Shown here in pieces: positions 1-64,000 of a stretch of 64,000 nt of DNA (within the stretch, counting starts at the first letter, position 1; every line of letters starts with the position of its first letter). The DNA lies in contig NC_018025.1 in assembly GCF_000266945.1 (NCBI RefSeq), positions 1,674,001-1,738,000 of the forward strand, written 5' to 3'. The notes under the pieces are model-generated. The model was not told where the DNA came from. It ran no database searches and saw only the letters and a list, made by a program, of their open reading frames with translations. A program made the position numbers and the translations under genes. Source of the DNA: Desulfomonile tiedjei DSM 6799 (GTDB lineage: Bacteria; Desulfobacterota; Desulfomonilia; Desulfomonilales; Desulfomonilaceae).

Positions 1-115
1 ACTCTTGAGTGCAGGAGAAAGATATATTAAGAAATCGATACGGATCCGGTTTAACACTGGTCGGACGTCAACTCGGCAATTCAATAAGAGTAACGATATA
101 TCGGGAGGATAGTGT

Positions 116-865
116 ATGTCAGGTCACAATAAGTGGAGCACCATCAAGCACAAAAAGGGTGCCGCGGATGCAAAACGGGGAAAAATGTTCTCCAAGCTCA
201 TTAAAGAAATCACTATTGCGGCCCGCATGGGAGGCGGCGATCCCGAAGGCAATCCGCGGCTTCGGACGGCAGTCCTCGCGGCTCGTGGCGCAAATATGCC
301 GAAGGACAACGTTGAACGTGCGATCAAGAGAGGAACCGGGGAGATTGAAGGCGCAAATTACGAGGAAATAAATTACGAGGGATACGGTCCGGGAGGAGTC
401 GCGGTGTTGCTGGAAGCCCTGACGGACAACAAGAATCGCACGGTAGCGGAAATTCGGCATATTTTCGATAAGTACAACGGAAACCTCGGGGAGTCGGGCT
501 GCGTGGCCTGGATGTTCGACAAAAAGGGAATCATTGAGGTCGGCGCACAGGGTCTCAGTGAAGACGAGGTCATGGAATTGGCATTGGAGCACGGTGCTCA
601 GGATGTAAAACAGGATGGGGACGTTTTTGAGATAAGCTCAGACCCGGGCGACTTTGAAACAGTCCGCAAAGCGGTGGAAGAAAAAGGCTGGAAAATCGAG
701 CTTGCCGAGATAACCATGATTCCCCAAAACACGATTAAACTCGAAGGTAAGAAAGCAGAGCAAATGCTCAAGATGATGGACGCCCTTGACGACCATGATG
801 ACCTGCAGAGGGTGTTCGCGAACTTCGACATTTCAGAGGAAGATATGCTCAAAGCTTCGGCCTAG
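116..865 (+). CDS. yebC: YebC/PmpR-family regulator (TACO1 family)
   Basis: Full-length 249-residue member of the YebC/TACO1 family. The N-terminus [20 protein letters not shown] is the family hallmark and is followed by the three-domain body. The family is cytoplasmic: members have been described as DNA-binding regulators (PmpR) and, more recently, as factors that help ribosomes through proline-rich stretches; the sequence does not decide between these. The ATG at 116 has a good Shine-Dalgarno, GGGAGGA, seven bases upstream. In many bacteria yebC lies directly beside ruvC-ruvA; here ruvCA is about 13 kb away on the other strand, so the usual linkage is broken. No promoter is recognisable in the first 115 bases. 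Confidence 0.96.
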
Positions 866-928
866 GCCGCGGCCAGGGTAGGGCAGGCCTCCGGAGCGAA
901 AGAATCGCTCTCCTCAAAGGAATCTACT

Positions 929-1450
929 ATGGAACGAAAACGAGAAATTCAGGGAAAAGAGTTTATTCAGGACGTGCGTTCAGACATGTCTCGCGAAGAT
1001 CTCATGAAGAAATACAAGTTGAGTTCAGTAGGATTCCAAAGCGTCCTGAGGAAGCTCGTGAAAGCCAGGCTTCTGTCCAAAGACGAAGTGCGCGGCCGTG
1101 GCTGGTCGTATAAAGCCGCATCGTCCGAAGACGAGCTGAGGAAGTACTCCAGGACAGAGGTAAAATTCCCTCTGGTGGTTTGTCCTGCGGATAATCCGCA
1201 GGAGAAGGGCTTCGTTCGGGACATATCTCCGCGCGGCTTATCCGTTGAAGGCGTGAACGCGTCCGTAGGCGAATCGAAAAAGCTCCGAGTCAGATCCAAT
1301 GAACTCGCGGATTCAGGCACCTTTGAATTTCAGGTAAAGTGCAAGTGGATTGAGGAAAATGAATCTGATGACGAAAAGATAGCCGGATTTGAAATCACCA
1401 GTATTTCCACGGGTGCATTCAAAGAATTGGAAAAGATCAGGGAACGTTGA
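929..1450 (+). CDS. PilZ-domain protein with N-terminal HTH-like module
   Basis: 173 residues in two parts. Residues about 10-55 form a helical module (FIQDVRSDMSREDLMKKYKL, then an LSSVGFQSVL helix) that recurs in the genes at 1437-1988 and 52425-53327. Residues about 70-170 are a PilZ domain with both cyclic-di-GMP signatures: RKYSR (RxxxR) and DISPRG (DxSxxG). PilZ domains with both motifs normally bind c-di-GMP, so a c-di-GMP-responsive regulator or adaptor is the likely role; what the N-terminal module binds is unknown. No signal peptide or membrane segment is visible, so it should be cytoplasmic. It runs convergently into the gene on the minus strand, sharing 14 bases at the 3' ends. 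Confidence 0.85.
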   Translation: MERKREIQGKEFIQDVRSDMSREDLMKKYKLSSVGFQSVLRKLVKARLLSKDEVRGRGWSYKAASSEDELRKYSRTEVKFPLVVCPADNPQEKGFVRDISPRGLSVEGVNASVGESKKLRVRSNELADSGTFEFQVKCKWIEENESDDEKIAGFEITSISTGAFKELEKIRER

Positions 1451-1988
1451 GCCTCATTCCCAGGGTGAGGAGCCTTATAAGATTTCGCAGTTCACGTAGA
1501 TCTGCAGCTTCTATTGCCGAAATCCGGAATCCGGCCACAGGCCTTGCTTCAGGTCCTTCTTCACAAAACCACCTGCATTCGACGTGAACGGTAATTTCCG
1601 AAGCAATTTGCTCTTTTCTCGGCAGCAGGATCAATGTCTTCGCATCTCCGGGTTCCGACCTGATTCCGCACACCCGCATGCCTTTATCGCTGAGATCGAA
1701 TACCCACCCTCGTGATTGCGGGTTATCCGCTTCCCGAACAGAAATGAGCGGGGCAAGCAGGTAGCGCGGCAATCCTCTCCTGAAATCCGTTTCTATGGTT
1801 TCATCGAGCATAATGGGCCGAACGTACACTTCTGCTCCACTCATCCGCTTTTCTTCAAGTATCCTGTAAAAAAGCGCTCTTAGCGATTTGGTGGAAAGCC
1901 GATACTTTTCCATTAGCTCCGAATCGATGAAACCGGAGCGCACATCCTGAACGAACTCAACAACAAGTGTTTCCGGAATTTCTGTCAT
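1437..1988 (-). CDS. PilZ-domain protein with N-terminal HTH-like module
   Basis: 183 residues with the same architecture as the convergent neighbour at 929. Residues about 8-50 carry the helical module (VEFVQDVRSGF, LMEKYRLSTKSLRALF). The C-terminal half is a PilZ domain with an RGLPR (RxxxR) motif and FDLSDKG (DxSxxG), so c-di-GMP binding is plausible. It is co-directional with the aminopeptidase gene upstream, and the two overlap by four bases (ATGA), which suggests translational coupling. Two PilZ paralogues converging tail to tail suggests inverted duplication, but identity is low outside the key motifs. The function of the pair is not known. Confidence 0.82.
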   Translation of the reverse strand: MTEIPETLVVEFVQDVRSGFIDSELMEKYRLSTKSLRALFYRILEEKRMSGAEVYVRPIMLDETIETDFRRGLPRYLLAPLISVREADNPQSRGWVFDLSDKGMRVCGIRSEPGDAKTLILLPRKEQIASEITVHVECRWFCEEGPEARPVAGFRISAIEAADLRELRNLIRLLTLGMRLNVP

Positions 1989-4645
1989 TGGACTTCGCTC
2001 ATGTATGCACTGGCTTGTCCATGAATAGTTGGGCTTACGGTTTCGGAAACCTCTGATACGATCCGGCGCAGTGCCGATTCAACGAGAATCCTCAGGTCGG
2101 GTTTCAGTTTCTTGACGTGCTGAAACACATTGAGGAGCCTGGAAGCGACGAAAGGGTTAAAAGCCGCAAATTCGATGATAACGTTCGTAATCCAATCGAT
2201 TCCCACGTCTGTCCATATCATTTTCGTATTTGCCGCCATTGTCAAGAACAAAGCTCTACACCATGTAGGATTTGTGATGTTAAATGTAGGTCGCTTTTTC
2301 TCCTGTTCGATCATCTCAAATACATCTTCACGCGTACCTGATGCCACTATACGGAGATAATTGGCATATCCGCTAATATGCGGATGCCACGCCTGATATA
2401 TGCTTTCCAAAATCTCTCGCCGTTGGGGAGCGGAACTGCGATTCAACACCGTGAGCGCGGACACTTTGTCCTGAGCGGTTGTAGCTTTTCGAAAATGGTC
2501 GAGGATTAAATCGTGACTCTCGGGGGAGTCGTCAACAGCCACTAAATCCAGAAGAACATGTTTTAGAATGCGTTCCTCGATGCCATCTTTGGGGGAGTGA
2601 CGTTCCCCGTACGTGTCGACATCAAGGAAACTCTTTACCAGGTCCGGTTTGAATGACTTCGTTACTGAGGACATGAGCGACTGCCTAGCAGTCACGAGTT
2701 CGCGATACCATGCCGCATATTCCCTGTTCAAAGGCTGTTCGTCTATGCGGAGAAAAAATGCTTTCAGTCCCGGCGAAACAGAAGATTCTTGCAGGAGTTC
2801 CCCATACAGATGCAGCCAATCCGAATCAACCTTGGCATCGGGATCGTTGAGTAGCATAATTCGCTGTCGGTCCGTCAAACGTCTGACCGCCTCGACCCTG
2901 TTGAACAAATTGGGATCGATTCGAGCCTGAAGCCTCAGCCTGTCCGTGTTCACTTCCTGCTCTTTCAGTACGCCGTAAAAAGAATAGCTTCTGTTGAGCG
3001 AGGCAAATGCCGGTTCCTCGGGAAGATTCGGGAACATCAACGAGTCGGTCTGTTGCGAGAGCTCGAAGACTGTCTGGGTTCCGGAGATGTCCTGTCCATC
3101 CTTTCCCACAAGAGCAACTTCAATTGGGAGCTGAAAGTTGCCCGGCACAGAGGATTCCTGCTGAAAGCGAATGGTAAATGTCCGAGTATCCGGATCGTAG
3201 TGAGGAACCGCGGTAACCGTAGGATAACCGATGTGATAGAGCCAGTTTTCCTTGAATCGAGAAAGACTGCGGCCCGAGACCTCCTCGAAGCATGCGAAGA
3301 ACTGATCGGTATTCGCGTTGGAATGCTTGTACAGATTGAAATATAATTCTTTGCCCCGATTGAACGCCTCTTTTCCAAGTATCATCCGCAACATGCGTAT
3401 CACTTCTGCTGCTTTCACGTAGGTAACCGCATCGATAAGTTCGTCCGGATCGTTGAATCCTTCCCGGACTATTCGCCCTGCATAGCCCGCATCTTCCACT
3501 GCAAGCGGCCCAAGAAGCGGGTTTCGTATGGAGTCTATCTGCGTAAGCCTCACGAACACGGAATCGAATACGTCAGCCATGAACATTCGTTCCACATCAA
3601 CGGTGTACGCTTCGTTCAGCCATACGTCGAAGGGTGTTTCCATGGTGGTTTCACTGCCGCACTGATTGTGCTCGAATTCATGAACGATGACCGCGTGAGC
3701 GTACATGAGCAACTGATCCAGCGTATGGTCGTCAATCAAAGCTGCATCCGTAACAATAGTGGTGTTGCCGACGTTCTCCATGCCTCCGAAATTGGATTTA
3801 TTCATGGTGATCGTCCTGTACGTGTCACCGGTATATTCATAACCCTGAGTCTTCTCGACCCAGAGAACCGCCTGTTTCAGTATTTCCATAGGAATGACCG
3901 CATTCAGAGTTCTCCCTGGCGGCACGAGATATTCCAGCCCCACGGTTCGACCTGAACCGTACGTTACATGATCTGCGAGAGTGTCCCAGGTGCCCGCAGC
4001 AGCTATGAACAAGTAAGGAGCCATGGGCACGGGATTTTCATAGGTGATGATTTGTCTGGAAGGATCTCCTGGTTTCGGGACCGGTTTGCCTGTAGGATTA
4101 TGTTTGCGGCTTACGTTTCCATTAGAAATCAGGTGCGTATATGCAGCGGACGCTTCCATGGTGGTGGTCATCGTGCATTTGGCTCGACAATCGTCGAATA
4201 TGGGCATTATACGCTGAAAACCCCACTGTTGACACTGCGATATGTACTGCTGTGGTGCTCCGGGAGGGGTGGAATCTTTGTAGATCCCTTCCAGGATATG
4301 GTCGGAAGGTATACAGCGGGTCACAGTTCTAATCCGGAACCGTTCGCCCGCTTGGACCTGTTTGGGCAATTCCACTATGAGCTTATTTTGATCGCTATTA
4401 TATTTGTATAACAGCGCCCGAGATGCATTACTGTCTTCCGATACTTCTGTCCATTCCACACTGACGATCGTTAATTCTTTCGCGTCCAGCTCAATGCTAT
4501 TCAATGTGAAATGTGCGGTAAGATCCAGGCAATTTGTGGCCTCAATGTATTCATCCAGAAAGTTCAAATAGATGGTCAGATGGTTGAGCTGGACCGGCAA
4601 CTCACCAAAATTTTCTTTTCTATACTTGAATGTGTCCTGAACCAA
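1985..4645 (-). CDS. M1-family aminopeptidase
   Basis: 886-residue zinc metallopeptidase of the M1 (aminopeptidase N) family, which removes N-terminal amino acids from peptides. The exopeptidase motif is GGMEN at residues 287-291 (usually GAMEN). The zinc site is HEFEH at 322-326, with the third ligand Glu345 in NEAY, matching HExxH-x18-E. Order: N-terminal beta domain (about 1-200), thermolysin-like catalytic domain (about 200-440), then a long HEAT-like helical C-terminal domain. No signal peptide is visible, so cytoplasmic action is likely, as for PepN. Length matches PepN (about 870). Its stop overlaps the start of the downstream PilZ gene. The exact PepN subgroup is not certain, so no symbol is given. 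Confidence 0.92.
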   Translation of the reverse strand: MVQDTFKYRKENFGELPVQLNHLTIYLNFLDEYIEATNCLDLTAHFTLNSIELDAKELTIVSVEWTEVSEDSNASRALLYKYNSDQNKLIVELPKQVQAGERFRIRTVTRCIPSDHILEGIYKDSTPPGAPQQYISQCQQWGFQRIMPIFDDCRAKCTMTTTMEASAAYTHLISNGNVSRKHNPTGKPVPKPGDPSRQIITYENPVPMAPYLFIAAAGTWDTLADHVTYGSGRTVGLEYLVPPGRTLNAVIPMEILKQAVLWVEKTQGYEYTGDTYRTITMNKSNFGGMENVGNTTIVTDAALIDDHTLDQLLMYAHAVIVHEFEHNQCGSETTMETPFDVWLNEAYTVDVERMFMADVFDSVFVRLTQIDSIRNPLLGPLAVEDAGYAGRIVREGFNDPDELIDAVTYVKAAEVIRMLRMILGKEAFNRGKELYFNLYKHSNANTDQFFACFEEVSGRSLSRFKENWLYHIGYPTVTAVPHYDPDTRTFTIRFQQESSVPGNFQLPIEVALVGKDGQDISGTQTVFELSQQTDSLMFPNLPEEPAFASLNRSYSFYGVLKEQEVNTDRLRLQARIDPNLFNRVEAVRRLTDRQRIMLLNDPDAKVDSDWLHLYGELLQESSVSPGLKAFFLRIDEQPLNREYAAWYRELVTARQSLMSSVTKSFKPDLVKSFLDVDTYGERHSPKDGIEERILKHVLLDLVAVDDSPESHDLILDHFRKATTAQDKVSALTVLNRSSAPQRREILESIYQAWHPHISGYANYLRIVASGTREDVFEMIEQEKKRPTFNITNPTWCRALFLTMAANTKMIWTDVGIDWITNVIIEFAAFNPFVASRLLNVFQHVKKLKPDLRILVESALRRIVSEVSETVSPTIHGQASAYMSEVQ

Positions 4646-4808
4646 AATAGACCCTCCCTCCAGTCACGTATGCATCCACAGTATTTTTATCAGGCTAAAG
4701 ACAGGGAATTCAAAAGTCAAGGAAGCTACAAACCTGTGGGCAGGATTTGATTTTTGTCCTGCCGTTATTACAATAAGATCAAATTGCTGCTGTCAGGAAT
4801 GGTGCGAT

Positions 4809-5495
4809 ATGAAAAGATTATTACTGGTTGTATTATTATTCGGCCTCATGGGGATGTCCGACATGGCTCAACCGACAGAGATCTGGTGGGGAGAATTCGT
4901 ACGGGCAATAGACGGAAATCTTATCGTAGCCAAACCCATTGGTTACAATCTTGAAGAGACTATCAGGCTTTCAGGAATCGATGCTCCCGAAATGGGAGAG
5001 CGACTCGGCAGAGAAGCCCAACAATTCATAACAGAAAAGCTGAAAGGCAAACAGATTGCCGTGGATACTCAGGTAGGGTCTCCCGATTTTTTCGGAAGAA
5101 TTCTCGGCGTGGTTTATTATCTGCAGCCCGGAAAAGTCACTGCCGATGCGTTCAAAAATCTTAACGCTGAACTTCTCAGTGCCGGGCTCGCTTACTGGGA
5201 CCAAATGAGATCTCCCATGAGCTATGCGTACGAAGAAGCACAAAACAACGCTCGTCTTGCAAGTAAAGGCATTTGGGGAACGCTTGACCGCTCCGACACC
5301 AGGCTGTCCTCAGCCGAGGAACCGGGGTGGTATGTGATCAAAGATTCGGGAGGAAACTATGACATCATGAGTTTTGAGCAATTGCCCAAAGTTGTCTCAG
5401 GACCGTTTGAATCAAGAGAAGCCGCGGATAACGCAAGGCTTGCAGCCAGTGAGGACCGCAATCGATTGCAGGCAGGTGCTGAACCACCACAATAG
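4809..5495 (+). CDS. Secreted thermonuclease-like protein (SNase fold)
   Basis: 228 residues. Residues 1-20 are a signal peptide (MKRLLLVVLLFGLMG core). Residues about 25-165 match the staphylococcal-nuclease fold: IRLSGIDAPEMGE carries the conserved Arg/Asp region around the calcium site, and DFFGRILG carries the second catalytic Arg. The C-terminal 50 residues (GWYVIKDSGGNYDIM, PFESREAADNAR) look like a small SPOR-like substrate-binding tail. Known SNases cut DNA and RNA in the presence of calcium; an extracytoplasmic nuclease is the natural reading. It stands alone, followed by repeat-rich non-coding DNA. Confidence 0.85.
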   Translation: MKRLLLVVLLFGLMGMSDMAQPTEIWWGEFVRAIDGNLIVAKPIGYNLEETIRLSGIDAPEMGERLGREAQQFITEKLKGKQIAVDTQVGSPDFFGRILGVVYYLQPGKVTADAFKNLNAELLSAGLAYWDQMRSPMSYAYEEAQNNARLASKGIWGTLDRSDTRLSSAEEPGWYVIKDSGGNYDIMSFEQLPKVVSGPFESREAADNARLAASEDRNRLQAGAEPPQ

Positions 5496-5520
5496 TAGAA
5501 TTTTGAGTTGCTGGAACTGA

Positions 5521-5597
5521 TTTATAGCGATTGCAAAAAATTCTGACGTTTATCCAATGTTACAATACGAGATATTGGTGGGACCGGCTTGCGTCCC
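5521..5597 (+). repeat. Dispersed intergenic repeat A, copy 1 (partial)
   Basis: The segment beginning TATAGCGATTGCAAAAAATT and running to GATATTGGTGGGACCGG matches the opening of repeat A at 6320-6465 and, inverted, 22765-22950. The copy stops at GGCTTGCGTCCC, exactly where the palindromic element at 5598-5809 begins, so that element seems to have landed in or beside this repeat. Confidence 0.7.
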
Positions 5598-5809
5598 GAG
5601 ACTGTCTCAAAATTCTCGAATGCACAACAATCGTGCCACGATTCATCATCCTTGTAGGGGCAGGTCTCGTGCCTGCCCTCCCGCAATGACCGGCACGGAG
5701 GCCGGTCACTACCGGGCACCCACGAGGGGCGCCCCTACAATCAGGTCGGGAAGATGATGGAAAATTCGTGCCACGATGTGAGGTAAATTGGGACTTTTGA
5801 GACAGTCTC
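5598..5809. mobile_element. Palindromic MITE-like element with IS1182-type ends
   Basis: The 212-bp segment is bounded by perfect 15-bp inverted repeats GAGACTGTCTCAAAA (5598-5612) and its complement (5795-5809). The two arms stay complementary further in: ATCGTGCCACGA/TCGTGGCACGA, CATCATC/GATGATG, and TTGTAGGGGC on both sides, so the whole element can fold as one long imperfect hairpin. It has no gene. The core ACTGTCTCAAAA also occurs at the right end of the IS1182-family element at 14611-16294. Seen: structure and shared ends. Inferred: a non-autonomous element mobilised by an IS1182-type transposase. Confidence 0.75.
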
Positions 5810-5813
5810 TCGG

Positions 5814-5916
5814 TAACACGGACCTACAGGGCAGGTTCGTGGTCATCCAAGGTTGACATGGGCCGAATACAGGGGTGCCACCGACCTGCGGAGCAGGTCA
5901 GTGGAGTTACACTGCA
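5814..5916 (+). repeat. Dispersed intergenic repeat B, copy 1
   Basis: The segment with CACGGACCTACAGGGCAGGT, ATACAGGGGTGCCAC and GACCTGCGGAGCAGGTCAGT is repeated in reverse orientation at 22955-23045. Each copy holds two short hairpins. At both loci it sits beside a repeat A copy, so A and B may be parts of one compound unit. Confidence 0.75.
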
Positions 5917-5925
5917 AAATGAAAT

Positions 5926-6156
5926 TTAATCAACTGGTAACACGTCCCGAGCGGCAACTCTTGCGCAAAACGGTTCTAATCGAAAATCAGTGGATCTGCA
6001 AATTTGATTTTGTAAAAGAGTTCGATTCAACGAAACCCACTCCGTGAAGTCGTCTTCTGGCCAGCCCTCGATTGTGGGGCATGATCGAATGTCCTCTTTC
6101 TCCTTTTCAAACATGAGATCGTCCACAAACTGATGCTCAAAGTCGCGGTTTCTCAT
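5926..6156 (-). CDS. Small hypothetical protein, possibly a remnant
   Basis: 76 codons, acidic at the N-terminus (DDLMFEKEKEDIRSCPTIEG), with a strong ribosome-binding site AAAGGAGA seven bases before the ATG at 6156. The good initiation region argues for a real gene, but no family is recognised, and the tail after about residue 45 looks less protein-like and runs up to repeat B, so it could be a truncated or frameshifted remnant. It lies between two repeat copies with no gene on either side to give context. Confidence 0.4.
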   Translation of the reverse strand: MRNRDFEHQFVDDLMFEKEKEDIRSCPTIEGWPEDDFTEWVSLNRTLLQNQICRSTDFRLEPFCARVAARDVLPVD

Positions 6157-6319
6157 GCAAACTTCTCCTTTAATTTCGCTCTCTCTTAATAGGATGCGAA
6201 AATCGGAGAGGAGATTCTCGGCTTTATTGAAGAGTGCTGGAAGATTTCGGGAAGAGACTCGGCGAAACGATTCTTACGATAAGGCTCCGTCCCAGAAACG
6301 CTGAAGAAGAATGTTCAGT

Positions 6320-6465
6320 CAGTGCCAAAAATTCTGTCGTTTATCCAGCGTGTGAACTACAGGATATTGGTAGGGACCGGCGTCCCTGCCGGTCCATCAT
6401 AGCGATATCATTTATTAATATTGAAGATGTGCCGGCACGGAGGCCGACACCCACCAATACCCTTT
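6320..6465 (+). repeat. Dispersed intergenic repeat A, copy 2
   Basis: Contains CAGTGCCAAAAATTCTGTCG, a TATTGGTAGGGACCGGCGTC hairpin arm, an AT-rich spacer, and GTGCCGGCACGGAGGCCGAC ending in CACCCACCAATA. The same order, inverted and nearly base for base, is at 22765-22950. Related hairpin cores lie at 38788-38945, 55560-55700, 55755-55870 and 62385-62475. No convincing gene runs through it. Confidence 0.8.
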
Positions 6466-6548
6466 TTCTGAATCAAGTCATTTAGCTATGGCAATTACTG
6501 TAACGCCTACGGGTATTCCGGGGTTTCCTTCTTTCATCGCAAATCGTA

Positions 6549-9515
6549 TCAAGTCCCCAGAGGAGATTGCCATGCTTTCTTGAGCTGATGGATATCAGCA
6601 TCTATCACCGCATTATCTGTAAAGCCTTCTATTCTCAGCTTTTGCTCTGCAGTGACTTCACCGATGAGGCCAAGCGGAAAACCGCGCAGAGCCTTCTCAA
6701 AATCCGGTTTCCGTTCCGAACGGACACTTATGAGAAACCTGCACTGAGATTCCGAAAAAAGCGCAACATCAGCACGGCTTACGTTTTCCACAGGTACATA
6801 TTTCAGGGAAACGGATGCTCCTAAACCGCCTGAAAAAGCGCTCTCCGCGAGGGCAACTCCAAGACCTCCGTCAGAAAGATCATGGCAGGATGCGACAAGT
6901 CCGTCTCTCATTGCAGCATGGAGTGCACGGTACATCCGAATCGCAGATTCAGGCGAATGTACCTTGGGCACTTTGTTCCCGATTATTCCTTGAGACGCGA
7001 AATACTCCGAACCGCCAGTTTCATCCCGCGTCATTCCCAGCACATACACGCAATCTCCTGCCGATTTGAAATCTGGAGTTACGGCCTGACGCACGTCGGG
7101 AACGATTCCGACAGCAGTGAACAACACAGTCGGAGGTATGGAAATCTTCGTATTCCCTATGCTGTAATCGTTCTTCATACTGTCTTTGCCGGAAATGCAG
7201 GGAATCCCGTATTCGGTTGTTATATCGTACAGCGCCTGGTTGGCCCGCACGAGTTGGGCCAGCTTGTATTCGCCATCAGGAGTTTTTTCCGATCGGACCG
7301 GATCGCACCAGCAAAAATTGTCGAGACCGGCCATATGGTCAGGATCTGCGCCCACGGACACAATATTGCGTACTGCTTCATCGATCACTGCAGCCATCAT
7401 CCAATAGGTATCGAGGTCCGAGTAACGCGGCGCGATGCCGCATCCCACAGCCACTCCTCGGAATCTGTCTAAAACCGGCCGTTGAACCGCGGCATCTCCG
7501 GGGCCGTCATTGGAAATTCCCACGAGAGGTTTTACGACCGTCCCGCTTTGCACTTCATGGTCGTACTGCCGAATGAGCCGTTCCTTCGAACAGATATTCC
7601 AGCGGCTCATGAGTCCTATCAGAGTGGGTGTGAGATCTGCCGGACAGGCGACATCGGGCTCCGGATATTCCGGGGCCTTCCAGGAAGCACTGAGCTTCAT
7701 CGGGGGCAATCCGTCGTGCAGGAAATCCAGAGGCAAGAGCACCGCAATCCTGCCTTCCCATAAAACCTGAAAGAATCCGTCATTCGTGAACTCGCCAAGA
7801 TCGGTGGCTTCCACATCGAGTTCTTCGGCAAGGGCAAGGAAGGTATCGAGATTTTCGGGGGGGACGGCTACGGTCATGCGCTCCTGAGCTTCAGACAGCA
7901 GTATTTCCCATGGCTGGAGTCCCGGATATTTGAGAGGAGCACGGTCGAGATGCATTTTAGCTCCGCCTGCTTCCCGAGCCATTTCTCCGACGGAGGAGGA
8001 GAGGCCCCCCGCACCGTTGTCCGTGATCGACGTGTAAAGGTCCATATCCCGTGCCATGAGCAAGAAATCCGTCATTCTCTTCTGCGTGATGGGATCGCCG
8101 ATTTGCACTGCACTGACAGGGGAGCCCTCATGGAGCTCCTCGGACGAGAACGTCGCTCCATGGATGCCGTCCTTACCGATGCGTCCGCCGGTCATAATAA
8201 TGTGATCCCCTGGATTGGCACGTTTCACGTGAGCAGGCTTGCCGTTTATCTTCGCGGGCATGATCCCCCCGGTACCGCAGTACACGAGAGGTTTACCGAG
8301 ATAGCGTTCGTCGAACACCACTGCTCCGTTGACGGTGGGAATACCGCTTTTGTTGCCGCCGTGCTCCACTCCTTCCCGCACACCCTCAAAAACTCGTCGA
8401 GGATGCAACAGCCTGGGGGGGATAGTTCCTTTGTAGTCAGGAGGGGCAAAGCAGAACACATCCGTGTTGAAGATCAATCGTGCACCGAGGCCGGTACCGA
8501 AGGGGTCCCGGTTCACGCCCACGATTCCGGTCAGAGCCCCACCGTAAGGATCGAGCGCTGACGGTGAATTGTGTGTTTCTACCTTGACCACCAGGTTCCA
8601 GTCATCGTCGAACCGAATCACACCGGCATTGTCCTTGAACACTGAAAGGCAGAAGTCCCGTTCTCCGAGACGTTTCCGGATCTCTTCCGTAGATCCCTGG
8701 ATATACGTGCGGAAAAGGCTGTTTATTTCTCTGGTGTTTCCTGAATCCGTGTATTCGATAACAGCGTTGAATATTTTGTGTTTGCAGTGCTCGGACCAGG
8801 TCTGAGCGAGAACTTCCAGTTCACAGTCTGTGACCTCTTCCCCAAGCCCTACGCTTTTTCGCCGAGACAGGAATTCCGTATTTCGGTAATAGTCCCTGAT
8901 GGTCTGCATCTCTTCCAGGCTAAGCGCGAGGACACCTTCCCGGCTGATGCGGATTAACTCGTCATCGTCCACATTCAGGTCAAGAGAGCGTACCACTGCT
9001 TCGGATCGAGAGGTGACCTTCGGTACCGTGATGCTCGCGCGGTTGTCTGCGGGACCGTAAACCGTTCTGGTTTGGATCAGGTCGTTCGCGAGGAGATCCC
9101 GTGCGATTCTCTCCACATCGTCGCGGTTGAGGCCGCATCTGATGAAGTAGAGCTTCCGCGTGTACAGGCCTTCTCCAGGCTGGAATTTGACATCTAAAGT
9201 TCGCTGGACCGCTTCTCGAGCTGTTCTTGCCACATTGTCCGTAACCCCCGGCCTGAATCCCACTTCGATGAGCCAGTCGAAAGGTATCTGCAATGGTTCG
9301 TCAATAACGGCATCCTGAATGACAGGATCGCGAAAGACTTCTTCCACAAGGGTTTGCAGATCGTCTCTGGAAAAATCCTTGTCTATGATGAATTCGTCGG
9401 CAACTCTCAGATCTTCAATCTGAAGACCAAGGTCTGAAGCTATTCGGGACTTTGTCCGACGACCTGCCGGGTCCGGTAGATTCGATTTGAGGCAAACTTC
9501 TATTCTATGAGGCAT
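6549..9515 (-). CDS. purL: Phosphoribosylformylglycinamidine synthase, PurL with fused PurS-like N-terminus
   Basis: Catalyses the ATP- and glutamine-dependent conversion of FGAR to FGAM, step 4 of purine synthesis. The start is taken as the ATG at 9515 (988 residues), because AGGAA lies nine bases upstream; the ATG at 9524 sits almost on top of that site. The first about 210 residues look like two PurS-like halves in tandem (IEVCLKSNLPDPAGRR and IEVGFRPGVTDNVARTA). The rest is the PurL synthetase body (EHCKHKIFNAVIEY, KVETHNSPSALDPYGGA, ISGKDSMKNDYS). There is no C-terminal glutaminase domain, unlike the long enterobacterial PurL (about 1300 residues), so a separate PurQ must be encoded elsewhere. 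Fusing PurS to PurL would tether the scaffold. The downstream flank is repeat DNA. Confidence 0.93.
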   Translation of the reverse strand: MPHRIEVCLKSNLPDPAGRRTKSRIASDLGLQIEDLRVADEFIIDKDFSRDDLQTLVEEVFRDPVIQDAVIDEPLQIPFDWLIEVGFRPGVTDNVARTAREAVQRTLDVKFQPGEGLYTRKLYFIRCGLNRDDVERIARDLLANDLIQTRTVYGPADNRASITVPKVTSRSEAVVRSLDLNVDDDELIRISREGVLALSLEEMQTIRDYYRNTEFLSRRKSVGLGEEVTDCELEVLAQTWSEHCKHKIFNAVIEYTDSGNTREINSLFRTYIQGSTEEIRKRLGERDFCLSVFKDNAGVIRFDDDWNLVVKVETHNSPSALDPYGGALTGIVGVNRDPFGTGLGARLIFNTDVFCFAPPDYKGTIPPRLLHPRRVFEGVREGVEHGGNKSGIPTVNGAVVFDERYLGKPLVYCGTGGIMPAKINGKPAHVKRANPGDHIIMTGGRIGKDGIHGATFSSEELHEGSPVSAVQIGDPITQKRMTDFLLMARDMDLYTSITDNGAGGLSSSVGEMAREAGGAKMHLDRAPLKYPGLQPWEILLSEAQERMTVAVPPENLDTFLALAEELDVEATDLGEFTNDGFFQVLWEGRIAVLLPLDFLHDGLPPMKLSASWKAPEYPEPDVACPADLTPTLIGLMSRWNICSKERLIRQYDHEVQSGTVVKPLVGISNDGPGDAAVQRPVLDRFRGVAVGCGIAPRYSDLDTYWMMAAVIDEAVRNIVSVGADPDHMAGLDNFCWCDPVRSEKTPDGEYKLAQLVRANQALYDITTEYGIPCISGKDSMKNDYSIGNTKISIPPTVLFTAVGIVPDVRQAVTPDFKSAGDCVYVLGMTRDETGGSEYFASQGIIGNKVPKVHSPESAIRMYRALHAAMRDGLVASCHDLSDGGLGVALAESAFSGGLGASVSLKYVPVENVSRADVALFSESQCRFLISVRSERKPDFEKALRGFPLGLIGEVTAEQKLRIEGFTDNAVIDADIHQLKKAWQSPLGT

Positions 9516-9800
9516 GAGCGACATTTCCTAATGGTTCTATGGAATGCGGTCCACATTTCTCTGAGCAGACCGACTAGAGATTAATGCAAGTCGGAGACGA
9601 GTCCGTCTTGAATTAAGAGAGAAGCATTCAAGAGAATTGTTTCGATCATCCTGCGTGTAAGAATATACGGCTTCTCACAGCGATTCAGGTTCGTTCAGTC
9701 TCGGATAACAAATACTGTCTCCCGAGGACATACTATCAAACTCCGTCCAAAAGAATAAGCTCAGCCTCTCGATACTGGGCCCACGTAGTCTTGCGGCAGT

Positions 9801-9992
9801 TCACTTCGTAGAGATGTTTGGTGAAACACGGCCAAGGGTGTCAGGCCTACGAATTCTGTATTCAGGCTTTTTGGCAATACCTATTCTTTTCATTTCCTTA
9901 AAGAAAGCATCTAACCGATGCAAGTCATCAGGATTCGGGGTCTTTGAAGAGAACTCTGAAATTACTTGACCGATCTTGTTTACCACTGACAT
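9801..9992 (-). CDS. Small protein in operon with a Clp-fold proteinase
   Basis: 63 residues, basic and polar, no membrane segment. The start has AGAGAGGT spaced about six bases before the ATG. It lies 14 bases downstream of the SDH-family proteinase gene on the same strand, so the two are almost certainly co-transcribed. I recognise no family. The pairing suggests a substrate, adaptor or inhibitor of the proteinase, but this is inference from position only. Confidence 0.55.
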   Translation of the reverse strand: MSVVNKIGQVISEFSSKTPNPDDLHRLDAFFKEMKRIGIAKKPEYRIRRPDTLGRVSPNISTK

Positions 9993-10006
9993 TGAATACC
10001 TCTCTG

Positions 10007-10879
10007 CTAGAAGAAGTCTCTACTGTTCATATATAACTGATAACCGTTACGAGCAATATACTCAGTCAAAAAGTCATTGTATGAGCGAACAAGCGGCCTC
10101 AAGATTTGATCGGATGAATAATCATTTATCTCCAGCCTGAGTTTGCTCTTCAAGGTTTCCGGCCCTATTCTTCTACTGTGAGAATGCCAATACCGATTGT
10201 TACCTAATTCGACAGCTATTTCTTCGGCCCGTTCCTGTTTTTCTTCCAAGGTGACCGGCTGGCCTTTTTTGTGGGGATTGGTGTTGTGGTGAGTCCAATT
10301 TTTGAATTTGTGCTCCACAAGCCATTTCTTTAGCAATGTCACAGTTAGATTGCGGGCTTGTTCATAAGCTGACAATTCAGCCAAATCTTGGTTCTGAAGA
10401 ATCAGGAATTCAGCATTACTTAAAATTCCAGCATTCGCCTTTGCCAGCATTTCGTCGACCTTGTCCAAGTAACCAAGCGCCGGGACCCATATTTTTCCAT
10501 TCCATACTTGTGGGTCAATTGGACCAAGGGCAGAGGAGTAGTCCATATAGATGCGATCCCCTGACATGCAGAGAATAGTACCCGCTGACATCGCAGCATC
10601 AGGCACTACGAAAAAAATCTCGGCATAGTAATACCGCATGATCTCTACCATCTTCTCGGCAGCTTCAACGCTCCCCCCAGGAGTATTGATGAAGAAGATT
10701 AATCTCTGATTCTTCACCTTTGTTTTAGCCGTCAAATGTTCTATAAAATCTCGAAAGGCACGGAGAAATTGCGGATCAATGAAGCCGTAGTAAAAAGCCA
10801 CATCACCTTGCAAGTGCTTTTCGAGCTTCATAAGGCGAGTTCTCACTGTGTGCTTGATTGTTCTATCAAAAAACTGCAT
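10007..10879 (-). CDS. SDH-family Clp-fold serine proteinase
   Basis: 290 residues with the ClpP/SppA crotonase fold. Residues 60-70 (LIFFINTPGGSVEAA) are the oxyanion-strand region. Residues 93-108 (PDAAMSAGTILCMSGD) carry the probable nucleophile Ser98. SSALGPIDPQ at 115-124 is the strand typical of SppA/SDH proteins. This matches the serine-dehydrogenase-proteinase family (PF01972). There is no signal peptide or membrane anchor, unlike SppA, so it should act in the cytoplasm. AAGGAATATAGCC precedes the ATG. It is followed by a 63-residue gene in the same transcript. The natural substrate is unknown. Confidence 0.8.
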   Translation of the reverse strand: MQFFDRTIKHTVRTRLMKLEKHLQGDVAFYYGFIDPQFLRAFRDFIEHLTAKTKVKNQRLIFFINTPGGSVEAAEKMVEIMRYYYAEIFFVVPDAAMSAGTILCMSGDRIYMDYSSALGPIDPQVWNGKIWVPALGYLDKVDEMLAKANAGILSNAEFLILQNQDLAELSAYEQARNLTVTLLKKWLVEHKFKNWTHHNTNPHKKGQPVTLEEKQERAEEIAVELGNNRYWHSHSRRIGPETLKSKLRLEINDYSSDQILRPLVRSYNDFLTEYIARNGYQLYMNSRDFF

Positions 10880-11106
10880 GGCTATATTCCTTGCATTCTT
10901 TCGACGGGTCAGTCACGCGATATTTGTACGTCTCCAGGTTGTCTAGAAATTACCATTGTAAGTATTCGGTTTCTAGGTCCACCTTACGGATCCACATTTC
11001 TTATTCATTCTCACAAAATCAAAGGCTTGAACGAGTGCCGCATCCGAATTATTTGGGCGACTCAATTATGCCAGAACAAGAAAAGCAGTTCTAGAGCTTT
11101 ATGATT

Positions 11107-13194
11107 TTAAGTCCAGGTCAGAAAAATCCTGCAATCCAGGGCTTGTGCCCCTTGAGGAGTAACGAGCAGCGGATTGACATCTATGGATGAAATCTCCGGG
11201 AATCTCACCATCAGGTGCGCTATTCTGTGAATTGCATCTTTCAACGCAGTCATATCGATCGGCGGTCTGCCCCGGACTCCTTTCAGGATTTCGGAGCCCG
11301 GCAATTCCTCGATCATGGCTTCGATTTCCGCGAGAGAAAGCGGGGCCATGCGCAGCGTAGCTTTTCCGAATACTTCGACGAAGATGCCTCCATGGCCGAG
11401 CATCACCATAGGACCGAATTGGGGGTCCCGCTTGCCCCCAACGATAAGCTCGAACGATCCGGGGGGCCTTTGAACCATGGTCTGGACGAGCATCCCCGCT
11501 GGATCGGCTTCGGAAAATCGCTCCATCATCTCCGCGCAGGCACCGGCAAGGGCATCCTTGTCGCGTAAGTTCAGAACGACGCCCCCCACATCCGATTTAT
11601 GAGAAACACTGTCCGCAACGATTTTGAGAGCGTATGGGCCGGGCACGAGTAAGTCGGGGGGCTCGGAATTCCGGACCAGCTGATATTCGGGTGTGGAAAT
11701 GCCCACCAGCCTGATGATGTCCAGCGCTTCGTTCAGGAGAGGAGACCGACACTGATTGTTCAGCGTGTCGATCAATGTGCGAATCGCAGAATCGTCTGGG
11801 CGGGGCTCGGGATTGGTAACAACAGCGTTGCCGGCCATGAACCGTTTGCGATCGTAGTATTTGATGGATTTGTCCAGCGCGGCAATTGCACGTTCAGGGC
11901 TCATGAAAATGGGAAAGTCGATCTCTTTGTGAAGACGGGAAAGTTCGGATTGCTCGGTCTGTACGCATAAAGCAACCGGTTTCTGGTACTTCTGGGAAAC
12001 TAACGCGGCGGATTGAAGCATTTTTCTCGAGGCTTCACCCTCTATGGCCGCAAAATAGGTCTGAAGAAGCAGAATACCATCCACATTATCCTCTTGGATC
12101 GTATGCTCTACAATACGAAGGTATACCTCGAAGTCGAACAGATCTCCCAGATCGAGAGGATTCGCCAGGTTGATCACATTTGCACGCAGGTGTTTTCGTA
12201 TCTCCTTTAAGAAATCTTCTCTCAACGGCGGCAAATGGAAGTTGTACGTGTATGCCGCATCCGCTGCAATGACTGCATGGCCTCCGGACCGTGAGACAAT
12301 GGCAAGGTTTCTCCCCTTCATCTCAGGCAATTGCAGGATTTTCACGAAATCCAGGTAGCTTTGCATCTCTTTGAAACGGACTACGCCCGCCTGCCACAGA
12401 GCTGCATCGACCACTTGATCGTCATTCGCGAGAGCTTCCGTATGGGAATGTGCGATATGACTGCTCAGATTGGCAATATTGGCTTTGTGTACCACGACGG
12501 GCTTATCGGAACGAGCCGCGATCTCCGTAAATCTGCGGCCGTCCTTTACTGATTCCAAATACATGCAAATAACGTTCGTTTCCGGGTCTTCCATATAGAA
12601 TTCAAGAATATCGTTTTCATCAATATTCATTTTGTTGCCGAGAGTCGTGAATTTGCTGTAACCGATTTGTTCGCAATCGAACATGTTCAGAAAACTCAAA
12701 GCTACCCCACCACTCTGGGCAGCAATGCCAACGCCACCTTTGCGGAACACATTCTTCATAGTAGCGAATGGAGTTGATAGTCCATTGCTGGCATTCATGA
12801 TACCGATGCAATTCGGTCCGATGAACCGAATATCGTACGTGTCGGCAATCGATTTGAGCATTTCGCCCAGTCCTCTGCCTTCGTCACCGAATTCTCCGAA
12901 TCCGCCGCTCTCGATGACTATCCGCTTGATACCTTTGCGGCCGCACTGTTCTACTATGTCGGGAACGGTTCGAGCGGGCGTCAGAATAACGGCCAAATCG
13001 ATCGGCTCGTCAATTTCATCGAGAGACTGGTGTATGCGACGTCCGAAGAATACCCCTTCTTCAGTCCCAACCAGGTGAATGACACCGTTGTAGCCGAATT
13101 CAAAGAGATTCCGGGCTATCTCCTTACCCATATTAAAAGGTTTTGTGGAGACTCCGATAACTACTACCGACGACGGATAGAACAGAGATTTCAA
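11107..13194 (-). CDS. ADP-forming acyl-CoA synthetase (acetate-CoA ligase family), alpha-beta fusion
   Basis: 695 residues joining the alpha part (CoA-binding Rossmann domain, GPNCIGIMN near residue 120, two ligase domains) to a C-terminal ATP-grasp beta part (KSDVGGVVLNLRD, LIVGGKRDPQFGPMVMLGHG). HSHTEALANDDQV near residue 250 matches the phosphohistidine region of NDP-forming synthetases. The family converts acyl-CoA + ADP + phosphate to acid + CoA + ATP, a way to make ATP in anaerobes, or works in reverse. Translation appears to begin at a TTG (13194) preceded by GAGAGG. The acyl substrate cannot be read from sequence; iorAB at 25.3-27.6 kb would supply suitable aryl-acyl-CoA esters. Confidence 0.88.
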   Translation of the reverse strand: MKSLFYPSSVVVIGVSTKPFNMGKEIARNLFEFGYNGVIHLVGTEEGVFFGRRIHQSLDEIDEPIDLAVILTPARTVPDIVEQCGRKGIKRIVIESGGFGEFGDEGRGLGEMLKSIADTYDIRFIGPNCIGIMNASNGLSTPFATMKNVFRKGGVGIAAQSGGVALSFLNMFDCEQIGYSKFTTLGNKMNIDENDILEFYMEDPETNVICMYLESVKDGRRFTEIAARSDKPVVVHKANIANLSSHIAHSHTEALANDDQVVDAALWQAGVVRFKEMQSYLDFVKILQLPEMKGRNLAIVSRSGGHAVIAADAAYTYNFHLPPLREDFLKEIRKHLRANVINLANPLDLGDLFDFEVYLRIVEHTIQEDNVDGILLLQTYFAAIEGEASRKMLQSAALVSQKYQKPVALCVQTEQSELSRLHKEIDFPIFMSPERAIAALDKSIKYYDRKRFMAGNAVVTNPEPRPDDSAIRTLIDTLNNQCRSPLLNEALDIIRLVGISTPEYQLVRNSEPPDLLVPGPYALKIVADSVSHKSDVGGVVLNLRDKDALAGACAEMMERFSEADPAGMLVQTMVQRPPGSFELIVGGKRDPQFGPMVMLGHGGIFVEVFGKATLRMAPLSLAEIEAMIEELPGSEILKGVRGRPPIDMTALKDAIHRIAHLMVRFPEISSIDVNPLLVTPQGAQALDCRIFLTWT

Positions 13195-13362
13195 GGTAAC
13201 CTCTCAGGGGAAACAGTGGTGTTTTGTGAAAGAGAAGACGTCTCGATCGATACAAATTTTCAGTAGGACCCTGCAAGTTTTTCACAAAGCAATGTGCGTG
13301 ACAAGAAGAAATGTGTTGAGGACGGTTTCTTGATTGGACGGAAGGATGAAACGAAGATCTTT

Positions 13363-13968
13363 TCAGGTCGATGCGTCTTTCATCATTTCCTTTAATGCGC
13401 GCTTCACCGCTTCCGGCAAGGGGATGTGCCCGGCATCCTTGAGAACTTTCTTCGCCACTGCAGCCGCCGCACGATCCTTGTAGCCCAGATTGACCAGAGA
13501 AGAGACCAGGTCTTCTTCCAGAGATGCTTCAGCAGGTTTGCCGGCAACGACTCCTCTGAGAAGGGGACTCTTTCGGATCTTCTCTTTCAGTTCCAGGATG
13601 ATTCTTTCAGCCGATTTTCGTCCAATCCCAGGGATTACGGTAAGTCTCTGCGCATCTTCACCCAAAACCGCTTGTCTGAATCCTTCCGGTGAGATCCCCG
13701 AGAGTATGGACAGCGCTGTTTTCGGCCCGATTCCCGCAACAGTGATAAGCATTTCAAAGAGAGTTTTCTCTTCGAGCGTTTCAAAGCCGTACAATTCGAG
13801 AGCGTTCTCTCGCATTACCGTACTTACGTGGAGGAAAATCTCACTCCTCACTGCAATACTCGCCAGCGTAGAGATCGAGACTGCGACATCATAGCCAACG
13901 CCCATAGTCTCGAGCACAATGCGGTTGATCCCGAGAGAAATAGCGGTTCCGCGTAAAGAAGCGATCAT
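13363..13968 (-). CDS. ruvA: Holliday junction DNA helicase subunit RuvA
   Basis: 201 residues, usual length. An N-terminal OB fold (IASLRGTAISLGINRIVLET) is followed by the helix-hairpin-helix pair (LLITVAGIGPKTALSILSG, VIPGIGRKSAERIILELKEK) that grips the junction backbone, and a C-terminal UBA-like domain III that contacts RuvB. RuvA holds Holliday junctions square and recruits the RuvB motor for branch migration. It overlaps ruvC by four bases. ruvB is not in this window, so the ruvCAB set is split. Confidence 0.96.
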   Translation of the reverse strand: MIASLRGTAISLGINRIVLETMGVGYDVAVSISTLASIAVRSEIFLHVSTVMRENALELYGFETLEEKTLFEMLITVAGIGPKTALSILSGISPEGFRQAVLGEDAQRLTVIPGIGRKSAERIILELKEKIRKSPLLRGVVAGKPAEASLEEDLVSSLVNLGYKDRAAAAVAKKVLKDAGHIPLPEAVKRALKEMMKDAST

Positions 13969-14447
13969 CCGACTGCTCGCTGGGGTAGTGACATATGTGA
14001 GTGATACAGAGCCATAGCGAGAGCGTCCGCCTGATCGGGGGATTTCAATGTCGGCAATCCGAGAATCTTCTTTACCATGAATACCATCTGATCCTTTTCT
14101 GCCCGTCCATAACCGGTCAGCCCCTTTTTGATCTCCATGGGGGAATACTCGAAAATGGTCATATTATAGGATTCCCCGAGAAGCAGAATCACCCCGCGTG
14201 CCTGACTGAGTTTAATCAGGCTCTGACTATTGTTTGCGTGAAAGAGCGATTCCACTACCATTACTGATGGATTGTACTCTCTGATAATTTCATCTAATCC
14301 CGCATGGATCTCCAGGAGACGCTTCGACTGTTTTGAAGACGATGTGCGAATCACTCCACTGCACACGTGTTTTGAACGCACCCCGTCCTTTTCGACAAGG
14401 CCGTAACCTGTGACATTGCTTCCTGGATCGACACCGATTATAAGCAT
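13965..14447 (-). CDS. ruvC: Holliday junction resolvase RuvC
   Basis: 160 residues, RNase H-like fold. The four acidic catalytic residues can be placed: Asp in IIGVDPGSNVTGYG (residue 6), Glu in VVESLFHANN (near 66), and two Asp in PDQADALAMALYH (near 138-141). RuvC cuts junctions symmetrically in the RuvABC complex. It is first of the ruvC-ruvA pair, with ATGA-type coupling to ruvA. An IS1182-family element sits about 160 bp upstream of its start, close enough to affect its promoter. Confidence 0.96.
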   Translation of the reverse strand: MLIIGVDPGSNVTGYGLVEKDGVRSKHVCSGVIRTSSSKQSKRLLEIHAGLDEIIREYNPSVMVVESLFHANNSQSLIKLSQARGVILLLGESYNMTIFEYSPMEIKKGLTGYGRAEKDQMVFMVKKILGLPTLKSPDQADALAMALYHSHMSLPQRAVG

Positions 14448-14610
14448 CCGCCTCCTCAGAGAATCCTGGAGAATCGTGACGGTTGACCTCTATACTACTG
14501 AATCTCATTCTTTTCCACAGATAAATGCATTGAAGCCTAATCGTTCAGTTACGAGCGGGAAATAGGGATTCTGCGCCCTGGAAGGGCGGCCCAATAGTAG
14601 CCACGGGTGT

Positions 14611-16294
14611 CAGAAAGCGTCTCAAAACCTGCGCACTGCGGCGAATCACGCAAGCCGGACGGGAGGACCTGCTTCTGGGAAAAAAGCAGTCCCGTCAAGT
14701 GAAGATCAGGCGAGGTTCGATCCGAGTGTACTGTCCGTTATAAGGTCATGGTCTCCCTCCGGCTGCTTACGTGAATGCCACCTCGCCGGATACCCAATGG
14801 TGGTAGAGCTTCCTGAGATTTATGGTCGTGCAAATAAGGTCCCACTGGGCCTTTACGTTGTCGATTCCGGCCACGGTCCATCGCCGAAAGCTTAATGCGC
14901 TCTTGATCCAGGCAAACGGTGGCTCGATAATCTTCTTTCGAGTCTTCAGGCGCTCTTTGTTCTCTGGTTTTTCCCTCTTGCTGCGGTGTCGTTCTAGGGC
15001 CGCCTCGTAAACGCTGAGGTCTATGAGGCGTCCGTTCTTGCTCTTGGAGCATTTCCAGCGATTGGGACACGTTAGAAAATCCTTGCAGTGATACCTGCGA
15101 ACCTCATTGTGGTTCTTGCCGTTAATTTTCCGCTGATGAAAAGGCAACAAGCGCCCTTCAGGGCATATGAAGCAATCACGCTCCTGATCAAAGACGAACC
15201 GGGATCGGTGATAGAGATCCTCATCCGCACCTCTCTCGGAAACAATTTCCCCTGACGATTTCCCGATAAGAATGCCGTATTCTCGCTCATGGGCCAGACC
15301 TATCTGCCCTGAGGAAAAATATCCCCCGTCCGCCACATTTTCCTCTGCCACAGCGCCCAGATTCTCTTTCACCTTGTCGAGCATGGGGACCAATTGCCCG
15401 TTGTCGGCCCCATCCGTGACCACATCTGCGGCCACGATAAGGCCGCTCTTTTGGTCGGCAACCGCCTGAGCGTTGTACGACAAGTCTTTGGTCCGGCGAT
15501 TCTTCATAAAGCGAGCTTCCGGTTCCGAAGGGTGAACTGACTTCTTGTCCGATTCATCCAACTCCTTCAGAGCCTCTTGTATCCGCTGTTTCCGTTTCAA
15601 TCCGTCTTGCATGGACTGCGGAAGGCGATACTCACCGGTCTCTTCCCGCTCGGCTCTCTCTATCTCAGTCATCGCATCGGCAATCGTGCGGTCCAATCTC
15701 TCCGAAACACTTTCCAGAAACCTCTCCAGGTGCTCACGACCCCGAGCCTTGTCGTTGGATGAGACGGCTTGGATCTTGGTCCCGTCCACGGCATGAAGAG
15801 CTAGACCGATCAGATCGGCCTTCAGAGCAACACGAATCGACTGTCTGAACAGATGCCTCAATGATTTCTTGTTCGCCTTGAAGAATCGCCATAAGGAATT
15901 ATGATCCGGAGCATTCATCCCCGTCAGCCAAATCAGCCCCATATTCTCAAGGCAACCCTTTTCAAGCTTACGGGTACTCCTGATCCGATTGAAGTATCCG
16001 AAAAGCCACACCTTCAACAGAAGATCTGGCGCATACGGAGGACGTCCTGTATCGCTGTCGGGAACCTCGATTCCCAACTCGGACAGATCCAAGGAATCCA
16101 CGAAATCTCGGATAAAGCGCGCCGGGTGATCCTTAGCCACCCAGTCTTCCACTGACGGCGGAAACATCAAGATCTGTTCGTAATCGGCCCGGATCTGTTT
16201 GCCCATGACAGCCTCGTGGTTGTTGAATTCCTCTCCTTTCTAGTACATCTCTTGGCAAATCGCGAGCCCAAAATGGAGTTTTGAGACAGTTTCG
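14611..16294 (-). mobile_element. IS1182-family insertion sequence
   Basis: The element surrounds one transposase gene. Imperfect inverted repeats are visible: GAAAGCGTCTCAAAACCT at about 14614 and, at about 16275-16293, a segment whose complement reads GAAACTGTCTCAAAACTCC. Exact tips and target duplication cannot be fixed by eye. The ends share the GTCTCAAAA core with the MITE-like element at 5598-5809. The element lies between ruvC and a hairpin-rich intergenic region. Confidence 0.75.
14767..16206 (-). CDS. IS1182-family transposase
   Basis: 479 residues, intact. The N-terminal DUF772-type domain (FPPSVEDWVAKDHPARFIRD, DHNSLWRFFKANK) precedes a DDE catalytic core: Asp in LHAVDGTKIQAVSS, Asp in NVADGGYFSSGQIG, and Glu in the KIIEPPFAWIKSALSFRRW region. 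The Cys-rich stretch DCFICPEGRLLPF with CKDFLTCPNRWKCSKS is a zinc-binding insert common in this family. Full length and unbroken, so the element may still be active. Confidence 0.92.
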   Translation of the reverse strand: MGKQIRADYEQILMFPPSVEDWVAKDHPARFIRDFVDSLDLSELGIEVPDSDTGRPPYAPDLLLKVWLFGYFNRIRSTRKLEKGCLENMGLIWLTGMNAPDHNSLWRFFKANKKSLRHLFRQSIRVALKADLIGLALHAVDGTKIQAVSSNDKARGREHLERFLESVSERLDRTIADAMTEIERAEREETGEYRLPQSMQDGLKRKQRIQEALKELDESDKKSVHPSEPEARFMKNRRTKDLSYNAQAVADQKSGLIVAADVVTDGADNGQLVPMLDKVKENLGAVAEENVADGGYFSSGQIGLAHEREYGILIGKSSGEIVSERGADEDLYHRSRFVFDQERDCFICPEGRLLPFHQRKINGKNHNEVRRYHCKDFLTCPNRWKCSKSKNGRLIDLSVYEAALERHRSKREKPENKERLKTRKKIIEPPFAWIKSALSFRRWTVAGIDNVKAQWDLICTTINLRKLYHHWVSGEVAFT

Positions 16295-16335
16295 TCAACC
16301 CGTGGACAGCGCGATGTCCATAAACATAGTTCAAC

Positions 16336-16401
16336 GACCCTGAAAGGGTCGACCAACAGGCAATGATTCCCAAATGTCATTGGTGGACCCTTTCAGGGTC
16401 A
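16336..16401. repeat. Inverted repeat GACCCTGAAAGGGTC / GACCCTTTCAGGGTC
   Basis: The self-complementary GACCCTGAAAGGGTC (about 16338-16352) is followed about 30 bases later by GACCCTTTCAGGGTC, so the two can pair with each other or fold alone. It lies between the IS1182-type element and the flavoprotein gene. The next 100 bases (TGGGTTTGCACCCACGG, GCCCCTTCGAGGC) hold more short palindromes. I see no gene between 16295 and 16846. Confidence 0.55.
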
Positions 16402-16659
16402 TGAAGACAAAGGATATGCCGTTCCGCTTCCGTGGGTTTGCACCCACGGCTACTGTTGGGCAGCCCCTTCGAGGCTGAAGAAACCTCTCCCCATGCTTAA
16501 CTGAAGGGTTTGCGCTGGAGTGTTCCTTCAATTACCCACGGAGGTGCGACGCTAGGAGACATGTCATCGCAATGATAGCCATTCAGACGTTCCGGCATCA
16601 ACGATGTGGTTCGCTTTGCTCAGCACATCCTAGGAGGATTGGTATTTTTAGCGCCGATG

Positions 16660-16715
16660 GGGGGAGGGGATTTAGAAAGTCAGTGGTATCATAATCACAG
16701 GAGGAGATCTTCTCT
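16660..16715 (+). repeat. Dispersed repeat C, copy 1
   Basis: The segment from GATTTAGAAAGTCAGTGGTA to GGAGATCTTCTCTACCC repeats the segment at about 58066-58118 with few changes (GATTTAGAAAGTCGGTGGTG and AGAAGATCTTCTCTACCC). Two separate intergenic copies 41 kb apart, in the same orientation, indicate a dispersed element. Both lie upstream of plus-strand genes. Confidence 0.7.
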
Positions 16716-16846
16716 ACCCCGTGGACAGGTGGGTGCCCCCGACAACGGACGTGTACGCGTTTTAACTTTCCAGCCCATTGTCTTTCCCCTATACTCGTAC
16801 TAGGTTTCTGTTTTCAGTGAGGCTGTTGTTGCCTTGAGGAGGATTT

Positions 16847-18187
16847 ATGAGATTCGTCGTCATAGGCGGTGATGCGGCAGGGATGAGTGCTGCATCCAAG
16901 GCTAAGCGTAATAATCCGGATTTGGAAGTCATCGTCCTGGAGCAAAGCGAGGATGTGTCTTATTCAGCCTGCGGAATGCCCTACAACATAGCGGATCCGG
17001 ATCGTGAGATGAACGATCTCGTGGTACGGACTGCGGCGGTTTTCAGAGGAAAGCAAGGCATAGACCTCAGAACCGGGCACAAGGTCGATCGGATCGACCG
17101 ACAAAACAAGACCGTTTCCGGTACCGATGCGCACAGCAACAGATTCCAGATTGCCTATGACAAGCTTCTCATTGCAACGGGTTCGCGCCCGAAAATGCTT
17201 CCGATCCCGGGCATAGATCTTCCCGGAGTCAAGGTCCTCAGATCGCTCGAAGACGGTCGCAGAATCAAATCATACATTGACTCACATAATGTCAGGAGTG
17301 CCGTCATCATCGGCGGGGGCTACATCGGTCTTGAAATGGTAGAGGCCCTCTGCGAGCGAGGCATGCATGTTCAACTCGTGGAGATTCGAGATTCTTTCCT
17401 CCCATGGTTACCGAAAGCAATGGATGATCTGATCCGGACGGAACTGGAAACTCACGAAGTGAAGGTCAAGTTGGAAACGAGCGTGACACGTATTGAAAGT
17501 CACCACGATCGTCTTAAGATCTTCTATTCTGACAGTGAGACCGTAGTAGACCTGGTGGTGTTAGCAGTAGGCGTGGTACCGAATTCCGAACTGGCCGCGG
17601 ATGCAGGCCTGGTTTTGGGGCCCGGGTTTTCCATTGCAGTAGATCGCTATCTGCGGACGAGCGACCCGGATATCTACGCTGTGGGTGACTGCGCGGATGC
17701 CTTTCATCAAGTTACCGGGCAGAGAGTATGGATTCCTCTCGCATTGAGAGCGAATAGGGGAGGTTGGGCAGTAGCGGATAACATTACGGGCCGTGCTTCC
17801 GACATCCCTGACATCGTCGGAACAGCAGTTTTCAAGGTGCTCGATCTGGAAGTGGCTCGGACCGGTCTGAGTTTTGAGGAAGCGCTGAATGCCGGCTTCG
17901 ATCCCGTAGAAAACATAATACAATCATCGTCTCGGGCGCACGCTCATCCGGGCGCTACAACGATTCACGTGCATTTGGTCGCTGACAAAAAGACAGGAAG
18001 GCTTCTGGGCGCCAGCATGATTGGAAAGGAAGGAGCCGCTCACAGAATAAATGCGCTTGCCGTAGCGCTGCATGCATCAATGACTGTTCGGGAATTCTTT
18101 GGCTGCGACCTGGCGTATGCTCCTCCTTTTTCGCCGGTATGGGATCCCATGCTGACTGCAGCAAATCAGTTGCTCAAAAAATTGTGA
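16847..18187 (+). CDS. FAD/NAD(P)-dependent oxidoreductase, CoA-disulfide reductase/NADH oxidase family
   Basis: 446 residues. The N-terminal FAD dinucleotide fold (VVIGGDAAGMSAASKAKR) is followed by the single redox Cys42 in SYSACGMPYNIA, which is diagnostic of the CoADR/Nox/Npr group. A second NAD(P)-binding Rossmann motif (SAVIIGGGYIGLEMVEAL, near 150) and the FAD-closing DIYAVGDCADAF (near 280) follow, then a C-terminal dimerisation domain. Members reduce CoA disulfide or polysulfide, or reduce oxygen or peroxide to water. In a sulfate reducer, CoA-disulfide/polysulfide reduction or oxygen defence are both reasonable, and I cannot choose. The ATG follows GAGGAGG. Confidence 0.88.
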   Translation: MRFVVIGGDAAGMSAASKAKRNNPDLEVIVLEQSEDVSYSACGMPYNIADPDREMNDLVVRTAAVFRGKQGIDLRTGHKVDRIDRQNKTVSGTDAHSNRFQIAYDKLLIATGSRPKMLPIPGIDLPGVKVLRSLEDGRRIKSYIDSHNVRSAVIIGGGYIGLEMVEALCERGMHVQLVEIRDSFLPWLPKAMDDLIRTELETHEVKVKLETSVTRIESHHDRLKIFYSDSETVVDLVVLAVGVVPNSELAADAGLVLGPGFSIAVDRYLRTSDPDIYAVGDCADAFHQVTGQRVWIPLALRANRGGWAVADNITGRASDIPDIVGTAVFKVLDLEVARTGLSFEEALNAGFDPVENIIQSSSRAHAHPGATTIHVHLVADKKTGRLLGASMIGKEGAAHRINALAVALHASMTVREFFGCDLAYAPPFSPVWDPMLTAANQLLKKL

Positions 18188-18195
18188 GCGACTCT

Positions 18196-19008
18196 ATGTT
18201 TGCGTTTCTTCCGCCAAGGAATCATTCAGTGACTCAAGCAGATTCTCGCATTATGCACGGTCAGCGGGGCGTCTCCTGGACAGTTTCGCCGTTCTACGGG
18301 CCTGTTGAGTTGGACTTTCTCGTAACAAGCGAAGCTCATTCGTGCCCGTACAGGCCCGGTATGGATGCTGTCGAGCAGGTATTCGCAGCCGAAGCGTTTC
18401 CTCCTGAATTGTATCACGATTTCATGGACATCGGATTCAGGAGATCGGGCAATTATTTCTATCGTCCTATGTGCAGCTCTTGTTTGGAGTGTCGGTCGAT
18501 CAGAGTAGTCCTGAAAGAGTTCCGTCTCAGTAAATCCTTGAGGAGGATTTTGCGCAAGAATCTTGACGTCACGGTCTCCATAGATGCTCCCAGGTTTTCC
18601 AGGAACAAGTATCGCTTGTACCAGTATTATCTTCACTCACGACACGCCGCGACTGGAGCCGATTCATTCACGTCTGTGCGCAAATCGCTCTATGCCTCTC
18701 CGGTACATACTGTCGAATTTGAATATCGTCTCGGACTTCGGCTCATCGGAGCAGGGTTGGTAGATGTCTGCTCCAGATCGCTTTCCAGCGTATACATGTT
18801 CTTCGACCCGGATCTTGCAAACAGGAGCCTCGGGACGTTTGCTGCTATTCAGGAGATTCTATTCGCACTTCAACTCAACATTCCTTTCTATTACTTGGGA
18901 TTTTTTGTGGCTGACTGTAAAGCAATGAATTACAAGGCGCGCTTCAAACCACATGAGTACCTGGATCAAACCTTTGTCTGGAGAGGTTCAGCGGAGGAGA
19001 CCTGGTGA
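18196..19008 (+). CDS. bpt: Aspartate/glutamate leucyltransferase (Bpt/Ate-type aminoacyl-tRNA-protein transferase)
   Basis: 270 residues from the ATG at 18196; an in-frame GTG at 18184 overlapping the previous stop is an alternative. The N-terminal CPYRPGMDAVEQVF and the RRSGNYFYRPMCSSCLECRS segment are conserved landmarks with the cysteines used by this family. LDVCSRSLSSVYMFFDPD and LNIPFYYLGFF lie in the GNAT-like C-terminal half. Bacterial members attach Leu from Leu-tRNA to acidic N-termini, marking proteins for ClpS/ClpAP. Starting about nine bases after the flavoprotein gene, it is probably co-transcribed with it. A ClpX paralogue follows, though substrates delivered by this N-degron normally go to ClpA. 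Confidence 0.85.
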   Translation: MFAFLPPRNHSVTQADSRIMHGQRGVSWTVSPFYGPVELDFLVTSEAHSCPYRPGMDAVEQVFAAEAFPPELYHDFMDIGFRRSGNYFYRPMCSSCLECRSIRVVLKEFRLSKSLRRILRKNLDVTVSIDAPRFSRNKYRLYQYYLHSRHAATGADSFTSVRKSLYASPVHTVEFEYRLGLRLIGAGLVDVCSRSLSSVYMFFDPDLANRSLGTFAAIQEILFALQLNIPFYYLGFFVADCKAMNYKARFKPHEYLDQTFVWRGSAEETW

Positions 19009-19287
19009 AGGCGTGCTCGCCACATATTACGTTGTCTTGAGAGAAACTTTTTGGCAGACCATGTTCTCTTAAGATATAGGATTTTACATAATCGTCCCGA
19101 CGGGTCGGACTCTCAAGCTGTGTTTGCCGGTTTTCGAGTACGGCTCGGAAATTCTTGCAGCACACGTTGGAGAGATGATTTCTCGGAGCGAAGAATCCAG
19201 GAGTATTGACCTATGGCCAAAGAGAAGTAAATTACCTGTTAAATCTTACAGAACAGAAAAGTGTCGGTCTTGGAAAGGCTTTGACGG

Positions 19288-21054
19288 ATGAATGAGTATG
19301 ATGAAACAAAAGGAACAAATCTTCCGGATCCGAAAGAGATCGAACGGGAGATCAATGAATTCCTCGCAAATAAGTACGGCAATCGAATTCGAGTTATGGG
19401 GACTCAGATAGGGCCTTGGCCCGGAGCAGAAGAGTTCGGTGGCGGTACCACTGTCACCACGGGTGATACGAGTCCCATTCGGTTCGATATGAAACCGGCG
19501 GAGCTGCACGAATACCTCGATAGGTTCGTTATTCGTCAGGATGCTGCCAAAGAAATACTTGCAACCAAAATATGCACGCATTTCAATCGTATTCGTTACT
19601 ATCACGAGCACGGCGGACTGGAGGACCGTGAAGGAATAGGACGAATTAAGAACAATATTATATTGATCGGCCCGACCGGTGTGGGCAAAACATACTTGAT
19701 CAAATTAATTGCTCGCAAACTTGGTGTACCCTTTGTAAAAGGCGATGCTACGAAGTTCAGTGAAACAGGATACGTCGGTGGTGACGTGGAGGACCTTGTT
19801 CGTGATCTTGTGCAAGAAGCCGACGGTGATATAGAAAAGGCCAAGTACGGAATCATCTATGTTGACGAAATCGATAAAATAGCATCGTCCGGAAACGTGA
19901 TTGGATTGGATGTTTCGCGGAGCGGCGTGCAGCGAAATCTTCTGAAACCCATGGAAGAAACCGAGGTGGATCTCAAAGTTGCGCATGATCCGGTCTCCCT
20001 CATGGAAGCTGCATCGCATTTCCAGAAAACAGGAAAACGCCTCAAAAGGACAATAAATACTCGTGATATCCTGTTCATTGTATCCGGCGCGTTCAATGGA
20101 TTGGACGAGATTGTCTCGAGGCGGTTATCGCGAAAGGGCCTCGGTTTCGGGGCAGCGCTGAAAGAGAAGGAAGATAAGTCCAAGCTGCTCAGGGAAGTCA
20201 AAGCAGAAGATCTTATCGAGTTTGGGTTTGAATCCGAGTTCATAGGTCGAATTCCTGTAATAGCAGTCTTGGAAGAACTGGATGAACAGGATCTCTACAA
20301 GATCCTCAAGAATCGGTACTCGTCTGTTGTGACGGCAAAGAAGCAAGACTTCAAATCGTATGGCATTGACATTCGGTTCTCTGATGGGGCATTGAGGCGC
20401 CTTGCCAATATGGCTCATACGGAGAAAACCGGCGCCCGCTCGCTGATCAGCGTCGTGGAACGGGTGTTGGTGGGATACGAGCGAATTCTTCCCTCTGTGG
20501 ATGTGAACAGGTTTACGGTCAGTGAAGAACTTGTGGAACGTCCGAAAGAAATGTTGGAAGAAATCGTTGAGAACGAGCTTCACCCTTCACGAACAACCGA
20601 GTTTGACGAAATCGACCGGGTAGAAAAAGCGGAACTCCTGACAGAGTTGCAGAAACGTCATCAGGAATTCGAGCATCACTTCGGCAAAATCCTCACAGGT
20701 TGGGCGCTGGAAGCCATGGTGGATGCGGCCGTAAGGCAAGGCGTATCCCCGGAAACGATGTACAAACGGTACCTGCACATCGAGCAGGAAATCCAGGAAT
20801 TCGAACGAGAGTTCGAGAAGATGTATAATTTGAAGATTCGGTTCTCTGACGAGGCACTAAGGGAGCTTGTAAGACTCGTGCTGAACGGTTCGGAAGAAGC
20901 ATTGATAGTGTGCAGAAAAATCTTCCAGAATTATCATCACGGACTCAAGCTCGTTATGGAGAGAACCGGCCAGAAAGAATTCACGATTCCAGAGGAGGCG
21001 ATCGGAGATCCCGAACGATTCCTCAATGAGATGATCCAAAAGACGTACAGATGA
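19288..21054 (+). CDS. ClpX-related AAA+ ATPase with extended C-terminus
   Basis: 588 residues, against about 420 for ClpX. The zinc-binding domain of ClpX is absent; the first about 65 residues have no Cys4 motif. The AAA+ core has Walker A GPTGVGKT (128-135), pore-loop GYVGGDVEDLV (161-171), Walker B IIYVDEID (189-196) and sensor/box motifs (ILFIVSGAFNGLDEIV; EFIGRIPV). The ClpX RKH loop is not conserved, but an LGFGA segment stands where the IGF ClpP-docking loop would be, so docking on ClpP is possible. The small domain seems duplicated: IRFSDGALRRL near 366 and IRFSDEALREL near 518. A specialised unfoldase with its own substrate set is the likely role. A terminator follows. Confidence 0.82.
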   Translation: MNEYDETKGTNLPDPKEIEREINEFLANKYGNRIRVMGTQIGPWPGAEEFGGGTTVTTGDTSPIRFDMKPAELHEYLDRFVIRQDAAKEILATKICTHFNRIRYYHEHGGLEDREGIGRIKNNIILIGPTGVGKTYLIKLIARKLGVPFVKGDATKFSETGYVGGDVEDLVRDLVQEADGDIEKAKYGIIYVDEIDKIASSGNVIGLDVSRSGVQRNLLKPMEETEVDLKVAHDPVSLMEAASHFQKTGKRLKRTINTRDILFIVSGAFNGLDEIVSRRLSRKGLGFGAALKEKEDKSKLLREVKAEDLIEFGFESEFIGRIPVIAVLEELDEQDLYKILKNRYSSVVTAKKQDFKSYGIDIRFSDGALRRLANMAHTEKTGARSLISVVERVLVGYERILPSVDVNRFTVSEELVERPKEMLEEIVENELHPSRTTEFDEIDRVEKAELLTELQKRHQEFEHHFGKILTGWALEAMVDAAVRQGVSPETMYKRYLHIEQEIQEFEREFEKMYNLKIRFSDEALRELVRLVLNGSEEALIVCRKIFQNYHHGLKLVMERTGQKEFTIPEEAIGDPERFLNEMIQKTYR

Positions 21055-21077
21055 GATGTTTTCTCAATTCTTAAGAG

Positions 21078-21104
21078 CAGGGTCCTTACGGCCCTGTTTT
21101 TTTT
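21078..21104 (+). terminator. Rho-independent terminator after the ClpX-like gene
   Basis: CAGGGTC-CTTAC-GGCCCTG forms a 7-bp stem with one G-U pair, followed at once by eight T. It begins 24 bases after the stop codon. Confidence 0.9.
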
Positions 21105-21242
21105 GGGGGGGGAGGATGGCATTGATACCAACTCCCATGGCGAAGAGCGCCACAACGAAGGATGAAAGTCCCTTGAACTGAGATGAGAGCATGGCTACCT
21201 GCCTAGTATGAGATGAAATCAAACAACACTAGGAGGCGTGTC

Positions 21243-22538
21243 ATGCCCTCAAGAAACCAGAATAACACTACCATATCAGTCGTGCACGAGATATCGTGCG
21301 GATTGGACGTCCACAAAAATTCCGTGTCAGCGTGTCTGTTGTATTCAGACAGTTCCGGTACAGAGCAATCCGAAATGCGTGAGTTCCAAACATTCACAGA
21401 TGACCTTATCAAACTCAAGGAATGGCTCCTGGAACGAGAGTGTCCTGTAATTGCGATGGAGAGTACAGGACCATATTGGACTCCTGTTCATAACGTCCTT
21501 GAAGATTCCGTCAAGGTTATCTTGGTGAATGCCCGACACATGAGAAATGTTCCAGGCCATAAGACCGACATCAGCGACAGCAGATGGCTAGCCGGACTCT
21601 TGCGTCACGGCCTGCTCAAGGCCGCCTTTATTCCTCCGAAACATCAAAGACAGTGGCGTGATTTGACCCGAATGAGAAGAAACTACAAAGAAGACCTCGG
21701 GGATTTCCAACGCCGCGTTCACAAGCTCTTTCAACAGTCAAACATTAAAATCGATTCCGTGGTATCCGACCTGTTCGGCGCAACGGGCCGCAACCTCATG
21801 AAACTCTTAATCTCAGGCGACAATTCCCCTACGATTTCCGAGGTTGAAAATTGTCTGAGAGGATCGCTGCAAGACAAGGCAGCGGAGCTCCATCGCTCTG
21901 TCCAAGGCTTCTTCGAGGCCCATCACCGGTTCCTGTTGTCTCTTTTGCTCAACACGATCGAAAACCTAGAGACCCAAATCTCTATCCTTGAATCCCGTAT
22001 CAAGGAAGTAATGAGAGACGCTCAGGAAGCGATCCGGCGGCTCGAAGAGATTCCCGGTGTAGGCGCGGTTTCCTCCCATGCCATATTGGCCGAGATAGGC
22101 CCAACCCTGACTGAGTTCCCCACCGCCCATGCCCTCGCTTCCTGGTGTGGCCTCTCTCCCGGAAACAACCAAAGCGGTGGCAAGCGATTCAGTGGCAAGA
22201 GCCCTGTCAAAAAGAACCACCTAAAAACCATCATGGTTGAAGTAGCCTGGCCGGCAATCAAGGCACGAGGATCCTACTACCGGGCCAAATATTACGCCCT
22301 GAAAGCGCGCTTGGGGGCCAAAAAGGCCATAATCGCAGTAGCCCACAAAATCCTTAAAACCATTTACCATGTACTCAAATACGGAGTACATTTCAAAGAT
22401 CTCGGAGAGACTTACCTGCTCGAAAGAAACCGAGAGGCCAAGATAAAATACCTTACCTGGCAAGCGTCTCTCATTGGGTACGAACTCGTACCCCTGGATC
22501 AACCGGCAGCAACAGCCCAAGCACCTATATTCACTTAG
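21243..22538 (+). CDS. IS110-family transposase (bridge-RNA-guided recombinase type)
   Basis: 431 residues from the ATG at 21243, which has AGGAGG six bases upstream. The N-terminal RuvC-like DEDD domain shows EISCGLDVHKNSVSACL, PVIAMESTGPYWTPVH, and the GHKTDISDSRWLAGLL Asp pair. A coiled-coil middle (residues about 150-270) leads to the C-terminal Tnp domain, EEIPGVGAVSSHAILAEIGP and ASWCGLSPGNNQSGGKR, which holds the catalytic serine region. The gene is intact. The family uses a structured non-coding RNA from the element to choose donor and target DNA. Confidence 0.93.
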   Translation: MPSRNQNNTTISVVHEISCGLDVHKNSVSACLLYSDSSGTEQSEMREFQTFTDDLIKLKEWLLERECPVIAMESTGPYWTPVHNVLEDSVKVILVNARHMRNVPGHKTDISDSRWLAGLLRHGLLKAAFIPPKHQRQWRDLTRMRRNYKEDLGDFQRRVHKLFQQSNIKIDSVVSDLFGATGRNLMKLLISGDNSPTISEVENCLRGSLQDKAAELHRSVQGFFEAHHRFLLSLLLNTIENLETQISILESRIKEVMRDAQEAIRRLEEIPGVGAVSSHAILAEIGPTLTEFPTAHALASWCGLSPGNNQSGGKRFSGKSPVKKNHLKTIMVEVAWPAIKARGSYYRAKYYALKARLGAKKAIIAVAHKILKTIYHVLKYGVHFKDLGETYLLERNREAKIKYLTWQASLIGYELVPLDQPAATAQAPIFT

Positions 22539-22729
22539 AAGCGCATCAAAGTCGAAACGCAAACTGAAGCCGTGAGCTCGAATACCAACATGACCAATCG
22601 CCGGCTGGCACAACAAACTGTCGGCTCCTTTCGGAGACCACGCATGGGAATCTTCTTAAACTTGCCGGCTTTCTCGAATGGAGATCAACCATGAACATAA
22701 GAAAACCTCAAACCCTTGCTGTGTAGCTC
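22539..22729 (+). ncRNA. Candidate bridge RNA region of the IS1111-like element
   Basis: About 190 bases without an open frame separate the transposase stop from the right inverted repeat. It has local complementarity (GTCGGCTCC-TTTC-GGAGACC and others) compatible with stem-loops. Position only, by analogy with known IS1111 elements; guide loops were not identified by pairing to the flanks. Confidence 0.35.
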
Positions 22730-22764
22730 GGGACTTTCATGGGAATTTTACATTCAAGATGCTA

Positions 22765-22950
22765 TAGCAGTTGTCAAAATTGGTGACCGATTGAAGAGTT
22801 AGGAATATTGGTGGGTGCCGTGCCTCCGTGCCGGCACACCTTCAATATGATCAATGATATCGATAGAATGGACCGGCAGGGACGCCGGTCCCTACCAATA
22901 TCCTGTAATTCACACGAGAGATAAACGACAGAATTTTTGGCACTGACTAT
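22765..22950 (-). repeat. Dispersed intergenic repeat A, copy 3
   Basis: Begins TATAGCAGTTGTCAAAATT on the plus strand and includes GTGCCGTGCCTCCGTGCCGG, an AT spacer with GATATCGATAGAATGG, and GACGCCGGTCCCTACCAATA, ending GACAGAATTTTTGGCACTGA. Read on the minus strand it aligns with 6320-6465 along its whole length. Confidence 0.8.
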
Positions 22951-22954
22951 AACT

Positions 22955-23045
22955 GCACTGACCTGGCTCCGCAGGTCAGTGGCACCCCTGTATCCGTGCC
23001 CGAATGTCAATCTTGGGTGCCACGGACCTGCCGTGTAGGTCCGTG
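22955..23045 (-). repeat. Dispersed intergenic repeat B, copy 2
   Basis: Reverse complement of the repeat at 5814-5916: GCACTGACCTGGCTCCGCAG and TGCCACGGACCTGCCGTGTA on the plus strand. It directly adjoins repeat A copy 3, in the same relative order as at 5.5-5.9 kb once both are read in one orientation. Confidence 0.75.
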
Positions 23046-23113
23046 TGACCGCCTTAATGAGAAATATCTTGACTGCAAGTCCGTATGAGAATCCATTCTT
23101 GCAGTCCTGTTTC

Positions 23114-23153
23114 GAAATAAAAAATCCGGCGTAATGTGCCGGATTTTTTATTT
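23114..23153 (-). terminator. Strong terminator downstream of the glutamine-rich gene
   Basis: GAAATAAAAAATCCGGC-loop-GCCGGATTTTTTATTTC is a near-perfect palindrome, so it can end transcription from either side. It lies 14 bases after the stop codon of the minus-strand gene. Confidence 0.9.
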
Positions 23154-23167
23154 CCGAACGGTTGCTC

Positions 23168-24619
23168 TCACATTTCGTCAAAACGGCTTTTATTGCGGTC
23201 AAACATCGCTCTTGGAGAGGGGCCGGTATTTGGCGGGGGAGAAAAGATCTCTTTGAGCGTAGCCCATAATCCGCCGCCTTCCTGTTGCGGTTGCTGCTGT
23301 TGTTGCTGTTGCGGCATTATCTGGAGCGGAGTTGCCTGACCGGGCCGACCCTGAGAAGGATTGATGATTTGAGGACTGGTCGGCATCCCCTGAGCCGCGG
23401 AATATTGCTGCTGTTGAGGCAGTCCCGGCGTCTGACCCGCCTGACCGTAATATTGAGGCTGTGCAGGGGAAGGAGTAGCTCCAGCCTGTCCATATTGTTG
23501 CGCCTGCTGAGGTTGTCCGTATCCCTGAGGAACTGCCTGCTGATACTGCTGCTGTTGGACAGACGCCTGGCGAGCCTGATAACCTGCCTGTGAAGGCCTG
23601 GCTGCCTCGCCGCCTGTTCCCATGAGATCGTAATAACGATTCTGTGCGTGCTTGAGAGCCTCGTAAGCTTCCGCTACGGCTTTTTGATGATACTCCTGCT
23701 GCAGTGCCTTTTGCTTTTGCTCCTGACTACGCACTCGCTGCTGAGCCGTCTCCATCTGCTGCATTGCCTGCTGCAACTCCTGAGCGGCAGCTTGTTGTTG
23801 TGCAGACAATTCGGCAGCTCTCTGTCGAGCAACCGCCCTTTCGTAGGCTTTCTGCTGAGCCTGCTGTACCATTGGATCGCTACTCAAACCGCCCTGTTGA
23901 CCCGGTTGCTCGGCTACCTGCTGCGCGGCCCCATATGCTCCAGGTTGCTGATATCCCTGCTGTTGCTGTTGGTATCCTTGTTGTTGCTGCTGGTATTGTT
24001 GGTACGCCTGCTGTTGCTGCTGATACTGCTGGTATGCGGCCAATTGCTGTTGGTACGCCTGCTGATCGTAACCCTGGGCCTGTTGCTGCTCGTAGGCCTG
24101 CGCAGCCTGCTGCTGGGCCTTTTGCTGCTTCATGCTCAGGCGTCTCTTCTTGGTGGACTGGGGCTGAGTCTGAGACGCCGGCGCCGTCTGATAATACTGC
24201 TGCGCCTGAGCTTGCGGCGTTGTCTGATAATACTGCTGAGCAGGGTATTGACTCTGGTACGTCTGCGCTGGCTGAGCCTGTTGCTGGGAATAGTAATCCG
24301 AAGGATTGTAATACATGGCAGTAGTCTGCGGAGAAGTCGCTTCGCTATTCTGTGAGGCCGGATAATAGCTGGTTATGGGAACGGAATTGCCGTAATTGCC
24401 CGTAACCGAGTGATATCCTCCCTCCCGCTGCATGCTATCCAAATAGGTATGCCAATACGGATAGTAATAAGGATTCTGACCTTCGAATTGACCGCTGGGT
24501 GATTGCATCAAGGTGCTTTGCCCTGAGCCGTAACTTGTAGACCACTGTGCAAAGGCCGGCGCAACGAGAAGCCCCAAACCAAGGGCAGCACCTACCAGGG
24601 CCATATATTTGCGTCGCAT
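23168..24619 (-). CDS. Secreted glutamine/tyrosine-rich low-complexity protein
   Basis: 483 residues. A clear signal peptide (residues 1-25, MRRKYMALVGAALGLGLLV core, cleavage near AFA-QW) is followed almost wholly by low-complexity sequence: an N-terminal Ser/Tyr/Asn-rich stretch, then Gln/Tyr/Ala/Pro/Gly tracts such as QQAYQQYQQQQQ and PQAQAQQYYQTAP. A segment near residues 265-335 (AAQELQQAMQQMETAQQRVR) looks like a helical coiled coil. The short acidic/basic tail FDRNKSRFDEM ends the protein. The Q/Y-rich repeats resemble yeast prion domains. No enzymatic domain is seen; a matrix, surface or amyloid-like role is possible. A good promoter (24737-24765) and a strong terminator bracket it as a single-gene unit. 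Confidence 0.8.
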   Translation of the reverse strand: MRRKYMALVGAALGLGLLVAPAFAQWSTSYGSGQSTLMQSPSGQFEGQNPYYYPYWHTYLDSMQREGGYHSVTGNYGNSVPITSYYPASQNSEATSPQTTAMYYNPSDYYSQQQAQPAQTYQSQYPAQQYYQTTPQAQAQQYYQTAPASQTQPQSTKKRRLSMKQQKAQQQAAQAYEQQQAQGYDQQAYQQQLAAYQQYQQQQQAYQQYQQQQQGYQQQQQGYQQPGAYGAAQQVAEQPGQQGGLSSDPMVQQAQQKAYERAVARQRAAELSAQQQAAAQELQQAMQQMETAQQRVRSQEQKQKALQQEYHQKAVAEAYEALKHAQNRYYDLMGTGGEAARPSQAGYQARQASVQQQQYQQAVPQGYGQPQQAQQYGQAGATPSPAQPQYYGQAGQTPGLPQQQQYSAAQGMPTSPQIINPSQGRPGQATPLQIMPQQQQQQQPQQEGGGLWATLKEIFSPPPNTGPSPRAMFDRNKSRFDEM

Positions 24620-24736
24620 TGCGAATCTCCTTTCCGGGAAAGCAGTCCGTCAACGGAACAAGAGAAGCGTCGCTGTTGCGCTCTTCTCAAAACAGTTGTC
24701 ACCATTGACACGAACCACCCACAATAGTGCATTTTT

Positions 24737-24765
24737 ATTATACGTTTTTTGCATAGAGTAATCAA
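24737..24765 (-). promoter_or_regulatory. Sigma-70-type promoter of the glutamine-rich gene
   Basis: On the minus strand TTGATT (-35) and TATAAT (-10, perfect) are 17 bases apart. The predicted start leaves about 110 bases of 5' leader before the ATG at 24619. Confidence 0.75.
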
Positions 24766-24853
24766 GAACAAAATGGACCGCTTGTATTTCCTAAAAATAC
24801 CCAAATTCTAGAGGTATACACAAAAAGAAGGGAAATTGCTCATAGAGTTAGCT

Positions 24854-25138
24854 TTATTTCACCACTTTTAGGAGGCTTTTTGTTGGCTTGGTCGGCTCCG
24901 GCGGACCCGAGCCTTTGACCTTCTCGTTAAAAATCTTATTCTTCACTCGCACAGAGTTGATCAGAAAGTACACGACAATGGCTCGCTCCCAGTCTCTTGT
25001 GGGAGAAAACTCAGAAACTTTCTTGAGATACTTTTCTTGAAGCTGAGCCAGAGAAGCCTCGTCGAAATCCAGTATCCGATCCGCTAGGCCTAGCAGTACT
25101 TCCTCGATCCCCACATTTCCTCCTGTCAGGTTTTCCAC
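24854..25138 (-). CDS. Small hypothetical protein
   Basis: 94 residues, mostly helical, no signal peptide or membrane segment; the basic tail reads KPTKSLLKVVK. The ATG at 25138 is preceded by a purine-poor leader with CAGGAGGAAATGTGG inside the coding start region, so a GTG a few codons downstream is an alternative start. No family is recognised. It is co-directional with iorAB, 139 bases downstream of iorB, and could be the tail of that transcript. Confidence 0.5.
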   Translation of the reverse strand: MENLTGGNVGIEEVLLGLADRILDFDEASLAQLQEKYLKKVSEFSPTRDWERAIVVYFLINSVRVKNKIFNEKVKGSGPPEPTKPTKSLLKVVK

Positions 25139-25277
25139 GACAGGTTAAAACTTTTCGGATGAGCGGTCAAGGGGCTAACGTCAGATATCGTCCCGGTCTT
25201 TTCCGCTGGCTCGGAACTGCCTTTTCAGAACGCTTCGAAAGCGAATACCAAAAAGGTTTTTCCCGGGACTCGGAACG

Positions 25278-25799
25278 TCAGCACCGTCTCGCCAAACCTG
25301 CTTTAGCCCCTGCGTCCAGCGCAATGAGGTTCATTGCACGCACCCGTTCGTTGGGGTGAAGGGCAAGTCGGTCCTTTATCTCATCCGATTGGATGGGGAA
25401 TTCTTCGATCATGCTCGCAAACCCCAATAACACGACGTTTTCCAGTTGGACACGTCCGAATTCCCGTGCCAGGCGTGCCGCATCCACGCGAAGCACACCA
25501 TTTTCGCTCGATAGGGGACTATTCTCCACAATGACGCCCTGGGGCTTCAGGTAATGTTTGTTGTTCTCCGTTTCGGTAGCGTCCAGGGAGAGCAGAAAGT
25601 CTGCATGACCATTCCGGATGAGCGGAGAGGAAAATGCTCCGATTCTCAGATGACTGTTGATAGAGCCTCCTCGGACCGCCATCCCGTGGGTTTCCGAAGA
25701 AATCACGTTCAATCCTCTGGCCGATGCTATATCACCGAGGAGCCGAGTCAAGAAAACGATGCCTTGTCCGCCTCTGCCGCAGAGTATCAATTCTGCCAT
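25278..25799 (-). CDS. iorB: Indolepyruvate ferredoxin oxidoreductase, beta subunit
   Basis: 173 residues of the 2-oxoacid:acceptor oxidoreductase gamma-type fold (AELILCGRGGQGIVFLTRLL; ISSETHGMAVRGGSINSHLR). With IorA it oxidises aryl-pyruvates (indolepyruvate, phenylpyruvate) to aryl-acetyl-CoA with reduction of ferredoxin. Its start lies directly behind the iorA stop. Slightly shorter than some family members (about 190) but it carries the conserved motifs. Confidence 0.88.
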   Translation of the reverse strand: MAELILCGRGGQGIVFLTRLLGDIASARGLNVISSETHGMAVRGGSINSHLRIGAFSSPLIRNGHADFLLSLDATETENNKHYLKPQGVIVENSPLSSENGVLRVDAARLAREFGRVQLENVVLLGFASMIEEFPIQSDEIKDRLALHPNERVRAMNLIALDAGAKAGLARRC

Positions 25800-25800
25800 T

Positions 25801-27630
25801 TCATGCTCCTTTGACCTTTACTGCATGGGACGGACACGTATTCACGCAGAATCCGCATCCAGCGCACAAATCCACATCTATGGTCATGCGCTTTTCCGGT
25901 TCTTTGACAAACTTGAAGGCCGGGCACTCCAGATCCTTGATGCAGCTCATACAGAGATCGCATTCCTCCCCAACCTCAAATCGCAGTGACGAGGGCTCTG
26001 CAAGGGAAGACATTACACAGGGGCGTCTCGCTATCACCACAGAAACTCCCCGTGCTTCTTCAAAAGTGTAGTTTCGTGCCTTTTGCAGCGTCTCTCTGAG
26101 CTGCGCGTGATCGTACGGATCCACCACCTCGACAAAATCGACTCCACAGCCGTGAACAAGTCGTTCCAAACTGATAGGCACAGCAGGCGAGCCGTCGGCC
26201 AGCGTAGCTGTGGCGGGGGGCGGTTGACCGCCGGTCATGGCCGTGACTGCGTTGTCCATGATGACCAGCACGAACGAAGCGCGAGTATGGACGGCATTAA
26301 TCAAGGCTGGGACACCTGCGTGGAAGAATGTGGAATCTCCGATCGTGGATACCACTCTGAAAGAGTTTTCCTCCAGCGGGGCTCTGAACAGACCGCCTGC
26401 CATACCGATTGATGCGCCCATGCACAAACAGGTGTCGACTACGCCCATATTGATGCCAAGCGTGTAGCATCCGATGTCTCCAGCGTACACGGATTTATCG
26501 AACACCTCTTTGATCATGTAGAAAGCCGGTCTGTGAGGACATCCCGGGCACAGAGACGGTCGCCTGGGTTTAATTGCAGGACTCAATCTGGTTGGCGCTG
26601 GTTTGTCCAACGTCTTGACGAGGATGTCTTCCACTGCTTCAGGAGTCAGCTCACCCTGTGGAGGGACATCGCCCGACATTCTCCCCGTAACTTTCGTCCG
26701 ATTCCGAATCTGGAGTTCCAGCACGGGATACGTTTCTTCAATGACAAGAGTTTTGGCATGACTGTCTACGATGTCCTGGAGAGCTTCCGTATTGGCAGGG
26801 AACGGCATATCGACTTTGTACACTGCAATATCACCGTATTCAGGATCGGACGCCACGATGTCGCGCACATGGGAAGAAACCGAGCCTGAAGTAATCAGGG
26901 CTATGGAAGCGGAAGCATTGCCCAGAATCAGCGAAGGCACGCTCCCAGGTTCATCCCGCACGATTGTCGCGAGTTTTTCGTTTAATTCTCCGTGGAGGAC
27001 CAGTCGATAACGCGGAATCGCAGCCCACCGCGTCCAATTGCGTTTGAACGGCCCGACATCGCCAATAGCCCCGGGCACGTTGAGTGCAACGTTCTGACGA
27101 GCATGGCAGACTCGCAGGCACGGCCGAAGCAATACCGGAACCTGGTACCTTTCGGACAGCTCAAAGGCCTGGATCATCATGGTAAGTGCTTCTGCAGGAG
27201 TTCCCGGATCCAGCACGGGGACTTTGGCGAACCATCCGAAGAAACGGCTGTCCTGTTCGGTCTGACTGGAATGTGGGCCGGGGTCGTCAGCAACAACCAC
27301 GACCAGACCGCCCCGTACCCCGAGATAGGCCGCACTAAGGAACGGGTCGGAAGCAACATTCAATCCGACCATTTTCATCGCGGCCATGGATCGGGCTCCG
27401 GCTAGTGACGATCCGTAAGCGACTTCAAAGGCGATCTTCTCATTTACCGACCATTCCAGGTAGATGGGATGATTCAGCACCTTTTTCCACCGAACCAGGG
27501 ATTCGAGTACCTCAGAAGAGGGTGTTCCCGGGTAAGCTGCTGCAACGCTGCATCCCGCCTCGATAGCTCCGCGGGCGATTGCTTCGTTGCCCATGAGGAA
27601 CCTGACTTCAGAATTCTGCTTTTCTGTCAT
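25801..27630 (-). CDS. iorA: Indolepyruvate ferredoxin oxidoreductase, alpha subunit
   Basis: 609 residues. The N-terminal pyrimidine-binding domain (MGNEAIARGAIEAGCSVAAA, AYPGTPSSEVLESL) is followed by the middle domain and the TPP-binding part (CPGCPHRPAFYMI, GDIGCYTLGINMG, GDSTFFHAGVPALINAV). The C-terminal ferredoxin domain has two cysteine clusters (CDLCMSCIKDLEC and CAGCGFCVNTCPS) for [4Fe-4S] groups. It works with IorB. The ADP-forming acyl-CoA synthetase at 11.1-13.2 kb would complete substrate-level ATP formation from aromatic amino acids. It starts 81 bases after the HEAT gene on the same strand and may belong to that transcript. Confidence 0.92.
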   Translation of the reverse strand: MTEKQNSEVRFLMGNEAIARGAIEAGCSVAAAYPGTPSSEVLESLVRWKKVLNHPIYLEWSVNEKIAFEVAYGSSLAGARSMAAMKMVGLNVASDPFLSAAYLGVRGGLVVVVADDPGPHSSQTEQDSRFFGWFAKVPVLDPGTPAEALTMMIQAFELSERYQVPVLLRPCLRVCHARQNVALNVPGAIGDVGPFKRNWTRWAAIPRYRLVLHGELNEKLATIVRDEPGSVPSLILGNASASIALITSGSVSSHVRDIVASDPEYGDIAVYKVDMPFPANTEALQDIVDSHAKTLVIEETYPVLELQIRNRTKVTGRMSGDVPPQGELTPEAVEDILVKTLDKPAPTRLSPAIKPRRPSLCPGCPHRPAFYMIKEVFDKSVYAGDIGCYTLGINMGVVDTCLCMGASIGMAGGLFRAPLEENSFRVVSTIGDSTFFHAGVPALINAVHTRASFVLVIMDNAVTAMTGGQPPPATATLADGSPAVPISLERLVHGCGVDFVEVVDPYDHAQLRETLQKARNYTFEEARGVSVVIARRPCVMSSLAEPSSLRFEVGEECDLCMSCIKDLECPAFKFVKEPEKRMTIDVDLCAGCGFCVNTCPSHAVKVKGA

Positions 27631-27711
27631 GCTCTATTCCTATGGAAATCCAGACTTCGGTCCGCTTATATGGAAACCGCAAACATTCCAGGCTGAATTA
27701 TGCACGAGCAA

Positions 27712-28992
27712 TCAATGGGTACTTTGAGAAGTATTCCTTCGCATTACGTTCAGTGCCGATAAGATTTCTCTTTTGGCTTGCTGATTGGTTTCTTTGTCAA
27801 GAGCACTCTGAAGAGCAGCAAAAGCCTTTTCCCGGTCGAGAATGCTTATTCTGGCCAGAGCCGTGGCTGCCGCGGCACGGACTCTAAAGTCAGCATCATT
27901 CAAAGATTTTTCAATAGCATCCACTCCGGAGGGAGGAACCTTCTTGAATGAGCTGATGGCGCTTATGGCCGCACTGCGAACGCGTAAGTCGGGATCTGCG
28001 CAAAGAGGAACCAACTGCGGGACAACTTTGTCCGGCTCTTGACCGAGTCCTCGAACAATCCCCACAGCGAGCATCCGGTTTTTCGTCTCCGGATCGTTCA
28101 GGGCCCCGAGCAGTCCATCTATGAACAGATCTGCACGGGATTTGTACCGCATAAGCATTGTCAATGCATCTTCTCGATCCAGTGGGTCGGGCTCTTTCAA
28201 GGCTTTCATCAAAACAGGAATGGCATAGTCTCCGGTCGTATCGATAGCGCTCAGTGTGTCAACAATTTCTATTTTCTCAGGCTGCTTTGCTCCATCGTAC
28301 AGAGCGGCAACCTTCTGAACGGCAGGAGCAGCATGATTTTTCATGTGCGTCAGAATCCGAAGCGAGTTGATAATTCCCGGATTTTCCTTTTTGTCGAGCA
28401 ACTCAATGAGTCCAGGCAGTACATTATCGGGCTTTTCCACTGCAACTTTGGTCAGAGCGATTCCTGCAGCCTTTGCAGTCGCTTCTTGTTTATTGTTGAT
28501 GGCTTCCAGGAGAATAGGAATGGAAGACTCGTCCATATGTCCCAGCGTGGCCAATGCCACGAGGGCGTTCAGCTTGATAAGTGGATCGGGATCGGAGGAT
28601 ATGTGCTTGAGAGCATCTTCAACTTTTGGACGACCCTTTCCCAATCGACCTAGAGAGAGAACGGCGAGACGGCGTACCTCAATGCTCTCGTCTGAGAGAC
28701 GTTCCATGAGAGGATCGAGAGCAGATGCCCCATCGCGGGAAAAATTGCCGAGGGATTCTGCAGCCATTGCTCTGACTTTAGGCTCAGGGTCTTTCAGGGC
28801 TTCAATGAGAGGCGGAACCGCCCTCGCAGGACGGTTTCACCCACAACCCAGTTCATGGGCCGCTTTGGCTCTTACCGCAGAGTCGTTACTCTTCAGTTCT
28901 TGAATGAACCTGTCAATCGAAGCGTCCGATGCGGCAAAGACTGTTCCGACTGAGAACAACAGCAAGATGGCACAAAGGAGCATACGTTTCAT
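27712..28992 (-). CDS. Secreted HEAT-repeat protein with in-frame TGA, candidate selenoprotein
   Basis: Read from the ATG at 28992 the frame gives a signal peptide (MKRMLLCAILLLFSVGTVFA), the start of a HEAT repeat ending ELGCG, then a TGA at 28837-28839, and continues without any shift as NRPARAVPPLIEALKDPEPK and about ten more HEAT repeats to 27712 (426 codons plus stop). The repeat register is kept across the TGA, giving a Cys-Gly-Sec motif. The RNA just after the UGA can fold as GAGG(G)CG-GUUC-CGCCUC, with the loop starting GU 18 bases from UGA, within the known range for bacterial SECIS elements. The alternative is a nonsense mutation, with only an internal start at 28767 (351 residues, no signal peptide) used. 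It is four bases downstream of the YkgJ-type gene. Confidence 0.65.
28797..28836 (-). promoter_or_regulatory. Candidate bacterial SECIS hairpin
   Basis: On the minus strand, immediately 3' of the TGA, GAGGGCG and CGCCUC can pair (six pairs, one bulged G) around a GUUC loop. A competing stem AACCGUCC-UGCGA-GGGCGGUU starts right after the UGA. Loop composition and distance suit SelB recognition; the fold was judged by eye. Confidence 0.5.
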
Positions 28993-28996
28993 TTTC

Positions 28997-29785
28997 TTAC
29001 CCTTGGGATCCAAGGACTTCTCGTTTCTTCTTTTCCAGGTATTCCTTATCGATTTTGAGAAATCCTTTTTGTCCGAACAGTACGAATCTCAACCATTGCA
29101 TCCCGAAGTACAGGAGCGACAAGTCGTCTTCGCGGATCTTCTCCAGAATATCATCGTCAATTTTGAATTTTTGTAGAAAGCTGCTCTTGAAAATAAATTC
29201 CCTGAATCTGTCCAGATCGTAAAGGGCCATCAAGAACATGTCCTGCATTCTTGGGTCAGCGATTGGTTCTTCCCAGACCTGGTCTGCGGCCATTATATCT
29301 TTCAGATTATGGTCCGGATCGTCATAATAGCGTAAGTCCTGTTCTTTTCTCCATCTTTCAACGGTCCATGTTTCCGATTCCGCCAGACCATGGCAGGTTT
29401 CCGGCTTGGCGATGAATTTGTACTCCACTCCGTTTGCCGTGTCCAGAGGGAACAGACGGCAGGAATAAGGCCGATCCTGGTATATAGAACAGCCTTCTTC
29501 GGTAACAAACGGACAGGTCTTTCCTTCATTCTCGTTCATCCTGAGAACCACTGCAGGCAAACCAGTATTATGGGAAATCAAGCGATGGGTATGGCGTTCG
29601 AGAAATTCCTCGGACGTTATTCCGAGGGCCTTCCTCATGCGCATAACATCTATTGGAGTCAGGAAAATCGTTACATTCCCGCAGCATTTGTTGAAACAGT
29701 CGACACCGGGGTAACATTTGAAGCAGAACGAATCGTCCCATGTCATAAGTCGATCCTGACTGCTCGTCTGATCCTTTAATTTCAT
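28997..29785 (-). CDS. YkgJ-family cysteine-cluster protein
   Basis: 262 residues. The N-terminal CFKCYPGVDCFNKCC and the later CPFVTEEGCSIYQDRPYSC match the zinc/iron chelatase-like YkgJ domain (PF03692), with CxxC-type ligands for a metal or Fe-S cluster. The C-terminal half is helical and uncharacterised. The family is widespread in deltaproteobacteria; its reaction is not established. It probably shares a transcript with the HEAT candidate selenoprotein four bases downstream and the TPR protein upstream. Confidence 0.82.
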   Translation of the reverse strand: MKLKDQTSSQDRLMTWDDSFCFKCYPGVDCFNKCCGNVTIFLTPIDVMRMRKALGITSEEFLERHTHRLISHNTGLPAVVLRMNENEGKTCPFVTEEGCSIYQDRPYSCRLFPLDTANGVEYKFIAKPETCHGLAESETWTVERWRKEQDLRYYDDPDHNLKDIMAADQVWEEPIADPRMQDMFLMALYDLDRFREFIFKSSFLQKFKIDDDILEKIREDDLSLLYFGMQWLRFVLFGQKGFLKIDKEYLEKKKREVLGSQG

Positions 29786-29857
29786 AAAGATTCCTTTCCA
29801 TTGTTCCGCACTGATACGGATTCGCTGCTTCCTTGGTTTCCGATTGCACTTTGGCAG

Positions 29858-30832
29858 TTATTGGGCTTCTGTTCCTGCATCCTCGGACGATCCGACTCGT
29901 TTTATATTATCGAGGGCTTGTTTGTTTTCCGGATCGAGCTCGAGAGTCTTTTTCCAGCATTCCATTGCCTTTTGGGTGTCTCCCATAAGTTCAAACACGA
30001 TACCCTTCTGGTGATGAGCACTTACATAATCCGGCCGAATAGCGGTGGCTCGATCGAAGCAATGGAGCGCTTTTGAAAAGTCTCTCCTTTTAATCATACA
30101 GATTTGACCCATGTTATACCAGGCTTGCACGTACGCAGGATTGATATCCACGGTTTTCTGGAATTGTGCCAGGGCCTCGTCTTCCCTTTTCAAGAACGTG
30201 TAAGCCACACCGAGATTGTAGCTGATAACCGGGTTGTCCGGTTCTATCCTCTGCGCCCGTTCGAGTCTCTGCGCTGCAAAGTCGTACTTGTCAGCCTCCA
30301 TGTCGGAAAATGCCCGCTGAAGCTGGACGTTCACCACAAACGTGTGTTTTTCCCGGGTTCCTGCCTGAATTTCTTCGAGGGCCCGAAGTATTTGCGTCAG
30401 GTGCTGTTTCCGTTGCAGGTCTTGAGTCATCTCGAGGCACTGTCGAAAAGCCTCGGCTCCCTTTTCGGGCCGTTCCCCGCACGCGCGGGATATTCCCAGC
30501 ATATAATGAAGATCGAAGAACCGGGATTCCGGAGCCACAGCGAGGGCCTTTTCATAATATTCTGCGGCCAGGAGATATTCTTCCAGCCCATCGTAACAGG
30601 AAGCTATAGCTTCCAGCAGGACATGGGGATCTCGAGCACTATCCAATATCGAGTTGAACAAATCGATAGCCTGATTCCAGTTCTCCAGGGACATTTCTTT
30701 GAATGCTGTCGACCGAATCTGTTCGGCGCTGTCCGCCTCCTGATGAGGAGAGTTTTCTCTTGCGAGACAACATTTTTTGTATTTTAATCCACTGCCGCAG
30801 GGGCAGGGATCATTTCTTCCCAAAAGGGCCAT
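29858..30832 (-). CDS. SEC-C motif and tetratricopeptide-repeat protein
   Basis: 324 residues from the ATG at 30832, chosen because AAGGAG lies six bases upstream. The N-terminus GRNDPCPCGSGLKYKKCC is a SEC-C zinc motif, as at the end of SecA. It is followed by about six TPR units (for example PVISYNLGVAYTFLKREDEA and ALHCFDRATAIRPDYVSAHH). It likely acts as a cytoplasmic protein-interaction scaffold. First gene of a minus-strand series running into ykgJ, HEAT and possibly iorAB. Divergent from aprBA. Confidence 0.85.
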   Translation of the reverse strand: MALLGRNDPCPCGSGLKYKKCCLARENSPHQEADSAEQIRSTAFKEMSLENWNQAIDLFNSILDSARDPHVLLEAIASCYDGLEEYLLAAEYYEKALAVAPESRFFDLHYMLGISRACGERPEKGAEAFRQCLEMTQDLQRKQHLTQILRALEEIQAGTREKHTFVVNVQLQRAFSDMEADKYDFAAQRLERAQRIEPDNPVISYNLGVAYTFLKREDEALAQFQKTVDINPAYVQAWYNMGQICMIKRRDFSKALHCFDRATAIRPDYVSAHHQKGIVFELMGDTQKAMECWKKTLELDPENKQALDNIKRVGSSEDAGTEAQ

Positions 30833-31365
30833 GAGGAACTCCTTGGAATTGCTAAGGGCACAATCTTTGAATTTACCATAGGCGCGAATTTCACACAAGG
30901 ATGTACATGACGAATTTCATGAGAAAATTTCGCAAGTGTATGAAGAAAAAGGTCTTGACATCTTCGGCAGGATTTGATTGAATTTGACATTCCCATACGT
31001 GTTTCGGCACGGGCTTCGGACGTTAGCGGGACGGCCGGAGAGAGTCTTAATATTACTGCAAATCATTAATAATCGCGAATGGTTTTGAATAGTGACGTTT
31101 TCTTGGAAGGTGAATTCGAGGTGCGACTCTTTTTTACTAGGGCCGCAAACCGCGGAAAAGACGTTTTGACGGTGGAGGCAAAACGTGACGGTTCCGTCCA
31201 GGTACGAGTCTTAACAGACTCGCAGCCTGAAGGGTCACGCGTTTATCTCTGTGACCAGGAGAGAAAGGAGGAGGCTTCACAACACCGTAGCGCCTAGCGG
31301 CGCAGTGTGACATGGAGTTTATAAAGACTCACAAACAAAGCTCAAACTCATCAGGAGGTTGGTTC
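30833..31365. other. Divergent intergenic region upstream of aprBA
   Basis: 533 bases between the SEC-C/TPR gene and aprB. It must hold the apr promoter and probably that of the divergent operon. Visible items are a candidate -35/-10 at 30955-30983, an AT-rich stretch near 31047-31076, and AGGAGG before aprB. No convincing gene is seen. Confidence 0.5.
30955..30983 (+). promoter_or_regulatory. Possible apr promoter
   Basis: TTGACA at 30955-30960 (perfect -35) and TTGAAT at 30978-30983 (four of six bases of -10), 17 bases apart. About 380 bases upstream of aprB, so the leader would be long. Suggestive only. Confidence 0.3.
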
Positions 31366-31809
31366 ATGCCAAGTTATGTAATTTTGGAGAAATGTGATGG
31401 ATGCAAGGGTCAGGATAAGACTGCTTGCATGTACATCTGCCCGAATGACTTGATGGTGCTGGATAAGGAAAAAATGAAAGCCTGGAATAGGGCTCCTGAA
31501 ATGTGCTGGGAGTGCTACAACTGCGTGAAAATTTGTCCGCAACAGGCAATTGACGTGAGAGGTTACGCAGACTTCGTGCCTATGGGCGCTTCAGTTGTTC
31601 CTCTACGAGGTTCTGAAGATATCATGTGGACGGTCAAATTCCGCAGTGGAATGATCAAACGGTTCAAGTTCCCCATCCGGACCACTCCTGAAGGATCGGC
31701 AAAACCCGATGGCGGTTTCGGTGAGGTCACTCCTGATCTGGCCAGCCAATGTTTGTACAATGAGCCGACAGCACTCAAGCTGGATGCGTTGCCCACGGTG
31801 AAGAAGTAA
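31366..31809 (+). CDS. aprB: Adenylylsulfate reductase, beta subunit
   Basis: 147 residues from the ATG at 31366, which has AGGAGG seven bases upstream. Two [4Fe-4S] clusters are coordinated by CDGCKGQDKTACMYICP and CWECYNCVKICPQQ. The C-terminal extension (residues about 95-147) wraps around AprA in known structures. AprB passes electrons to the FAD of AprA for the reduction of adenylylsulfate to sulfite and AMP in the cytoplasm. aprA follows after 20 bases. Confidence 0.96.
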   Translation: MPSYVILEKCDGCKGQDKTACMYICPNDLMVLDKEKMKAWNRAPEMCWECYNCVKICPQQAIDVRGYADFVPMGASVVPLRGSEDIMWTVKFRSGMIKRFKFPIRTTPEGSAKPDGGFGEVTPDLASQCLYNEPTALKLDALPTVKK

Positions 31810-31829
31810 TCCTCTGGAGGTATTAAGAT

Positions 31830-33707
31830 ATGGCGAATTTTGAAACTATCGAAGTTACCACTGATATCCTTTTGTGCGGCGGCGGCATGGCTGCATGCGG
31901 CGCGGCAGTCGAAGCCTCCTACTGGGCAAACAAGAATGGCCTGAAGGTCACCTTGGTTGACAAAGCCGCTATGGACCGCTCCGGCGCAGTTGCAATGGGC
32001 CTTTCGGCCATCAACCAGTATGTGGATATCAATAGCGGAAACAACACCTGTGAAGACTATGTTCGCTACGTGCGCACCGACCTTATGGGTGTTGCCCGCG
32101 ACGACCTGGTTTATGACATAGCCCGTCACGTCGATTCCTCAGTCCATCTGTTCGAAAAATGGGGTCTGCCGATCTGGTTGGATGCAGATGGCAAGTATGT
32201 CCACGAAGGTCGTTGGCAGCTCATGATCAACGGCGAATCCTACAAAGTTATCGTTGCCGAAGCGGCGAAGAACGCTCTCGCACAGAACGGTGGCGAGTAC
32301 TTCGAGCGCGTATTCATTACCTATCCTCTGTTGGATGGCGACCGCATCGCAGGTGCAGTTGGATTCAGCACTCGTGAAGAGAAATTCTATGTATTCAAGG
32401 CCAAAGCCGTGTTGGCAGCCATGGGCGGCGCGGTTCACGTGTTCAAGCCCAGAAGCGCAGGCGAAGGCCTCGGCCGTGCATGGTATCCCCCCTGGAACTC
32501 CGGCTCCAGCCTGTATTTCACACTGATGGCCGGCGCAGAGCAGACCTGTCAGGAAGTCCGTTTCATCCCCGTCCGTTTCAAGGACGCGTACGGACCGGTC
32601 GGCGCATGGTTCCTCCTGTTCAAATCCCGTGCAACCAACGCAATGGGCGGCGAGTACATGGTGGAGCGCAAACCGGAACTCGAGAACTGGGCACCCTACG
32701 GCCTGGCCAAACCCATCCCCGCCAACCTGCGTAACTACTTGGGCATGCTGGATGAGTTCGAAGGCAAAGGCCCCATCTACATGAGAACTGAAGAAGCCAT
32801 CCAAAAGATAGCCAATCAGTATGCTGACGATCCCAAGGCCTTCAAGAAGAAGATGAAAGAGCTTGAAGCCGAAGCATGGGAAGACTTCCTCGACATGACG
32901 ATTTCCCAGGCCATTCTCTGGGCCGGAACGAACGTTCAGCCCGAAGAGAAATCCTCTGAAATCGCAGCCGCCGAGCCTTATTTCATCGGCTCCCACTCCG
33001 GCGCATCCGGTGCATGGGTCAGCGGTCCGAAAGATCTTGCCCCGGCAGATTATTTCTGGGGTTATGAATATATGTCAACCGTGAAGGGCCTGTTCTGCGC
33101 AGGTGACGCTTCCGGCGCTTCCAGCCACAAGTTCTCCTCCGGCTCCCATGCTGAAGGCCGTGCGGCTGGCAAGTCCATGGTGCGTTTCGTGATGGACAAC
33201 AACACCCTTCCGAACGTTGACGCCGCTCAGGTTGCCGATCTGAAAGCAAAGACCCTGAAACCGATCGATCTCTTCACCGAATTCGGTGGAAAGTCCAGCG
33301 ATCCCGATATCAACCCCGAGTTCATGAAACCGAAAATGTTCATGTTCCGTCTGCAGAAAATCATGGATGAGTACGCAGCAGGCGTGACCGCCGGTTTCAA
33401 GACCAACGAAGCCAAGTTGAACAGAGCCCTCGAACTCCTCGGCTGGCTCAAGGAAGACTCCGAGAAACTGGCTGCCCAGGATCTGCACGAACTCATGAGA
33501 TGCCATGAGAACATTCAGAGAATGTGGCAGGCTGAGACTCACGTGAGAACCATCCTGTTCCGCCAGGAGACCAGATGGCCTGGTTACTATTTCAGAAGCG
33601 ACTATCCCACGATGAATGAAGCTGACTGGAAATGCTTCGTGAACTGCTCTTTCAAGGGTGGAAACTGGGAATTCAAAAAGGTTCCTATTCTCACAATAGT
33701 TGACTGA
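31830..33707 (+). CDS. aprA: Adenylylsulfate reductase, alpha subunit
   Basis: 625 residues, fumarate-reductase-like flavoprotein. The FAD-binding strand ILLCGGGMAACGAAVEASYW is near residue 12, MDRSGAVAMGLSAINQ near 50 and CAGDASGASSHKFSSGSHAE near 425, all close to known AprA. It catalyses APS + 2e- to sulfite + AMP in dissimilatory sulfate reduction, with AprB as partner. Codon use is markedly C/G-ending compared with neighbours (many GGC, CTG, ACC), as expected for a very highly expressed gene. A strong terminator follows, separating apr from qmo transcripts. Confidence 0.97.
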   Translation: MANFETIEVTTDILLCGGGMAACGAAVEASYWANKNGLKVTLVDKAAMDRSGAVAMGLSAINQYVDINSGNNTCEDYVRYVRTDLMGVARDDLVYDIARHVDSSVHLFEKWGLPIWLDADGKYVHEGRWQLMINGESYKVIVAEAAKNALAQNGGEYFERVFITYPLLDGDRIAGAVGFSTREEKFYVFKAKAVLAAMGGAVHVFKPRSAGEGLGRAWYPPWNSGSSLYFTLMAGAEQTCQEVRFIPVRFKDAYGPVGAWFLLFKSRATNAMGGEYMVERKPELENWAPYGLAKPIPANLRNYLGMLDEFEGKGPIYMRTEEAIQKIANQYADDPKAFKKKMKELEAEAWEDFLDMTISQAILWAGTNVQPEEKSSEIAAAEPYFIGSHSGASGAWVSGPKDLAPADYFWGYEYMSTVKGLFCAGDASGASSHKFSSGSHAEGRAAGKSMVRFVMDNNTLPNVDAAQVADLKAKTLKPIDLFTEFGGKSSDPDINPEFMKPKMFMFRLQKIMDEYAAGVTAGFKTNEAKLNRALELLGWLKEDSEKLAAQDLHELMRCHENIQRMWQAETHVRTILFRQETRWPGYYFRSDYPTMNEADWKCFVNCSFKGGNWEFKKVPILTIVD

Positions 33708-33727
33708 TCCTAACAACTGACCTTGAA

Positions 33728-33763
33728 AACTCCGGGCCCACCATTGTGTGAGCCCGGAGTTTC
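33728..33763 (+). terminator. Terminator after aprBA
   Basis: AACTCCGGGC-14 base loop-GCCCGGAGTTT is a perfect 10-bp stem 20 bases after the aprA stop, followed by TTCATT. It should limit read-through into qmoABC. Confidence 0.8.
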
Positions 33764-33840
33764 ATTACCACAATTCGAAAGAAAACCTCGTGAGGGGACT
33801 GTTTTTCCGGTCCCCTCATAGCCCTTTTCAGGGAGGAAAC

Positions 33841-35106
33841 ATGGCTGGAGACAAGACCGTACTGGTCGTTGGAGGCGGAATTAGCGGAATTACGGCGGCA
33901 GTGGAGGCAGCCGAGGTTGGTTGCAAAGTCATTCTTGTGGAGAAGCTGCCTTACCTGGGGGGCAGAGTTGCCCAGTTGAACAAGTACTTTCCGAAGCTGT
34001 GTCCTCCCACGTGCGGCCTGGAGATCAATTATAAAAGAATACGGCGTAACCCGGATATTACGGTATACACCCGTGCCGAGGTCGTAAATATTTCCGGCAC
34101 AGCAGGAAATTATAAGGCCACTATCAAAGTAACTCCACGATACGTGGAAGATCACACCGCAACCTCGAAATGCGTTGAAGACTGTCCTGTAGAGATCACG
34201 AACGAGTTCAATTACGGAATGGACAAGACAAAAGCGGTGTCCCTTCCGTATGAAATGGCATACCCTATGAACCTGGTGGCTGATAGAGATGCACTACTCA
34301 AAGCAAAAGGTCAACCGGGAGTGGCAGAGTTCATGGAAGCCTGTAATGCAAAGGGTATCCGCTTCAATCTCGATGCAGCACCTGAAACATTCGATCTGGA
34401 TGTCAGCTCCGTTGTGTGGGCAACCGGCTGGCGACCTTACGACGCCAAGAAGCTGACAAAACTCGGTTTCGGAACCTGCGCCAACGTCATCACTAATGTG
34501 ATGATGGAGAGGCTCGCAGCTCCGTCAGGACCTACAAAGGGTGAAATCCTCAGACCTTCAGACGGAAAGAAAGTAAATAGCATCGCCTTCGTGCAGTGTG
34601 CAGGATCGCGAGATCGTAATCATCTGCCTTACTGCTCGTCAATATGCTGTCTGGCATCACTGAAACAGGCAACTTACCTGCGTGATTATAATCCTGAAGC
34701 GCAGGCTCATATATTCTACATCGACCTGAGGGCGTATGGACGGTTCGAGTTTTTCTTCGATAGAGTGAGAAACGACGACAAGATTCTTCTGACAAAGGGA
34801 AAAATCGTTTCCATTACTGAAGACCCCGTTACCAAAAACGTAATCCTGGAAGGAGAAGACATCCTCTCCGGCCAGAAGATTCGCCGTACCTTTGATATGG
34901 CTGTCCTCGCCACTGGCATGCAACCGAACACCAGCCTGGAAAAGATTCCGGCTCAAAATGTGAAGTACGATGAATTCGGTTTTGTCATATCGGATGAAGG
35001 CATACACGCAACAGGCGTATCCAAGAGGCCCATGGACGTGGGCACGTGTCTTCAGGATGCAACCGGTGCCGCTCTCAAAGCACTTCAAGACACGGTGGGG
35101 AGGTAA
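33841..35106 (+). CDS. qmoA: Quinone-interacting membrane-bound oxidoreductase subunit QmoA
   Basis: 421 residues from the ATG at 33841 preceded by GGGAGGAAAC. HdrA-like flavoprotein: VLVVGGGISGITAAVEAAE at the N-terminus, LPYLGGRVAQLN, and Cys-containing segments CPPTCGLEINY and CSSICCLASLKQA. QmoA binds FAD and, with QmoB and QmoC, moves electrons from menaquinol to AprBA. It lacks the extra ferredoxin domains of full HdrA, as is usual for QmoA. First gene of qmoABC, 133 bases after aprA. Confidence 0.95.
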   Translation: MAGDKTVLVVGGGISGITAAVEAAEVGCKVILVEKLPYLGGRVAQLNKYFPKLCPPTCGLEINYKRIRRNPDITVYTRAEVVNISGTAGNYKATIKVTPRYVEDHTATSKCVEDCPVEITNEFNYGMDKTKAVSLPYEMAYPMNLVADRDALLKAKGQPGVAEFMEACNAKGIRFNLDAAPETFDLDVSSVVWATGWRPYDAKKLTKLGFGTCANVITNVMMERLAAPSGPTKGEILRPSDGKKVNSIAFVQCAGSRDRNHLPYCSSICCLASLKQATYLRDYNPEAQAHIFYIDLRAYGRFEFFFDRVRNDDKILLTKGKIVSITEDPVTKNVILEGEDILSGQKIRRTFDMAVLATGMQPNTSLEKIPAQNVKYDEFGFVISDEGIHATGVSKRPMDVGTCLQDATGAALKALQDTVGR

Positions 35107-35112
35107 GAATCC

Positions 35113-37401
35113 ATGGACCTCAAAATCGGAGTTTACATTGATACAGGTTACGGAATAGGCGAAGCCCTCGACATCGAATCTCTTTCCAAAGTCGCAACGA
35201 AAGAGATGAAAGTGCCTATCTGCAGAGCTGAAGCTTACTGGAGCGATCCGGACAAGCTGGAGATCATCAAGAACGACATAGCGAACGAGGGCGTAAATGC
35301 GATCATCGTAGCAGGTGCCTCGCCTCGTGTTTTTCAGGAAGCGTTCAGGTTCGAAGGAGTCATTACCGAACGCATCAATCTTCGGGAGCAGGTTATCTGG
35401 TCACACCCAGCCAATGATGAAGATACCCAGATGCTTGCGGAAGACTACATGCGCATGGGTGTCACCAAGCTGAACAAATACGAAGACCGTGCTCCTTTCG
35501 ACGAAGCAAACGAGAAATCGATCCTCGTAATCGGCGGCGGCATCACCGGAATGACCGCAGCTCTCGAAGCAGCTCGTGCCGGAACACAGGTGTATTTGGT
35601 GGAAAAAGAGCCTCAACTGGGTGGATGGGCCACCAAGTATCATAAAGTGTTCACCGGTCAAGCGCCGTACGACTCCATCGTGGATTCTCCCGTGCAGGAC
35701 AAGATCGCTGCAGTCAAAGCCAACAGCAATATCAAAGTGTTCACCGGGCATCGCGTGTACAGCATTGCTGGCTCGCCCGGAATGTTTGACGTGACGATCA
35801 GAGAGGACGGTCCCTGGATCGATCGTCTTGTCAGAGAACAGAACGAATGGCTCGCGGCTAAGAAAGCGAAGGAGGCAATCGGCCAGGAAGAGGAGCAGAA
35901 GCCTAAAGCTGCTGCCGCCGCGGAGACTCCGGCGGAAGAAGAAGCACCGGAACCCACGGATTTCCCTCATGAAAAAATCCAAGTTGGTGCAGTGGTTCTC
36001 GCGGCAGGCTGGAGACCCGAAGATGCTTCCGCATTCGCGGAACTGGGATATGGTGAGTATCCGGACGTTATCACCAGCGTGGAACTCGAAGAGCTTGCCA
36101 AGAATGGTAAGATCAAACGGCCTTCCGACGGCAAAGAGGTCAACACTATCGCCTTTATCGATACGCCCAATCAGAAGGCGGATCATCCTCTCCTGTTCAG
36201 CTCCTCGGTAGCGTCATTGGTCGCTCTGAAGCAAGCGCATTACCTGCGTCAGACCAATCCGGAAAGCCGAGCGTACATTTTCTATGAAAATATGCGGACA
36301 CCCGGGCAGTACGAGAAATTCTATCAGGCAATGCAGGACGACCCCGGAGTATTTCTGTCAAAGGGAACCCCAGTTGGCGTCTCCAACGGCGGTTCTGCAC
36401 TGACTGTCGAACTCAAGGATACGCTCCTCGGCGAATACATGAAGGTCAAGGTGGATCTCCTCGTTCTCGCCACCGGAATGGTGCCGGTAACGAAGGATTC
36501 CGCCATTGTAAACCTGAAATACCGCCAGGGCCCATTTATGCCCGAGAACGTATACGGTTTTAACGATTCCCACTTCATCTGTTTCCCGTATGAAACGCAG
36601 CGGACCGGCATCTATACTGCAGGATGCGTCAAGAACCCGATGGATTTTCTCACTTGTGAGATGGATGCCGCGGGCGCAGCTTTGAAGGCGATCCAATGTG
36701 CGGAGCTAACTGCTCAAGGCAAAGCGGTTTCACCCAGGGCAGGGGACGAGTCCTTTCCTCAGATTTTCCTTCAGCGCTGCACCCAGTGCAAACGATGCAC
36801 AGAAGAATGTCCTTTCGGTGCATACGATGAGAAACCGGACGGCACTCCGTTGCCGAACCCGACTCGTTGCCGCAGATGCGCAATCTGCATGGGCTCCTGC
36901 CCTGAGCGCTTGATCTCGTTCAGAGACCACTCCGTGGACATGATCGGATCCATGGTGAAGATTATCGACGTACCTGATGAGTATTCCGAGAAACCTCGGG
37001 TAGTCGTATTCATCTGTGAGAACGACGCATATCCGGTGGTCGATATGGCTGGTATGAACCGCCTTGAATACAGTCCACACGTCAGGTTCATCCCTCTGAG
37101 GTGCTTGGGCAATATCAACATGGTGTGGATCGCCGATGCCTTGTCCAAAGGCATTGACGGCATCATGCTGATCGGTTGCAAGTATGGTGACGATTACCAG
37201 TGCCACTTCGTAAAGGGAAGCGAACTTGCCGAATACAGAATGAGCAAGATCTCTGAAACGCTCCAGCGGCTCGCCCTGGAACCGGAACGGATTTCCGTGC
37301 ATCAGTTGGCCATAGACGAGTACAACAAACTTCCGAAGATCATTGACGAGTTTATGGAAACGCTGTCAGGCTTCGATCCCAACCCGTATAAAGGTTTCTA
37401 A
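35113..37401 (+). CDS. qmoB: Quinone-interacting membrane-bound oxidoreductase subunit QmoB
   Basis: 762 residues, soluble HdrA/MvhD-like. Residues 1-130 are an extra N-terminal domain. A FAD fold (ILVIGGGITGMTAALEAARA) starts near 138. A low-complexity Lys/Ala/Glu insert sits near 255-280. Two [4Fe-4S] motifs, CTQCKRCTEECPFG and CRRCAICMGSCPE, lie near 557-600. The tail from about 620 (VVVFICENDAYPVVDMAGM) is an MvhD-like domain, the electron-entry module in Hdr complexes. It pairs with QmoA in the cytoplasm. Six bases separate it from qmoA. Confidence 0.95.
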   Translation: MDLKIGVYIDTGYGIGEALDIESLSKVATKEMKVPICRAEAYWSDPDKLEIIKNDIANEGVNAIIVAGASPRVFQEAFRFEGVITERINLREQVIWSHPANDEDTQMLAEDYMRMGVTKLNKYEDRAPFDEANEKSILVIGGGITGMTAALEAARAGTQVYLVEKEPQLGGWATKYHKVFTGQAPYDSIVDSPVQDKIAAVKANSNIKVFTGHRVYSIAGSPGMFDVTIREDGPWIDRLVREQNEWLAAKKAKEAIGQEEEQKPKAAAAAETPAEEEAPEPTDFPHEKIQVGAVVLAAGWRPEDASAFAELGYGEYPDVITSVELEELAKNGKIKRPSDGKEVNTIAFIDTPNQKADHPLLFSSSVASLVALKQAHYLRQTNPESRAYIFYENMRTPGQYEKFYQAMQDDPGVFLSKGTPVGVSNGGSALTVELKDTLLGEYMKVKVDLLVLATGMVPVTKDSAIVNLKYRQGPFMPENVYGFNDSHFICFPYETQRTGIYTAGCVKNPMDFLTCEMDAAGAALKAIQCAELTAQGKAVSPRAGDESFPQIFLQRCTQCKRCTEECPFGAYDEKPDGTPLPNPTRCRRCAICMGSCPERLISFRDHSVDMIGSMVKIIDVPDEYSEKPRVVVFICENDAYPVVDMAGMNRLEYSPHVRFIPLRCLGNINMVWIADALSKGIDGIMLIGCKYGDDYQCHFVKGSELAEYRMSKISETLQRLALEPERISVHQLAIDEYNKLPKIIDEFMETLSGFDPNPYKGF

Positions 37402-37414
37402 GGAGGCTTTACTC

Positions 37415-38614
37415 ATGGCAAATGTGACAGTTGCCGAACCTGATCTCCAGTTTACCAAAGACCTCATAGCCGCCGGCGCGGATGATCTGAAGAAGTGTTA
37501 TCAATGTGCCACGTGCTCGGTGGCATGCAAGATAGCCCCTGACAACGGGCCCTTTCCTCGCAAGGAGATGATTTGGGCCCAATGGGGTTTGAAAGATCGT
37601 CTTCTCAACGACCCTGACGTCTGGCTGTGCCACCAGTGCAACGACTGCTCGACCGAATGTCCCAGAGGTGCCAATCCGGGAGAAGTCCTGAAGGCCGTGC
37701 GCAAAATGAACATCCAGGAGAACTCCTGGCCTTCATTCCTGGGCAACCTGGTAGGCACTCCGGCGATGTTTATATTGGCTGCAGGAATTCCCATTGTTGC
37801 TGTCCTCTTCATCGTGTACGTGAGCGGATGGAGTTTTCCCTCAGGTCCGATACACTATTCGAGCCACAGTATTGACCCTGCAACGAGGGACGGATTCATC
37901 TATCTGCCGCTTCTCCAGGTGATTTTTACTCTCGCTTTGCTGTTCGGTGTGGTCTCGCTCGTGATGAGCTTAAAAAGCTACTGGAACCAGTTGGAATCTG
38001 GTAATCCCATAGGAATAAGAGGACCTGGTAAAGGATTTGTTCCAAGCCTTATCGAGTCGCTCCAGGAGATTCTGCCGCATTCGACATTCAAGGAATGCGA
38101 AGCCAACAATATCCGGTACGCAGCCCATATGCTGGCTTTTTGGGGTATGATCGGACTGTTCGTGACTACCGCTATTGTGGCTTTCAACTATGACATTCTC
38201 GGACTCAAGCCGCCGTCCCAAAACGGGCCGGGAACTGTGCCGATCAAAATCCTGGGTAATGCAAGTGCAATAGCATTTGTCCTGGGACTTGGCATCATGC
38301 TGATTCGCCGTTTGACCAACCCTGAACAGGCTGGAAACAGCTCCTATTTTGACTGGTTCTTCCTGTTCACCATCTTTGGAGCAGGTTCGACAGGTCTTTT
38401 GACTGAATTGTCACGGTGGTTGGGTTTTATTGCGCCCACGTACACGCTGTATGTCATTCACCTGATGTTCGTGTTGGCATTGCTCCTGTACCTGCCGTTT
38501 TCAAAATTTGCCCATCTCGGGTACCGGACTGTTGCCATAGCGTGGTCCAAATCTGTAGGACGGAACAGGACCCTTCCTGTCGTACCGAACTACGTCCCGC
38601 CCGTTTCGGAATAA
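37415..38614 (+). CDS. qmoC: Quinone-interacting membrane-bound oxidoreductase subunit QmoC
   Basis: 399 residues from the ATG at 37415 with AAGGAGG upstream. An HdrC-like N-terminus holds two [4Fe-4S] motifs (CYQCATCSVACKIAP, CHQCNDCSTECPRG). The C-terminal part is an HdrE/NarI-like membrane domain with about six helices (FILAAGIPIVAVLFIVYV, VIFTLALLFGVVSLVMSL, and others) that binds heme b and menaquinol. It anchors QmoAB to the inner face of the membrane. End of the qmoABC operon. Confidence 0.95.
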   Translation: MANVTVAEPDLQFTKDLIAAGADDLKKCYQCATCSVACKIAPDNGPFPRKEMIWAQWGLKDRLLNDPDVWLCHQCNDCSTECPRGANPGEVLKAVRKMNIQENSWPSFLGNLVGTPAMFILAAGIPIVAVLFIVYVSGWSFPSGPIHYSSHSIDPATRDGFIYLPLLQVIFTLALLFGVVSLVMSLKSYWNQLESGNPIGIRGPGKGFVPSLIESLQEILPHSTFKECEANNIRYAAHMLAFWGMIGLFVTTAIVAFNYDILGLKPPSQNGPGTVPIKILGNASAIAFVLGLGIMLIRRLTNPEQAGNSSYFDWFFLFTIFGAGSTGLLTELSRWLGFIAPTYTLYVIHLMFVLALLLYLPFSKFAHLGYRTVAIAWSKSVGRNRTLPVVPNYVPPVSE

Positions 38615-38644
38615 ATTCGATTCCGCAATCAGATGAGAAAAATC

Positions 38645-38672
38645 GGGGAGTCCGGCTATTAGCGGACTCCCC
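38645..38672. terminator. Hairpin after qmoC, probable terminator
   Basis: GGGGAGTCCG-GCTATTAG-CGGACTCCCC is a perfect 10-bp stem 30 bases past the qmoC stop. It lacks a T run on the plus strand, so strength as an intrinsic terminator is uncertain; it could instead protect the 3' end of the mRNA. Confidence 0.55.
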
Positions 38673-38787
38673 AAATCCTGTGTGCGCTGATTTGTGACAC
38701 TTTGCTTTCAGAGTTAGACGAAAATCCCCTAACCCACCTTTGTAACGGGGGGAATTGGGGGATTTTGAATGTAAATTGGCATTATAG

Positions 38788-38945
38788 CAGTTGACATAAT
38801 TTCTGACCTTTTTGACCACTTTGTCCTTTGAAATGACGGTAGGGGCCGGCGTCCCTGCCGGCCCGAACTGGTTGATTTGTATTTATAAAACGTGCCGGCA
38901 CGGAGGCACGGCACCCACCAATTGTCGAGCAGTGCTTTTCGCAAT
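38788..38945 (+). repeat. Dispersed intergenic repeat A, copy 4
   Basis: Begins TTATAGCAGTTGACATAATTT and holds the paired arms GTAGGGGCCGGCGTCCCTGC and GTGCCGGCACGGAGGCACGG with a GGTTGATTTGTATTTATA spacer, ending CCACCAATTG. The spacer differs from copies 2 and 3 but resembles copy 6 (55755-55870), so there are two sub-types. No gene lies within. Confidence 0.75.
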
Positions 38946-38951
38946 CGGACG

Positions 38952-39373
38952 CTATTTTATAAACTTGCTATATAGCAAATATCCCTGCGGGTGAGGTCTT
39001 GCTTTTTGAGCAATGGCCTCACCGAATCCACCAAGGTCTTTCTTACTTTCCAGTTTGATGTACGTGCCTGAACAGGCCGAGTCAATTAAGAGAGGCCAAG
39101 CTTCCGGACAGTCGTCAGGTAGGAAAACCAGATTATCATCTAGCACGAAATCCTTTTTTCAAAACGATCCCACAACAACCCCGCTATTTCGGGGCTTACA
39201 TCGGCCCAATCCTGATTTGCATCACTCAAATATCTGGACAGATCTCGAGTCCATTTTGACTTATCGCTTTCCATATAATTTCTCAGGAAACTGCCGTACA
39301 GTCCCTCATACATGTACGGAGTAATACGCTCCATTTCACGAATGATTTGTTCAGCTTTGACAGACGTTGCCAT
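38952..39373 (-). pseudogene. Hypothetical gene split by a frameshift at an A6 run
   Basis: The first frame starts at the ATG at 39373 (AGGAGG seven bases upstream) and runs 77 codons to 39140. The second, -1, frame runs on to 38952. At minus-strand G-AAAAAA-GG (39154-39159) a -1 shift turns the first frame from WDRFEKRISC-stop into WDRFEKKDFVLDDNLVFLPD and on to YLLYSKFIK, giving one coherent protein of about 140 residues. The options are a mutated gene, a base error, slippage at the A run, or two overlapping genes (GTG at 39146, 7-base overlap). No family is recognised. Confidence 0.5.
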
Positions 39374-39934
39374 AGCAATCCTCCTGCAAGAACACGACTA
39401 AGAAACACTTCCTTGTTTCTTTAGATGTCCGGATACCCTCCAGGTTTCAAAAAAAATCTGCAGGTTGCAAGAAAGCTTCAGATTCACACATGTTCTCAAT
39501 ATTGGAGGCAAAATTACCCATCAAAGCAGCCGCCCGGATCAGGATTTCGGAACATTAAGGTTTTATGTAAGCAAATCCATCTCGTTGCAGGTCAATGAGC
39601 TCGAGAATGCCCGCGGGCACTCTCACATACCTCAAGCAATCATGGGAATTTGCGGATTCCGGGGGGCCGAATCTCAAGAAAACTAAAGGATAAGAATATG
39701 AGCATATGGTCAATTTTCCGCGTACTCGGATGCAATTCTCTGTTTGCATGTCCGGATTCAGCATGATATGGTGAAGCGCTCCTATCTGCGGAGTATGTTG
39801 TTGTTTCTTTTCTTCTGTTTGCTCTTTTGGAGGTCATTACCTTTACAAGCCTTGCTATTCACCGGGGCGAAAAGCCGGAAAGCCGTCACCGGGATGTGCG
39901 AGATATGCATGATCCTAGCTGAAAGGACGTTGTA
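39374..39934. other. Intergenic region upstream of purB
   Basis: 561 bases with no gene I can support. Short frames on both strands lack good ribosome-binding sites and family resemblance. The purB promoter is presumably here. Confidence 0.4.
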
Positions 39935-41230
39935 GTGATTCCGAGATATACACGGCCCGAAATGGGCACGATTTGGCAACCCAGAAACCGTTATCAAAAG
40001 TGGCTGGACATTGAAATTGCAGTGTGCGAGGCCTGGGCAGAACGCGGTTTGATTCCTCAGGACAGTCTGACACGTATCAAGAGTAAGGCTGATTTCAACC
40101 CCGAACGTATTGACGAAATAGAGAAGATTACCCGTCACGATGTTATCGCATTTACGACGAATGTTGCCGAATATGTGGGCGAAGACAGTCGCTTCATCCA
40201 TAGAGGTCTAACCTCGTACGACGTAGTGGACACGGCGTTTTCTTTGCTCCTGAAAGAGGCGGGTCTCCTTATTCGCAAAGGTCTGGTCGATCTGCTGGAA
40301 GCGCTTAAAGCAAGAGCTGAGGAACACCGGCACACTCCCATGGTGGGAAGATCCCACGGAATTCACGCGGAACCGATCACGTTCGGCCTTAAGCTCGCTT
40401 TGTTCTACAGCGAAATGGAAAGACATCTGCATCGGTGGGATAGGGCGGTGGAATCCATTTCCGTGGGAAAGATATCCGGAGCAGTCGGAACATTCGCTCA
40501 CCTGGATCCCCAGATGGAGACGGAAATACTGTCACGGCTGGGACTGAAACCTGCTGCAGTATCCAACCAGGTAATTCAGCGTGACCGCCACGGGGAGTAT
40601 TTTGCTGCATTGGCGCTTATGGCATCGAGCATGGAGAAGATAGCTGTCGAAATAAGGCACCTTCAGCGCACTGAAGTGGCCGAGGTGGAAGAATTCTTCC
40701 ATAAAGGACAAAAAGGTTCTTCTGCTATGCCTCACAAACGCAATCCTGTTCTTACGGAAAATCTGAGCGGCCTTGCCAGGATCATCCGCGGGAATGCTTT
40801 GGCAGCGATGGAAAACGTTCCTCTGTGGCACGAACGTGACATCTCGCATTCCTCGGTAGAACGAGTGATCGCACCCGATTCGACCATACTTGCAGACTTC
40901 ATGATTCACCGTCTGACATCGGTCGTACGGAATATGGTAGTGTACAAGGAAAGGATGCTGGAGAATCTTAATCTCGGGCGAGGGCTCATTTTTTCAGAGG
41001 CAATCCTGATCAGATTGGTGGACAAAGGGCTCACCAGAGAAGCTGCGTACGCGATGGTGCAGCGTAATGCCATGCGAGCTTGGGAGGAGAAGACACCCTT
41101 TATGGAGGAGCTCCTGAAAGATACTGAGCTCTTGGAGTATCTGACTCCGTCTGAGATCGAGTCGGCATTTGATGTGGATCACGCGCTGCGGTGGGTGGAT
41201 GCAATATTTGGAAGAGTATTTTCAAAATAA
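39935..41230 (+). CDS. purB: Adenylosuccinate lyase
   Basis: 431 residues. It starts at GTG 39935 with AAAGGACG upstream. The fumarase-superfamily signature SSAMPHKRNPVLTENL is near residue 263. The other active-site regions RHDVIAFTTNV and HRGLTSYDVVDTAFSL (near 68-105) and GRSHGIHAEP (near 137) are intact. It removes fumarate from SAICAR and from adenylosuccinate, so it serves both IMP and AMP synthesis. Length matches the short PurB type. It is a single gene; a weak TTCAGC/GCTGAA hairpin lies directly after the stop. Confidence 0.96.
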   Translation: MIPRYTRPEMGTIWQPRNRYQKWLDIEIAVCEAWAERGLIPQDSLTRIKSKADFNPERIDEIEKITRHDVIAFTTNVAEYVGEDSRFIHRGLTSYDVVDTAFSLLLKEAGLLIRKGLVDLLEALKARAEEHRHTPMVGRSHGIHAEPITFGLKLALFYSEMERHLHRWDRAVESISVGKISGAVGTFAHLDPQMETEILSRLGLKPAAVSNQVIQRDRHGEYFAALALMASSMEKIAVEIRHLQRTEVAEVEEFFHKGQKGSSAMPHKRNPVLTENLSGLARIIRGNALAAMENVPLWHERDISHSSVERVIAPDSTILADFMIHRLTSVVRNMVVYKERMLENLNLGRGLIFSEAILIRLVDKGLTREAAYAMVQRNAMRAWEEKTPFMEELLKDTELLEYLTPSEIESAFDVDHALRWVDAIFGRVFSK

Positions 41231-41297
41231 TTCAGCTAAGTTGTGCTGAAAAATTAAAGTAAAATCTTGACTTTTCGGTCAACAGCATATAAAAGGG

Positions 41298-43145
41298 ATG
41301 CCTATGTTGGCTCCTAAACTAAAGAATTCCCGAACGCGGGGTTCGCTTATGCAGGCCAAAAAGAATATCCCCCTTGTGGTTCTCGTTGTCGCTTGTCTCT
41401 GGACCGGTGTCTGTGGCGCAGAACCCCTCTATCCCGCCGCTCTCATGAACTGGATGGTGGAAGGCACGTTTCATGTCCTTATTGTGGACAAATCGCAGCA
41501 ACGTCTTGGGGTATGGCAGATAAAAGACGGAGAGCCTCTGTTGCTCGAGTCTTACCGCTGTTCCACTGGTGAAAACGAGGGAGACAAATGGGTCCGAGGA
41601 GACATGAGGACTCCCGAGGGAGTTTATTTTTTCTGTTCGGTGATCGACGGTCGGGCACTCCCCTCGAAATACGGTTTTTGGGCTTTTACAACAGATTACC
41701 CCAATTTTGTCGATCGCCGCAGAGGTAAGAACGGTGACGGCATCTGGCTCCACGGACGGGATAAGCCCCTTGCCGAAAAGCCGGATTCCAACGGATGTGT
41801 AGCTCTTGAGAATCAGGATCTGGCAAAGGTGTCGCGTTTTGTAAGGCTGCAAAGCACACCCTTGATCGTGGTGAACCAACTCGTTATGGCTCCCCGAACC
41901 ACAATTATTCATCAGGAAAGGCAGCTTCGAAGCTTCATTGAGTCGTGGAGAAAGTCCTGGGAGTCCAAGGATCTGGACGAATACATGGCGCATTACTCAC
42001 CCAATTTCCAAAGCGCATGGCTGGATCATAAAGGATGGAAAGAAAAGAAGCGGAAGCTGAACAGCCGTTATTCAAAGATAAAAGTGAAGCTGGGGAACAT
42101 ATACCTTTATCGTCAGGATGGTATTATTACCTCCATTTTTACCCAGTCCTACAGTTCCGACGGTTTCCGGAGCACGGGGATCAAGGTGCTCTACATTGTC
42201 CCCACGGGTGACCGATTCAGCATATACACCGAGGACTATCACCAACCTGTTGACGATCCTTTTCCGGTGGCCCCTTTGCTTGCCAGAATCGGTGTGGATG
42301 CCCCCACTGTCGCTTCCTCGGAAAAATCGGATTTCAGAATTCGTCTTGTGTCCACGGACGAGCCACTGCAAGACCAGCAAGGTGAATTAGAGACTCCACG
42401 ACCCTCTGCTCCTTCGCGAGGAGTTGTACTGGACAGAATTGCCGGTAAGAATGTGAAGGACTTTGCGGTTCCCGAAACGGAAACCAACGCCAGGGTCGGG
42501 GGGCCGGGATGTGTTCCACGGTTGATGGTTCAACGGGAAAGCTCTGCCCCCATCGCGGAAACTGCAAACATAACCATGGCGAAGCGCGTGATCGTCAATG
42601 AAGGACCGACCGAGCCCATAGCCCAGCTTCATACGGAGGGAACCATCAGCGCAGGTTTGACTGCCGCAACGAGAGGACCCGTTGCTGTGGTATCGAAACC
42701 GGAAACCAAGTGGTCTGAATCCAAGGCTGCCGGTGACGGCAGTTCCTCAGCTCGGCTGCAACAGAATGAAAACGTCGTTCAAGAATTCTTGAACAAATGG
42801 AAATCAGCCTGGGAGCAAAAGAACCTTGACAGATACATGAAAATGTATCATCCCGAATTCGAGCAGACTGGAATGGATTACGCCGGATTGCTCAAATCGA
42901 AGAAAAGTTTTTTCCGTAAGTATAAGACCATCCGAGTGGAAATCGATCGGGTGGAAATCAGGAAGGAGAACGGACGAACTCATGTAAAATTCGTCCAGAC
43001 CTTCCAGGGAGACAGTTACCGTGATAAAGGTTGGAAAAACATGGTCCTGGCTGACGACAAAGATAAAAAGCTCCGGATCGTCTCAGAAGGATGGACCGCC
43101 CTATCGGAATCTGCCTCCGATTCCGGTTCCAAAACCTCGAACTAA
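41298..43145 (+). CDS. Periplasmic L,D-transpeptidase-fold (YkuD) protein with two NTF2-like domains, Csd6-like
   Basis: 615 residues; the ATG at 41304, six bases from AAAGGG, is an equally likely start. The signal peptide lies at about 20-41 (KKNIPLVVLVVACLWTGVCG). The YkuD domain (55-190) has the catalytic motif with His152 and Cys167 (LHGRDKPLAEKPDSNGCVAL). Two NTF2-like/SnoaL domains (about 212-310 and 490-600) share FIESWRKSWESKDLDEYM and FLNKWKSAWEQKNLDRYM, so they are internal duplicates, joined by a disordered linker. YkuD plus NTF2 is the layout of Helicobacter Csd6, an L,D-carboxypeptidase that trims peptidoglycan to set helical shape. The next two genes support that reading. Confidence 0.85.
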   Translation: MPMLAPKLKNSRTRGSLMQAKKNIPLVVLVVACLWTGVCGAEPLYPAALMNWMVEGTFHVLIVDKSQQRLGVWQIKDGEPLLLESYRCSTGENEGDKWVRGDMRTPEGVYFFCSVIDGRALPSKYGFWAFTTDYPNFVDRRRGKNGDGIWLHGRDKPLAEKPDSNGCVALENQDLAKVSRFVRLQSTPLIVVNQLVMAPRTTIIHQERQLRSFIESWRKSWESKDLDEYMAHYSPNFQSAWLDHKGWKEKKRKLNSRYSKIKVKLGNIYLYRQDGIITSIFTQSYSSDGFRSTGIKVLYIVPTGDRFSIYTEDYHQPVDDPFPVAPLLARIGVDAPTVASSEKSDFRIRLVSTDEPLQDQQGELETPRPSAPSRGVVLDRIAGKNVKDFAVPETETNARVGGPGCVPRLMVQRESSAPIAETANITMAKRVIVNEGPTEPIAQLHTEGTISAGLTAATRGPVAVVSKPETKWSESKAAGDGSSSARLQQNENVVQEFLNKWKSAWEQKNLDRYMKMYHPEFEQTGMDYAGLLKSKKSFFRKYKTIRVEIDRVEIRKENGRTHVKFVQTFQGDSYRDKGWKNMVLADDKDKKLRIVSEGWTALSESASDSGSKTSN

Positions 43146-44127
43146 AGCCAGATACACACTGGTGCTGATTCATGAGACCGGCACCTCCAGTGAATTTGAA
43201 CTGACTCCGCTCCGGTTCGGTCTCTGCGCTGCTCTCCTTGCAGGTATTATTGTCGTATCCGCGGGTGCATTATCCTGGAGTATCGGAATTTCGAAAAATC
43301 CCGGAAATGCTCAGTTGGAAGCGCTTTCCCTTAAAGTGAAGTCTCTGGAAGAGGAACTGCAGAAAAAAGAGCTCGCTCTTGCAATCCAAGAGAAAAAGCT
43401 GAAGGAGTCTCAAGAGGCACCAACCCTCGCTGCGGCATCCAAGCTTGGGGCTGATACTACGCCGGTGAAAACGCAGGACCCCAAGACCGAAGATTCGCGG
43501 GATTCGAACCCGCTCACAACGTTCAACGCTGCTCTAAAGACACCCTCGGAAAATGTTGGAGAAGAAGAGCAGGATGAGGTTGACACAGGTGTCCAACCCA
43601 GACCGGGGCCTTCACGAGTCGCTGAATCCATGAAATCCGAGCCGAAAAGTTCATTCGAACGTGGACCGACAACGCCGATGATCATGAACTTTGATGCGCA
43701 AAATGTAACGGCATTATCTCAGACTGCTCAATCCGGAACGCTATCCTTCCGATTGATCAAGGATCAGCCTGATATCATGTTTTCCGGATATCTGTTCGTT
43801 TTCGTGGAAATGACAGATCGACGGGGTGAGAACAAGATTTATGCCTATCCGAAAAAGGCAAGGCTCGGTGAGGAAGACCTTCCTGTCGATTTTCGCGATG
43901 GCGAGAGTATCGCGTTCAAGCGCAATTCGAAAGTCGAACTCCCGTACGAAGACATTCGTGCAGGCGCAAGTTTGTCACGGGTATCCATTCTCCTTTATGG
44001 CGAGAACGGCAGAATACTTTTTCAGCGCGGGTTCGATCGCAAAGAGTTGAAGTCAGCGTCACACAGGGGCACCGTTTCTTCCCACGAGACCAGACCCCGA
44101 ACTGCAGAAAGACGTAGGGCTCTGTGA
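43021..44127 (+). CDS. Single-pass membrane coiled-coil protein of a cell-wall cluster
   Basis: 368 residues if it starts at the GTG at 43021, overlapping the previous gene by 125 bases in another frame; the GTG at 43162, just past that gene, is the alternative (321 residues). The Pro-rich RNLPPIPVPKPRTKARYTLV before the membrane segment looks protein-like and favours the longer form. A membrane helix (FGLCAALLAGIIVVSAGAL, about 67-90) precedes a coiled coil (about 95-135), a Thr/Pro/Glu-rich linker and a C-terminal beta-rich domain of about 140 residues outside the membrane. No known family is recognised. Its place between a Csd6-like and a Csd4-like gene suggests a scaffold for wall-trimming enzymes. 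Confidence 0.7.
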   Translation: MIKVGKTWSWLTTKIKSSGSSQKDGPPYRNLPPIPVPKPRTKARYTLVLIHETGTSSEFELTPLRFGLCAALLAGIIVVSAGALSWSIGISKNPGNAQLEALSLKVKSLEEELQKKELALAIQEKKLKESQEAPTLAAASKLGADTTPVKTQDPKTEDSRDSNPLTTFNAALKTPSENVGEEEQDEVDTGVQPRPGPSRVAESMKSEPKSSFERGPTTPMIMNFDAQNVTALSQTAQSGTLSFRLIKDQPDIMFSGYLFVFVEMTDRRGENKIYAYPKKARLGEEDLPVDFRDGESIAFKRNSKVELPYEDIRAGASLSRVSILLYGENGRILFQRGFDRKELKSASHRGTVSSHETRPRTAERRRAL

Positions 44128-44181
44128 CGGTATAACACAGAGATTGCCTCCCTGTTCATTGCTTGAAGCTTCAGATTCATG

Positions 44182-44216
44182 AAACCGGTATCCTCAAATC
44201 GGGGGTATCGGTTTTT
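44182..44216 (+). terminator. Terminator after the membrane coiled-coil gene
   Basis: AAACCGGTATCC pairs with GGGTATCGGTTT (12 pairs, two G-U) and is followed by TTT. It lies 55 bases past the stop and 47 before the next gene, so the carboxypeptidase gene may have its own promoter or depend on read-through. Confidence 0.7.
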
Positions 44217-44262
44217 GGCGTCAATCGTATCAAGTGCAAACAAGCTGATTAAATAGAAGCGA

Positions 44263-46164
44263 ATGCGTATGCAACCAGTGCAGATTTTCCCCGTATCAAA
44301 GACGAGTTCCGGCTCACCTCGGAATTCGCATTCGATCGATGCGTTTGGGCGCATTGTGCTGATTCTTCTCGTATGCATGCAGCTTATTTGTGCGGGCGCT
44401 TGCATTGCCGAGACGAATCACCGGGTATATTTCAAGGGAACTGATGCTGAACTGGATGTCTACACCATTACCGGCAGCCTGCCCGGTCCCACCCTTCTGC
44501 TATTGGGCGGCATTCAGGGTGACGAGCCCGGCGGATACCTCGCTGCAGACCTTTATGCGGATATTTCCCTCAAACAGGGAAAAATGATTGTGGTCCCAAG
44601 GGCTAATTTTCTTTCCATCGTAGAAAACAGCCGGGGCGTAGCGGGTGACATGAATCGCAAATTCGCAGGAGTAAGCGATTCGTCGGATCGTGACGCCCGG
44701 GTTGTCGAAATCATAAAAGAGCTCATGAAGAAAAGCGATTTCTTCCTAAACCTGCACGACGGCTCGGGATTCTATGCTCCGAAATGGGAATCGTCCGAGC
44801 GAAACCCGTTTCGTTTCGGCCAGTCGATCATTGCTGATGCTTCCGATCACAAGCGCCCGGATGGCAAAATCATCCAGATGGAGAAGATCGTCGGTCGCGT
44901 GCTGGAAAAAGTGAATCCGCAAATATCGTCAGCGGAGCATGTGTTCCGGTTCAACAACCACCGAACCTTGAGCGATGACACTAAACACAAAGAACAGCGG
45001 CTGTCGGCAACATTCCACGCTCTTACCCAGGTCGGAATTCCGGCCTTCGCGATTGAAACATCCAAGAGTGTGAAGGACTTCAGTCTCCGGGTTCGTTATC
45101 AGACCATGGTGGTAAACGCATTTCTCCATGAATTCGGGATAATTCCCGATGCCCCCAGGATATATCTCGAGAATCCGCAACTCAAATATCTCATTGTCTC
45201 GATCAACGGCAGAGCTCCTATAGTGGTAAGCGGAAACGATGTGCTGAAGGTGCATGAGGGAGACATAATTAGAATCGTGCACATAGAGGCAAATTATTCT
45301 CGCGGATTAACTGCGAAAGTAAAAAACGCCGCGGGCAAACTCAACGACGTGAACCGCGATATCCAGATCACAAAGAACACCGACATACAGATCAAGAAAG
45401 ACCGATTCGTCATCGGCAATATTCCTGTGGAAATAATGCCTGGCAGACCCAACTCTGTGGCAGGCATACACTTTGAGCCTCGAGTAAAGCATTTTTCTAT
45501 TCGGGTAAACGATCGGACGTTTCAGATAGAACCGGGGGAGGAGTTTCCGCTGATCCGAGGGGATTCCATAGTCCTTCTGGAACCACAAACCAATCTTCCG
45601 TCGGATGAGGAAAAGTCGATCAGAGTAGATTTGCGGGGATTTCAGGCAGAATCTTCACCCTATCCCACAGACGACAGAGGCCACAGGGTGAACACTTCCA
45701 CGGACCTCCAGGATAAGTACGGAACAGTACGCGGAAAATCCACGATATTTCCTCTCCAGGCGAAAATAGGTAGCAGAGTAATTGCCGAAAGCTATATTGC
45801 AGTGGGTGAGCCTCAAACCGAGTACATGGTCTTGAAAGTCGTGAATTCGGGAAGTTTCGTTATATATCCGGGCGATACCCTGGAACTACCGGCTCATCAG
45901 GTCGTCACCATAGAAGACATTAAGACGAATATCGCTGACAAAACCCCTCTTTTTATCACAATGCGGGGCAAAACCATAAGATGGGATCAGAAAGGTTCCG
46001 CTGGTATCGACGCTTCCAAACTGTCTGATAAGGAAACCCCACTGGATATCAGCCGGGACGGCGGACACACTATCGGCAGAATCTGGCTCAAGCAGGGAAG
46101 TGGATTCAGAGTCTTCTCAAAACAGAGCGAGCCAAAAGAATTACTCGTACCAGCCCGCTACTGA
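44263..46164 (+). CDS. M99-family (Csd4-like) zinc carboxypeptidase
   Basis: 633 residues with a signal or anchor helix at 31-49 (IVLILLVCMQLICAGAC). In the M14-like fold the zinc site reads LLGGIQGDEPGG, giving Gln85 and Glu88 as ligands, with His165 in NLHDGSGFY. Gln in place of His is the mark of Helicobacter Csd4, a DL-carboxypeptidase that trims tripeptides in peptidoglycan. Arg132 (DMNRKFAG) binds the substrate carboxylate and Glu in AFAIETSKS is the probable catalytic base. Residues from about 280 form several beta domains, longer than Csd4 (about 440). Succinylglutamate desuccinylase is the relative most tools would name, but the Gln ligand and signal region point to M99. Confidence 0.82.
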   Translation: MRMQPVQIFPVSKTSSGSPRNSHSIDAFGRIVLILLVCMQLICAGACIAETNHRVYFKGTDAELDVYTITGSLPGPTLLLLGGIQGDEPGGYLAADLYADISLKQGKMIVVPRANFLSIVENSRGVAGDMNRKFAGVSDSSDRDARVVEIIKELMKKSDFFLNLHDGSGFYAPKWESSERNPFRFGQSIIADASDHKRPDGKIIQMEKIVGRVLEKVNPQISSAEHVFRFNNHRTLSDDTKHKEQRLSATFHALTQVGIPAFAIETSKSVKDFSLRVRYQTMVVNAFLHEFGIIPDAPRIYLENPQLKYLIVSINGRAPIVVSGNDVLKVHEGDIIRIVHIEANYSRGLTAKVKNAAGKLNDVNRDIQITKNTDIQIKKDRFVIGNIPVEIMPGRPNSVAGIHFEPRVKHFSIRVNDRTFQIEPGEEFPLIRGDSIVLLEPQTNLPSDEEKSIRVDLRGFQAESSPYPTDDRGHRVNTSTDLQDKYGTVRGKSTIFPLQAKIGSRVIAESYIAVGEPQTEYMVLKVVNSGSFVIYPGDTLELPAHQVVTIEDIKTNIADKTPLFITMRGKTIRWDQKGSAGIDASKLSDKETPLDISRDGGHTIGRIWLKQGSGFRVFSKQSEPKELLVPARY

Positions 46165-46175
46165 GGATGAGATTT

Positions 46176-46205
46176 GGGGAACCTTCTTTGGAAAGAAGGT
46201 TCCCC
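46176..46205. repeat. Hairpin family D, copy 1 (bidirectional terminator position)
   Basis: GGGGAACCTTCTT-TGGA-AAGAAGGTTCCCC, 13-bp perfect stem, followed by AAGCCCCTCCAAGAAACTTTCAA. It lies between convergent stops at 46164 and 46225. Other copies: 46649, 48982, 50101, 50231. Confidence 0.8.
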
Positions 46206-46224
46206 AAGCCCCTCCAAGAAACTT

Positions 46225-46575
46225 TCAATACTTGATATGGTTCTTTGCATCCACATAAATATTGCGGCTCTTATGCCCTTTACTCTCGTGAGCGTCCATT
46301 TGAGCGTACGAACAGATAATCACGATATCATTCACGGATACTTTTCGAGCTGCCGCTCCGTTCAGGCAAATTTCGCCTCCACCGGCGGTACCCGGAATGG
46401 CGTAGGTTATGAATCGTTCACCATTTGACACGTTATAGATATGCACTTGTTCGTATTCGTATATATCCGCTGCTTCAAGCAGGTTGCTATCTACGGTGAC
46501 ACTTCCTTCATAATCGATGCAAGCCCCCGTGACCGTTGCACGGTGGATTTTCGATTTGAGCATAGTCCGCATCAT
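46225..46575 (-). CDS. panD: Aspartate 1-decarboxylase
   Basis: 116 residues from the ATG at 46575 with GGAGGAAGG upstream. The proenzyme self-cleaves at Gly24-Ser25 (DYEGSVTVD) to form the pyruvoyl cofactor. Lys9 (MLKSKIHRATVTGA) and the C-terminal domain motif GTAGGGEICLNGAAARK are conserved. It makes beta-alanine for pantothenate. It lies downstream of panC on the same strand, 165 bases apart, with a hairpin repeat between, so co-transcription is possible but may be attenuated. Confidence 0.95.
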   Translation of the reverse strand: MMRTMLKSKIHRATVTGACIDYEGSVTVDSNLLEAADIYEYEQVHIYNVSNGERFITYAIPGTAGGGEICLNGAAARKVSVNDIVIICSYAQMDAHESKGHKSRNIYVDAKNHIKY

Positions 46576-46648
46576 TTTCCCTTCCTCCAAGGGACTCGGA
46601 TCCGGCACAGACGCATACTACCAATGCGCTTTCAAAGCAGTAAAATCT

Positions 46649-46679
46649 GGGGAACCCTTCTTGTAAGAAGTGTTTCCCC
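46649..46679. repeat. Hairpin family D, copy 2
   Basis: GGGGAACCCTTCTTG-TA-AGAAGTGTTTCCCC, imperfect stem, in the panC-panD gap. It nearly matches copy 4 at 50101. Confidence 0.75.
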
Positions 46680-46740
46680 GATATTACCTCTTTGATTGCG
46701 AATGGGTATAAGCGACTATGCCGGATCCTTTCAGTTCTGG

Positions 46741-47592
46741 TTAAACTCCTCCAAGGAGCATGTTGTCAATCAAACGAGTCTTGCCTATACGCACCGCGAG
46801 GATTGCCAGAGCACCCGACCTGTCGACATGGTCGAGATTTTCCAACGTACGAGGATCGACAAGCTCGATGTAGTCGATCTGCGCGGAAGGCTCTTGCTCC
46901 ACACGATCACGCATTATTGAGAGATAAGCCTGCGGGTTTCCCTCACCCCTTCCAAAAAGAGCATCGGCAGCGTTCAATGCCTGATAGAGACACACTGCCT
47001 GTTTTCGCTCTTCCGGGGAAAGGTACGAATTCCTCGAACTCATCGCGAGGCCGTCCGATTCCCGCAGGGTGGGGCATGGCACTATTCGAACATCCATATT
47101 CAGGTCACGCACCATTGTGGTAATGACTTGAAGCTGCTGATAGTCTTTTTGGCCGAAGTATGCAGCCGTAGCGCCCACGATATTAAAGAGTTTGGTTACA
47201 ACCGTCGCAACCCCTCTGAAATGGCCGGGTCTCGACGCTCCGCATAAAGGCCCTGAGACACGCTCCACGTCCACATAGGTCTGAAAATCAGGGCCGTACA
47301 TTTCTCTGGGTGTTGGCGTAAACAGCGCATCTACGCCGATATCGGCGCATTTTGCCGCATCCGATTCGGGCGATCTCGGATAACTGTCCAGGTCTTCGTT
47401 TTGTCCGAATTGAGTGGGATTCACGAAGATGCTCGCGACCAACAGGTCGTTCTCAGTGCGCGCTCGTCGCATGAGACTGAGATGTCCTTCATGCAGATAA
47501 CCCATGGTGGGGACAAAGCCGATGGTCCGTCCCTGGCGCAAATGGTTACGCGACCATTCTTTCATACCGGTCGTTGTCTGTAGGGTTTCCAT
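46741..47592 (-). CDS. panC: Pantothenate synthetase (pantoate-beta-alanine ligase)
   Basis: 283 residues from the ATG at 47592; no good Shine-Dalgarno is seen (GTGAAA only). The HIGH-type motif in VPTMGYLHEGHLSLM and the KMSKS-like GLAMSSRNSYLSPEER place it in the nucleotidyl-transferase superfamily. It joins pantoate and beta-alanine, the product of PanD encoded next, with ATP going to AMP. The weak ribosome site and the terminator-like hairpin 12-36 bases upstream suggest control at the level of leader RNA. Confidence 0.95.
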   Translation of the reverse strand: METLQTTTGMKEWSRNHLRQGRTIGFVPTMGYLHEGHLSLMRRARTENDLLVASIFVNPTQFGQNEDLDSYPRSPESDAAKCADIGVDALFTPTPREMYGPDFQTYVDVERVSGPLCGASRPGHFRGVATVVTKLFNIVGATAAYFGQKDYQQLQVITTMVRDLNMDVRIVPCPTLRESDGLAMSSRNSYLSPEERKQAVCLYQALNAADALFGRGEGNPQAYLSIMRDRVEQEPSAQIDYIELVDPRTLENLDHVDRSGALAILAVRIGKTRLIDNMLLGGV

Positions 47593-47603
47593 TTTCACTA
47601 AAT

Positions 47604-47628
47604 AAAAAAGCCTCCCAAGATGGAAGGC
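47604..47628 (-). promoter_or_regulatory. Terminator-like hairpin in the panC leader, possible attenuator
   Basis: On the minus strand GCCTTCC-ATCTT-GGGAGGC followed by TTTTTT is a textbook intrinsic terminator, just 12 bases before the panC start. Upstream in the same leader GGAAGG (47654-47659) is complementary to CCTTCC of the stem and could form a competing antiterminator. Confidence 0.6.
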
Positions 47629-47743
47629 GTATCTTTGTCTTATTCGATTTCGTCCTTCCGTCCCGGTCAAAAAGATCCAGGCGGTTTATAGTTAAGCGTT
47701 TACCGGTGATTCCGGGTCCCGAGAGACTCCAGATCATAGTATC

Positions 47744-47771
47744 ACTATAGCGAAAAAACGCATCCGGTCAA
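47744..47771 (-). promoter_or_regulatory. Sigma-70-type promoter of panC
   Basis: Minus-strand TTGACC and TATAGT are 16 bases apart. The predicted transcript starts near 47737, giving a leader of about 145 bases that includes the hairpin at 47604-47628. Confidence 0.65.
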
Positions 47772-47824
47772 GACTAAATTTGCAGTATTGACGCGCGGGC
47801 GCTGTACTATGCTACAAAGCACTC

Positions 47825-48970
47825 ATGAAAACTTTCGTTTCCTTAAGAACCTGCAAGAATTATGAGCCCGAATCGTTGAATAACGTTGTCGAGACGCTTC
47901 TGAACGATTTGGGAGGAATCTCTTCTTTTGTAAAACCCGGCGATAGAGTGCTGCTAAAGCCAAATCTCCTGAAATCGGCCACTCCGGATGAAGCTATCGT
48001 GACGCATCCCGCGCTCGTTGAAGCAGTGGCCGCCGCGGTTCTTGATGTCGGCGCTTCTGTGTCCATTGGAGACAGTCCTCCGCTGGGAAACCTGTCGCGA
48101 GTGCTTTCCAAGAGCGGATATGATGCGCTCCTGCAGAGGCTTCCCGTCAAAGTCGCACCGTTCCGGCAGAAAATCTCCGTGGAATTTACCGACGATCGGC
48201 TGTTTCGGAAGATCGATCTCGCACAGGAAGTATTTGAGTATGATTGCGTTATCAATCTCCCCAAGTTAAAGACTCACACGCAGATGGTGTTGACCCTTGG
48301 AGTAAAGAATCTGTTCGGTACGCTGGTGGGAACCGATAAAGCATCATGGCATCTCAGGGCGGGAACGGACGTCGACACCTTTGCCACTGTGCTGGTCCAG
48401 ATCTATGAGAAAGTGAAGCCGGCCTTGACTATCATTGATGGCATTCTTGCTATGGAAGGTAACGGTCCGAATAGCGGCACCCCGCGTCACCTGGGAATTG
48501 TCGGAGCTGCAACCGACGCAGTTGCTCTGGATTCGGTTATCTGCAAGCTCATAGGGCACGATTCGACAATGTTGAGGACCTGTGTTATCGGAAATGCTCT
48601 TGGCGCGGGAACGTCCGACCCTGAACAAATAACTGTGGTTGGAGACGAACTGCGGGGATTTCCCCTGAATAATTTCAAGATGCCCGAATCTGCAACCGTC
48701 ACCTGGAATATGTCCGACCGAAATCCTCTCAGGAGATTCCTGCAGAAGCACATGGTCACGGTTCCGGAAATAGACGCCTCGATTTGCGAAAGATGCGGCA
48801 TCTGCGCGAACCATTGCCCGCCCGCAGCAATACGAGAGATTCACGGCAAAATGGAGATAAACCGCGACAAATGCATCTCCTGCTTCTGCTGCCACGAACT
48901 GTGCTCCCATCGGGCAGTTCGCATCGTACAGCCTCTGTTAGGCAAAATCCTGACCAGAGTTATCCGGTGA
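47825..48970 (+). CDS. DUF362 protein with C-terminal ferredoxin domain
   Basis: 381 residues. Residues about 1-300 are the DUF362 domain (RVLLKPNLLKSATPDEAIVT, NLPKLKTHTQMVLTLGVKN). Residues about 318-372 hold two [4Fe-4S] motifs (CERCGICANHCPPAA, CISCFCCHELCSHRA). Such proteins are common in anaerobes and thought to be electron carriers or to act on iron-sulfur partners; the reaction is not known. Transcribed divergently from panC. Confidence 0.85.
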   Translation: MKTFVSLRTCKNYEPESLNNVVETLLNDLGGISSFVKPGDRVLLKPNLLKSATPDEAIVTHPALVEAVAAAVLDVGASVSIGDSPPLGNLSRVLSKSGYDALLQRLPVKVAPFRQKISVEFTDDRLFRKIDLAQEVFEYDCVINLPKLKTHTQMVLTLGVKNLFGTLVGTDKASWHLRAGTDVDTFATVLVQIYEKVKPALTIIDGILAMEGNGPNSGTPRHLGIVGAATDAVALDSVICKLIGHDSTMLRTCVIGNALGAGTSDPEQITVVGDELRGFPLNNFKMPESATVTWNMSDRNPLRRFLQKHMVTVPEIDASICERCGICANHCPPAAIREIHGKMEINRDKCISCFCCHELCSHRAVRIVQPLLGKILTRVIR

Positions 48971-48981
48971 GGGGGGATTTT

Positions 48982-49009
48982 GGGGAACCTTTTTGAAAAA
49001 AGGTTCCCC
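48982..49009. repeat. Hairpin family D, copy 3
   Basis: GGGGAACCTTTTT-GA-AAAAAGGTTCCCC, 13-bp stem, then AAACCCTTCCAAAAACTTTCAA as in copy 1. Directly after the DUF362 stop, likely its terminator. Confidence 0.8.
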
Positions 49010-49035
49010 AAACCCTTCCAAAAACTTTCAACACT

Positions 49036-49079
49036 CGTGAGGAGATCGGTTTTTCGGCAGAAAAACCGATCTCCTCACG
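49036..49079. repeat. 19-bp perfect palindrome
   Basis: CGTGAGGAGATCGGTTTTT-CGGCAG-AAAAACCGATCTCCTCACG. It can form a long cruciform or terminator and follows copy 3 of hairpin family D. The arms have T/A runs next to the loop rather than at the foot, unlike a normal terminator. Confidence 0.85.
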
Positions 49080-49292
49080 CATGCTAAAAGCTTTGGAATA
49101 CTTCGAAAACATTCTTCACAGGAATATACGGACCTGCGCTCATGGTGAAATGATAGAAACAGTCCTGGTAGGGGTCAGAATGCCGATCCAAGATTACCCG
49201 AATCATTTCGTCAGGCATGCGTCCCGGCGTTTCGAAGGATACTTCTACCTAGCATCGGAATTGTCTATTCAGCATTGCTTTCAGATGATGTC

Positions 49293-49314
49293 ATTGCGAG
49301 CGAAGCGAAGCAAT
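49293..49314. repeat. ATTGCgagcgaagcgaaGCAAT interspersed repeat
   Basis: A 22-base unit with GAAGC iterated inside ATTGC/GCAAT arms. Similar units are, to my knowledge, scattered through many unrelated bacterial genomes. Only one copy is seen here. Confidence 0.5.
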
Positions 49315-49353
49315 CACCTGAAAGAGTAGCTACGCCGTTGACAGCGCTCAAAC

Positions 49354-49588
49354 CTACGTGCTCGACTTCACTCTCCTGTAGTCGGTCAGCACCTCACGGA
49401 TTTCTTCTTCATTCGCTCCATTGGACCGCAAGAAGCGCTCCAGCTCGACTGCGGACATCTCAGCCTTCTTGATCCGCACTACAAGAAAAGTGTCCTCGAT
49501 GAATCGGTGAACGATCCGCAGAGATTTCAGAGTCAGTGATGGGGGCTGCTGATTGGCGATTTTTCGTACTCCGCCGCGCGAATTTCAT
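49354..49588 (-). pseudogene. Possible gene remnant downstream of the peroxiredoxin
   Basis: A minus-strand frame ending at the TAG at 49354-49356 reads like a real helical protein (SLTLKSLRIVHRFIEDTFLV, VELERFLRSNGANEEEIREV) but has no good start. The ATG at 49588 would feed it if one base were changed at a C5 run (MKFARRSTKNRQSAAP to SLTLKSL). I read it as a frameshifted small gene, family unknown. The rest of 49081-49353 holds no gene I can support. Confidence 0.35.
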
Positions 49589-49613
49589 CGGCAGCAATAA
49601 AGCTAATTTGTAA

Positions 49614-50072
49614 TTATCCCAGCGCCTTCTTCACATTCGGCACAGTATCTGCCGGGCTCACCTTGTACCACGCGTGCACGATCTTACCTGCTTCATCGAT
49701 AAGGAAAGACGATCTGATAATCCCTTCGTACGTCTTGCCGTACATCTTTTTCTCACCCCAAACGCCGTACTTCTTGGCGACGGCATTGTCCTCATCAGAC
49801 AGGAGCGGAAAACCCAGGCCATACTTGGTATCGAACTTCTTCTGCTTGTCCGGCTTGTCCGGGCTGATACCCACAGCGGCAATACCCGCCTGACTCAAGT
49901 CAGGCTCCGCATCCCGGATGCTGCATGCCTGCTTCGTGCAACCCGAGGTGTCCGCCTTGGGATAAAAATATAATAACAACTTCTTGCCCTTGTAATCGGC
50001 AAGACTCACGGCCCTCCCATCCTGATCCTGCAACTTGAACGCAGGCGCTTTGTCTCCAACTTTAAGCGTCAT
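49614..50072 (-). CDS. bcp: Thioredoxin-dependent peroxiredoxin (BCP/PrxQ type)
   Basis: 152 residues from the ATG at 50072 with GGAGGA upstream. The thioredoxin-fold start VGDKAPAFKLQDQDG and the peroxidatic/resolving pair in YPKADTSGCTKQACSIRD (five residues apart) identify the atypical 2-Cys PrxQ/BCP group. It reduces hydrogen and alkyl peroxides, an oxygen defence expected in an anaerobe. Hairpin repeats lie upstream at 50101-50260, between it and the acyl-CoA synthetase. Confidence 0.93.
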   Translation of the reverse strand: MTLKVGDKAPAFKLQDQDGRAVSLADYKGKKLLLYFYPKADTSGCTKQACSIRDAEPDLSQAGIAAVGISPDKPDKQKKFDTKYGLGFPLLSDEDNAVAKKYGVWGEKKMYGKTYEGIIRSSFLIDEAGKIVHAWYKVSPADTVPNVKKALG

Positions 50073-50100
50073 GTAATCCTCCAATGAAAGAAGTAATATC

Positions 50101-50132
50101 GGGGAAACCCTTCTTGTAAGAAGTGTTTCCCC
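50101..50132. repeat. Hairpin family D, copy 4
   Basis: GGGGAAACCCTTCTTG-TA-AGAAGTGTTTCCCC, then GAACCCCTTCGCAAGAACTTCCAATA. Faces copy 5 in inverted orientation around a central palindrome (50161-50203), so about 160 bases form a nested symmetrical structure. Confidence 0.75.
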
Positions 50133-50160
50133 GAACCCCTTCGCAAGAACTTCCAATATT

Positions 50161-50203
50161 TTTCTGAATTTTCATTTCCCACCGGGAAATGTAAATTCAG
50201 AAA
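50161..50203. repeat. Palindrome between two family D hairpins
   Basis: TTTCTGAATTT-TC-ATTTCCC-ACC-GGGAAAT-GT-AAATTCAGAAA, a long stem with one 2-base mismatch. Centre of symmetry of the 50101-50260 region. Confidence 0.75.
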
Positions 50204-50230
50204 AGTGTTGAAAGCTTCTTGGAGGGGCTT

Positions 50231-50260
50231 GGGGAACCTTCTTCACGAAGAAGGTTCCCC
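50231..50260. repeat. Hairpin family D, copy 5
   Basis: GGGGAACCTTCTT-CACG-AAGAAGGTTCCCC, preceded by TTGAAAGCTTCTTGGAGGGGCTT (the inverted flank of copy 1). It sits six bases past the acyl-CoA synthetase stop, so it probably terminates that gene. Confidence 0.8.
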
Positions 50261-50265
50261 AAATC

Positions 50266-51948
50266 TTACTGCTTTGATTGGGTGATTGCATGAGCTGAAT
50301 CCTGGCGGCGGAGTTCTTTTCGGAGTATTTTTCCTACAGCGCTTTTTGGCAAGTCGCTTACGAACTCGATTTCTTTGGGAACCTTGTACCGGGTCATTTT
50401 TTGTCTGCAGAACTCGATTATCTCTTTATCGGTAGCAGTTTCTCCGGGTTTCAGCACTACGAATGCCTTCACTCTTTCTCCGGAGTAGCTATCTGACACG
50501 CCCACTGCGCATGCTTCCAGGATTTTGGGATGGGTATACAGCACTTCGTCGATTTCTCTGGGGTAGATATTGAATCCTCCAGAGATAATCATGTCTTTCT
50601 TTCGATCTACGATCGTGAAGTAGCCTTCTTCGTCCATTACCGCTATGTCACCTGTAAGCAGCCAACCCTCCTTGAGCACAGCTTTGGTCTCTTTGGGGTT
50701 GTTCAAGTAGCCTTTCATCACTTGCGGACCTTTCACGCACAGCTCTCCGGGTTCGTTAAAGGCAGTGATCTCTCTCGAATAGTCGTCTATGTCTACGAGC
50801 TTTGCTTCAGTGCTCGGTAATGGGAGACCTATGCAGCCGGGCTTTTCTTTTCCACCCAGGGGAATAGCATGGGTACAGGGGCCGGTTTCGGTCATGCCGT
50901 ATGCTTCCGAGATCAGTATACCCGTGAGATTCCTGAATCCTCGAATTGTCTCCACTGCAAGAGGTGCAGCCGCAGAGAAACAGCCTTTTATGGACTTGAG
51001 CGAATACTTCTTGATATCGGGGAAGTTTATCATTGCGTTAAAGAGCGTGGGAACTCCGGGAATAAGCGTGACGCCATACTTGTCAACCGCATCGAGAATC
51101 GCTTTGGCTTCCGGCTTGGGAATCAGGACGTTACACCACCCATAAAATACGGCCAGATTCATGACCACAGTAAGCCCATACAGGTGGAAAAACGGCAAAC
51201 ACCCCAGAATGACTTCTTTTCCATCAAAGAAATCGGGACACCAGGCTCGCATCTGCTGACAATTAGCCGAAAGATTCGTGTGGCTAAGATCCACACCTTT
51301 GGATACACCAGTCGTTCCACCGGTATAAATGATGACTGCCGTGTCTTCCATGGCCGACGGATACCTTTTGGTCCAGGGTGTGCCGGATTTCATCAAATCC
51401 ATGAAATCGTACACATCCTTTGCCTTTGGCGTCTTCAGATGCATACCTCTCTTGACCCAGGGGAAGAGCAGGTTCAGCGGGAAGGGCAGGTAATCGCGTA
51501 TGTGGCAGGAAATAATCTTCTTGACTGCAGTACGGTCTCGCAACTTGATCAATCGGGGAACCAAGACGTCAAAACAGAACACTACTTCGGCTCCCGAATC
51601 GCTCAACTGATGTTCCAGCTCTCGATCCGTGTACAGGGGATTATTGGGGACAACGACTGCACCCAACCGAAATGTGGCAAAAGAAGCCACTACTGTCTGG
51701 ATGAGATTCGGGAGAACCAGCGCAACCCTATCTCCCGGTTTTACTCCCAGTGCCGCCAGAGCCCCCGCGCATAGAGCAACCATCTCGTCGAGCTTGCGAT
51801 AGGTTATCACCCTTCCTTGAAATATGAGCGCGGGATTTTCAGGGAATCTGGAAACAGTTTTGCTGAATGCATCCTGAAGAGTTATATCCTCAACGATTAT
51901 TTCATGCGGTATTCCTGGAGCGTATGATTGCAGCCAAATTTTTTCCAT
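50266..51948 (-). CDS. Long-chain fatty acid-CoA ligase (AMP-forming)
   Basis: 560 residues of the adenylate-forming superfamily. The P-loop-like motif VIIYTGGTTGVSKGV (near 210), SEAYGMTETGPCTH (near 345), LLTGDIAVMDEEGYFTIVDR (near 430) and the catalytic Lys in LPKSAVGKILRKEL (near 540) are all intact. Fatty acid + ATP + CoA gives acyl-CoA + AMP + PPi, the entry to beta-oxidation used by many sulfate reducers. FadD-like, but chain length is not readable from sequence. A single gene with a hairpin at its 3' end. Confidence 0.92.
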   Translation of the reverse strand: MEKIWLQSYAPGIPHEIIVEDITLQDAFSKTVSRFPENPALIFQGRVITYRKLDEMVALCAGALAALGVKPGDRVALVLPNLIQTVVASFATFRLGAVVVPNNPLYTDRELEHQLSDSGAEVVFCFDVLVPRLIKLRDRTAVKKIISCHIRDYLPFPLNLLFPWVKRGMHLKTPKAKDVYDFMDLMKSGTPWTKRYPSAMEDTAVIIYTGGTTGVSKGVDLSHTNLSANCQQMRAWCPDFFDGKEVILGCLPFFHLYGLTVVMNLAVFYGWCNVLIPKPEAKAILDAVDKYGVTLIPGVPTLFNAMINFPDIKKYSLKSIKGCFSAAAPLAVETIRGFRNLTGILISEAYGMTETGPCTHAIPLGGKEKPGCIGLPLPSTEAKLVDIDDYSREITAFNEPGELCVKGPQVMKGYLNNPKETKAVLKEGWLLTGDIAVMDEEGYFTIVDRKKDMIISGGFNIYPREIDEVLYTHPKILEACAVGVSDSYSGERVKAFVVLKPGETATDKEIIEFCRQKMTRYKVPKEIEFVSDLPKSAVGKILRKELRRQDSAHAITQSKQ

Positions 51949-52391
51949 GGTCGATCCTTCACGTTGCTAGAAGATTAGTCATCTTGGATGAGATCACGTT
52001 TTTTCTTATGTGTCCGGGCTGGAACACAGAAGATACCACGAAAAGATCGTGAGCTGGAACATCATTGTTTGCAAAAATGTCTCTCGTTCACTGCGAAATC
52101 TCATCAGAACGACTCTGCAAGCGCACGTTCTGCTGCCAGAAATCCGCACGTTCGGACCCGACTATAATCGCATCATAGGCGCGTTGATAGCTCATAATCC
52201 AAGCGAGTCCAAAAGAACTTGTCCTTGACAGATACCTGCACAGCATTATACCATAAGAGAACTTGAGGGGGCACTGTAGTGTTCGTTGCACACATTGAGC
52301 AAGATTGAATTGTTGCTTACTATAATTGTGTTATGGGGGAGAGAAAGTCCTCAACGATAAATCCGGTTTTCAGTAAAGAAGAATACATTAA
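51949..52391. other. Divergent intergenic region
   Basis: About 440 bases between the acyl-CoA synthetase and the three-module PilZ-like gene. One good promoter (52225-52252) points right. Short frames here have no support as genes. Confidence 0.45.
52225..52252 (+). promoter_or_regulatory. Sigma-70-type promoter upstream of the PilZ-like gene
   Basis: TTGACA (perfect) and TATACC are 16 bases apart, about 190 bases before the ATG at 52425. Confidence 0.6.
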
Positions 52392-52424
52392 TTGCGCTGT
52401 AATATGAAATCCTCGGGGTATGTT

Positions 52425-53327
52425 ATGAGAGCAAAGAAAATTGATGCGTTGGAGGCCTTGACCGATCTCCGCAAAGGGATGAGTAATGCCGAAATCATGG
52501 GGAAGTACAATTTATCGTATGTGGGGCTAAAAAGCCTGTACAGGCAGTTGCAGGAAGTAATGGTCGATCTGCAGGTGCCGGAATTTCCAGCAGTGACAAA
52601 ACAGAAACAAGTCAGTGCTAGAGAGGTGCTGAAAGATATTCAGGCTGGTTACAGCCCTGATTTCCTGAGGGAAAAGTACAAACTTTCGTCCTCGGGCCTC
52701 AAGAGTCTGTATATGCAACTTGAGAAAGCAGGTCTGATAAATAATCATTCGGGAAGGCAACTGAGGGTGAACGAGCTTGCGGAAGATATACGCAAGGGGA
52801 TGCTTGAACCAGACCTTATGGAACGTTACAATTTGACCTTGGTCGAACTCAAGTGGGTCCTGAACTCTCTTATTATCTCAAAGTTTCTCGAACCGGAAGA
52901 GATAGCATTTCTTGAATTTGCCCGTCCACAATCGGATGACAATCCGCTTCAAACGCGATTCCCTGTGGAACGTTTTGAGATTTGTGAGGTCGATAATCCT
53001 AAATTGACCGGAGAAGTGCAATATCTACGCGGCAATCAGATCTGCGTTGAAGGCATGTTTACCCGAAAGGGCGAGACGAAATCGGTCTTCTTGCGATGTG
53101 CATCTCTTCGAAGCAGGCAATTGTCTTTCGATGTCAAATGCGAGTGGGTTATTTCCGGTATGTTGGCGAATTTCAGAATAGTGCATATTGCTCCAGCGGT
53201 GATGAGAGATCTCATTCGGTTTACCGCTGCATTGACCAAAGTCTTCTGTGAGGAGAATGATGAATTCTTGACTGAAGGATTCGATTATTTCGATATTACC
53301 GATGTCACGGAATTAAATCCGCAATGA
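52425..53327 (+). CDS. PilZ-like protein with three tandem HTH-like modules
   Basis: 300 residues from the ATG at 52425 (GGGG six bases upstream); ATG 52404 and TTG 52392 are in-frame alternatives. Three copies of the helical module stand in a row: DLRKGMSNAEIMGKYNLSYV, DIQAGYSPDFLREKYKLSSS and DIRKGMLEPDLMERYNLTLV (near residues 5-150). The C-terminal about 130 residues are PilZ-like but the RxxxR/DxSxxG motifs are not intact (ERFEICE, LRGNQICVEG), so c-di-GMP binding is doubtful. The same module occurs singly in the genes at 929 and 1437. 117 bases upstream of a histidine kinase on the same strand, so a shared signalling role is plausible. Confidence 0.78.
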   Translation: MRAKKIDALEALTDLRKGMSNAEIMGKYNLSYVGLKSLYRQLQEVMVDLQVPEFPAVTKQKQVSAREVLKDIQAGYSPDFLREKYKLSSSGLKSLYMQLEKAGLINNHSGRQLRVNELAEDIRKGMLEPDLMERYNLTLVELKWVLNSLIISKFLEPEEIAFLEFARPQSDDNPLQTRFPVERFEICEVDNPKLTGEVQYLRGNQICVEGMFTRKGETKSVFLRCASLRSRQLSFDVKCEWVISGMLANFRIVHIAPAVMRDLIRFTAALTKVFCEENDEFLTEGFDYFDITDVTELNPQ

Positions 53328-53444
53328 GTGCTCAGACATATTATTGTGATATTTTGTAGTTATATAATTTTGTAGAAGCAATTGGGATAATTCTCATAGC
53401 GGCAACAATTAGTACGCATTGATACGATATTACAGGAGACAACA

Positions 53445-55496
53445 ATGAGCGACATCGATACAGCAAATTCCGCATGCGAAAATATGGCGGGGAATCTCCT
53501 TCACATTTCGAATTACTCAGTGGAAACATCAACTATAGATCTGGATTGTCTGCTCGCTACCGACGTCAAGTCTCTTGATGATTTCGATCTCAATACTCTA
53601 AGACTGAGTATTCTCAAGAGGCTTCTTCAAGAAATGGCAGTTCCCTCAGTGCTCGTGGATGAGAAATATTCTATATTGCTCGCCAACGGTGCTTTTCAAA
53701 AGATGATCCGAGCTCAGGTGGGCAATCGGCAATCATTTGTGTCCCTGTTTCCTCTTTTCTCGGAAGCCAATCGCATAGAATCCACGTTGCAGAAGGTATT
53801 TTGCGGGAAAAAACCGCAGTTGGGAGAGGGAAGATTCAAAATCGGAAAGTTCAACCTGTGGTGTCGCATGCATTTTCGATGCATTCGATTTAGCAAGAAT
53901 CAATTCGTTCTCGTCCAGATAGAGAATTTAAGCGCGCAGAAGAAATTGTTATCTGTTCAGAAGTACAAGAAACTTGTCCAGATGTTTCCTGTAGGCATAG
54001 CAGAATTTACTATCGACGCACCAATTTCATACAAAAGCTCCGGAGAACAATTACTCGAACACATTATGACGGCAAAGCTGATGGACGGTAACGATAGTTT
54101 TGCCCGGACGTATAAGCTTCCACGCATTACGGATCTCATGGGACTGAGTCTCGAAAAACTCGTGCCCTCTCGAGGCAAGGCGAAAGAATTTTTTGAGAAG
54201 TGGATCGCCCACGGATTCAGTCATAAGGCTTTTGAGACTCGTTTGCGGGGAGGTCCTCAAGGTGTGCGACACTTCGAAAACACATGGATCGCCAATGTAA
54301 ACGATGAGCACCTCATGGGGCTGTGGTGGCTGAAGAGGGACATTACGGAAAAGAAACACCAGGAAGACGAGATGCTCAAGGCGCAAAAACTGGAGTCTCT
54401 CGGTATATTGGCAGGTGGAATTGCGCATGATTTCAATAATTTGTTGACAGGTATACTGGGTAATATCAGCCTGGCACAGATGCATATTAACGATCCGGAA
54501 GATGTTCGCAAAAAACATGAATTGGCGCTCAACGCAGTCAGAAAAGCACAAGCGTTGTCAACTCAGTTGCTCACCTTTTCCAAAGGCGGTGAACCACTCA
54601 CCACCGCGTGCAGTGTGTCGGATCTCCTTAAGGATTACACCAGCTTCGCACTTCGCGGCTCCAATGTTTGCTGTGAGCTCAACATTCCCGACGATATCTG
54701 GCCGATTCAAGTGGATCAGAGCCAGATGAATCAGGTCATCAATAATTTGATGATTAATGCAGCGCAAGCAATGCCCCAGGGAGGCACGATCCGGGTAAGT
54801 GCGTCTAATGTCGAAATTGGTATGGGGAGCGAGCTTCCTTTAGCGGAAGGAAAATACGTCCGAATATCCATTTCTGATAGTGGAAACGGAATCCATCCTG
54901 AAAACCTGTCCAAAATATTCGATCCCTATTTCACGACAAAAGAAAGCGGCACCGGTTTGGGGCTTGCCACAGCTTATTCCGTCATGAAGAAGCACAGAGG
55001 GTACATTGGCGTCAATTCGAGGGTTGGATTAGGCTCGACATTCTTCTGTTACATACCCACCAGTCAGGTGGAGCCTCGAAAAGACCCATCGGAGAAGAAC
55101 CATCTGGTGAAAGGCAGCGGAAGAGTGCTCATCATGGACGATGATGAAGGCATAAGGACTCTGGCTGAGGCTATTCTATCCGAAATCGGGTACCAGGTTG
55201 TGACGGTTCGAGATGGCAATGAATGCCTCAAGGAATACCATGCAGCACTCCTGGACGATAGATTCGACGTTGTCGTCATGGATTTGACCGTGCCGGGAGG
55301 GATGGGCGGAAAAGAGGCAATTCAACATCTTCGCCGCATCGATCCTACTGTCAAAGCGGTGGTATCCAGTGGATATTCAAACGACCCGATCATGTCCGAT
55401 TACGAGAACCACGGTTTTGTCGATGTGCTCACGAAACCGTACGATGCTGCAACGCTGAGTCATGTGCTGGGAAGGATTACAGCTTCCATGCGCTAA
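53445..55496 (+). CDS. Cytoplasmic hybrid sensor histidine kinase
   Basis: 683 residues without membrane segments. An N-terminal region with a PAS-like domain (about 65-180) and a second sensor domain (about 180-305) is followed by HisKA with the phospho-acceptor in GGIAHDFNNLLTGIL (His near 328), a HATPase domain (INNLMINAAQAM, ISISDSGNGIHPEN, TKESGTGLGLATAY) and a C-terminal receiver domain (VLIMDDDEGIR, phospho-Asp near 612 in VVVMDLTVPGGMGG, Lys in VLTKPYD). The HDFNN form is typical of deltaproteobacterial hybrid kinases. The signal is unknown; ATG follows CAGGAGAC. No separate response regulator adjoins it. Confidence 0.88.
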   Translation: MSDIDTANSACENMAGNLLHISNYSVETSTIDLDCLLATDVKSLDDFDLNTLRLSILKRLLQEMAVPSVLVDEKYSILLANGAFQKMIRAQVGNRQSFVSLFPLFSEANRIESTLQKVFCGKKPQLGEGRFKIGKFNLWCRMHFRCIRFSKNQFVLVQIENLSAQKKLLSVQKYKKLVQMFPVGIAEFTIDAPISYKSSGEQLLEHIMTAKLMDGNDSFARTYKLPRITDLMGLSLEKLVPSRGKAKEFFEKWIAHGFSHKAFETRLRGGPQGVRHFENTWIANVNDEHLMGLWWLKRDITEKKHQEDEMLKAQKLESLGILAGGIAHDFNNLLTGILGNISLAQMHINDPEDVRKKHELALNAVRKAQALSTQLLTFSKGGEPLTTACSVSDLLKDYTSFALRGSNVCCELNIPDDIWPIQVDQSQMNQVINNLMINAAQAMPQGGTIRVSASNVEIGMGSELPLAEGKYVRISISDSGNGIHPENLSKIFDPYFTTKESGTGLGLATAYSVMKKHRGYIGVNSRVGLGSTFFCYIPTSQVEPRKDPSEKNHLVKGSGRVLIMDDDEGIRTLAEAILSEIGYQVVTVRDGNECLKEYHAALLDDRFDVVVMDLTVPGGMGGKEAIQHLRRIDPTVKAVVSSGYSNDPIMSDYENHGFVDVLTKPYDAATLSHVLGRITASMR

Positions 55497-55559
55497 ACAA
55501 TTCTTGGCCTGATTGAAAGGAAATCTGGCAATTGTCAGGATTAAGGTCCGATAGAGGGT

Positions 55560-55700
55560 GGGGGTATTGGTGGGTGCCGGCCTCCGTGCCGGTACATCCT
55601 TAATATGATTCATGATATCAATGAAATAGACCGGCAGAGACGCCGGTCTCTACCACTTTCTCATATTGGAGAGTGGGACAAACGTCAAAAACTCTTGGCA
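55560..55700 (-). repeat. Dispersed intergenic repeat A, copy 5
   Basis: GTATTGGTGGGTGCCGGCCT, spacer TTAATATGATTCATGATATC, then CGGCAGAGACGCCGGTCTCT and GGACAAACGTCAAAAACTCT. Same layout and orientation as copy 3 at 22.8 kb. Confidence 0.75.
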
Positions 55701-55754
55701 AATCGCTCTATAGCGGTTGTTGAAAGTCTTGACGGAATCCAATGCTGCAATGGG

Positions 55755-55870
55755 AAGAATCAGTAGCGCCGGCGTCCTGCCGGCGATAACTGGTTGATTT
55801 GTTCGGTGAATTGTTCACCGGCACGGAGGCCGGTGCTACCAATTGCTGGGAGCTGCTCTTCACAATCCGT
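55755..55870 (+). repeat. Dispersed intergenic repeat A, copy 6
   Basis: Arms GCGCCGGCGTCCTGCCGGCG and CACCGGCACGGAGGCCGGTG around GGTTGATTTGTTCGG, ending TACCAATTGCTGGGAGCTGC. Closest to copy 4 at 38.8 kb. Copies 5 and 6 lie head to head, and the rest of 55497-56157 holds no gene. Confidence 0.7.
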
Positions 55871-56157
55871 GATTACCTTCGAGAATCGGTATAGACTATC
55901 GATAGCTTTTCTTGCAGATGCAAGCTGCTCCAATCCCAATCCGGCGACCTGAATATCTCGGGTTCAAACAGGCTTTTCACCGGGAAGATACTTTTCCTTT
56001 ACCTGCTGGTCGAAATTCTGGAGTACAATTGAACTGTGGCTGAATTTACTGCATGAAGACAGGGTATTTGTGCAGTATTCGAGCTATACTGTTGTGAATC
56101 GGGACGGCCCCGGTTTGCAGAGATATGCTTGGAATCATCAAAGTGGAGGAGACGGAT

Positions 56158-56640
56158 ATGTACGTTTTGGTGCTCTATTACTCAAGAGGTGGCAACACCA
56201 GGAAATTGGCCGAACAGATTGCCGAGGGAATCAAATCCGTGGCGGGAGTCGAAGCGGTTCTAAAGTCGACTCAGGATGTGACCAAAGAAGACTTCACCGG
56301 AGCTGCCGGGATTGTGGCAGGCTCGCCCGTCTACTTCGGGGTGATGGCTGCAGATCTCAAACGTGTTTTCGATGAGTTCGTGGGGATCCGTTCAAAAATG
56401 GAAAACAAGGTCGGTGCGGCCTTCGCGAGCAGTGCTTTTTGGGCGGGGGGCAACGAGACGACCATCATGTCTATTCTGCAGTGCCTGCTCATTTATGGGA
56501 TGATCATCGTCGGCGATCCAATGTCCGCGACGGGACATTACGGCGCCGCCTCAGTAGCTGCTCCGAACGAAAAGGATAGCGAGATCGCGCAAAAACTCGG
56601 GGCTCGTGTAGCCGATTTGTGTAAACGCCTTCAGAGCTGA
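56158..56640 (+). CDS. Flavodoxin-family / WrbA-like protein
   Basis: 160 residues from the ATG at 56158 (GGAGGAGA seven bases upstream). The FMN phosphate loop YYSRGGNTRKLAEQIA is at residues 8-23 and the isoalloxazine loops GSPVYFGVMAADLK and ASSAFWAGGNETT follow, as in NAD(P)H:quinone oxidoreductases of the WrbA type. It probably binds FMN and carries or donates two electrons to quinones. It lies 48 bases upstream of gcvT and could share its transcript. Confidence 0.85.
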   Translation: MYVLVLYYSRGGNTRKLAEQIAEGIKSVAGVEAVLKSTQDVTKEDFTGAAGIVAGSPVYFGVMAADLKRVFDEFVGIRSKMENKVGAAFASSAFWAGGNETTIMSILQCLLIYGMIIVGDPMSATGHYGAASVAAPNEKDSEIAQKLGARVADLCKRLQS

Positions 56641-56688
56641 CAGCAGGCTTCTCATCACAGCTTTTTGACCGCGAGAACACTATCATCC

Positions 56689-57957
56689 ATGAATACCTCA
56701 CGAAAAACCCTCTTGCATGCATGGCACCTGGCACGCGGCGCGCATATGGCTGAATTCGCTGGTTGGGAGATGCCTCTCTGGTATCCGACCGGCGCGGTGG
56801 CAGAGCACAGAGCCGTAGTCACTGCTGCCGGTTTATTCGACACGAGTCATATGGATGCGCTTACCGTAGCAGGTGGGGATGCTTTCGATCTTCTGCAAGA
56901 ATGCTTTACCCGTGATCTCCGATCATGCGTGGGGAAGGGAAAGCTTCCCCTCTCAGAGGGTGCATGCGTGTACGGAGCATTTCTCACTGAAGAGGGTTGG
57001 GTCATTGACGATGCCGTGGTGTACAGAACGGGCCCGGAGGCTTTCTTCATAGTCGTTAACGCCGGAATGGGTCCGAAAATTACCGATCACCTCCAGAGCC
57101 GGTTACGCGAAAGAAAAGTGACTGTATCGGACGTGAGCCGGAGCATCGCAAAAATGGATCTTCAGGGACCTGATTCAGCACGTATACTCATGCGTATCCT
57201 TGAATCCCCTGAAAACGTGCTGACGAATTTTCAGTACTTCACGTTTCGCGGTTCGTACGACGAATCGGGTTTCTCCGGTCCAAAATTCAGGAAGACACAA
57301 GCGCCTGTTCTGGTGTCAAGAACGGGGTATTCAGGGGAACTCGGCTTCGAGCTGCTCGTATCTCCGGAACGGCTGCTCGATGCATGGGAGGAAATCCTGG
57401 AACCAGGAGGAGACTTGCCGCTCATTGCATGTGGACTAGCTGCACGGGATTCCTTGAGGACCGGTGCGATGCTCCCGCTTTCGCACCAGGATATCGGTTC
57501 CTGGATGTTCATCAATCACCCCTGGGAATTTGCTCTTCCGTTTAATGAAGATAGAAGCGGTTTTACAAAGAGGTTCGTCGGCGATTGTGTGCTGAATGCG
57601 AGGGGATCGTCGGATTTCACGTACGCGTTCGCAGGGTTCGATCCTCGGAAAGTCTCCGCCGGGGAGCGCTCAATTGTCCTGGATGAAGCTGAAAACGAAA
57701 TCGGGATCGTTTTGACCTGTGTCAGTGATATGGCAATTAATCGAGTGAACGAAAGAATCTACAGCATGGCCAGTCCGGGTAAGCCTGACGGGTTCAAGCC
57801 TCTGGGACTGAATTGCGGATTCGTGAAAGTACGCGTTCGCTTGCCTACAGGAGCTACAATTTATCTGAGGGACCAGAGAAGGACGATCAAGGCCCAAATC
57901 ATTGACGAAATTCGACCCGACCGGACTGCCCGTCGCTCTATAAACCGGATGCTATAG
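56689..57957 (+). CDS. gcvT: Aminomethyltransferase (glycine cleavage T protein)
   Basis: 422 residues from the ATG at 56689. The fold begins with FAGWEMPLWYPTGAVAEHRA and AGLFDTSHMDALTV. KMDLQGPDSARIL and ARDSLRTGAMLPLSHQDI are the folate-binding and Arg/Asp motifs, and the tail MASPGKPDGFKPLGLNCGF is the C-terminal barrel. It moves the methylene group from the lipoyl arm of GcvH to tetrahydrofolate, releasing ammonia. Somewhat longer than most GcvT (about 365), with extra residues in the C-terminal half. A 190-base gap with repeat C separates it from gcvH. Confidence 0.92.
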   Translation: MNTSRKTLLHAWHLARGAHMAEFAGWEMPLWYPTGAVAEHRAVVTAAGLFDTSHMDALTVAGGDAFDLLQECFTRDLRSCVGKGKLPLSEGACVYGAFLTEEGWVIDDAVVYRTGPEAFFIVVNAGMGPKITDHLQSRLRERKVTVSDVSRSIAKMDLQGPDSARILMRILESPENVLTNFQYFTFRGSYDESGFSGPKFRKTQAPVLVSRTGYSGELGFELLVSPERLLDAWEEILEPGGDLPLIACGLAARDSLRTGAMLPLSHQDIGSWMFINHPWEFALPFNEDRSGFTKRFVGDCVLNARGSSDFTYAFAGFDPRKVSAGERSIVLDEAENEIGIVLTCVSDMAINRVNERIYSMASPGKPDGFKPLGLNCGFVKVRVRLPTGATIYLRDQRRTIKAQIIDEIRPDRTARRSINRML

Positions 57958-57974
57958 GAGGGTATTTATTCAGT

Positions 57975-58118
57975 TATTCGTGGAAAAATCCCCCCTACCC
58001 CCCTTTCTAAAAGGGGGGTAAAGAAGGCGCGTGCAATTCCCCCCTTAATAAAGGGGGGTAGGGGGGATTTAGAAAGTCGGTGGTGTCATAATCACAGGAG
58101 AAGATCTTCTCTACCCAG
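57975..58118 (+). repeat. Dispersed repeat C, copy 2, in the gcvT-gcvH gap
   Basis: AAAAATCCCCCCTACCCCCC and TTTCTAAAAGGGGGGTAAAG, then an inverted partner CCCCCCTTAATAAAGGGGGG and TAGGGGGGATTTAGAAAGTC; the last 50 bases match 16660-16715. The C-rich and G-rich arms can form a long stem. A weaker relative lies near 38735-38765. Confidence 0.75.
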
Positions 58119-58148
58119 CGTAACTGGACGGTTACATAGGAGGAAATT

Positions 58149-58553
58149 GTGAAAGCGCTTGAAGAAGTGAATTTGCCGGACAATTTGCGTTATGCAGAGA
58201 CACATGAATGGGTGAGACTGGACGGGGACATTGCCTTTGTAGGGGTATCGGATTACGCCCAGGACAGCATGGGCGACATCACGTTCGTCGAATTTCCCCA
58301 GGTGGGAGATACGCTCCAAAAGGGCGAACAGTTTGGCAGCCTGGAATCGACCAAGGCGGTGTCCGAGCTGTTCATGCCTGTGAGCGGAGAGATCCTCGCT
58401 ATCAACGAATCTCTGGCTGAATCTCCGGGATTAGTGAATTCAGATCCGTACGGTGAAGGGTGGATCGTACAGGTGAAACCGTCTCATATTGAAGATATGG
58501 AATCTCTCGCCGGTGCCGATGCGTACAGAGAAATGCTTGGAGGGCTGGAGTAG
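58149..58553 (+). CDS. gcvH: Glycine cleavage H protein
   Basis: 134 residues, starting at GTG 58149 with AGGAGGAAA upstream. The lipoylation site is Lys69 in SLESTKAVSELFMPVSG. The N-terminal YAETHEWVRLDGD and DITFVEFPQVGD are conserved. It shuttles the aminomethyl group between P, T and L proteins. Immediately followed by gcvPA with no gap. Confidence 0.95.
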   Translation: MKALEEVNLPDNLRYAETHEWVRLDGDIAFVGVSDYAQDSMGDITFVEFPQVGDTLQKGEQFGSLESTKAVSELFMPVSGEILAINESLAESPGLVNSDPYGEGWIVQVKPSHIEDMESLAGADAYREMLGGLE

Positions 58554-59885
58554 ATGCGTTATCTCCCCCACACGGAAGAAGATATTGCTTCCATGCTGGA
58601 GACCGTGGGAGTCGAACACCTGGAAGATCTTTATAGTACTGTTCCGTCGGGATGCAGGCGTTCAACTCCCTTGAACCTCCCGGAGCCTCTATCGGAATGG
58701 GAGCTTGACAACCATATGTCAGGCCTGGCCGCCACAATGGGGGCATCCCCGGAATACACAGTCTTTCTGGGGGCAGGTAATTACGAGCACTTCATTCCGG
58801 AATCGGTTCGTTATCTTCTTTCGCGATCTGAATTTGTCACCGCGTACACGCCGTATCAGCCCGAACTGAGTCAAGGCACACTCCAGGCTATTTACGAATA
58901 TCAGACGTTGGTATCGCGTCTTCTGGGGATGGAGATCGCCAATGCTTCCCTGTACGACGGAGCCTCCGCGTTGGCCGAAGCGCTCCTCATGACGGTGCGA
59001 ATCACTCATAAAGAAAAAATCGTCATATCCGGAGCAGTTCATCCTGCATACAGGCAGGTGGTACGGACGTACTTCTCTTCAACAGGATATGAAATCATCG
59101 AGCTTCCGTACCTGGAAGACGGGAGAACCGATCTCTCTGCTTTACGCGGGATGCAAGACGTGGCAGGAGTGGCCCTGCAATCTCCGAACTTCTTCGGATG
59201 CATCGAACAACTCTCTCAAGCTGCAGAAATCACCCATTCATTCGGAGCACTGTTCGTGACGGCATTTTCAGAACCTCTCGCGTACGGGTTATACAAGAAT
59301 CCCGGAATCCAGGGAGCGGACATTGCATGCGGAGAAGGCCAGAGCATGGGAATTCCCCAGTCGTTCGGAGGTCCCGGACTGGGAATGTTCGCAACCTTCA
59401 TGAAGCACGTGCGCAGCATTCCCGGAAGACTCGTGGGGTTATCTCGTGACGTTTCGGGCAAAAGGGGATTTGTTCTGACTCTTGCCACCCGAGAGCAGCA
59501 CATCCGTCGTGAGAAAGCCACATCCAATATTTGTACCAACGGAAGCCTGTGTGCACTCGCAACCGCCACGTACCTGGCATCGTTGGGACGAACCGGCCTT
59601 GGGGAACTGGCCAGGTTGAATTTCGACAAATCGGAATACCTCAAAGCGGCGTTACGGTCTGCCGGATTTCGCATACGGTTCTCATCGCCCACGTTCAATG
59701 AATTCGTGGTGGAGTTCCCGCCGGGGTTCGATGCCGTGTATGATCGTTTACTGCAAAAGAAGATTATCGCGGGAACGCGTCTGGCTCGTTATTACCCGGA
59801 ATTGGAAAACTGCTGGCTGCTGTGCGTCACGGAGACAAAAACCCGGGAGCAGATGGACCGGCTGGTGCGGGAGGTGAAAGCGTGA
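58554..59885 (+). CDS. gcvPA: Glycine dehydrogenase (decarboxylating) subunit 1
   Basis: 443 residues, N-terminal half of the P protein. The start YLPHTEEDIASMLETVGVEH, FLGAGNYEHFIPESVRYLLS and YTPYQPELSQGTLQAIYEYQ are highly typical. It has a PLP-transferase fold without the lysine. It pairs with GcvPB to decarboxylate glycine. The two-subunit P protein is the form found in many anaerobes and archaea. It overlaps gcvPB by four bases (GTGA). Confidence 0.95.
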   Translation: MRYLPHTEEDIASMLETVGVEHLEDLYSTVPSGCRRSTPLNLPEPLSEWELDNHMSGLAATMGASPEYTVFLGAGNYEHFIPESVRYLLSRSEFVTAYTPYQPELSQGTLQAIYEYQTLVSRLLGMEIANASLYDGASALAEALLMTVRITHKEKIVISGAVHPAYRQVVRTYFSSTGYEIIELPYLEDGRTDLSALRGMQDVAGVALQSPNFFGCIEQLSQAAEITHSFGALFVTAFSEPLAYGLYKNPGIQGADIACGEGQSMGIPQSFGGPGLGMFATFMKHVRSIPGRLVGLSRDVSGKRGFVLTLATREQHIRREKATSNICTNGSLCALATATYLASLGRTGLGELARLNFDKSEYLKAALRSAGFRIRFSSPTFNEFVVEFPPGFDAVYDRLLQKKIIAGTRLARYYPELENCWLLCVTETKTREQMDRLVREVKA

Positions 59886-61336
59886 ACGGATTTCCCGGTA
59901 CGTCGGGCTTGATCTTTGATGAGCTTCTCCTCTGGGAAAAAGGCGCGAAAGGCCGGAGGGGAATGAGTCTTCCGCCTCGAGATGTGGACTTAACTTCACC
60001 CGACCAAGCACTGGTGGGAGAATTGCCCGATCTTCCCGATTTGAGCGAAATGGACGTGGTGCGGCACTACACGCGGTTATCTCAGTGGAACTTTGGAGTC
60101 GATCAGGGAATGTACCCTCTCGGTTCGTGCACCATGAAGTACAATCCCAAAACCAATGAGAAACAGGCAGGCCTCCAGGGATTCGCCGCAGCTCATCCGT
60201 TGCTGCCGGATAGCCTGAGCCAGGGCGCGTTTAAGTTGATTCACGATCTGGAACGATTCCTTGCCGAGATCACCTGCATGGATGCAGTCTCCCTCCAACC
60301 TGCAGCGGGTGCTCAGGGCGAATTGACCGGAATGCTGATCATTTACGCGTACCACAAAAGCAGGAATTCGAAACGCACAAAGATTATCGTCCCTGATACG
60401 GCTCACGGAACCAATCCAGCGAGCGCGGCTTTATGCGGTTTTCAACCCGTAAACGTGAAGTCCGGTGAAAAAGGCATTCTGACGCCGGAAGTCATTGCAC
60501 AGGTCATGGACGAAAGCGTAGCCGGGATTATGGTGACAAATCCCAATACTCTCGGGCTCTTCGAGGAACACATTATCGAAATATCTGAAATAGTCCATGA
60601 GAAGGGCGGGCTGGTTTATTGCGACGGTGCAAACATGAACGCAATCATGGGGATTGCCGATTCGGCAAAGATGGGAATAGACATTCAGCATCTCAATCTT
60701 CACAAAACCTTTTCCACGCCCCACGGCAGCGGCGGTCCGGGCTCAGGCCCTGTGTGCGTGAGGAAACATTTAGAGCCCTTCCTGCCTGTTCCACGCATTG
60801 CTTTTGAGGAAGGTGTTTACAGGTTATCGGAAGACTTCCCGCAATCCATAGGTAAGCTTCATGCGTTTTACGGCAATTACGGCGTGCTGGTAAAAGCGTA
60901 CAGCTACGTTCTATCCATGGGACCATTGCTCCAGCGGGCCAGCCAATTGGCTGTACTGAACGCGAATTATATCAAAGAGCTGCTGAAAGACGTGTTTCAC
61001 TTGGCCTATGACCGCCCGTGCATGCACGAATGCGTGTTTACTGATAAAGAGCAGCACGAGCAGAAAATCAGTACTTTTGAAATAGCCAAACGGCTGATGG
61101 ACTATGGGTTTCATCCGCCAACCATCTATTTTCCCCTGGTTGTCAGCGGGGCAATAATGATCGAACCCACTGAGACAGAGTCCAAAGAGACCCTGGATTC
61201 GTTCGTGCAAGCCATGAAGAGTATCGCTCAGGAGGCTAAAGATCATCCCGAACTGCTGCGAGAAGCGCCCACTAAAACAAAAGTAAAGAGAATGGATGAG
61301 ACTGCAGCCGCACGGCATCCCTGTCTCACGGGATAA
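59882..61336 (+). CDS. gcvPB: Glycine dehydrogenase (decarboxylating) subunit 2
   Basis: 484 residues from the GTG at 59882, which overlaps the gcvPA stop. It carries the PLP-binding Lys in LNLHKTFSTPHGSGGPGSG (near residue 275), with MYPLGSCTMKYNPK and PDTAHGTNPASAALCGF as further landmarks. With GcvPA it forms the active site that attaches the aminomethyl group to GcvH. No gcvL or lpd lies nearby, so the L protein must be encoded elsewhere. Confidence 0.95.
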   Translation: MNGFPGTSGLIFDELLLWEKGAKGRRGMSLPPRDVDLTSPDQALVGELPDLPDLSEMDVVRHYTRLSQWNFGVDQGMYPLGSCTMKYNPKTNEKQAGLQGFAAAHPLLPDSLSQGAFKLIHDLERFLAEITCMDAVSLQPAAGAQGELTGMLIIYAYHKSRNSKRTKIIVPDTAHGTNPASAALCGFQPVNVKSGEKGILTPEVIAQVMDESVAGIMVTNPNTLGLFEEHIIEISEIVHEKGGLVYCDGANMNAIMGIADSAKMGIDIQHLNLHKTFSTPHGSGGPGSGPVCVRKHLEPFLPVPRIAFEEGVYRLSEDFPQSIGKLHAFYGNYGVLVKAYSYVLSMGPLLQRASQLAVLNANYIKELLKDVFHLAYDRPCMHECVFTDKEQHEQKISTFEIAKRLMDYGFHPPTIYFPLVVSGAIMIEPTETESKETLDSFVQAMKSIAQEAKDHPELLREAPTKTKVKRMDETAAARHPCLTG

Positions 61337-61415
61337 GATGATTACAGAAGCGATTTGCGCTATCAATGGAGATTCTGGTTTTGAGGCAGAATCCACGGCG
61401 GGCCGAACAGAGGAT

Positions 61416-62315
61416 TCATTCGGTCGTGGCAAAAATTACGCCGCCCAGGATCAAAATCCCGCTCACCACATGAATTGCATACACGGGTTCCCCAAGCAAC
61501 AAGAGAGCCTCAGCTCCGCTGAACAGAGGAAGACAATAATAGACAAACGCCGCCCGGGTCGGTCCGATGATTGCCACAGACTGATTCCAGCACAGGTACG
61601 CGAGCAGGGACGGTCCTAGTCCCAGGTAGAGCAAGGCAACTACAGTGGAAGGCGAAAACTCAATCAGTCCATGCTGGATTGTTTCCTGGATGAACCATGG
61701 AAACGGGAGAAGTAATCCCAGTACGAACAGGGAAAAGAGAAACGTGAGAGGCTGCAGTCCTGCGGGTTTTTTCCGCAAGAGAATGCTGTAAGCGGCAAAG
61801 GACGTAGCCTGCCCCAGCATCCAGAGGTCGCCTTCGGAAAAGGTCAATCGACTGAGACTTGAAAACTGCCCTTTCGTTACGAGAAGGATGACTCCGGACG
61901 TGGCGGCGACGAGACCCACCACTCTCCGCATGGTAAGTGTGTCGCGAAGGAAAAGGCGAGCAAACAGTATGGTCAAGACCGGCGCAAAAATTGCGATCAG
62001 AGACATATTCAAAGCATTGGAGGTAGCTGCAGCAATATAAAGAAATGTATTGGAAGCAGTTACTCCGAGAAACGCCGTTACCACCAAGTAGCCGAGATGT
62101 TTCTTCATACCGATCATCTCGCTGCGCAAGGCATTCATTACGAATGGCAGCAATACAATGGAAGCAATTACCGAACGAAGAACAGTCAGGGTCACAGGTG
62201 GTACGGTGTCCGCCAGGATTCTGGCAACAATAAAATTACCGGACCAGATGATCATAGCTGCTATAACGAACAGATATCCTTTGACAAACCGATAATTCTG
62301 CAAAAGTATCCTCAC
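61416..62315 (-). CDS. DMT-superfamily transporter (EamA family)
   Basis: 299 residues with about ten membrane helices in two EamA repeats (LFVIAAMIIWSGNFIVARIL at the start; FAAYSILLRKKPAGLQPLTF opening the second). Members export or import small metabolites such as amino acids or nucleotides; the substrate is not deducible. Convergent with gcvPB, with 79 bases between stops. Confidence 0.9.
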   Translation of the reverse strand: MRILLQNYRFVKGYLFVIAAMIIWSGNFIVARILADTVPPVTLTVLRSVIASIVLLPFVMNALRSEMIGMKKHLGYLVVTAFLGVTASNTFLYIAAATSNALNMSLIAIFAPVLTILFARLFLRDTLTMRRVVGLVAATSGVILLVTKGQFSSLSRLTFSEGDLWMLGQATSFAAYSILLRKKPAGLQPLTFLFSLFVLGLLLPFPWFIQETIQHGLIEFSPSTVVALLYLGLGPSLLAYLCWNQSVAIIGPTRAAFVYYCLPLFSGAEALLLLGEPVYAIHVVSGILILGGVIFATTE

Positions 62316-62384
62316 AACCGATTATAACGACAACACTTTAGTCCGTTCCTATCCGGAAAAGAAGCCTCGATACCGATTCGCTTT

Positions 62385-62475
62385 TATGAACCCAATTTTG
62401 GCCGGAACGGAGGCCGACCATTACCTGTTGATGGTAGGGTCCGGCGTCTCTGCCGGACCTCCCGGTTTCATTAAA
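62385..62475 (-). repeat. Dispersed intergenic repeat A, copy 7 (diverged)
   Basis: GGCCGGAACGGAGGCCGACC, spacer TGTTGATGGTAGGGTC, GGCGTCTCTGCCGGACC. A shorter and more diverged hairpin core of repeat A. The remainder of 62316-62584 shows no gene. Confidence 0.6.
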
Positions 62476-62584
62476 TTATTGGCGAAATGCGATTTTTTTG
62501 GCAGAAGAAACGGAGCGAGAATATCCCTACTAAAGAAGTGTTGCCGAATTGTGCTCTGAGTGTTTCGCCAAAAGACGTGATGGT

Positions 62585-63388
62585 TCACATGTCATGAGTA
62601 ATGGCGATTTTCTCGAACATAATCGTCATTCCCGCGGCAAGCCGGTAAATCGATTCTACCGTCAGATTCTCGTCAGCCGTGTCGTCAAAGAAGACGTTGA
62701 GCGACGATTCCATACCGCTGTCAGGTCTCCAATAGCAGATCAACATGGGTATTGTGGGCAAAGGATGCAAAATCACCGCGATGTCTGAATTGAAAGCACG
62801 AGGTGCACGTTTTGCAGCAAAGATATGAATCATGTGCTCGAAAAGATCCGTATGTGTATCAGCCACTCTCTTGAGCGGTTTTTCACAACGTTGACCGAAT
62901 AGCGGAGCCCATGCAAGACCATCTTTGAGTTCGCGAAGCGGAACCCAGTTGCCTGTCACCGGTTTACCCGCGCAGGATACTACGTAATTGAGAATCGGTA
63001 TGGTGATCCATCCGTGGATGTGGCAAACTGACGTGACATTCCCTCGGGTATCGACGTGAAAGTCTTTTCCAAGGGATTTGATAGTCAGCAAGCCGCCCGC
63101 GAACGACGCGCCCAATCGTTCTGCTGAAGAAGCCAAGTCAATATGGCTGATTTCCCGTCTCAACTGCTCCAGTGCTTCAGCTTCTCCACGTTCCAAAGTC
63201 CTGGAATCGGAATTTGCAACACTGAACATTTCGAGGGCGTTTCTATCCATATGCGGGCAATCTTTTAATCGCTGATCGCCCTTGAATACCGCCGCTGCAA
63301 AAGCGAAACAGGTGGGGACACGACAGTCCCGGCAATTGGTACGGGGCAATATTTTGAAGATTTCCATAGCATTTGTCAGTTGGATCAT
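62585..63388 (-). CDS. DUF3786 protein with N-terminal Fe-S motif
   Basis: 267 residues; an internal ATG at 63367 is a possible start. The N-terminal ILPRTNCRDCRVPTCFAFAA and the later LKDCP give the CxxC-x4-C-x(n)-C pattern of the [4Fe-4S] domain found in corrinoid and CO-dehydrogenase proteins. The rest matches the DUF3786 domain (AGKPVTGNWVPLRELKDGL, ILHPLPTIPMLICYWRPD), common in strict anaerobes and often near one-carbon metabolism. The role is unknown. Here it is a single gene close to the Gcv operon, but on the opposite strand. Confidence 0.8.
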   Translation of the reverse strand: MIQLTNAMEIFKILPRTNCRDCRVPTCFAFAAAVFKGDQRLKDCPHMDRNALEMFSVANSDSRTLERGEAEALEQLRREISHIDLASSAERLGASFAGGLLTIKSLGKDFHVDTRGNVTSVCHIHGWITIPILNYVVSCAGKPVTGNWVPLRELKDGLAWAPLFGQRCEKPLKRVADTHTDLFEHMIHIFAAKRAPRAFNSDIAVILHPLPTIPMLICYWRPDSGMESSLNVFFDDTADENLTVESIYRLAAGMTIMFEKIAITHDM

Positions 63389-63672
63389 TTATTTGCTCCA
63401 ATCATCCGTCCATCTCTATACGTATGATGCGACTGATGTGATTGTCCGGCAAATCTCTCAGGGAAAAGGTCTTCACAAGAGAGAATTTTGACCATGTACT
63501 GTAGCATAATTTTCCACTTTAGAAAATCCCCTGCAGCTCGCTCATATTCTGTCATCCTCTGCTTGATGAATCCTCTTTTTTATTTTATACGAGCTGCGAA
63601 ATTGTCTGGATAAATCTCTATAAGGAGCGGCATAATAAAAGCTGAACACAATTTTGCATGGAGGAATGTGCC

Positions 63673-64000
63673 GTGAAAATTCGTATCATCATCGGTAACA
63701 TAGTTATGGACGCCGAATTGAACGACTCGCCTACCTCCGAGAAAATAGTGGAGGCCTTGCCTCTTGAGACGTTCTTCAGCACATGGGGAGACGAGATCTA
63801 TTTTTCCGTTCCTGTCAAGTCTGTCCTCGATGAGACAGCACAACAAGAGGTGCAGATAGGCGATCTGGGGTATTGGCCTTCGGGCAACGCTTTTTGTGTT
63901 TTCTTCGGTCCTACTCCCGTGAGCACTGGCGGCAAAATCATCCCCGCTTCCCCGGTAAATATCATTGGTAAGGTGATTGGCGACGCGACGCTGTTCAAGA
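63673..64000 (+). CDS. Cyclophilin-like fold protein (partial, cut by window end)
   Basis: 109 codons visible from the GTG at 63673, preceded by GGAGGA eight bases upstream, open to the window edge. VEALPLETFFSTWGDEIYFS, WPSGNAFCVFFGPTPVS and VNIIGKVIGDATLFK match the small cyclophilin-like family (COG2164, TM1367 type), usually about 120-125 residues, so only the last dozen or so are missing. Function unknown; not known to be a prolyl isomerase. Confidence 0.82.
   Translation, partial: MKIRIIIGNIVMDAELNDSPTSEKIVEALPLETFFSTWGDEIYFSVPVKSVLDETAQQEVQIGDLGYWPSGNAFCVFFGPTPVSTGGKIIPASPVNIIGKVIGDATLFK

Follow-up and report, generated by a model that had tools for sequence, protein, structure and literature searches.

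A 2026 review divides prokaryotic selenoproteins into 119 families by its own count (Table 1 of PMC13188914) and includes rhodanese form 3 and an UshA-like protein among the entries with a C-x-U motif. The gene described here, from Desulfomonile tiedjei DSM 6799, has the features expected of these catalogued selenoproteins, namely an in-frame UGA, a SECIS-like hairpin, a Cys homolog, and a genome with the selenocysteine (Sec) machinery; unlike the families of that table, which has no HEAT entry, the window protein is built of HEAT repeats. The word "heat" is absent from the text of PMC13188914, PMC9312934, and PMC12013277 and from the main text of PMC8318568. A search of the mostly openly available full-text literature, judged by titles and the openings of abstracts, returned nothing relevant on bacterial HEAT-repeat selenoproteins. 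Within the scope of the tabulated families and the openly searchable literature, the remark in the original prediction that no characterized HEAT-repeat selenoprotein is known holds, and the locus very probably encodes, as judged from sequence, an exported repeat-scaffold selenoprotein of a kind not found among catalogued selenoproteins. If so, it would place Sec on a repeat scaffold, a fold without an entry in the 119-family review, and would tie selenium use to a conserved neighbor of the sulfate respiration core.

Among the closest known systems are the HEAT_2 and PBS-lyase HEAT-like proteins (PF13646, PF03130), which the window protein resembles both in its repeat sequence and in its modeled helical solenoid. 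It differs from CpcE and NblB, scoring far under the cut-offs of their NCBIfam models, and it stays below the cut-off of every other NCBIfam model as well.

An Interrupted HEAT-Repeat Gene

The window, a stretch of 64,000 nucleotides, contains the following features on its minus strand:

27712 to 28992, minus strand: candidate HEAT-repeat selenoprotein gene encoding 426 aa, with Sec predicted at codon 52 and TGA as the terminal stop (PF13646 HEAT_2, 9.7e-47)
28837 to 28839, minus strand: in-frame UGA predicted to be read as selenocysteine (Sec52), in an alignment column with TGA in 18/19 and Cys in 1/19 copies
28933 to 28992, minus strand: probable signal peptide, approximately residues 1–20, recognized by eye in translations from a hydrophobic core and an AxA-like end
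28807 to 28825, minus strand: SECIS-like hairpin, GAGGGCG / loop GUUC (28815–28818) / CGCC-U-CUC, loop 18 nt past the UGA

The frame opens with an ATG at 28992, passes through the internal TGA at codon 52 of 426, and closes with a TGA at 27714–27712. We confirmed that a TGA-interrupted frame encodes a probable signal peptide and a HEAT solenoid. The original prediction had described one continuous minus-strand frame split by a TGA at these positions, a C-G-U sequence encoded by TGT-GGG and the TGA, and a location directly behind a YkgJ gene; all three are borne out, the YkgJ gene (PF03692) ending at 28997, 4 nt ahead of the ATG. It had also placed a signal peptide and half of a HEAT repeat ahead of the TGA, with HEAT repeats going on downstream: a probable leader is there and a HEAT solenoid does follow, but on our reading of the repeat register a whole first repeat, not half of one, precedes the TGA. 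Of the 17 TGA-bearing copies with a visible end, 10 terminate in TAA or TAG at about the same length and 7 in TGA, so the terminal TGA of the window gene is credible.

Conservation of the TGA Column

Among 60 related genomes, the strong matches, all at E 2e-46 or better, comprise 18 with exactly one internal stop, always TGA, and one (L033, on G008:C82) with none. In an alignment of all 19 extracted copies, one of which (L011) is cut by a contig end, the 18 TGA codons share a single column, the 19th copy has Cys there (codon TGC), and the residues on both sides of the column remain conserved. The column thus holds TGA or Cys, as the original prediction had asked of homologs, and a conserved UGA with Cys as its alternative (18 TGA and 1 Cys of 19) is the pattern looked for in a selenoprotein. 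A sequencing error, the alternative raised at the outset, is not credible given 18 TGA genes from 15 genomes, and the persistence of the TGA in the same column leads us to reject pseudogene and error alike. We put the probability that UGA 52 is recoded as selenocysteine at roughly 95%, on the strength of these alignments and of the genome content described below.

The opposing reading takes the UGA for a genuine stop or an error, and the locus for a pseudogene or a pair of short genes; it draws on an ATG 24 codons past the UGA in the window, where the mechanical list of open reading frames begins the downstream half. However, the first in-frame start downstream of the UGA differs among copies, lying 4 to 62 codons away, and 18 genes in 15 genomes combine a single TGA in one column, no other internal stop, conservation of the residues to either side, and, as described below, conserved synonymous sites under the hairpin, which makes this reading very improbable. 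Calling the gene from the internal ATG would drop both its export signal and its key residue.

In the order Desulfomonilales, 17 of 18 genomes match at E 1e-20, and in 15 of them the copy is complete or nearly so. The other three genomes are 81–82% complete: in G003 the match is a C-terminal fragment where the contig ends, in G016 it is confined to 200 residues of HEAT sequence, and G010 has no match. Full-length matches occur in 15 of 42 class genomes and 5 of 395 sampled phylum genomes, always within family f1; none was found outside f1 in these two sets at E 1e-30, with at most 4 candidates per genome scored in the phylum scan. When the N-terminal 100 residues served as the query, at least 87 of the 395 genomes matched, 5 of them in f1 and the rest, among the matches listed, through HEAT proteins. 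Viral contigs gave no match. The first of two contig scans found nothing, and the second found five loci that are the same genes as those of G012, G014, G017, G015, and G005, so no independent copies were added. A weak TGA match on G008:C3 (E 1.3e-4) was set aside and resembles the normal terminus of a HEAT gene.

HEAT proteins outside the order differ from the family at the Sec column: five of the best-scoring ones (L106–L110) have Gly, Ile, Leu, or a gap there, not Cys. The Sec thus seems to occupy a position special to the HEAT-Sec family.

A SECIS-Like Hairpin

The predicted stem with a GUUC loop 18 bases from the UGA is present in the window as a hairpin of 7 pairs. We compared it with a bacterial SECIS model that combines a loop of 3–9 nt beginning 16–37 nt after the UGA, a G in the first two loop positions, a stem of 4–16 bp, and an MFE ≤ −7.5 (parameters from the Fig. 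2 legend of PMC13188914). The model fits 17 of the 18 TGA copies, including the window gene, and in these the UGA and the loop are 17 or 18 nt apart; the exception, L016, misses the energy limit (−3.9). This loose model says little alone, as it also admits 228 of 720 control codons drawn from these genes. A tightened form, in which the loop lies 16–19 nt away and starts with G[GU] or NG[GU], separates 17 of 18 real sites from 15 of 720 control codons, a comparison to be read with the fact that the form was set post hoc, after the real hairpins had been seen. When the peptide is recoded with synonymous codons, the natural hairpin region is the more stable one in 14 of 18 copies (p<0.05); L014, L016, L032, L035, and the Cys copy, which was read one codon further 3′, have no such extra stability.

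The strongest test of the element is conservation at synonymous sites, which is independent of folding. Codon identity at residues 56–62 has a mean z of 10.6 vs 0.56 at 157 other columns (Mann–Whitney p 2e-11), and five of these residues, all under the hairpin, are the five most conserved synonymous sites among 169 columns; kinship of the copies lifts codon identity everywhere, an effect that is partly corrected for by setting these residues against the other columns. The segment is mostly coded GCG-AGG-GCG-GTT-CCG-CCT-CTC, with these codons used, where the residue is kept, in 14/14, 12/15, 12/17, 12/17, 12/12, 14/16, and 15/18 copies, respectively.

Covariation in the stem does not rise above that of shuffled alignments (score 0.073 vs 0.076, with one pair changed on both sides), and a second calculation gave a term of −0.1 with a double change in 2 of 5 pairs. 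The stem register shifts among copies, the predicted 3′ strand being displaced in several (e.g., L032 and L035); the paired fraction of stem cells is 86.5%, and 10 of 500 shuffles get that high, whereas slid registers stay at 46–69%. When the UGA and the following 42 nt of the window gene (45 nt) are folded alone, they prefer a different hairpin that uses nt 1–9 after the UGA. Since nt 1–9 would probably lie inside the ribosome waiting at the UGA, the SECIS-like stem (nt 12–30) could still form. The claim of a SECIS element is thus upheld against recodings and control codons and by synonymous sites but gains nothing from covariation, and the isolated 45 nt do not prefer it. The Cys copy L033 also passes the loose model, which therefore indicates no loss of the element alongside Cys. 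With the synonymous sites and the recodings taken together with the TGA column, we consider it highly probable that the gene encodes a Sec protein served by a SECIS element.

We also considered that the UGA and hairpin might form a selenium-dependent switch that selects either a short product with the signal peptide or the complete protein. The UGA does come early, codon 52 lying a short way past the leader; one copy, however, has Cys and no UGA, and no use for a 51-residue product is evident in this analysis. We regard such a switch as quite improbable.

Selenocysteine Machinery and a Second selB

The original prediction made selA, selB, selC, and selD in the genome a condition for its reading, and all are found, the tRNA-Sec with the anticodon UCA. 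Together with the TGA/Cys column and the SECIS-like hairpin, this supports the reading of the window gene as a candidate selenoprotein. All 18 genomes of the order have a selA match over its cut-off, and 16 have a tRNA-Sec of 68–75 bits; the two genomes without such a tRNA are G014 (83% complete), which nevertheless carries the HEAT gene, and G016 (82% complete). The selD gene of D. tiedjei (L053, G000:C1:3873142-3874065) is itself interrupted by an in-frame TGA, which stands in a UxxK context and may be followed by a hairpin on its 3′ side.

A second way of decoding UGA is by a suppressor tRNA, reportedly as in the selC*/selB* system of Mukai 2017. PMC7609411 describes selC* tRNA-Cys, some with an opal anticodon, and an extra selB in some groups. 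The D. tiedjei genome resembles that system in having a second selB over cut-off beside a tRNA-Sec-shaped tRNA (L046, G000:C1:3562734-3564838; L056, 6735-8875), which lies directly ahead of the second selB-like gene and scores as tRNA-Sec in Rfam. Unlike the opal members of the selC*/selB* system, which are Sec-shaped tRNA-Cys with a UCA anticodon, this tRNA has the anticodon GCA in ARAGORN and should for that reason not read UGA; of the two tRNA-Sec matches over cut-off, only the canonical one reads UCA. Decoding of the HEAT-gene UGA by selC* is rejected on the basis of the GCA anticodon, and, judging from these two tRNA-Sec matches, it is very unlikely that a suppressor tRNA inserts Cys or another amino acid in place of Sec. 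Near the second selB, on the opposite strand, are two genes that resemble, by eye, a CoA activase and a 2-hydroxyacyl-CoA dehydratase.

We therefore retain Sec as the residue inserted: SelB with Sec-tRNA would read UGA 52, helped by the hairpin directly 3′, to yield a single protein of 426 residues.

Fold and Position of Sec52

The window protein matches PF13646 with 157.6 bits against a cut-off of 27.7 and has a Pfam HEAT match at residues 59–85. A structure model, built from a six-sequence alignment with Cys in place of Sec, is all-helical, with 23 helices after the leader helix and a mean pLDDT of 88. Its top Foldseek matches are alphaRep designs, the PP2A A-subunit, and other solenoids, at modest TMq values of 0.26–0.51 among the best 50. 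The HEAT model match and the α-solenoid model together place the protein among HEAT-repeat proteins. A thioredoxin fold with a CxxC or UxxC motif is not supported, as the model is all-helical and the window protein has no such Pfam match. If the repeat register is read from the Pfam match, residue 52 would, on our reading of the model, lie in the turn between HEAT repeats 1 and 2 (helices 38–50 and 56–65). The probable signal peptide suggests that the protein would be exported and fold as a HEAT solenoid outside the cytoplasm.

Paralogs and the Partner Cysteine

The family comprises operon-type copies and four paralogs, three with Sec and one, L033, with Cys. All 15 operon-type copies carry a Cys two residues ahead of the UGA, and none of the three Sec paralogs does, so the "C-G-U redox motif" of the original prediction applies to the former but not to the latter, and Sec rather than C-x-U is the shared feature. 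In the Sec paralogs, the Sec may thus act alone.

The Cys copy groups with a Sec paralog (tree support 98/96), from which we infer that an exchange between Sec and Cys, in one direction or the other, took place within the family. Such a Sec paralog with a Cys-containing sister makes the role of selenium directly testable. The tree does not cleanly separate operon-type and paralog copies, and the paralogs of G000 and G009 (par_G000 and par_G009) form long branches. In L033 (3358-4587 on G008:C82), the hairpin sequence is partly still recognizable by eye.

D. tiedjei itself has a second, divergent HEAT-Sec gene (L035 and L100, G000:C1:3161460-3162728), directly behind a gene of a rhodanese cluster. 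The paralog stretches L097 and L099 share neighbor genes, which in L097 are DGC, MauE/DoxX, and rhodanese genes, and the gene just before the second HEAT-Sec gene of D. tiedjei (L100) belongs to the same rhodanese cluster as in L097. Thioredoxin-domain genes lie close to the copies of L097 and L098, the latter stretch being the one that holds L033. Neither TPR/SEC-C, YkgJ, aprA, nor aprB genes were found in the stretches around the four paralogs.

A Presumed Operon Divergent from Sulfate Respiration Genes

In the window, the HEAT-Sec gene is preceded by two genes on the same strand, and these are followed by divergent genes:

28997 to 29785, minus strand: CxxCxxCC protein of the YkgJ type, encoded ahead of HEAT-Sec in the presumed operon (PF03692; tblastn match at 14/14 related operon-type loci)
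29858 to 30898, minus strand: TPR protein with a SEC-C motif, whose gene opens the presumed operon (PF02810 and TPR families; 14/14 related loci)
31312 to 31809, plus strand: AprB, adenylylsulfate reductase beta, divergent (TIGR02060 over cut-off at 31348-31809; the true start may be internal)
31830 to 33707, plus strand: AprA, adenylylsulfate reductase alpha (TIGR02061 over cut-off)
33748 to 37401, plus strand: two HdrA-like proteins, matches under cut-off, presumed from gene order to be QmoA and QmoB
37343 to 38614, plus strand: QmoC (NF038018 qmoC over cut-off), in a presumed qmo region spanning 33748 to 38614

The HEAT-Sec gene presumably closes a conserved operon (TPR/SEC-C, YkgJ, HEAT-Sec) that is divergent from aprBA and the qmo genes. 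Both aprA and aprB lie beyond the operon at 13 of the 14 related loci, aprA being cut by the stretch or contig at two of these, and the 14th stretch stops at a contig end. Since L087, L089, and L094 gave no YkgJ open reading frame, a Sec codon in YkgJ was suspected; it was rejected, as none of 13 relatives has a stop in the aligned stretch, and the missing frames probably come from the choice of open reading frames and the overlap filter.

Possible Roles of the Selenol

We tentatively assign a redox role to Sec52, a proposal that still falls somewhat short of an even chance. In operon-type copies, the Cys two residues before could form a selenenylsulfide with Sec in the turn between the first two repeats, whereas in the Sec paralogs a resolving thiol might be supplied by a partner, e.g., a thioredoxin-domain protein. 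The extracytoplasmic selenol would react with partners bound to the solenoid, at their thiols, persulfides, or disulfides, and, given the operon divergent from aprBA and qmo, might work in step with sulfate respiration.

That the protein is a selenoprotein whose Sec52 serves instead as a metal or metalloid ligand or a structural residue is rather unlikely, though it has points in its favor: the partner Cys is missing in all three Sec paralogs, the neighboring YkgJ comes from a family of putative zinc or iron chelators, and HEAT proteins are usually scaffolds. The gene settings, however, point to sulfur redox chemistry, and no other Cys or His occupies an invariant or nearly invariant column. 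Returning to the redox reading, we offer as a speculative and, on balance, doubtful synthesis that these proteins form a helical-repeat selenoprotein family, so far found only in Desulfomonilales, whose exported selenol carries out sulfide, persulfide, or thiol chemistry coupled to aprBA/qmo and, in the paralogs, to rhodanese/MauE.

Two observations concern genes near or similar to the family. Behind the HEAT gene in the window (25278-27630) is an indolepyruvate ferredoxin oxidoreductase-like pair, which also occurs in G001 but in none of the other 13 stretches; its iorA-like gene (25801-27630) was left out of the unit because it is found at 1 of the 14 related loci, several stretches ending near there. 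An exported-looking HEAT gene in another genome (L111, G124:C58:10793-11035) has one in-frame TGA elsewhere in the protein, inside a helix, which could be an error, the mark of a pseudogene, or another Sec site.
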